The notes below the pieces were generated by a model. That model had not been told where the DNA came from. It searched no databases and saw only the letters and a program-made list of their open reading frames with translations. A stretch of 23,187 bases of DNA from positions 1 through 23,187 of the IMG/VR virus record IMGVR_UViG_3300032087_004408. One strand, written 5' to 3'. Position 1 is the stretch's first letter; every line of letters begins with the position of its first letter. A program made the position numbers and the translations under genes. Positions 1-23,187 of the stretch are shown piece by piece. This stretch comes from a virus.

Positions 1-1686
1 GTAGAGCTAATCTCAGGAATAAAACTTGCGCCTTTTCAGGAAGTTACTCTAAAAGGTTTCTTCAATAGAAACTTTAATATGTGCGTTTGGGGACGCGGGT
101 GCGGCAAAACTTTTATTGCATCCGTATACTGCTTTCTCCAATGCATCTTCGAGCCTAATACAAAAATTCTTATAGCTGGCCCAACGTTTCGTACTGCTAG
201 ATTTATATTTCAAAACTTAGAAAAGATAGTAGAGAGCAAAGGGGCAGAACTACTGGCTCAAGCTTTCGGGGCCAAATCTAAACGTAACGATCAGTTCGAG
301 TGGAGAATAAACGGCGGAAGCATTACAGCGATACCTCTAAGCGGTGAAAAGATTCGTGGTTTTCGTGCTAACATTCTTGTGCTCGACGAGTATCTGCTAT
401 TACCAGAAGAGACTATTAAAACAGTTCTCATGCCGTTCTTGGTTGCTCCGCAAGACATGGCGGAAAGAATTAGAGTTAGAGAAATAGAAGACTCTTTAAT
501 TAAAAGCGGCAAGATGAAAGAGAAGGATAGAATGGTATTCGAAAATAAATCAAAGATGATAGCTCTATCCTCTGCTAGCTATAGCTTCGAAAATCTTTAC
601 AAAACATACAAGGAATGGATGGGTAATATCTATTCTGACGATATTTTAGACTCTAAATATTTTATATCCCAAATGGGATTTGACTCTGTACCGCCTGACA
701 TGATAGATAAAACTGTTATCGAAGAGGCTCAGTCAGGAGGCTCGTCTAACTCCTCTTTTCAGCGAGAATATTGCGCTCAATTTACAGATGGCAGCGACAG
801 CTACTTTAGCGCGAAGAAAATGCACGAGTGCACTGTCCCTGACGGAGAGGCACCGCATACTTTAATTACAGGAAACCCAGAAAAAGAATATATACTTGGT
901 ATTGACCCTAGTTTTAGCAATAGCCCAAGCTCCGATTACTTTGCGATGTCTCTGCTTGAGCTGGATGAAGGGTCGTATACCTTAGTGCATTCTTACGCTG
1001 TAGCTGGCGGCGATTTAAAAAATCATATTAAATATTTATTTTATCTTTATAAAAACTTTAATATAAAGATGATAATTATTGATAACGCAGGTTATCAATT
1101 TATTGATAGTGCCAACGAATCAGAAATTTTTAGAGAAGCAGGTCTAGAGATTAAATTTTTTGATTTTAACACTGAAAAGCAGGGTGTAGCTTACGATCAA
1201 GAACTTAAAAAAGTCAAAAGATTTTATAGCCCCAAAGATGACATTGTATGCTTCAAGCAAGTATTTAGTTCTGAGTTTTTAAGAAATGCTAATGAATACT
1301 TGCAATCCTGTATAGACCATAAAAGAATATTTTTTGCGTCTCGTACCGCAGCCTCTGGGAGTTTTTTCTCAAAAGTTTCGTCCACAAAAATTCCTCTTAA
1401 GTTGACTCACTTTAACGATATAGGAGAAATGATTGAAACTCAAGACGACTTAGTTTACCAAACTAAAAAGCAATGTGCTTTGATAGAAGTAAAGTCTACG
1501 GCGAAAGGAACTCAGAGTTTTGATTTACCCCAACATCTTCGTCGTAGCAATTCAGCTAATAGAGCCAGAAAAGATAATTACACTACATTAATGTTAGGGA
1601 ATTGGGCGGTAAAAGCCTATAATGATATGAAGAATGTAAAAGTCGAAGAAGTTAACGCGACTTTTATTCCAAGGATGATAGATTAA
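1..1686 (+). CDS. terL: Terminase large subunit (5' partial)
   Basis: This is the motor and nuclease that pumps phage DNA into the procapsid through the portal and cuts it. The frame is open from base 1, so the gene begins upstream; the first in-window ATG (79) lies immediately before the Walker A region and is not the true start. Counting from that ATG, Walker A is GRGCGKT at residues 5-11 and Walker B is ILVLDE at 99-104, with the catalytic Glu at 104. The RNase H-like nuclease domain follows, with acidic residues at D276 (GIDPSFS), D335 (IIIDNAG) and D456/D457 (QDDLVYQ). The in-window part is 561 residues, near full length for the family. The portal gene follows directly, the usual order. 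No small subunit is visible because the window starts here. Identification is firm. Confidence 0.95.
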   Translation, partial: VELISGIKLAPFQEVTLKGFFNRNFNMCVWGRGCGKTFIASVYCFLQCIFEPNTKILIAGPTFRTARFIFQNLEKIVESKGAELLAQAFGAKSKRNDQFEWRINGGSITAIPLSGEKIRGFRANILVLDEYLLLPEETIKTVLMPFLVAPQDMAERIRVREIEDSLIKSGKMKEKDRMVFENKSKMIALSSASYSFENLYKTYKEWMGNIYSDDILDSKYFISQMGFDSVPPDMIDKTVIEEAQSGGSSNSSFQREYCAQFTDGSDSYFSAKKMHECTVPDGEAPHTLITGNPEKEYILGIDPSFSNSPSSDYFAMSLLELDEGSYTLVHSYAVAGGDLKNHIKYLFYLYKNFNIKMIIIDNAGYQFIDSANESEIFREAGLEIKFFDFNTEKQGVAYDQELKKVKRFYSPKDDIVCFKQVFSSEFLRNANEYLQSCIDHKRIFFASRTAASGSFFSKVSSTKIPLKLTHFNDIGEMIETQDDLVYQTKKQCALIEVKSTAKGTQSFDLPQHLRRSNSANRARKDNYTTLMLGNWAVKAYNDMKNVKVEEVNATFIPRMID

Positions 1687-1693
1687 GTGTAAT
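1687..1693 (+). promoter_or_regulatory. Late-promoter-like motif GTGTAAT upstream of portal
   Basis: The motif starts on the base after the terminase stop codon and ends 11 bases before the portal ATG. It matches the AAGTGTAATA consensus found at six other unit heads in this window. There is no Shine-Dalgarno sequence between it and the ATG. If it acts as a -10 element, the transcript would start only a few bases before the ATG. The promoter role is inference from recurrence and position. Confidence 0.5.
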
Positions 1694-1704
1694 TTAAAAT
1701 TAAA

Positions 1705-3633
1705 ATGGCCGTTAAAAGAAAAGCTAACAACGAAAACTCTCTTAAGGAACCTCTGATGGCTGGAGGAGAGATTATTGAGACTGTTGCGTCGACTAGAACT
1801 AGACGCAACAAAGCCGGTCATATCGAAAGGACCGACAGGTACAGAAATATCGATGACGGTATAATTCCTTTCCGCTACTCTCAAGGGGTAACTAATAACT
1901 CTAGTTTAGATATCAGAGATACTATCGTTTTGTGCCAGAAAGCCTATTATAATTTTTCTGTATTCAGAAATACTATAGACTTAATGACAGAATTCTCAAT
2001 GAGCGAGATTTACTTTACGGGAGGCAGTAAAAAATCGAAAGATTTTTTCGATGCTCTGCTTCGTAAAATAAATATTAATAATTTACAAAGTAAATTTTTT
2101 AGGGAATATTATAGATCTGGCAATGTATTCATACATAGATTTGATGCTAATATTTCTAAGGCAGATGCAACAAGAATGTCTCAGACTTTCGGTTTAACGT
2201 CAGACGCCTCCTATACTCTCCCTGCGAGATACATTATTTTAAATCCGGCAGACATACAAATTTCTGGAAACATTACTTTTGCTACGGGCGAGTTCAGAAA
2301 AATCCTCACAGATTACGAACTAGAAAGATTACGCAATCCTCGCACAGAAGAAGATAGGCAAGTCCTCGAAAGCTTTGACGCGGACACTATTAAAAAAATA
2401 AAAGGACAAGGAGGTAAAAAGCCGGGGTATAACGCTGTTAGCATTCCTCTCCCCTTAGATAAAATAACAGCTGTATTTTACAAGAAGCAAGATTACGAGC
2501 CATTCGCTGTTCCTATGGGCTATCCTGTACTAGAAGACATTAACTGGAAACAGGAAATGAAGAAAATGGATATGGCTCTAACCCGCACAACAAACCAAGC
2601 TATACTCTTGGTTACGATGGGAACAGATCCAGAAAAAGGAGGAGTAAATCAAAAGAACTTGCAGGCTATGCAAAAACTTTTCGAGAATGAATCTGTAGGA
2701 CGGGTTCTAATTTCAGATTATACTACCCAAGCTAAATTTGTTATTCCTGATATAGCAGGCATCCTAGATCCCAAAAAGTATGAAGTGTGCAATCATGACA
2801 TACAAATGGGCCTCAATAACATTCTATTGAGCGATGAGAAGTTTGCCAACTCTAGCATCAAAGTGCAGGTGTTTATGGAAAGGCTTAATGAAGGTAGAAA
2901 AGTTTTTATCCATGACTTCCTAATGCCGGAGATAAAAAGAATCTCTAAGGAGATGGGCTTCAAAAACTATCCTACTCCTAACTTCGAAGACTTAGATTTA
3001 AGAGATAATTCTGTTTATGCAAGAGTCTATAGCAGATTGATAGAGTTGGGAGTGCTGACACCTGAAGAGGGTATACAAGCTATTGAGTCGGGACGTATGC
3101 CAACTTTCGACGAGTCTGTAGAATCCCAAGAGAAGTTTAAGGTATATAAAGACAACGGTTTATACGAGCCTGTTCTGGGTAACAAACCGCCGAAAGAAGC
3201 TCCCTCGCAAAAAGCTAAGCCAGTCCCCCAGCCGAAAGGCAGGCCAGAAGGTACCGGCAGACCAAAAGAAACCGACACAAAAAATCCGATCGGCCTGAAG
3301 GCTAATAAGCAATCAAGGTTTAGTTTAAGTAAAATACAAGATAATTTAAATTTGGCTGATAAGCTAAACTTAGAAGTCGAAGCTGCCTTAAGGCAACTAC
3401 ATAATAGAAAAAGGCTCAACAAAACTCAGAAGGAAATTGCTCAGCAGATTTCTAACATAGTAATTCACAATGAGGACCCGGAGAATTGGTTGGCGAAAGC
3501 TGGTAGATATGCAGCCGAACCAGTTGATAGAAATGACGACAGAGTAAAAGAAATTCAGTCTATAGCATACGAACATCAAGTAGACGATTTCTTAGCCGGG
3601 ATACTTTATTGCAGCAAGTATGATGGCGAATAA
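1705..3633 (+). CDS. Portal protein
   Basis: The portal is the dodecameric ring at the unique capsid vertex; it docks the terminase and later the tail. At 642 residues it is in the larger range for portals. Visible portal-like features are the helical stretch at about 76-100 (LCQKAYYNFSVFRNTIDLMT) followed by the wing segment at about 131-147 (FFREYYRSGNVFIHRF), and its place directly after terminase. The C-terminal part departs from a minimal portal: a Pro/Lys/Gly-rich linker at about 492-530 (RPEGTGRP) leads to a helical, charged tail domain of about 110 residues. The ATG has no clear Shine-Dalgarno sequence and sits just after a promoter-like motif. The stop overlaps the next start by one base, so the two genes are probably translationally coupled. 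The assignment rests on fold-like motifs and synteny. Confidence 0.85.
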   Translation: MAVKRKANNENSLKEPLMAGGEIIETVASTRTRRNKAGHIERTDRYRNIDDGIIPFRYSQGVTNNSSLDIRDTIVLCQKAYYNFSVFRNTIDLMTEFSMSEIYFTGGSKKSKDFFDALLRKININNLQSKFFREYYRSGNVFIHRFDANISKADATRMSQTFGLTSDASYTLPARYIILNPADIQISGNITFATGEFRKILTDYELERLRNPRTEEDRQVLESFDADTIKKIKGQGGKKPGYNAVSIPLPLDKITAVFYKKQDYEPFAVPMGYPVLEDINWKQEMKKMDMALTRTTNQAILLVTMGTDPEKGGVNQKNLQAMQKLFENESVGRVLISDYTTQAKFVIPDIAGILDPKKYEVCNHDIQMGLNNILLSDEKFANSSIKVQVFMERLNEGRKVFIHDFLMPEIKRISKEMGFKNYPTPNFEDLDLRDNSVYARVYSRLIELGVLTPEEGIQAIESGRMPTFDESVESQEKFKVYKDNGLYEPVLGNKPPKEAPSQKAKPVPQPKGRPEGTGRPKETDTKNPIGLKANKQSRFSLSKIQDNLNLADKLNLEVEAALRQLHNRKRLNKTQKEIAQQISNIVIHNEDPENWLAKAGRYAAEPVDRNDDRVKEIQSIAYEHQVDDFLAGILYCSKYDGE

Positions 3634-5015
3634 TGTCGACAATTATATACAACGCACAAGGTCTCTTTGTAGGACCATCCGGCGCTAACTTCCAAAGTTA
3701 TACAGGCGGACAACCAGTCTTTGACTATTCCGATCCAGTAACCACAGCAAACCTAATAAAACAAATTGATAGGGTTCAAGCTTTATCTTATGATATAACC
3801 CTGCCTCACACTCAAGTTACTCAGTTTAATACTAGATCTGTAGTAGATAGGCCAATAATAAATTCTCCAGAGGTTAGCTTTGGCTTCTCTTATTTACTTT
3901 CTGACGTTTCTAACGAACAAGAGATGGGGCTCTTCGTTAACTATGCTCAATTTGAAGAGCCTTTTTCTGGCGCTCCGTTCTTTTCTAATAATACTGGACA
4001 AAGCCTAATATCTGGATTCGCAGGAGAAGATGAGACAAGTTCTGATTTTAAAGACAAAAAAAACTATTACTTAGCCGTCAATGATAAACGAGAGGATCTT
4101 TTTACTGGCACGAATTTAGAAGACTTGACAAAAAGATCTAGTTCATCTTACGAGATAGATTTTGAAGCACCGAATCATAAAGTTATATGCTTTGGGAATT
4201 GCTATATGGTGTCTTATTCAGTTGAGGCTTCTGTGGGAGCTTTCCCAAGAGCAGAAGTTTCTTTCGTTGCAGAGAACATTATGTTCGAAACCAGCGGGAG
4301 CGGCTTCTTAAGTCCTACTATAGAAACTAAAAGCGGTGCGCAAATTAATAATTTAAATTCTGTCATACCAAATAGAATAAATAACAACCCTATATCTGTT
4401 GTACGTCCGGGAGATATAAATTTTACGACCGATTCTTTTTCTGGACTAGGTGTTGACTTCGCTAATCTACATTTAGAATCTTATGTAATATCGTTTGACA
4501 TACCTAGGGGCGCGGAGACCAACTTGGGATATAAGTTTCCTTTAAGTAGAAAACTCACTTATCCGATACCCGTTTCAATTGACTTAAATGGGATTGTAGA
4601 AAAGATGAGCTCGGGGTCTTTAATTGATTTAGTTAATTTAAATCAAGATTATGATTTCTCTATAGATTTAAATATGCCCGGGCAAACATGCGCAACTACT
4701 ACGACAGGAATAAAACATGCTAGCGTGCAAGCTTTTGAGGACAGAAACATACCATTAATAAAGTATACTCTTAATAAAGCCAAGTTAAATTCTTTTACTT
4801 ACGATTCTTCAATAGGAAGTAATAAAACATTCTCCGCATCGTTTAGCACTGAACTCGACCCAGACGATTTGACGAGAGGTTTATTTATAAGCGGATTGAT
4901 AGGTCAACGAAAGCTAGAAGATTTCCATTTATTAGAAGGGGGAGATAACGAAAGCTTCTATCTCCTCTTAGAAGACGAAAGCGGAATAATCGTAGATAAC
5001 ATGGTTGCTCGTTAA
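3633..5015 (+). CDS. Internally duplicated tail-tube-like virion protein
   Basis: This 460-residue protein is rich in beta-type sequence and probably a tail or connector component. Two halves carry the same pattern. Residues about 51-85 read YDITLPHTQV...RPIINSPEVSFGF, and residues about 278-320 read YVISFDIPRG...RKLTYPIPVSIDL: a paired-strand element, a Thr/Asn-Arg turn, then a conserved Pro and strand. This resembles two-domain tail tube subunits, but I do not recognise a specific family. It overlaps the portal stop by one base (TAATG) and is followed by a fibre gene. Alternatives are a neck, sheath-like or baseplate protein. The coding call is certain; the function is tentative. Confidence 0.5.
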   Translation: MSTIIYNAQGLFVGPSGANFQSYTGGQPVFDYSDPVTTANLIKQIDRVQALSYDITLPHTQVTQFNTRSVVDRPIINSPEVSFGFSYLLSDVSNEQEMGLFVNYAQFEEPFSGAPFFSNNTGQSLISGFAGEDETSSDFKDKKNYYLAVNDKREDLFTGTNLEDLTKRSSSSYEIDFEAPNHKVICFGNCYMVSYSVEASVGAFPRAEVSFVAENIMFETSGSGFLSPTIETKSGAQINNLNSVIPNRINNNPISVVRPGDINFTTDSFSGLGVDFANLHLESYVISFDIPRGAETNLGYKFPLSRKLTYPIPVSIDLNGIVEKMSSGSLIDLVNLNQDYDFSIDLNMPGQTCATTTTGIKHASVQAFEDRNIPLIKYTLNKAKLNSFTYDSSIGSNKTFSASFSTELDPDDLTRGLFISGLIGQRKLEDFHLLEGGDNESFYLLLEDESGIIVDNMVAR

Positions 5016-5019
5016 AAAA

Positions 5020-5028
5020 GTGTATAAT
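5020..5028 (+). promoter_or_regulatory. Late-promoter-like motif GTGTATAAT upstream of first fibre gene
   Basis: The motif lies 4 bases after the stop of the preceding gene and 16 bases before the ATG at 5045. Its core contains a perfect bacterial -10 hexamer, TATAAT, preceded by TG. Unlike the portal site, there is a good ribosome binding site between it and the start (AAGGA at 5033-5037). This is one of seven related motifs in the window. Confidence 0.55.
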
Positions 5029-5044
5029 ATATAAGGAATAAGGA

Positions 5045-7732
5045 ATGCCAAATAAAAAGATATCTCAGCTTTCTACGATTTCTCCGGTACCAACTGGAGG
5101 GCTTATGCTCGTTTCTAATGGTGGAGTTAGTAGGAGCGCAACAGTAAAAGATGTTGCAGAGGCTATAACTGACTCTGTCACCACGTTTACAGGCATGTCC
5201 GACACTCCAGATGCCATCAGTGGAAATATGTTTGTCGTTGGCAATCCCGGAGGAACAGAATTAATTTTTACAAAAAACCTAAATTTAGGAACAGGAACTT
5301 TTGTAGAAACTTCGCAGACTGGTGACTTTATAGGCACTGCGGAGACTGGGAACTTTCTTTTTGAGTCTAGCCCCTCTGGGACATATTCCACACAGTTTGA
5401 CGTAACTCAAGCCGGGGGCAAGTATCTTTTAAGCGAGGTGACTGGGGCTAGTCATGCGGCCACAACACAAGTCCAACAACTACAGATAAACTTACAAAGA
5501 GGTAACACTTATAAGTTCAGAACAGATTCTAGTACAAACGGTCATCCTTTTATTTTTGTCACCGAAGGGTTAGGTGGTGGATATACTTACGAGTATACTT
5601 CGGGCATTACCAACTCTAGGGCTCAAAATGGAACTGCTCTATATTTCAGGGTGCCTCAGTCTGCCCCTAGCAATTTATTCTATCAATGCGGTGTTCATTC
5701 AAACATGGGCGCAAGAGTAAATATATATGACAATACAGGTAACCTAGTCGACACTTCTATGACTGGGTCATTTTTAACTTCGGCGGATACAGGTATTCTT
5801 GTCGGAGTAAATCAAACTGGCGATTTTCTAACCTCGGCAAATACAGGAATACTTGTAGGCGTCAATCAAACAGGTAATTTTGTAGATACTTCTGCTACAG
5901 GAAACATATTAGTAGGAAAAGAAGAGACGGGAGTTTTTCCCACAGGAGAAGGCACTAGCGGCTACTTCGCTAAATGGACGGCGTCAGGAGTTTTAAGTAC
6001 TGGACTAGTATTAGAAGATAGCGCAAGCTTCCATCCCTATACTGATAAAAATTTAGGTAAATCGAATAAAAGATGGGGCAGACTTTTTTGTAAAACTATA
6101 GACGCCGTAAATGATGGATTTACTTTCATAGAATCAGAAACCACTAGTGCCACAAGCAGTGCAGTTGTTAGATCTGTGAATAGCGATGGGAACTATTTAA
6201 ATTTAAGAGCTGCTTCCACGGGAGACTCAACTTTAAATATTGGTTCGGGCCACTATGCTATTTACGGTACGCAGTCTGGCAAGAAGATGTTTATAGGTAA
6301 TCAGCAAGACTTATATTTTCATGCTGACACAGGCAGTATTACTTCTTCGGGCGCAAATTATATAGCCGAGTTTTTACACACTGGCCAAATAAAGTTAAAT
6401 AAAAAAGTAACATTTAGCGATGCCTATACATTCCCAACAGGTGACGGCTCAGCCAAAAACTTGTTAGCTACGGATGGAGCAGGTAATATATCTTTCTCGG
6501 GAGCAGAAGGAATAACAGGCGGGCTCGCGGCCACATTCGTAGACTTAAATGATACTCCTTCGAGCTTAGGTACCGAAGGTCAATCTCTAGTTGTCGCAGT
6601 AGGAGGAACGTCATTAACTTTCTCTGGAGTTGCTGGGGGTGGAGGTGGCGGCGGTTTAACAGGTACGTTTGTCTCAGCTTTAAACGACACCCCTTCTACT
6701 TACGCAGGCAATGCGAATAGTCTCGTAATTGTTAACACTGGAGCGAATGGAATCGCTTTTAAATCTAGCGGTGAGTTTGTAGGCTCTTCTCAAACTGGTA
6801 ATTTCGTAGACCAAGATATGACTGGTAGCCTTGTTAGCACTGCCATGACTGGTCAGTTAGTCGATAAGGTAACTACTGGTAATTTATTAGTCGGTATAAA
6901 TATGACCGGCGACTTTGTTACCACAGGTCAAACAGGCGATTTTGTAACTGATTCGGATACAGGAAATCTTTTAGGTACAGAGTTTACCGGCCAAGTTCAT
7001 TCAGGTATATACTCGGATTATTCCGCCGAATATAATGTTAATATTAATACTAGCGCAGGTTATATAGAGATTAACGAAACTAGGCCTTTGGATTCTGGTC
7101 AACTTGAAATGGTCGTAAAGCCCGAGTTAGTTTTACATAAAGGGAATACATATAAATTTAACATAACTGGCGGGACAGGAGCGTTCTTTGGAATTTCAAC
7201 AGGCCTTAATGAATATAGTAACGTGGGTCTTTACAATTCTGGCCAGCAAGATTTAGGTATCGCTAAAGGCATAACAGAAAGTTACTTCTTTAGAGTGCCA
7301 CAAAATTCTCCAAAGTATCTAGCTTATAATGCTTTTACTACTAGAACGCCTTCAGTAGCTGGGCATGGTTTGTCTAACTTAGGTAATTATATAAAAACTT
7401 CAGATGATGCGACTAAAGTATTCAGCGGAGAAAATTCAATTATAGATTGGAATAGTGGCAACGTGCAATACGCGACTGTTAGCACAGGAACAGATTTCAA
7501 CTTTTCTAATGTTAGAGAGGGTCAAGTCTTAAAGATGTATGTGCAGAATAGAGCAGCCACTGCTGTGAATTGCAATTTTATTTCTGGAAGTCCTAACGCA
7601 GTTATAACTCCCGTATTTGGAGGGTTAACTAATACTTTCCCAGAGGTTGGAGGACAAAAAACTAATTTGTATGAATTTACGAAAGTGCATACTGGTATTT
7701 TCGCAGAATATAAAACAGGATATATCTTCTAA
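5045..7732 (+). CDS. Modular tail-fibre or virion surface protein with cupredoxin-like domain
   Basis: This 895-residue protein is a chain of repeat modules typical of phage fibres. Residues 1-40 (KKISQL...LVSNGG...ATVKDVAEAI) form an N-terminal anchor of the type shared by the fibre at 19906. Modules built on DTP (GMSDTP, DLNDTP, ALNDTP) occur near residues 57, 500 and 545. Two blocks of nine-residue TG repeats lie at about 240-295 and 584-656. Two related domains at about 114-230 and 657-780 each contain GNTYKF followed by FRVPQ; only the first keeps the copper-type ligands H167, C215, H218 and M221. A Gly-rich linker precedes residue 540. AAGGA seven bases upstream supports the start. The stop overlaps the next ATG. 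The role is inferred as virion-surface attachment or decoration; the target is unknown. Confidence 0.7.
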   Translation: MPNKKISQLSTISPVPTGGLMLVSNGGVSRSATVKDVAEAITDSVTTFTGMSDTPDAISGNMFVVGNPGGTELIFTKNLNLGTGTFVETSQTGDFIGTAETGNFLFESSPSGTYSTQFDVTQAGGKYLLSEVTGASHAATTQVQQLQINLQRGNTYKFRTDSSTNGHPFIFVTEGLGGGYTYEYTSGITNSRAQNGTALYFRVPQSAPSNLFYQCGVHSNMGARVNIYDNTGNLVDTSMTGSFLTSADTGILVGVNQTGDFLTSANTGILVGVNQTGNFVDTSATGNILVGKEETGVFPTGEGTSGYFAKWTASGVLSTGLVLEDSASFHPYTDKNLGKSNKRWGRLFCKTIDAVNDGFTFIESETTSATSSAVVRSVNSDGNYLNLRAASTGDSTLNIGSGHYAIYGTQSGKKMFIGNQQDLYFHADTGSITSSGANYIAEFLHTGQIKLNKKVTFSDAYTFPTGDGSAKNLLATDGAGNISFSGAEGITGGLAATFVDLNDTPSSLGTEGQSLVVAVGGTSLTFSGVAGGGGGGGLTGTFVSALNDTPSTYAGNANSLVIVNTGANGIAFKSSGEFVGSSQTGNFVDQDMTGSLVSTAMTGQLVDKVTTGNLLVGINMTGDFVTTGQTGDFVTDSDTGNLLGTEFTGQVHSGIYSDYSAEYNVNINTSAGYIEINETRPLDSGQLEMVVKPELVLHKGNTYKFNITGGTGAFFGISTGLNEYSNVGLYNSGQQDLGIAKGITESYFFRVPQNSPKYLAYNAFTTRTPSVAGHGLSNLGNYIKTSDDATKVFSGENSIIDWNSGNVQYATVSTGTDFNFSNVREGQVLKMYVQNRAATAVNCNFISGSPNAVITPVFGGLTNTFPEVGGQKTNLYEFTKVHTGIFAEYKTGYIF
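5384..5732 (+). other. Cupredoxin-like domain with intact type 1 copper ligand set
   Basis: Within the fibre, residues about 114-229 form a beta domain with H167 in GHPFIF and a C-terminal loop C215-x2-H218-x2-M221 (YQCGVHSNMG). His, Cys, His, Met is the ligand set of type 1 blue copper proteins, and the 48-residue gap between the first His and the Cys is close to that of plastocyanin. Whether copper is bound is inference. Confidence 0.5.
5762..5926 (+). repeat. Nine-residue TG repeats, block 1
   Basis: Six consecutive units begin with Thr-Gly at bases 5762, 5789, 5816, 5843, 5870 and 5897. The first five are 27 bases long and the sixth 30. The units alternate between TG-x-F-L-T-S-A-x and TG-I-L-V-G-V-N-Q, giving an 18-residue super-repeat. 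The Thr-Gly turn and alternating hydrophobic positions suggest a regular beta structure. Confidence 0.8.
6794..7012 (+). repeat. Nine-residue TG repeats, block 2
   Basis: Eight Thr-Gly units begin at 6794, 6821, 6848, 6875, 6905, 6932, 6959 and 6986. All are 27 bases except the fourth, which has one extra codon. The pattern is TG-x-[FL]-[VL]-x4. Block 1 has the same unit, and a short run of it occurs in the fibre gene at 19906 (about bases 20344-20430). Confidence 0.8.
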
Positions 7733-8187
7733 TGCCTGACTATACGAGATACGCTGGCGATAGGTTTGTAGGGCCAACGGGAATCGGCTCTTTCCCCATG
7801 GATGTTTCTGATGGGGCTCTACTAGCAACCACAGGATCTCTGGCTCAAGATAATGGCATATATATTAAAATCTTAGGAAACTGGACTAAGGTAACAGAGT
7901 CAGCGTTCATACAAGAGACAGGTATAACCACAGGCGTTACAGATGAAATTCTTTTAACAGGCATAACTGGAGTTCTTGCTATTAAAGGTACTCACGCAGG
8001 GCAGTCAGATGGGGGCGAGGTATTCAATCTATCAGTTAGCGAACAAGTCAGATGTTTTGTAGGTGGAGCGATTCAAGGGCCTGATAAGTATACTTTGTCC
8101 AACACAGGACCCGGAGGAACACCCAAAATTCAATTTACAAATAACATACTTTCTGGGGTCAGAACTCAGGTTCTCTATAACGTTTAG
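7732..8187 (+). CDS. Small virion or fibre-associated protein
   Basis: This 151-residue, beta-rich protein is translated from an ATG overlapping the upstream fibre stop by one base, so the pair is likely made together. Its C-terminal half (VRCFVGGAIQGPDKYTLS then a final strand LSGVRTQVLYN) resembles the short module VxVNGxxQxxxxY seen twice in the fibre at 19906. This suggests a cap, chaperone or accessory subunit for the fibre. I see no catalytic motif, signal peptide or membrane segment. The coding call is strong; the function is inferred only from position and the weak module resemblance. Confidence 0.6.
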   Translation: MPDYTRYAGDRFVGPTGIGSFPMDVSDGALLATTGSLAQDNGIYIKILGNWTKVTESAFIQETGITTGVTDEILLTGITGVLAIKGTHAGQSDGGEVFNLSVSEQVRCFVGGAIQGPDKYTLSNTGPGGTPKIQFTNNILSGVRTQVLYNV

Positions 8188-8190
8188 GGT

Positions 8191-8197
8191 GTGTAAT
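8191..8197 (+). promoter_or_regulatory. Late-promoter-like motif GTGTAAT upstream of lysis cassette
   Basis: The motif lies 3 bases after a stop codon and 10 bases before the ATG at 8208, with no clear Shine-Dalgarno sequence between. It matches the consensus at other unit heads and would give the lysis genes their own transcript start. Confidence 0.5.
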
Positions 8198-8207
8198 AGA
8201 TTTTGGT

Positions 8208-8414
8208 ATGAAAGCACTTTCAGGCAAAAAAACTTACTTTACCGCTGGTGCAGCGGTTTTGACGGCTCTCGGCGCATATTTCGCTGGAGAGGTAGATATG
8301 CAGACAACTATATCTGCACTATTCGCATCGTTAATGGCTATTTTTCTTAGAAAAGGAATTACTTCCGAGGCTAAAAAGGCCGCGGCCCCAGCAGAAGAAA
8401 AGCAAGCAGAGTAA
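8208..8414 (+). CDS. Holin-like small membrane protein
   Basis: This 68-residue protein has two hydrophobic segments, about residues 9-27 (YFTAGAAVLTALGAYFAG) and 33-48 (ISALFASLMAIFLRKG), joined by a short acidic turn. A charged Ala/Lys/Glu-rich cytoplasmic tail follows. This is the class II holin layout, in which the protein oligomerises in the inner membrane and opens holes at lysis time. The stop overlaps the next ATG (TAATG), and the next two genes look like a spanin pair, which supports a lysis role. Many small phage membrane proteins look similar, so it could be a different membrane protein. Confidence 0.65.
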   Translation: MKALSGKKTYFTAGAAVLTALGAYFAGEVDMQTTISALFASLMAIFLRKGITSEAKKAAAPAEEKQAE

Positions 8415-8626
8415 TGTCTTGGCTCAAGTCTATCTTAGCCATACTTGGCTCTTTGTTCAAAGTAATAGATAAAAAAACTTTGTCATATGAGGAAAAAGTA
8501 GATAAGATAAATAGAGACAAGAAGGAACAAATAAAAGATGATTGGAAAAATACTCAAGACGAAATTGATCGTGCCTTTCGCGCTGCTAAGTCTCGCAACA
8601 GGATGCAAGACAGCAAAAGCGAATAG
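8414..8626 (+). CDS. Inner-membrane spanin (Rz-like) candidate
   Basis: Inner spanins sit in the inner membrane and reach across the periplasm to an outer-membrane lipoprotein partner, fusing the two membranes in the last step of lysis. This 70-residue protein has an N-terminal hydrophobic segment (about 3-18, WLKSILAILGSLFKVI) and then a long charged helix (about 24-68) with coiled-coil character. It is shorter than lambda Rz. The strongest support is context: a lipoprotein gene starts inside it in the +1 frame, as Rz1 does within Rz, and a holin-like gene precedes it. Confidence 0.6.
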   Translation: MSWLKSILAILGSLFKVIDKKTLSYEEKVDKINRDKKEQIKDDWKNTQDEIDRAFRAAKSRNRMQDSKSE

Positions 8627-8786
8627 TAATATTTCCATTCCTTCGGTTCCCCAAGATATCGTCCAGAGGTTGATGACTCATCCTCAAATTGATAAAGCTT
8701 GGGAACACGTTCCAGAATTTACTCGTGATGTATTAAAAACAATTTCAGATCAATCCGCAGAGATTGAGCTTCTGAAAACTAAATAA
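8538..8786 (+). CDS. Outer-membrane spanin (Rz1-like) lipoprotein candidate
   Basis: This 82-residue protein starts with a lipoprotein signal: Lys-rich n-region, hydrophobic core (LIVPFALLSLA), and a lipobox ending ATGC with the acylated Cys at residue 23. Ala rather than Leu at -3 is slightly atypical. The mature part is about 60 residues with a Pro-containing N-terminal half and a helical end. It overlaps the inner spanin candidate by 89 bases in the +1 frame, the classic Rz/Rz1 arrangement, although here it extends well past the end of its partner. The lipoprotein type implies a host with an outer membrane. Confidence 0.6.
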   Translation: MIGKILKTKLIVPFALLSLATGCKTAKANSNISIPSVPQDIVQRLMTHPQIDKAWEHVPEFTRDVLKTISDQSAEIELLKTK

Positions 8787-8789
8787 ATT

Positions 8790-9095
8790 ATGAAAAAAGT
8801 ACTAGCATTCATGATCGCATTGGTAGTCTTCTCCGTTCCGGTAGAAGCTAAAGAGAAGAAAGAAAAATGGTTTGGCGCTGGTGTAAAGCCAGATCCAACT
8901 CTAACAATTCCCTTTGTAGGAGTTAAGGCTCCACTTCCAACTGCCTGTATTGGCAAGGACGTGTCCGCCTCTTTCGACTTCAAGTGCGATAAGAAAAGTA
9001 TCTCTTTTAAGCTCCCTTACTTTAAGTTCGAGTGGGATTTTCCCGGTCTTTCTTTAGGCAGAGGAGATAAAAAAATTACTTTAGGCAATAAGTAA
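8790..9095 (+). CDS. Small secreted protein of unknown function in lysis cassette
   Basis: The 101-residue product has a clear Sec signal peptide: KK, a hydrophobic core (VLAFMIALVVFSVPV) and an AxA-like site VEA before Lys21. The mature protein is about 80 residues, basic, with two Cys (in TACIGKD and FKCDKK) that could form a disulfide in the periplasm, and several aromatic strands (SFKLPYFKFEWDF). I recognise no hydrolase motif, so it is not an obvious endolysin. It is the last gene before the terminator at 9175 and follows the spanin genes by 3 bases, so it is likely co-expressed with lysis. Possible roles include a lysis accessory, an envelope-modifying protein or a superinfection-exclusion factor; none is demonstrated. 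Confidence 0.6.
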   Translation: MKKVLAFMIALVVFSVPVEAKEKKEKWFGAGVKPDPTLTIPFVGVKAPLPTACIGKDVSASFDFKCDKKSISFKLPYFKFEWDFPGLSLGRGDKKITLGNK

Positions 9096-9174
9096 AAGTC
9101 GCGGACTAGGTTAGAGAAGTCCTATGTTCGGTCTTTGCCTTTAATAAGTCTCAAACTAATTAACAAACTTGCAG

Positions 9175-9199
9175 CCCGCTCTTTATGAGCGGGTTTTTT
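9175..9199 (+). terminator. Intrinsic terminator after lysis cassette
   Basis: A perfect 7-bp GC-rich stem (CCCGCTC / GAGCGGG) with a 5-base loop TTTAT is followed by six T. It closes the unit that includes the lysis genes. A promoter-like motif follows within 20 bases. Confidence 0.9.
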
Positions 9200-9205
9200 C
9201 TAAAA

Positions 9206-9226
9206 ACGTATAAATACGTGTATAAT
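9206..9226 (+). promoter_or_regulatory. Compound promoter-like site: TATAAATA palindrome plus GTGTATAAT
   Basis: Bases 9206-9219 form the inverted repeat ACGTAT-AA-ATACGT, containing TATAAATA (9209-9216), which is identical to the T4 late promoter core. It overlaps GTGTATAAT at 9218-9226, the window's recurrent motif. It lies just after a strong terminator and 8 bases before the GTG start at 9235. A promoter for the head module is the simplest reading. Confidence 0.6.
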
Positions 9227-9234
9227 TATATTAA

Positions 9235-9648
9235 GTGGCTAGAGAAAATCATATTATGCTAGAGATTGCCTCCTCTGAGAAGGAGACCGCTAAAGATCCA
9301 TTCGTGGATTATTCTTTAAAAGTCAAAAAATATCTAGAAGCAAAAGCCACAGAAGTTAAGGGCGTAGGTATAGAAACTTTAATAAAAGTATTTAAATCGG
9401 CCGCTAGGGATTGTAGCGAAATCAACTATTGTGCTGCCAGAATAAATAACTTTTTAGAAGTGTTCTCTGATTATAAAAATTTTAAAACTGCCGTCGCAAA
9501 TAACTTTGAGCCAAGCGAAGAATGCTTGGCGGCTGCTAAAGTAGAATGTAAAAATCACGGCATAGATGAAATTAAATTTGAAGACGTGGATCAGTTTTAT
9601 CTAGAAACAAAAGACGAATTTAAAAACTCAATCGACATAGAAATATGA
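9235..9648 (+). CDS. Small acidic protein opening the head module
   Basis: The 137-residue product (GTG start) is mostly helical and acidic, with four Cys (in ARDCSEINYCAAR, EECLAAAKVEC) but no recognised metal-binding pattern. An ATG at 9256 is an alternative start giving 130 residues. The GTG lies 8 bases after the promoter-like motif, so the transcript would be almost leaderless from this start. The stop overlaps the next start as ATGA. Being first in the head transcript and coupled to the next head gene, it may be a head-assembly or completion factor, but I recognise no family. Confidence 0.6.
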   Translation: MARENHIMLEIASSEKETAKDPFVDYSLKVKKYLEAKATEVKGVGIETLIKVFKSAARDCSEINYCAARINNFLEVFSDYKNFKTAVANNFEPSEECLAAAKVECKNHGIDEIKFEDVDQFYLETKDEFKNSIDIEI

Positions 9649-11090
9649 TAATTGACTTCGATAAACAAATACTAGAAGCTAAAGAAAAGAAGACTTTGAA
9701 CAAGCCTTTTCGCACACCGGGCGGGCCTAAGAAGTTTTCTGTATACGTTAAAAATGAAAAGGGAAACGTAGTTAAAGTAAACTTTGGCGATCCTAACATG
9801 GAAATTAAACGCGACGACCCTGCTAGGCGTAAAAGCTTTCGTGCTCGTCATAACTGCGATAATCCCGGTCCAAAGACAAAAGCTCGCTATTGGTCTTGCC
9901 AGCAATGGCGCGCCGGTAAAAGAGTTCAGGGGTCAGAAGTAGATTACGAGTGGGACGGTCAAACTTTTTTCGATCACGATGAGCTATTAACGATTAACCC
10001 TGCTTTAGCTTTTGTAGAAGAGGAAGTTAATGACGACGGCGATTGCGGATGTGGTAATTGCGACTGTGATGAAATTGAAGCTAAGATTGATATGAAAAAG
10101 TATAGCTTTAATAATCCCGGCCAAGCTATGCAAATGGCAAAAAAGATGGGATTCGATGATATTCACACTCATGGCGAAGGTGACGATACAGTATTTATGC
10201 CCGGTCCGAGTCATGAAGCCTTGATGAAGAAAATTGGCGGCGCGAAAGCTTCTCACGAAGAAGGTAGTATGATTAAAGCTCAAATAGCTAAATCAATGAT
10301 GCAACTGAGAGAACTTTTCGAAATGATTTCTCAGATGGCTGACACAACTGATTTTGAGCCGTGGGTTCAATCTAAATTTACTAAAGTGGCCGACTACGTC
10401 AATAGCGTTCATAGTTACATGAAATATTATGAAATGGACATGGACAAAACTGAAGCTAAGACTAAGACAGAGCTAAAAGATCAATACGCTAGCCTTTGGG
10501 AAAATATCAAAAAGAAGCGCGATAGAATTAAGTCTGGTTCTGGAGAGAAAATGAGAAAAAAGGGTGCTAAAGGTGCACCCACTTCCGAGCAGATGGAGAA
10601 GGCCAAGAAAGCCTCTAAAATAAAGAAGAAAAGCTATGGCTCAGAAGAGTACGTGATGTCTCAGGAAGAGTTTGATGAAATCATGAGCCTAGAAGAAATT
10701 AGTTTCTGGGCAGAGGAATCTGAAGCAGCAAAACGCCCGGGTAGAAAGTCCGGCGCGCAAACTCCTGCTAAACCTAGTGAAAGAAGAAAAGGTTCTTCTA
10801 AAAATAAACCGGGTAGCGCAGGTAAAAGTGGTCCAGCTATTACTTTCTCAGAGAAGGTAACGAAGTCTCTTAGAGAAAAAGTTAAGAATCATAATGCAAA
10901 GAGCAAAAAGAAAGTTACTCTTTCTCAACTTAAAAAAGTTTATAGAAGAGGAGCAGGCGCGTTCTCTTCTTCTCACCGTCCCGGCATGAGCCGTGGTGGC
11001 TGGGCAATGGCACGCGTTAATATGTTCTTAAAAATGAAGCGCGGTGGCAAAGTAAAAGATTCTTATAGAAAAGCCGACGGAGATATTTAA
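9645..11090 (+). CDS. Multidomain basic head-assembly protein
   Basis: The 481-residue product strings together several blocks I associate with marine phage head operons, but cannot name to an established function. Residues 28-90 (KFSVYVKNEKGNVVKVNFGD, then RRKSFRARHNCDNPGP and a Trp/Cys end) form a compact basic domain with C71 and C85. Residues 134-141 hold four Cys as CGCGNCDC in an acidic patch. Residues about 151-199 contain IHTHGEGDD. Residues about 207-262 are helical (EPWVQSKFTKVADYV). A long Lys/Ser-rich linker leads to a C-terminal basic domain at about 395-481 (KKVYRRGAGAFSSSHRPG). The gene overlaps its upstream neighbour and lies 2 bases from the protease gene, so it is likely a procapsid or internal virion protein. 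Its basic ends could bind DNA. Confidence 0.6.
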   Translation: MIIDFDKQILEAKEKKTLNKPFRTPGGPKKFSVYVKNEKGNVVKVNFGDPNMEIKRDDPARRKSFRARHNCDNPGPKTKARYWSCQQWRAGKRVQGSEVDYEWDGQTFFDHDELLTINPALAFVEEEVNDDGDCGCGNCDCDEIEAKIDMKKYSFNNPGQAMQMAKKMGFDDIHTHGEGDDTVFMPGPSHEALMKKIGGAKASHEEGSMIKAQIAKSMMQLRELFEMISQMADTTDFEPWVQSKFTKVADYVNSVHSYMKYYEMDMDKTEAKTKTELKDQYASLWENIKKKRDRIKSGSGEKMRKKGAKGAPTSEQMEKAKKASKIKKKSYGSEEYVMSQEEFDEIMSLEEISFWAEESEAAKRPGRKSGAQTPAKPSERRKGSSKNKPGSAGKSGPAITFSEKVTKSLREKVKNHNAKSKKKVTLSQLKKVYRRGAGAFSSSHRPGMSRGGWAMARVNMFLKMKRGGKVKDSYRKADGDI

Positions 11091-11092
11091 AA

Positions 11093-12535
11093 ATGAAAAC
11101 TAAGTATACGACTATTTTTAGTTCCCATATTAGGCCGCTAGTGCCTGAAGAAAAAGACCAGCATCTAGCGTTAGCCTCTATGGTTGATTTAGAAAAGTTC
11201 GTCCCAGAAGTAGACACAGACGCCAACTATGATTTGCTGCCTGTAGCGTTTAACGCTTTCGTTGCAAACAGAGTTAATAAAAATGGCGATGTAGTAGATA
11301 CTGAGACAGCTATAGCGATGCACAAAAACTTTATTAACAAGCCTGTTAATATTGAGCATAATCGTAAATCTGTAATTGGCACTATCCTTACGGCAGGTTT
11401 TTCTTCTTTCGGGGATGACAAGCCTCTGACCGAAGAAGAAGTTAAGGATATGAAAGGCCCTTTTAATGTAACTCTTGGCGGAGTTATCTGGAAAATTACA
11501 GATAAAGAGCTTGCGGATAAAATAGAAAATTCCAGCGACCCTACTAGTGACGATTACATGAATATTAGCGCTAGCTGGGAGCTTGGGTTCAACGAATATA
11601 ATATTGTTGTTCTTGAAGCTGAAGAAAAAAATATTGAAAATGCTAGAATTATTTCTGACCCGCAGGAAGTTGAAGCTCACGAAGGTAAGCTGAGAGGTTT
11701 TGGCGGCGAAGGTAAGCTAGAAGATGGATCTTATGTTTACAGAAAAGTAGTAAACAAAGTAGTTCCGTTAGGAATTGGCCTGACCGAAAACCCAGCGGCC
11801 GATGTAAAAGGCGTTCTGGTAGCATCGGAAGATACACAAATTGAAGCCGAAGTTGCCGAACAAAATGAAGAAAAAATTTCCCAAAATACTAAAACAAATG
11901 TAAGTATTCAAAAGGTGGAAGCTATGAAAATAGAAAATATCACAGACATCAATGACGAGTCCTTGCAGACTCTTAAAGCTTCTGCGATTCATGAGTACAT
12001 TCAAGAGAGTCTGAAGGATGCCTCTGAGAAGTTCACTTCTGAGAAGCAAGAAAAAGAAGACGCTCTTGCTGAAGCTAATGAAAAGCATGAAGGTCTGCTG
12101 AAAGAGCACGAAACTCTTAAGGCAGAGCTAGAGTCCGTCAAGGAGAAGTTAGCTTCTCTTGAAACTGAAAAGGTAGAGAGAGAAATGCTAGAGCAGTTCA
12201 ATCAAAGAATGGCCTCCTTCGACGAGCGTTATGACTTGACTGACGAAGACCGCAAGGTTCTCGCTAGTCAGATTAAGGACTTGACCGAAGAGGATTTTAC
12301 CGCCTTTGATCAGAACATGACGGTTCTTCTTTCCTCTAAAGTGAAAACTGAAGAGACTGAAGAAGTTGTAGAAGAAGTAGAAGCTTCTGTTGCTGAAGAA
12401 GTTGTCGAATCTGCTGTCGAAAACGCAGAAGTCGAAAAGGAGACCGTTCCGGTTTCTTCCCCAGCTGAAGAGCCTTCTATTACCGATAAGTATAGTAAAG
12501 CTTTTAGTATCGAAAACTTCGATATCAAACTCTAA
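11093..12535 (+). CDS. Prohead protease fused to scaffold
   Basis: The N-terminal ~240 residues look like an HK97-type prohead protease: a His in PVNIEHNRKSVIG (H89), a Ser in MNISASWELGF (S159 or S161), and a closing GIGLTENPAA block at 227-236. From about residue 278 the protein changes to a scaffold type: long coiled coil at about 300-367 (rich in Glu, Lys, Leu), then an acidic Glu/Val stretch at 418-462 and a short basic C-terminal tail that could contact capsid subunits. The protease would cut the scaffold and itself during maturation. The fusion precedes the decoration and capsid genes, as expected. A strong internal ribosome binding site and ATG at 11924 lie at the domain boundary. GGAG at 11079-11082 may serve the main start. 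Confidence 0.8.
   Translation: MKTKYTTIFSSHIRPLVPEEKDQHLALASMVDLEKFVPEVDTDANYDLLPVAFNAFVANRVNKNGDVVDTETAIAMHKNFINKPVNIEHNRKSVIGTILTAGFSSFGDDKPLTEEEVKDMKGPFNVTLGGVIWKITDKELADKIENSSDPTSDDYMNISASWELGFNEYNIVVLEAEEKNIENARIISDPQEVEAHEGKLRGFGGEGKLEDGSYVYRKVVNKVVPLGIGLTENPAADVKGVLVASEDTQIEAEVAEQNEEKISQNTKTNVSIQKVEAMKIENITDINDESLQTLKASAIHEYIQESLKDASEKFTSEKQEKEDALAEANEKHEGLLKEHETLKAELESVKEKLASLETEKVEREMLEQFNQRMASFDERYDLTDEDRKVLASQIKDLTEEDFTAFDQNMTVLLSSKVKTEETEEVVEEVEASVAEEVVESAVENAEVEKETVPVSSPAEEPSITDKYSKAFSIENFDIKL
11913..11918 (+). promoter_or_regulatory. Internal ribosome binding site for free scaffold
   Basis: AGGTGG lies 5 bases before an in-frame ATG at 11924, inside the protease-scaffold gene. 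It is one mismatch from the ideal AGGAGG and stronger than the sites before many whole genes in this window. Its position exactly at the protease/scaffold boundary suggests it is functional. Confidence 0.6.
11924..12535 (+). CDS. Nested in-frame scaffold protein (internal start)
   Basis: Starting at Met278 of the protease fusion gives a 203-residue product holding only the coiled coil, the acidic region and the C-terminal tail. This mirrors lambda Nu3, which is translated from an internal start within gene C and supplies free scaffold in excess over the protease fusion. Support here is the strong AGGTGG site five bases upstream and the placement of the Met just after the low-complexity linker that ends the protease domain. 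Expression is inferred, not shown. Confidence 0.6.
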   Translation: MKIENITDINDESLQTLKASAIHEYIQESLKDASEKFTSEKQEKEDALAEANEKHEGLLKEHETLKAELESVKEKLASLETEKVEREMLEQFNQRMASFDERYDLTDEDRKVLASQIKDLTEEDFTAFDQNMTVLLSSKVKTEETEEVVEEVEASVAEEVVESAVENAEVEKETVPVSSPAEEPSITDKYSKAFSIENFDIKL

Positions 12536-12553
12536 TAGGAAAACCAAAATATT

Positions 12554-13129
12554 ATGGCAAATGAAAGATTAATGCCCTTCCGGGATTACGATGAACACGA
12601 TGTCATCAATTTGTTTGCGTTTGGTGATACTGCAGTCACTCTTAACACTACGACCACCGTTCAGGCTGGTTCCGTTGTTAAGATTAAGACAGGCTGGAGC
12701 AACACCGACGAAACGCAACTTTTGACCGACGTTGGCAGTTCTTACAATAACGTTGTTTCGCAACGTTATGGCGTTAACGCAGAAGTTGAATACGCAAACG
12801 GCGGTGCTAGTGAAACCCCGCTCGGTATTCTCCTTTATGACGTTAGAGAATTCGACGAAAATGAAGAGCCGCTCAAGTACAACCCGCAAAAAGCGGCTGA
12901 GCTGCAGGCTGCTATCAGTGGTCAGGCTGTTCCTGTTGCTACCAAGGGCACGTTCCTTTTCGCAACTGGTGCATTCCAAGCTGTTGCAGGAACCATTTCG
13001 GCTGGCGACACCTTGTATGTAACGGGTGACGGTAAAATCACTAATACGGCTGCAGAGAACTCATCCATTGGTAAAGCCTTGGGCGGCGCTGATGATGACG
13101 GTAGCGTGTTAATTAAATTGGAACTGTAA
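12554..13129 (+). CDS. Probable capsid decoration protein
   Basis: This 191-residue, beta-rich, acidic protein lies immediately upstream of the major capsid gene, the position occupied by decoration proteins such as lambda gpD. The N-terminal segment (MPFRDYDEHDVINLFAF) is followed by a beta domain with valine- and threonine-rich strands. The C-terminal half, about 117-191 (VPVATKGTFLF, then AGDTLYVTGDGK), looks like a small beta barrel of the sort that caps capsid hexamers or trimers. Codon use shifts here toward that of the capsid gene, implying high expression. I do not recognise the exact family, and a minor head protein is the main alternative. Confidence 0.6.
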   Translation: MANERLMPFRDYDEHDVINLFAFGDTAVTLNTTTTVQAGSVVKIKTGWSNTDETQLLTDVGSSYNNVVSQRYGVNAEVEYANGGASETPLGILLYDVREFDENEEPLKYNPQKAAELQAAISGQAVPVATKGTFLFATGAFQAVAGTISAGDTLYVTGDGKITNTAAENSSIGKALGGADDDGSVLIKLEL

Positions 13130-13148
13130 TTAATAGGAGATTTATAAA

Positions 13149-14288
13149 ATGAAGTTGAAATTTAAAAATACTCCAGAGCAGGTTGAGTTGATTAAGGCTA
13201 TGGGCTCCAAGCGTCCAGAAGTTTCTCGTGAAGCTTCTGAGGCTTTTGCTGCTTTCATCGGCCCTGTCATTCAGCAGGTTCTTAGCCAAGCTGACACCGC
13301 TTCGGCTGTTTATTCCGACGTTGTTTACGACGAAGACGACAATCCGAGCTATCCGCTCGATTTGTTCTTCGAGCAAAGAAACGCTGATAACTACATCTCT
13401 GTAGTTCAGCAGAACATTGCTGGTGGTCTTCCGAGTTCTCAAATTGCTGGCGCCAACGAGTTGAAGGTAGCTACCTACAGACTCGATGCAGCTGTTAGCT
13501 TTTTGAAGAAGTATGCTCGCCGCGGTCGTCTTGACGTAGTTAGCAAGGCTGTTGAGCGTATGGCTCAGGAAGTCTTGGTGAAGCAAGAGCGCAATGCGTG
13601 GGCGGTTATCCTTAAAGCTCTCTCTGAGGGTAAAGGCACTGGTTCTAGCAATGGTAACCACATTGTTAATAATGTTGGTAGCACTGAGAGCTTCCAGTTG
13701 GACACCTTGAACGCGATGATTACTCGTATGAAGCGCATCAACAAGTCGTTCGCTGGCGGTACTGCTGCTCAGGTTTACTCTGAAGGGATCACTGATCTTT
13801 TCGTTAGCCCTGAAGTCAAGCAGGACATCAGAGCGTTCTCGTATTCTCCGATTGGTAATAACGCTAATCAGAGTTTGCCAGAAGACGCAAAGAGCGGCGC
13901 TTACAGAGGTGCTGGCCTTGCCAACATCTTCGGTATTAACATCATCGACTTGCAAGAGCTCGGTGTCGGTCAGAAGTACAATACTTTGTACGAGACCTTC
14001 AGTGATTCTGCTGGTTTGGCTGCTGCTGTTAACGAGGCTGGTACTACAACTACTACTGCCTTTAACGACAGTTCTAGCCACGAGGTTATTATCGGTGTAG
14101 ATGCTTCTCGCGAAGCTCTCATCCGCCCTGTCGCTCGTAACGCTGATTCTGGCGCTACGTTCAGCGCTCTGCCGGACGATCAGTTCACTCAACGCGCAGA
14201 CAAGACCGGTTTCTACGGTGCTGTCGAAGAGGGTCGTGTTTGTATCGACGCTCGCGTGCTCGTGGGTGCTCACCTCAAGCGTTCTTAA
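13149..14288 (+). CDS. Major capsid protein (HK97 fold)
   Basis: The 379-residue product is the shell subunit. Length, position after protease-scaffold and decoration genes, and sequence style fit the HK97 fold: a helical N-terminal arm (about 1-45), an extended E-loop-like region (about 60-105), a spine helix (about 125-160, containing VERMAQEVLVKQERNAWAV) and a P/A-domain core with DLFVSPEVKQDIRAF and IFGINIIDLQELG. AGGAGA at 13135-13140, eight bases before the ATG, is a strong ribosome binding site. Codon use is the most biased in the window (CGT/CGC Arg and CTC/TTG Leu instead of AGA and TTA), as expected for the most abundant protein. A terminator follows 22 bases after the stop. Confidence 0.88.
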   Translation: MKLKFKNTPEQVELIKAMGSKRPEVSREASEAFAAFIGPVIQQVLSQADTASAVYSDVVYDEDDNPSYPLDLFFEQRNADNYISVVQQNIAGGLPSSQIAGANELKVATYRLDAAVSFLKKYARRGRLDVVSKAVERMAQEVLVKQERNAWAVILKALSEGKGTGSSNGNHIVNNVGSTESFQLDTLNAMITRMKRINKSFAGGTAAQVYSEGITDLFVSPEVKQDIRAFSYSPIGNNANQSLPEDAKSGAYRGAGLANIFGINIIDLQELGVGQKYNTLYETFSDSAGLAAAVNEAGTTTTTAFNDSSSHEVIIGVDASREALIRPVARNADSGATFSALPDDQFTQRADKTGFYGAVEEGRVCIDARVLVGAHLKRS

Positions 14289-14310
14289 TAAAACGTTATA
14301 TAATTCAAAG

Positions 14311-14338
14311 CCCGTCGACTTCGGTCGGCGGGTTTTTT
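14311..14338 (+). terminator. Intrinsic terminator after major capsid gene
   Basis: A 9-bp stem (CCCGTCGAC / GTCGGCGGG, one G-T wobble) is closed by a C(TTCG)G tetraloop, an unusually stable loop, and followed by six T. It separates the head unit from the downstream virion genes. Confidence 0.95.
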
Positions 14339-14360
14339 ATTTCTATTTATTAGATTATTT

Positions 14361-14378
14361 GTGTATTTTATATATAAT
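14361..14378 (+). promoter_or_regulatory. Promoter-like region GTGTATTTTATATATAAT
   Basis: The region lies 22 bases after the terminator and 18 bases before the ATG at 14397. It begins GTGTAT like the other motifs and ends in ATATAAT, a near-consensus -10. It is the least regular of the seven sites. AAGG-type ribosome binding sequences (14379-14394) lie between it and the start. Confidence 0.45.
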
Positions 14379-14396
14379 AAGGAAAGGTTAAAGGTT

Positions 14397-14756
14397 ATGG
14401 CAGTTAAAAGGAAAAAGAAAAGTTTAAATAGCATTAATCAGACTCATGCTAAGGTAGAAAAAAAGTTTGAACCCACTACCCTAGATCAAATTTGGGGCGA
14501 CGATGGCACTTCTGAGTACGGTACTTTAGATTACGAAAATTACCAGCAGAAGATCTTCGACATGAACATGTCAGACCTCCAAGCTCATGCTTCTCGCGTA
14601 GGTATTGTCCCTATTGATAATAGAAACATGTTAACAGATAGACTCCTAAGAGAATTCAGCCGACACGTTTCTTCTTTTAAGAAGCCTAGCGAAGACTTGC
14701 AGGAAAATCAAAATATCCCTAAGAAGATAAGAGATATCTTGGCGGAAGGAAGGTAG
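14397..14756 (+). CDS. Small SAP-like protein after the capsid gene
   Basis: The 119-residue product begins with a basic stretch (MAVKRKKKSL), then a WGDDGTSEY motif at about residue 33. Residues about 57-85 form a two-helix SAP or Rho-N-like motif (MSDLQAHASRVGIVPIDNRN then LTDRLLREF), a fold that usually binds nucleic acid. I chose ATG 14397 over GTG 14361 because the GTG lies inside the promoter-like region while the ATG has good AAGG sequences upstream. It is probably a minor head or head-completion protein acting at the DNA exit, but that is inference. The basic N-terminus matches the first six residues of the portal protein. Confidence 0.6.
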   Translation: MAVKRKKKSLNSINQTHAKVEKKFEPTTLDQIWGDDGTSEYGTLDYENYQQKIFDMNMSDLQAHASRVGIVPIDNRNMLTDRLLREFSRHVSSFKKPSEDLQENQNIPKKIRDILAEGR

Positions 14757-14759
14757 TAG

Positions 14760-15230
14760 ATGTCGAATGGTCATGGGTTAGATAATATTGACCCTAGGTA
14801 TGTAGATGCCACAAGAGCTTCTTATACCCAAGTTCTTAGAGTTGGCACAGGTTTAGTCGCCGACTTTGAGGACTTAATCACAGTCGTTAATCCATCTGGG
14901 ACTACCGGCGACAACGGAGATTATCATTTTAATAATAGTGGCGAGTTCCAAACTTTTGTTCTAAATCATGATAACAGCAATATAAATTTTGATATTACAA
15001 GCGGTACAAGAGGCAGCTATCAAGTCAGGATATACAATAACTCCGGAAATGGTAGTATCACTCTGCAAGAATTTCAAAAATTTGCTTGGCAGGGACAAAA
15101 GCCCCCATCAACAGTAATAGTACCGAGTGGAAATCATTACATTTATGCTCTTACTTATCATGGAGATTATAGCTCACAGTATTATGATTTAAAAGATTGG
15201 TCCGCTGTTTTTGTTTCAGAAAGTCCTTAA
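14760..15230 (+). CDS. Beta-rich virion protein of unknown function
   Basis: The 156-residue product is polar and strand-rich with many Asn, Ser, Gly, Thr and Tyr, such as FNNSGEFQTFVLNHDNSN and YQVRIYNNSGNG. This is typical of exposed virion or fibre domains. A very strong purine-rich ribosome binding site (GGAAGGAAGG, 14744-14753) lies six bases before the ATG, overlapping the end of the previous gene. There are no signal peptide, membrane or catalytic motifs. It is followed by a promoter-like motif and a larger structural gene. It may be a small fibre, neck or decoration protein. Confidence 0.55.
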   Translation: MSNGHGLDNIDPRYVDATRASYTQVLRVGTGLVADFEDLITVVNPSGTTGDNGDYHFNNSGEFQTFVLNHDNSNINFDITSGTRGSYQVRIYNNSGNGSITLQEFQKFAWQGQKPPSTVIVPSGNHYIYALTYHGDYSSQYYDLKDWSAVFVSESP

Positions 15231-15234
15231 AAAA

Positions 15235-15241
15235 GTGTAAT
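15235..15241 (+). promoter_or_regulatory. Late-promoter-like motif GTGTAAT
   Basis: The motif is preceded by a run of A, begins 4 bases after a stop codon and ends 12 bases before the ATG at 15254. There is no Shine-Dalgarno sequence between. It is among the best matches to the AAGTGTAATA consensus. Confidence 0.55.
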
Positions 15242-15253
15242 AGATAAAAGCGT

Positions 15254-17332
15254 ATGTTTAAGTACCAACCAAAAAAAGTTGTAGAAATCCCGCCTATAGA
15301 GTTTAATAGGAGCGTACAGGGACAATACAAGACCAGTGTCATCAACGAAGATGGAACTGTCGACCACGAAAATGGTTGGCACAAGAACTTAATTCTTGAT
15401 TGCGGATTAGACAAGATTGCCTACATGCCGTGGGCACAAGTTTTTCAGTTTTGCGTGGCCGGTGATCAGCCTTCTGGAGTAGTAACCCCTGCAAACACGG
15501 GAGACACTCAGTTAGAACGGCCGCTAATGATGAACTCTTATTATCTGCCCGGAAGTGGTAACTGCGGAGACGATGTTTACCAAAGCGGCGATTATAGATA
15601 CTTAAGATTATTTAGGACTTTCGATTTTCTTCATGTCAAACAAAATACAATTATTACCGAGTTAGGTTTTAAAGAGAGTCCGGGAGCACAGAAACTTTTT
15701 TCAAGAGTTGTATTAGACGGAAACACTGGAGAAGGAAGACCGAATCCAGATGTACTTCGGCCGGGTCAGTTTCTAAGAGTTAAGTACGAATTAAACGTAC
15801 AGCTTGATCCAGTTTATCCTAATGCTTCTGGAGGACAACCTACAGGAGCCGATGGAGCTCTCCCGACTATATCTTGGAGCGGCTCTTCTCAAAGCACAGA
15901 TAGACATGGCTTACAGCATATCGGAATGATAGGTATTAATGAATCTGGAGTCGCTTACCCAGTAGATAACGGCGGCGCTTGTAACGAGCCTTTTGCAGTT
16001 GGAGCAGTTGATTTCGGGCCTAGTTTTGGTTATGTAAATAGATGGCAGAATGGTTTAGGCGTTCTGCATGAAATAAATAGCGGCTACGAATACCCTCATC
16101 CGAATTCAGGAACTCTAGTCCATCCTTCTCTACCTTCTGGTATTATAGTTGGATACAAACAACCAACGGGAGCGCAAAGACTCTCTGATAGACCCGGCCC
16201 TCTTTTAGATCTCGCTCCTCATCAGGACATTAATAGATTTTTAAATCATGACGCTATAACAGGTAGTGGCTTCGTAGGCACGTCTTTTGTAAACTCTCAT
16301 AAAAATATGAGCGGTAAAGCCGGGAACGTAAGCAACGTTACTGATTTAGTTAGCGGAGCTTCTGGTTACTGGCCGTGGGGTAATTATCTTCGTTATCAGC
16401 AATTGGCAGATTTTGCTACTGCTTATGGTATATCGATAGAGAATGAAACTTCGCAGACCGACGGATCCTACGGATACAACAGAATGTTTGTCATTGCAAA
16501 TGCGAACGAGTACTATTATAATTATTTTAGAACTCCATTTTTTGGTTATGGCCCTTTGAATTTTGTTATGACGCCGGTCAGTAAATATGGGACGCAGTTT
16601 CTTTATAATAATTGGGGTATATTTAACCCTTATAACAGCCCGGCTTATGCTACCGCTGGAAATACTAGCGATAGTACTTTATCTTCGCAATACAGTCATC
16701 TGCACAACCTTTTTTCAGAAGAAATAGCACGACATCACGGATATAATAACGGCTCAGTTTGGGGTAGCGATATCAATCATTATACCCAATATTTTAATGT
16801 AACCGACTTCTTTGATCCCGCTGAAAATTCTAGCGTAGGTTCTTATTTGAATTTTGACGAAAAGGTAGTTGTTAGAGGCTACAGCACTGCGGGTAGAAGT
16901 GTGCCATGGGATTCTTGGGATTTAAGGGGAGCTTCATGCTTCTTAACTACTCACACAGGCTTAGTTGCTCCTTTCGGTCAAACGGGTGTTGCTTTCGATA
17001 GATCTGCAGGAGAGGACTTTTACGAACTGCCGCTTAGAAAAGATCCTTATAACCAGTATCAAACTGGCGATACAAGAGAACTTTATAAATTCTGTTTCTT
17101 TGACAACGCAGTTGCGAACTCTGTAGAAAATAGCGTCAGGATACATGAACCTTGGAAAATGGTTGGGGTTGGGGCAACGACAGATTGGTCTATTAACCCT
17201 CTAACCATGAGCGGTGCGGCAAGAGACAATGGTTATGTTTATCGACTCGACACTCCTAGGGATAAAGACAACGATCACATACTAAAGGTTTCTTTCAAAT
17301 ATACATGGACTAGAAATACTGGGCAGCTATAA
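15254..17332 (+). CDS. Large virion structural protein, probable tail or fibre component
   Basis: The 692-residue product carries an N-terminal module of a type I associate with phage tail and fibre proteins. It runs from about residue 22 to 55: GQYKTSVINEDGTV, a short gap, then KNLILDCGLDKI, followed by a Gly/Asp-rich stretch with VAGDQPSG. The remainder is a long polar beta-rich region rich in Gly, Asn, Tyr and Ser with many aromatic turns (for example SGYWPWGNYLRYQQ), and no coiled coil. No enzymatic motif for polysaccharide depolymerase activity is evident. It heads a unit with the next two genes, separated by 6 and 1 bases. The role is inferred as tail or adsorption apparatus. Confidence 0.6.
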   Translation: MFKYQPKKVVEIPPIEFNRSVQGQYKTSVINEDGTVDHENGWHKNLILDCGLDKIAYMPWAQVFQFCVAGDQPSGVVTPANTGDTQLERPLMMNSYYLPGSGNCGDDVYQSGDYRYLRLFRTFDFLHVKQNTIITELGFKESPGAQKLFSRVVLDGNTGEGRPNPDVLRPGQFLRVKYELNVQLDPVYPNASGGQPTGADGALPTISWSGSSQSTDRHGLQHIGMIGINESGVAYPVDNGGACNEPFAVGAVDFGPSFGYVNRWQNGLGVLHEINSGYEYPHPNSGTLVHPSLPSGIIVGYKQPTGAQRLSDRPGPLLDLAPHQDINRFLNHDAITGSGFVGTSFVNSHKNMSGKAGNVSNVTDLVSGASGYWPWGNYLRYQQLADFATAYGISIENETSQTDGSYGYNRMFVIANANEYYYNYFRTPFFGYGPLNFVMTPVSKYGTQFLYNNWGIFNPYNSPAYATAGNTSDSTLSSQYSHLHNLFSEEIARHHGYNNGSVWGSDINHYTQYFNVTDFFDPAENSSVGSYLNFDEKVVVRGYSTAGRSVPWDSWDLRGASCFLTTHTGLVAPFGQTGVAFDRSAGEDFYELPLRKDPYNQYQTGDTRELYKFCFFDNAVANSVENSVRIHEPWKMVGVGATTDWSINPLTMSGAARDNGYVYRLDTPRDKDNDHILKVSFKYTWTRNTGQL

Positions 17333-17338
17333 TGAAAG

Positions 17339-17977
17339 ATGAGTTATGTACTCGGTGATAACATTTTCTGTAACGTCATCAATAGTGGCGTTACAGCTAA
17401 TGACGGATTAGGTGATCCTTTAAGGACTGCATTCTGGAAGCTATTCGCTAATGATTCTGGTATTAGCGGTCACTTAGAACATATTAGTGGTTCTGTTGTT
17501 ACTATAGGAAACGGCCTGAACGACACTGAGATAAAAAAAGTTACTCACTATACAACTGGTAATTTAAACTCAGGAGAATACGCAGATATAAAGTTTACTC
17601 AAGGAACTAACGCGTCTAAAAACGGTAGGTTTGAAGTAGACTTAACAGAAAGCCACTACGGTACAGGTACACCTTATTCTAGTCGTTCAGATATATTGTA
17701 TTCTGGCGGTACAGTTTTTCACCCCGGCGGCTTTGGAAACTTTACACAATGGCGCACAGACTTCCCTGTAGATAAAATAGGCAATCCTTTTAATAGCGGC
17801 GAGTTGGACTATACTGTTAGGGTTATTAACTCTGGAAATTCTAGTAATGGTCAGGCTCCTCTAGTTAGGATTACAAGAACTTCTGACCCTATAAATGAAG
17901 CTGTGTCTGGAGCCGACAGAAGCGATCAATACGGACAAAGTTATCATAAGCTACATATTAGATTAACGGAGTACTAA
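17339..17977 (+). CDS. Fibre-like protein with TANDGxGDPLRTAF module
   Basis: The 212-residue product begins with a motif found at the N-terminus of many phage fibre and tailspike proteins: SGVTANDGLGDPLRTAFWKL at residues 16-35, thought to serve attachment to the virion. The rest is Ser/Gly/Asn-rich and strand-forming. It contains FHPGGFG, echoed by the HPGG motifs in the next gene. The ATG at 17339 lacks a clear ribosome binding site and lies 6 bases after the previous stop, suggesting coupled translation. The gene after it starts one base beyond its stop. It is likely a short fibre or an adaptor for the repeat protein that follows. Confidence 0.6.
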   Translation: MSYVLGDNIFCNVINSGVTANDGLGDPLRTAFWKLFANDSGISGHLEHISGSVVTIGNGLNDTEIKKVTHYTTGNLNSGEYADIKFTQGTNASKNGRFEVDLTESHYGTGTPYSSRSDILYSGGTVFHPGGFGNFTQWRTDFPVDKIGNPFNSGELDYTVRVINSGNSSNGQAPLVRITRTSDPINEAVSGADRSDQYGQSYHKLHIRLTEY

Positions 17978-17978
17978 G

Positions 17979-19877
17979 ATGAGTAACTTCTATACAGCTC
18001 CGCCAATTTATAACACAGGAGGCTGGGGTCAAAGAGGTGACCATCCAAGTTTTGATCCTACCGGTTTAGTAACTGTAAAAGAAACAGGGTTTTACTACGA
18101 AACTAAACTTGAAGCTTTTAATTTTAAAAATAATAATAGACGTCTAAAAGCCGAGATATTTCCAAGCAGTTTTACTTCCGCCTATGATCACGGACACAAT
18201 AGACGAATAAATTTTGAGATTGATTCCAGCTTTACTTCTGCCTACGACTACGGACATAACAGACGTATAGATTTTAAAGTATCTCCTTCTTTACGTAATT
18301 TTATTGGTACGCATTTTAGGAAAATTGTCGCAAAGAGTTCTGTCGGTGATTTTTTTAATTTCGCAAATAGAAATGTATATAAGTCTAAACTATCTCCTAG
18401 TTTAAGTGATACGTTTTTAATAAAGCCAGTTAACCCTTATATTCTCTCTACTATACAGCAAGGAATAACTGCGTCTCGTACCCCGTTTGTACGCGCTAAA
18501 TCTTCCGTAGCGGCAAGTTCGACCCTCTTTGAGAATGAGTTTAAACGTTTATTCTCGTCTGTAGGTTTTTCTCATCCGGGAGGCTTAACATTATTTGATG
18601 CTAGGCAGATGGACCAAAACTCGCTAATTAAAAATAAACTAAGTTTTAGCTCGACTATATTTAAAAACAGAAAATTTTTTGGGATTACATCTGTAAGTTT
18701 TGCTCATCCCGGAGGAGTAACATTATTTGATACTAGAAGTATGGATTCCGGGCCATTCTCTTTAAGTAAACCAGCTTTGGAGGGTATATATAATATTAAA
18801 GATAAAGCGCAAAGATTCAGAGCGTTAAACTCGCCATCGCTTGAGGGAATTTTTAATTTTGGAAGTCTTAAAAAACGATACAGGCTTGGTAAAAGCGAAT
18901 CTAATTTAGAGGAAATTTTTAATTTCGAAAACCTTAAGAAACGATACAGGCTTGGTAAAAGCGAGACTAAGCTTGACGGAATTTTTAGTTTCGAAAATCT
19001 TAAAAAAAGATATAGGCTCGGAAAAAGTGAATCTGAGCTTAGCGAAATTATTAAGTACGAAAGAAAATTTGGCAAAGCAAAGTCAAGTGTAGCGCCGACC
19101 ATTTCAAGTGTTAAAACTCCTTTTAATAGAGTTAATTTTTTATTAAACCCAAAATTAAATTACATACTTGATTTAAATTCTAAAAATAAATATACGATAA
19201 ATATCGACAAGATATCAAACGTTAAAAAATTAGTCAATCGTTTCGATAGCACTATTTCTTTAAAAAATATATTTAAGATTCCAAAAAGAAGAGTTTTTAC
19301 AGATTATAGAAGTAATTTATCGAATATAACTAGACTACGTTCTAAAGAGGTAGAAAAAAATATTTTTAATCCTCGAGGCAGACAAAACGTTAATTTTCCT
19401 ACCGGACTACATTTCCCCAAAATTAGATACCAAACCGTTGAGCCTAGTTATATAAAACCGACAGGAGCAGAGTATTTGCCAGAAGGGGGTATTGATAGAA
19501 ATAACATAGGCCAGCTAGTTTATGAAGGGATAGAGAACGGAAATTTATTCTATTATGAACCTGATGAAAATGCAATGCGCTGGGAGTATTTTGATTTTGA
19601 TGTCAGGAGTGGTATTTTTAACCCTTGCGAATTCCCAGAAACGGCAGACAGAACTTTAGACCCTGTTCAAATCAGCTCTAGGTCAAATAAAGGAGATAAC
19701 CCTTATTGGTATCTACCAGATCTTTTAACGGTAGATTCTACAATTCATACCGCAGACGGGGCGCCGTGTCAGTACATAGCGCAAGAAAATAGCAGATTCG
19801 CAGAAATATTTTTAGAAGACGGAGCACTGCTTCTTCCAGAAAACTATACTCAAACAGGAGCTATATTTACTGTATGA
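17979..19877 (+). CDS. Basic repeat protein of unknown function, probable fibre or stalk
   Basis: I recognise no family for this 632-residue protein. After a short N-terminal segment, residues about 35-475 are made of degenerate 18-22-residue repeats with the pattern L-x2-[IA]-F-x-F-x4-[RK]-[RK]-x-[KR]-x3-S-x-S. Copies include FTSAYDHGHNRRINF and FTSAYDYGHNRRIDF (20-residue period) and three near-identical units at 297-362 (LKKRYRLGKSE, 22-residue period). Two longer copies carry HPGG (H199 and H243, 44 residues apart, two units). The repeat region is strongly basic. Residues about 476-632 are an unrelated, acidic, Tyr- and Trp-containing domain ending at the C-terminus. GGAG at 17968-17971 precedes the ATG by seven bases. 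The regular spacing suggests a solenoid or beta-hairpin stalk in the virion. Confidence 0.6.
   Translation: MSNFYTAPPIYNTGGWGQRGDHPSFDPTGLVTVKETGFYYETKLEAFNFKNNNRRLKAEIFPSSFTSAYDHGHNRRINFEIDSSFTSAYDYGHNRRIDFKVSPSLRNFIGTHFRKIVAKSSVGDFFNFANRNVYKSKLSPSLSDTFLIKPVNPYILSTIQQGITASRTPFVRAKSSVAASSTLFENEFKRLFSSVGFSHPGGLTLFDARQMDQNSLIKNKLSFSSTIFKNRKFFGITSVSFAHPGGVTLFDTRSMDSGPFSLSKPALEGIYNIKDKAQRFRALNSPSLEGIFNFGSLKKRYRLGKSESNLEEIFNFENLKKRYRLGKSETKLDGIFSFENLKKRYRLGKSESELSEIIKYERKFGKAKSSVAPTISSVKTPFNRVNFLLNPKLNYILDLNSKNKYTINIDKISNVKKLVNRFDSTISLKNIFKIPKRRVFTDYRSNLSNITRLRSKEVEKNIFNPRGRQNVNFPTGLHFPKIRYQTVEPSYIKPTGAEYLPEGGIDRNNIGQLVYEGIENGNLFYYEPDENAMRWEYFDFDVRSGIFNPCEFPETADRTLDPVQISSRSNKGDNPYWYLPDLLTVDSTIHTADGAPCQYIAQENSRFAEIFLEDGALLLPENYTQTGAIFTV
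18117..18290 (+). repeat. 20-residue (60-bp) repeats in basic repeat protein
   Basis: The segments TTTACTTCCGCC (18171) and TTTACTTCTGCC (18231) are exactly 60 bases apart and open two near-identical units (FTSAYDxGHNRR). Diverged units lie on both sides (FNFKNNNRR before, LRNFIGTHFRK after). Confidence 0.75.
18801..19064 (+). repeat. 22-residue (66-bp) tandem repeats in basic repeat protein
   Basis: Three units of exactly 66 bases begin at 18867, 18933 and 18999, each starting with the codons for LKKRYRLGKSE. A more diverged unit occupies 18801-18866. The DNA of the three is much alike, pointing to recent duplication or ongoing homogenisation. Confidence 0.9.
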
Positions 19878-19884
19878 TTAATAA

Positions 19885-19891
19885 GTGTAAT
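19885..19891 (+). promoter_or_regulatory. Late-promoter-like motif GTGTAAT upstream of collagen-containing fibre
   Basis: The motif is embedded in AATAAGTGTAATATAT, 7 bases after a stop codon and 14 bases before the ATG at 19906. This is a full match to the consensus seen at the other unit heads. Confidence 0.55.
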
Positions 19892-19905
19892 ATATTTAGG
19901 TAATA

Positions 19906-22900
19906 ATGGCCGGTACAAGGATAACGCAATTCCCGAATCTAGCTTCGGGGGATTTGGCTTCAGAAGACGTCTTATTAGTAGTAGACGTCAGCGATACTTT
20001 TTATTCTCCTAGCGGCACTAACAAGTCCACTACAGTAGGAGATCTTTCTAACTTCTTTAACACTCAAGACACTTTTATAGGGTTAGGAGACACTCCCGCA
20101 TCTCTTGGTAGCGCAGGACAATCAGTTGTTGTATCTGCGGACGGAAACTCTTTAATATTCTCTGGAATAACTGGAACAACTGGAGAGGCTGGAGGGGGAG
20201 GATCTACCAGCTTCGTAGGGCTTACCGATACGGCAGATTCTTTAGGCTCAGAAGGACAAGTGACCGTAGTTTCTGGAAGTGAGATAGTATTTTCTGGCAT
20301 AGGGCATTTAGTTTCTAGAAGCGAGCTTTCTGACTATGTGGCTACTAGTCAAACAGGAAATTTTGTAACTTCAAGTCAAACAGGGGATTTTATAACTTCG
20401 GACCAAACTGGAAATTTCGCAGGAGCCAGAACAACATTTTTAAGTTTAGACGATACGCCCGATTTAATAGGTAGCCCCGGCCAAGCTGTTGTTGTTTCTC
20501 CCGGAGGCGGAAATTTAACATTCTCAAGTGTCGTAGGTGGCGGGGCTTTAGCTTTTACCGGCCTAAACGATACTCCTTCTGGACTAGGAAGTGAAACTCA
20601 AGCCGTTGTTGTTTCTGGTACGGGACTAGCATTTTCTGGAATACCTTTAAACTTTACAGACTTAGACGACACAGTAGGTAGCTTAGGGATAGAGGGACAG
20701 GCTTTAGTGATGTCAGGGGGCGTTTTAGGATTCTCCGGAGTTACCCTCACATCTACAACCGTGGTTTCCGGCACGGGGGCTTTTACTAATTTTTCTCAAT
20801 TAAATGACACGCCTTCAGTCATACCAGAAAGCCAGCTAGTTATTGGTGGACCTACAGGCAACCTAGTTTTTTCCGGAGTAGAGTCTTTTGTTCTCACTGG
20901 AGAAACAGGAAATTTCGCAAACACAACAACATTAGAAAGTTTCACTGAAGGTCTTAACGTAGGTACAGATTCGAGCTTGTCAGGAAGAAAACTTCATGTG
21001 GTAGGCGACGTTGAAATTTCAGGAACAATTTTCCAAAGCGGGTCGATATTTGAGGGTGGGGGAGGATCTAGCACTTTTACTGGTCTTTCAGACACTCCTT
21101 CTGGCTTGGGTTTAGCTGGGCAGTCAGTAGTCGTTTCTGCTGACGGAAACTCTCTAATATTTTCTGGCATAACTGGAAGTAGCGGCGGAGGCGGAACTAC
21201 CATTATCTCTGGAGAAACTACTGCTAACAGTGGAATATTAGGAAACGACTTATTTACTGGCGACGGAGTAAAAACTGGGTTCATGATGACTCGGGCTCCG
21301 CTAAACGCTTTTAGCATAACAGTAGCAGTAAACGGTTTGCTACAAGCACCGGGAACCAACTATGATTTAATAAGTGGTAGAAGCGGATTATTATTCCCAG
21401 AAGCTCCTTCTAGCGGCGTAGAAATAGATGTTCGTCATTTGGGAGGTTTAGTAGGCCCGTCTGGAGAACAGGGTATACAAGGAGAAGTAGGAGCGACTGG
21501 ACCAACAGGATCGACTGGGCCAACTGGGCCAACCGGGCCGACAGGCCCAACTGGACCAACCGGGCCGACTGGACCAACTGGCCCATCCGGAGCGACAGGC
21601 GCAACTGGTCCTACAGGGCCAATAGGGCCGTCTGGAGCTACCGGCGAAAGAGGTCCCCAAGGGTCTGGTATAGTGGGAGCTTTAGCCTCTGATATATTTA
21701 CTGGCGATGGGTCGACAGCAAGTTATAATTTAACAAACAGTATAGGCGAAGCTAAGAATATTATAGTAAGTATTAACGGATTGTTACAATCGCCGATAAC
21801 CAACTATACAATCAGTGGCTCAGGTTTAACTTTCCCAGAAGCTCCATCTAGTGGACTGGAGATAGAAGTTCGCCATCTTCAAGGTATACAAGGCCCTACC
21901 GGCGCTACCGGTCCCTCAGGGTCTGGAGGAGCTACTTCTTTTGTCGGTCTTAGCGACACTGTAGGGAGTCTAGGTATAGAAGGTCAAGTACCAGTCGTAT
22001 CTGGTACAACTTTAGCGTTCTCAGGAATAACGGCAGGCACTACTTCTTTTGTAGGTCTTAGTGATACTGTAGCGAGCTTAGGTTCAGAAGGTCAAGTACC
22101 AGTTGTGTCCGGCAGCACTTTGGCATTCTCAGGAATAACAGCAGGGTCAAGTGTGGACCTTTCGGCTGTCGATCAAAATATCGTTCCTGACGCTACAAAT
22201 ACTCGAGACCTAGGAACAACAGGTAAAAGATGGAGAGACCTTTATTTATCCGGCACTTCTATATACTTAGGCCAACAAGTACTTCAAGAGTCTGGAGGAG
22301 TTTTGAAGCTAAGTACTAATAACGGCTCAACTTTTTCAAATGTCACCACTAAAGCAGTCGCTGATGATGATTATGTCTCAATAGCAAGTTCATCCAATCA
22401 AGCTGTTTACGATTTTGATAGTACAGCTAACTTTAATAATACTTCTGCCGAATTTTCGGCTGGGATGTTGAATCCCGCAACTGGCGGAAGACTGGAGCTA
22501 GATTTAGCTACCGGCATGTTTATAGAAGAGTATAGCAATACAAATAATATAGATACAGATAATAGTAGTAGCTATGCAATAGATGGGAAAGCAAAAATAG
22601 AACAGCAGTTAAATACGGGAGACGGGTCAGACGGAGATGTGACTGTTTCAACATCGGGAACTTACACGATGGATACAGACAGTTTGATAGCGGGAAGAAC
22701 AGTCGCAGATGCGGTGGCTTTTAACGCTGATTCATTTACCACTAATACTGTTGTTTTGACCGACACTCCGAGTGGTATTGCCGCGGGGGACGAAGTAATA
22801 ATTTATTGCGCGCAAGGTTACGGAACTCATAATCGAACTTCTGGAAATACTGCGCCGAATAGCAGAAGAGTTAACGTAGGCAATTATGAATTCTTGACAG

Positions 22901-23187
22901 TAGATTCTGTAGATTCTAGTAGCAAGACAATAACTTTTACTACTACTAAGGAAAAATATTACGGAAACGCATCAGGTTCAGATAGTACTATCGGAACAGG
23001 AGGCAGTGAAATGAAAGTCATTGTCCAACGAGTTCCTCATTACGCGAACTTAACCGTAGGTGAAAGTGCCACTATGACTGCCAGCAAGTGGAACGGCACT
23101 AAAGGAGGTTTGATGATTTTTAGAGTAGGAGGGACTCTTACAAATAATGGAACTATAGATGCTGGGGGTATTGGGTATAGAGGGGGT
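19906..23187 (+). CDS. Long modular fibre with collagen-like stretch (3' partial)
   Basis: The frame stays open for 1094 codons to the window edge, so the true protein is longer. Residues 1-45 (TRITQFPNL...[10 protein letters not shown]...TTVGDL) are an N-terminal anchor like that of the fibre at 5045. Nine copies of a ~33-residue module follow (GLxDTPxxLG then VVVS then FSGI). A short run of TG repeats lies at about 147-175. Residues 517-588 hold 24 uninterrupted G-X-Y triplets, mostly GPT, flanked by two copies of a domain with FTGDG, VNGLLQ and [25 protein letters not shown] motif at about 765-780 is common in phage fibres. The last visible part is a beta-rich domain ending in GGIGYRGG, the style of a Gly-rich receptor-binding tip. 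It would trimerise through the collagen-like segment and bind the host surface. Confidence 0.8.
21454..21669 (+). repeat. Collagen-like G-X-Y coding repeat
   Basis: Glycine codons fall every 9 bases from 21454 to 21661 without a break, giving 24 G-X-Y triplets. Those at 21499-21588 are mostly Gly-Pro-Thr with very similar DNA (GGNCCNACN). A second short run of five triplets is at 21883-21927. No host collagen processing is needed; Thr-rich G-P-T collagen-like stalks are known in phage fibres. Confidence 0.95.

Follow-up and report, generated by a model that had tools for sequence, protein, structure and literature searches.

An open reading frame at positions 17979-19877 (+) of a 23,187-base virus record, the whole of which we call the window, is intact and encodes a 632-residue protein in which both ends are conserved while a long, basic and length-periodic middle varies from phage to phage. 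Judging from sequence comparison and from analogy with known systems, we consider that this protein has about an even chance of being a fibre or adhesin subunit on the virion surface of a presumed lambda-type siphovirus, because it lies in a fibre-gene neighbourhood, an upstream gene has tail-fibre relatives in phiKMV-like phages, and its design is of the type reported in pelagiphage fibres.

Architecture and periodicity of the 632-residue protein

The sequence GGAG (17968-17971) stands seven bases 5' of the ATG of this reading frame, and the encoded protein divides into three parts (Table 1). Residues 37-468 have a pI of 10.3, with 77 Lys and Arg residues against 36 Asp and Glu residues, and are encoded by AT-rich DNA (GC 0.324, compared with 0.407 for the whole window); the C-terminal part has a pI of 4.2. 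Autocorrelation of the protein peaks at lags of 22 (z 7.3), 44 (z 6.6) and 20 residues (z 3.3), and its maximum was reached by none of 1000 shuffles. In sliding windows the best period lies between 18 and 22 along nearly all of residues 37-468, with z ranging from about 1 to 13 and some weak places. These results bear out the sequence-only reading in describing a repetitive basic protein with a different, acidic C-terminal domain.

Table 1. Features of the 632-residue protein gene and of its neighbours in the window
Feature	Positions	Strand	Basis
Conserved N-terminal segment, residues 1-36 (MSNFYTAPPIYNTGGW...SFDPTG)	17979..18086	+	Aligns in all four homologues
Variable basic repeat region, residues 37-468, local period 18-22	18087..19382	+	Autocorrelation, local period, ~25% identity to homologues, GC 0.324
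Two 20-residue units (SFTSAYDxGHNRRIxF)	18168..18287	+	Sequence
HPGG unit, two copies 132 bp (44 aa) apart	18558..18745	+	Repeat family D3
66-bp tandem array, 3.4 copies (SLEGIFNFxxLKKRYRLGKSE)	18839..19062	+	77% matches
Conserved acidic C-terminal domain, residues 469-632	19383..19874	+	74-80% identical to homologues
Upstream tail-fibre gene, phrog_4176	15254..17332	+	Matches in phiKMV-like Stenotrophomonas phages; homologue in L100
Upstream gene, N-terminus resembling L100:9546-10436 (which matches T4 gp9/10-N)	17339..17977	+	Sequence comparison
Downstream collagen-like fibre gene, open at window end	19906..23187	+	PHROGs and Pfam matches

The finer repeat structure proposed earlier holds in part. 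Of the strict 60- and 66-bp periods, the latter is a genuine array (3.4 copies, 77% matches), but the former amounts to one pair, with SFTSAYD at residues 64 and 84; similarly, the HPGG copies at residues 199 and 243 are indeed spaced by 44 residues, but this 132-bp period, like the 60-bp one, comprises two copies only. The motif L-x2-[IA]-F-x-F-x4-R-R, said to recur along about 440 residues, has no exact match in the protein, and a relaxed form is found at residues 44, 288, 310 and 332 (four matches, against 0.016 expected from shuffles). Hence, residues 37-468 are periodic in length, with no uniform motif array spanning 440 residues. Comparison of unit with unit revealed more synonymous than non-synonymous change (dS 0.65 and dN 0.15 for one pair, with others similar or saturated, all imprecise at about 13 synonymous sites per pair), and the repeat units therefore look to be maintained at the protein level.

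Two AlphaFold2 models were obtained, each of a single chain and of low confidence. The full-length model, from three sequences, was unusable (pLDDT 26), and the model of residues 265-374 alone (pLDDT 51) contained two short helices per 22-residue unit; a Foldseek search with the latter returned no PDB match (best E 9.3). The hydropathy periodicity of the repeats clearly indicated neither helix nor strand, and repeat-unit alignments across family members were too poor for use in folding.

Conserved ends and a rewritten middle in four family members

Searches of the protein against Pfam (E 1), NCBIfam and PDB sequences produced nothing of note, and PHROGs yielded weak matches of unknown function only (best E 0.006), in agreement with the earlier statement that the repeat belongs to no named family. 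No cultured-phage relative was present among 50,697 phage records, and a whole-protein scan of viral contigs found no homologue. Three homologues, L004, L086 and L088, were obtained through the neighbours of capsid relatives and by scanning with the conserved C-terminus, while neither more distant relatives of the major capsid protein nor 52 genomes of the family of a metagenome-assembled genome (MAG) supplied further members. That MAG, assigned to Flavobacteriales, includes L086 (NZWA01000041.1), a 77-kb relative, as one contig; that bacterium is a candidate host, although the contig may be misbinned. All homologues found occupy the same slot of related phages, beside fibre genes. From these comparisons, the protein represents a real, unnamed and apparently lineage-restricted family with four known members.

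All four members share the 36-residue N-terminus and the acidic C-terminal domain of about 160 residues, which is by far the best conserved part of the window protein. Residues 1-50 are identical to L086 at 28 of 50 positions, and likewise to L088, and residues 551-600 are 92–98% identical to the homologues. Compared with L086 in 50-residue bins, identity drops from 28/50 at the start to 5 of 31 aligned residues at 251-300 and climbs to 49/50 at 551-600. The four middles, of 358–432 residues, are all basic (pI 9.6–10.3) and have best periods of 22, 19, 18 and 18, although the whole-middle period of L086 was not significant (equalled in 118 of 1000 shuffles), its local windows reaching z 5.6. 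Identity between middles is about 20–30%. Against shuffled sequences, the alignment of the L086 and L088 middles is clear (p ~2e-12), and those of the window middle are moderate with L086 (3e-4) and L088 (4e-3) and weak with L004 (0.02). Because these scores exceed those of shuffles, the four middles probably share ancestry, though heavily rewritten.

Extreme variability in a fibre-like gene could also arise if the gene were the target of a diversity-generating retroelement. This origin is very improbable, since neither the window nor three related virus fragments, all of them incomplete records, nor the bacterial assembly that includes the 77-kb relative yielded a reverse transcriptase; furthermore, the units vary in length and number, not just at scattered positions. 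The basic, aromatic-rich middle, net positive in all four members, might instead suit an internal DNA-binding or genome-condensing protein, but we regard such a function as very unlikely: the gene sits among fibres, the conserved domain is acidic, and rewriting between otherwise similar phages is not expected of internal proteins.

Fibre-gene neighbourhood and unequal divergence of adjacent genes

The window has the gene order of a tailed phage, with terminase-like, portal-like and presumed major capsid genes followed by fibres. The large terminase-like reading frame matches phage terminases weakly, the portal-like protein has a weak PHROG match, and the presumed major capsid protein (13149-14288), which has 261 relatives in viral contigs, is so named from its position and these many relatives rather than from a family match. 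The relatives of gene 15254 in phiKMV-like Stenotrophomonas phages are annotated as tail fibres, and the 632-residue reading frame is apparently part of a fibre-gene operon. The collagen-like gene downstream of it contains G-P-T triplets, 27/54-bp arrays and a 108-bp tandem duplication at 21932-22145. A central tail protein of the lambda J-like type (E 2.6e-127) is encoded by the 77-kb relative, as are tail assembly, minor tail and tape measure proteins, and on this basis we regard the window virus as a lambda-type siphovirus. We infer that the phage is marine from the sources of its relatives rather than from its own record.

In the 77-kb relative, the fibre cluster (28–52 kb) follows the major capsid gene and precedes the tape measure and tail-tip genes. 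Because the cluster sits between capsid and tail genes and not after the tip, a head or neck fibre would also fit, and the protein could be a capsid- or neck-attached decoration. In that case the conserved domain would bind to a head protein that is itself conserved, and the basic repeats would touch polyanionic surfaces, for example lipopolysaccharide or mucus, weakly and without specificity. The strong conservation of the C-terminal domain and the basic character of all four middles agree with such a decoration, which we consider possible but doubtful: gene order says little about where a protein sits in the particle, the relatives of the upstream gene are annotated as tail fibres, and the repeat protein in the corresponding slot of phage L100, described below, does not show this charge.

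Two further observations concern this part of the genomes. The protein encoded after the portal (window 3633-5015) is 30% identical (E 3e-51) to L093:15480-16718, which lies ahead of the tape measure gene of the 77-kb relative; neither protein has a PHROG match, and the two may be paralogues of a structural or tail-tube-like kind. Several proteins of similar appearance, about 360–390 residues long, are encoded in a row by L092/L093 (G021:C12, about 39.3–52.3 kb), in the stretch that separates the fibre cluster from the tail genes; the one that was compared with PHROGs resembles virion structural and baseplate families.

Simple Nei-Gojobori estimates of dS between the window and L086 are 0.44 for the major capsid gene and 0.48 for gene 17339, whereas fibre gene 15254 and the 632-residue protein gene are saturated or nearly so. 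With synonymous divergence so unequal from one gene to the next, the substitution pattern is mosaic, which suggests that phages have exchanged some of their host-interaction genes. The joint divergence of fibre 15254 and the 632-residue protein gene, together with the adjacency of the fibre genes, might also reflect an accessory or chaperone-like protein whose variable middle co-varies with the neighbouring fibre while its conserved domain acts in assembly. We think this unlikely, as no chaperone family was matched in PHROGs, Pfam or NCBIfam, and chaperones are usually small rather than hundreds of residues of repeats.

The same slot was found in L100, a more distant phage (126,921-bp contig) with a homologue of the 15254 fibre (48% across the first 259 aligned residues). 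There, the fibre is followed by a protein with a T4 gp9/10-type N-terminus (9546-10436) and then by a 501-residue repeat protein (10455-11960), which has strict 19-residue repeats at 15 successive positions and is D-rich and poor in charge. It resembles the window protein in its length-periodic repeats and in its place behind a fibre homologue and a gp9/10-N-like gene; it differs in its strict period and its charge, and homology was detectable in neither the middle nor the C-terminus. A candidate C-terminal homology (pairwise E ~0.01) was rejected, as 30 of 1634 shuffles scored as high. From sequence comparison, L100:10455-11960 is thus a positional counterpart rather than a recognisable homologue. 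The charge-poor L100 protein shows that proteins with length-periodic repeats can occupy this slot even when they are not positively charged. Following it in L100 (11957-16441) are five successive proteins of about 290–300 residues with an N-terminus akin to that of the gp9/10-N-like protein.

Putative role and comparison with known fibres

If the protein is a fibre or adhesin, its N-terminus and its C-terminal domain of about 160 residues would probably attach it to the particle, oligomerise or bind a partner, and the middle of 360–430 residues, built of 18–22-residue units, would form a shaft or display surface. This middle would change as units are duplicated or lost, by point changes and through exchange with other phages, and such change would probably alter contact with the host surface. 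The stalk suggested by the sequence-only reading would be in keeping with the neighbouring genes and with a middle that is variable yet periodic in length. Polyanion binding, which that reading proposed on account of the positive charge, may or may not apply: the middles of all four members are basic, but the D-rich repeat protein of L100 has few charged residues. Several points count against a fibre: no known fibre or adhesin sequence was matched, only four members are known, the C-terminus is the most conserved part while usual fibres vary there, and the weak model of residues 265-374 (pLDDT 51) is predicted to be helical while fibre shafts are usually of beta structure.

A bolder and rather unlikely proposal is that the family represents a class of surface proteins with an inverted fibre plan, in which N- and C-terminal modules are conserved and the middle is selected for unit length (18–22) alone, leaving sequence and charge free, such that related phages swap solenoid-like display surfaces with the attachment domains untouched. 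Should the protein prove to be a virion adhesin, it would be a case of a phage remodelling the central part of a surface protein, through exchange and turnover of repeats, with both ends unchanged. It would then lend itself, as a natural system, to finding out where in such a fibre the specificity lies, and would provide unnamed repeat scaffolds that have no relative among PDB sequences.

Among known systems, collagen-like phage fibres (PF01391) include the neighbouring gene 19906; the 632-residue protein, however, has a period of 18–22 and neither G-x-y triplets nor a Pfam match. Triple beta-spiral shafts of the adenovirus type are trimers of intertwined beta structure with a repeat of about 15 residues and resemble the putative fibre in being length-periodic shafts of a surface fibre, but the period here is 18–22 and the one weak model is helical. 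A close design is reported for pelagiphage tail fibres: after a conserved N-terminal domain come repeats that are particular to each phage and share no sequence similarity (PMC3909814); there too, a marine tailed phage carries a fibre gene cluster encoding a conserved end and a dissimilar periodic region. Pelagiphage fibres differ in having a T7-type N-terminus (PF03906), which the 632-residue protein does not match (Pfam, E 1), and a variable receptor-binding C-terminus, where that of the present protein is strongly conserved. Thus, the unnamed protein combines a conserved end and phage-specific repeats with a conserved C-terminal domain, and from its sequence it is best read as a novel variant within the known class of variable-repeat phage fibres.
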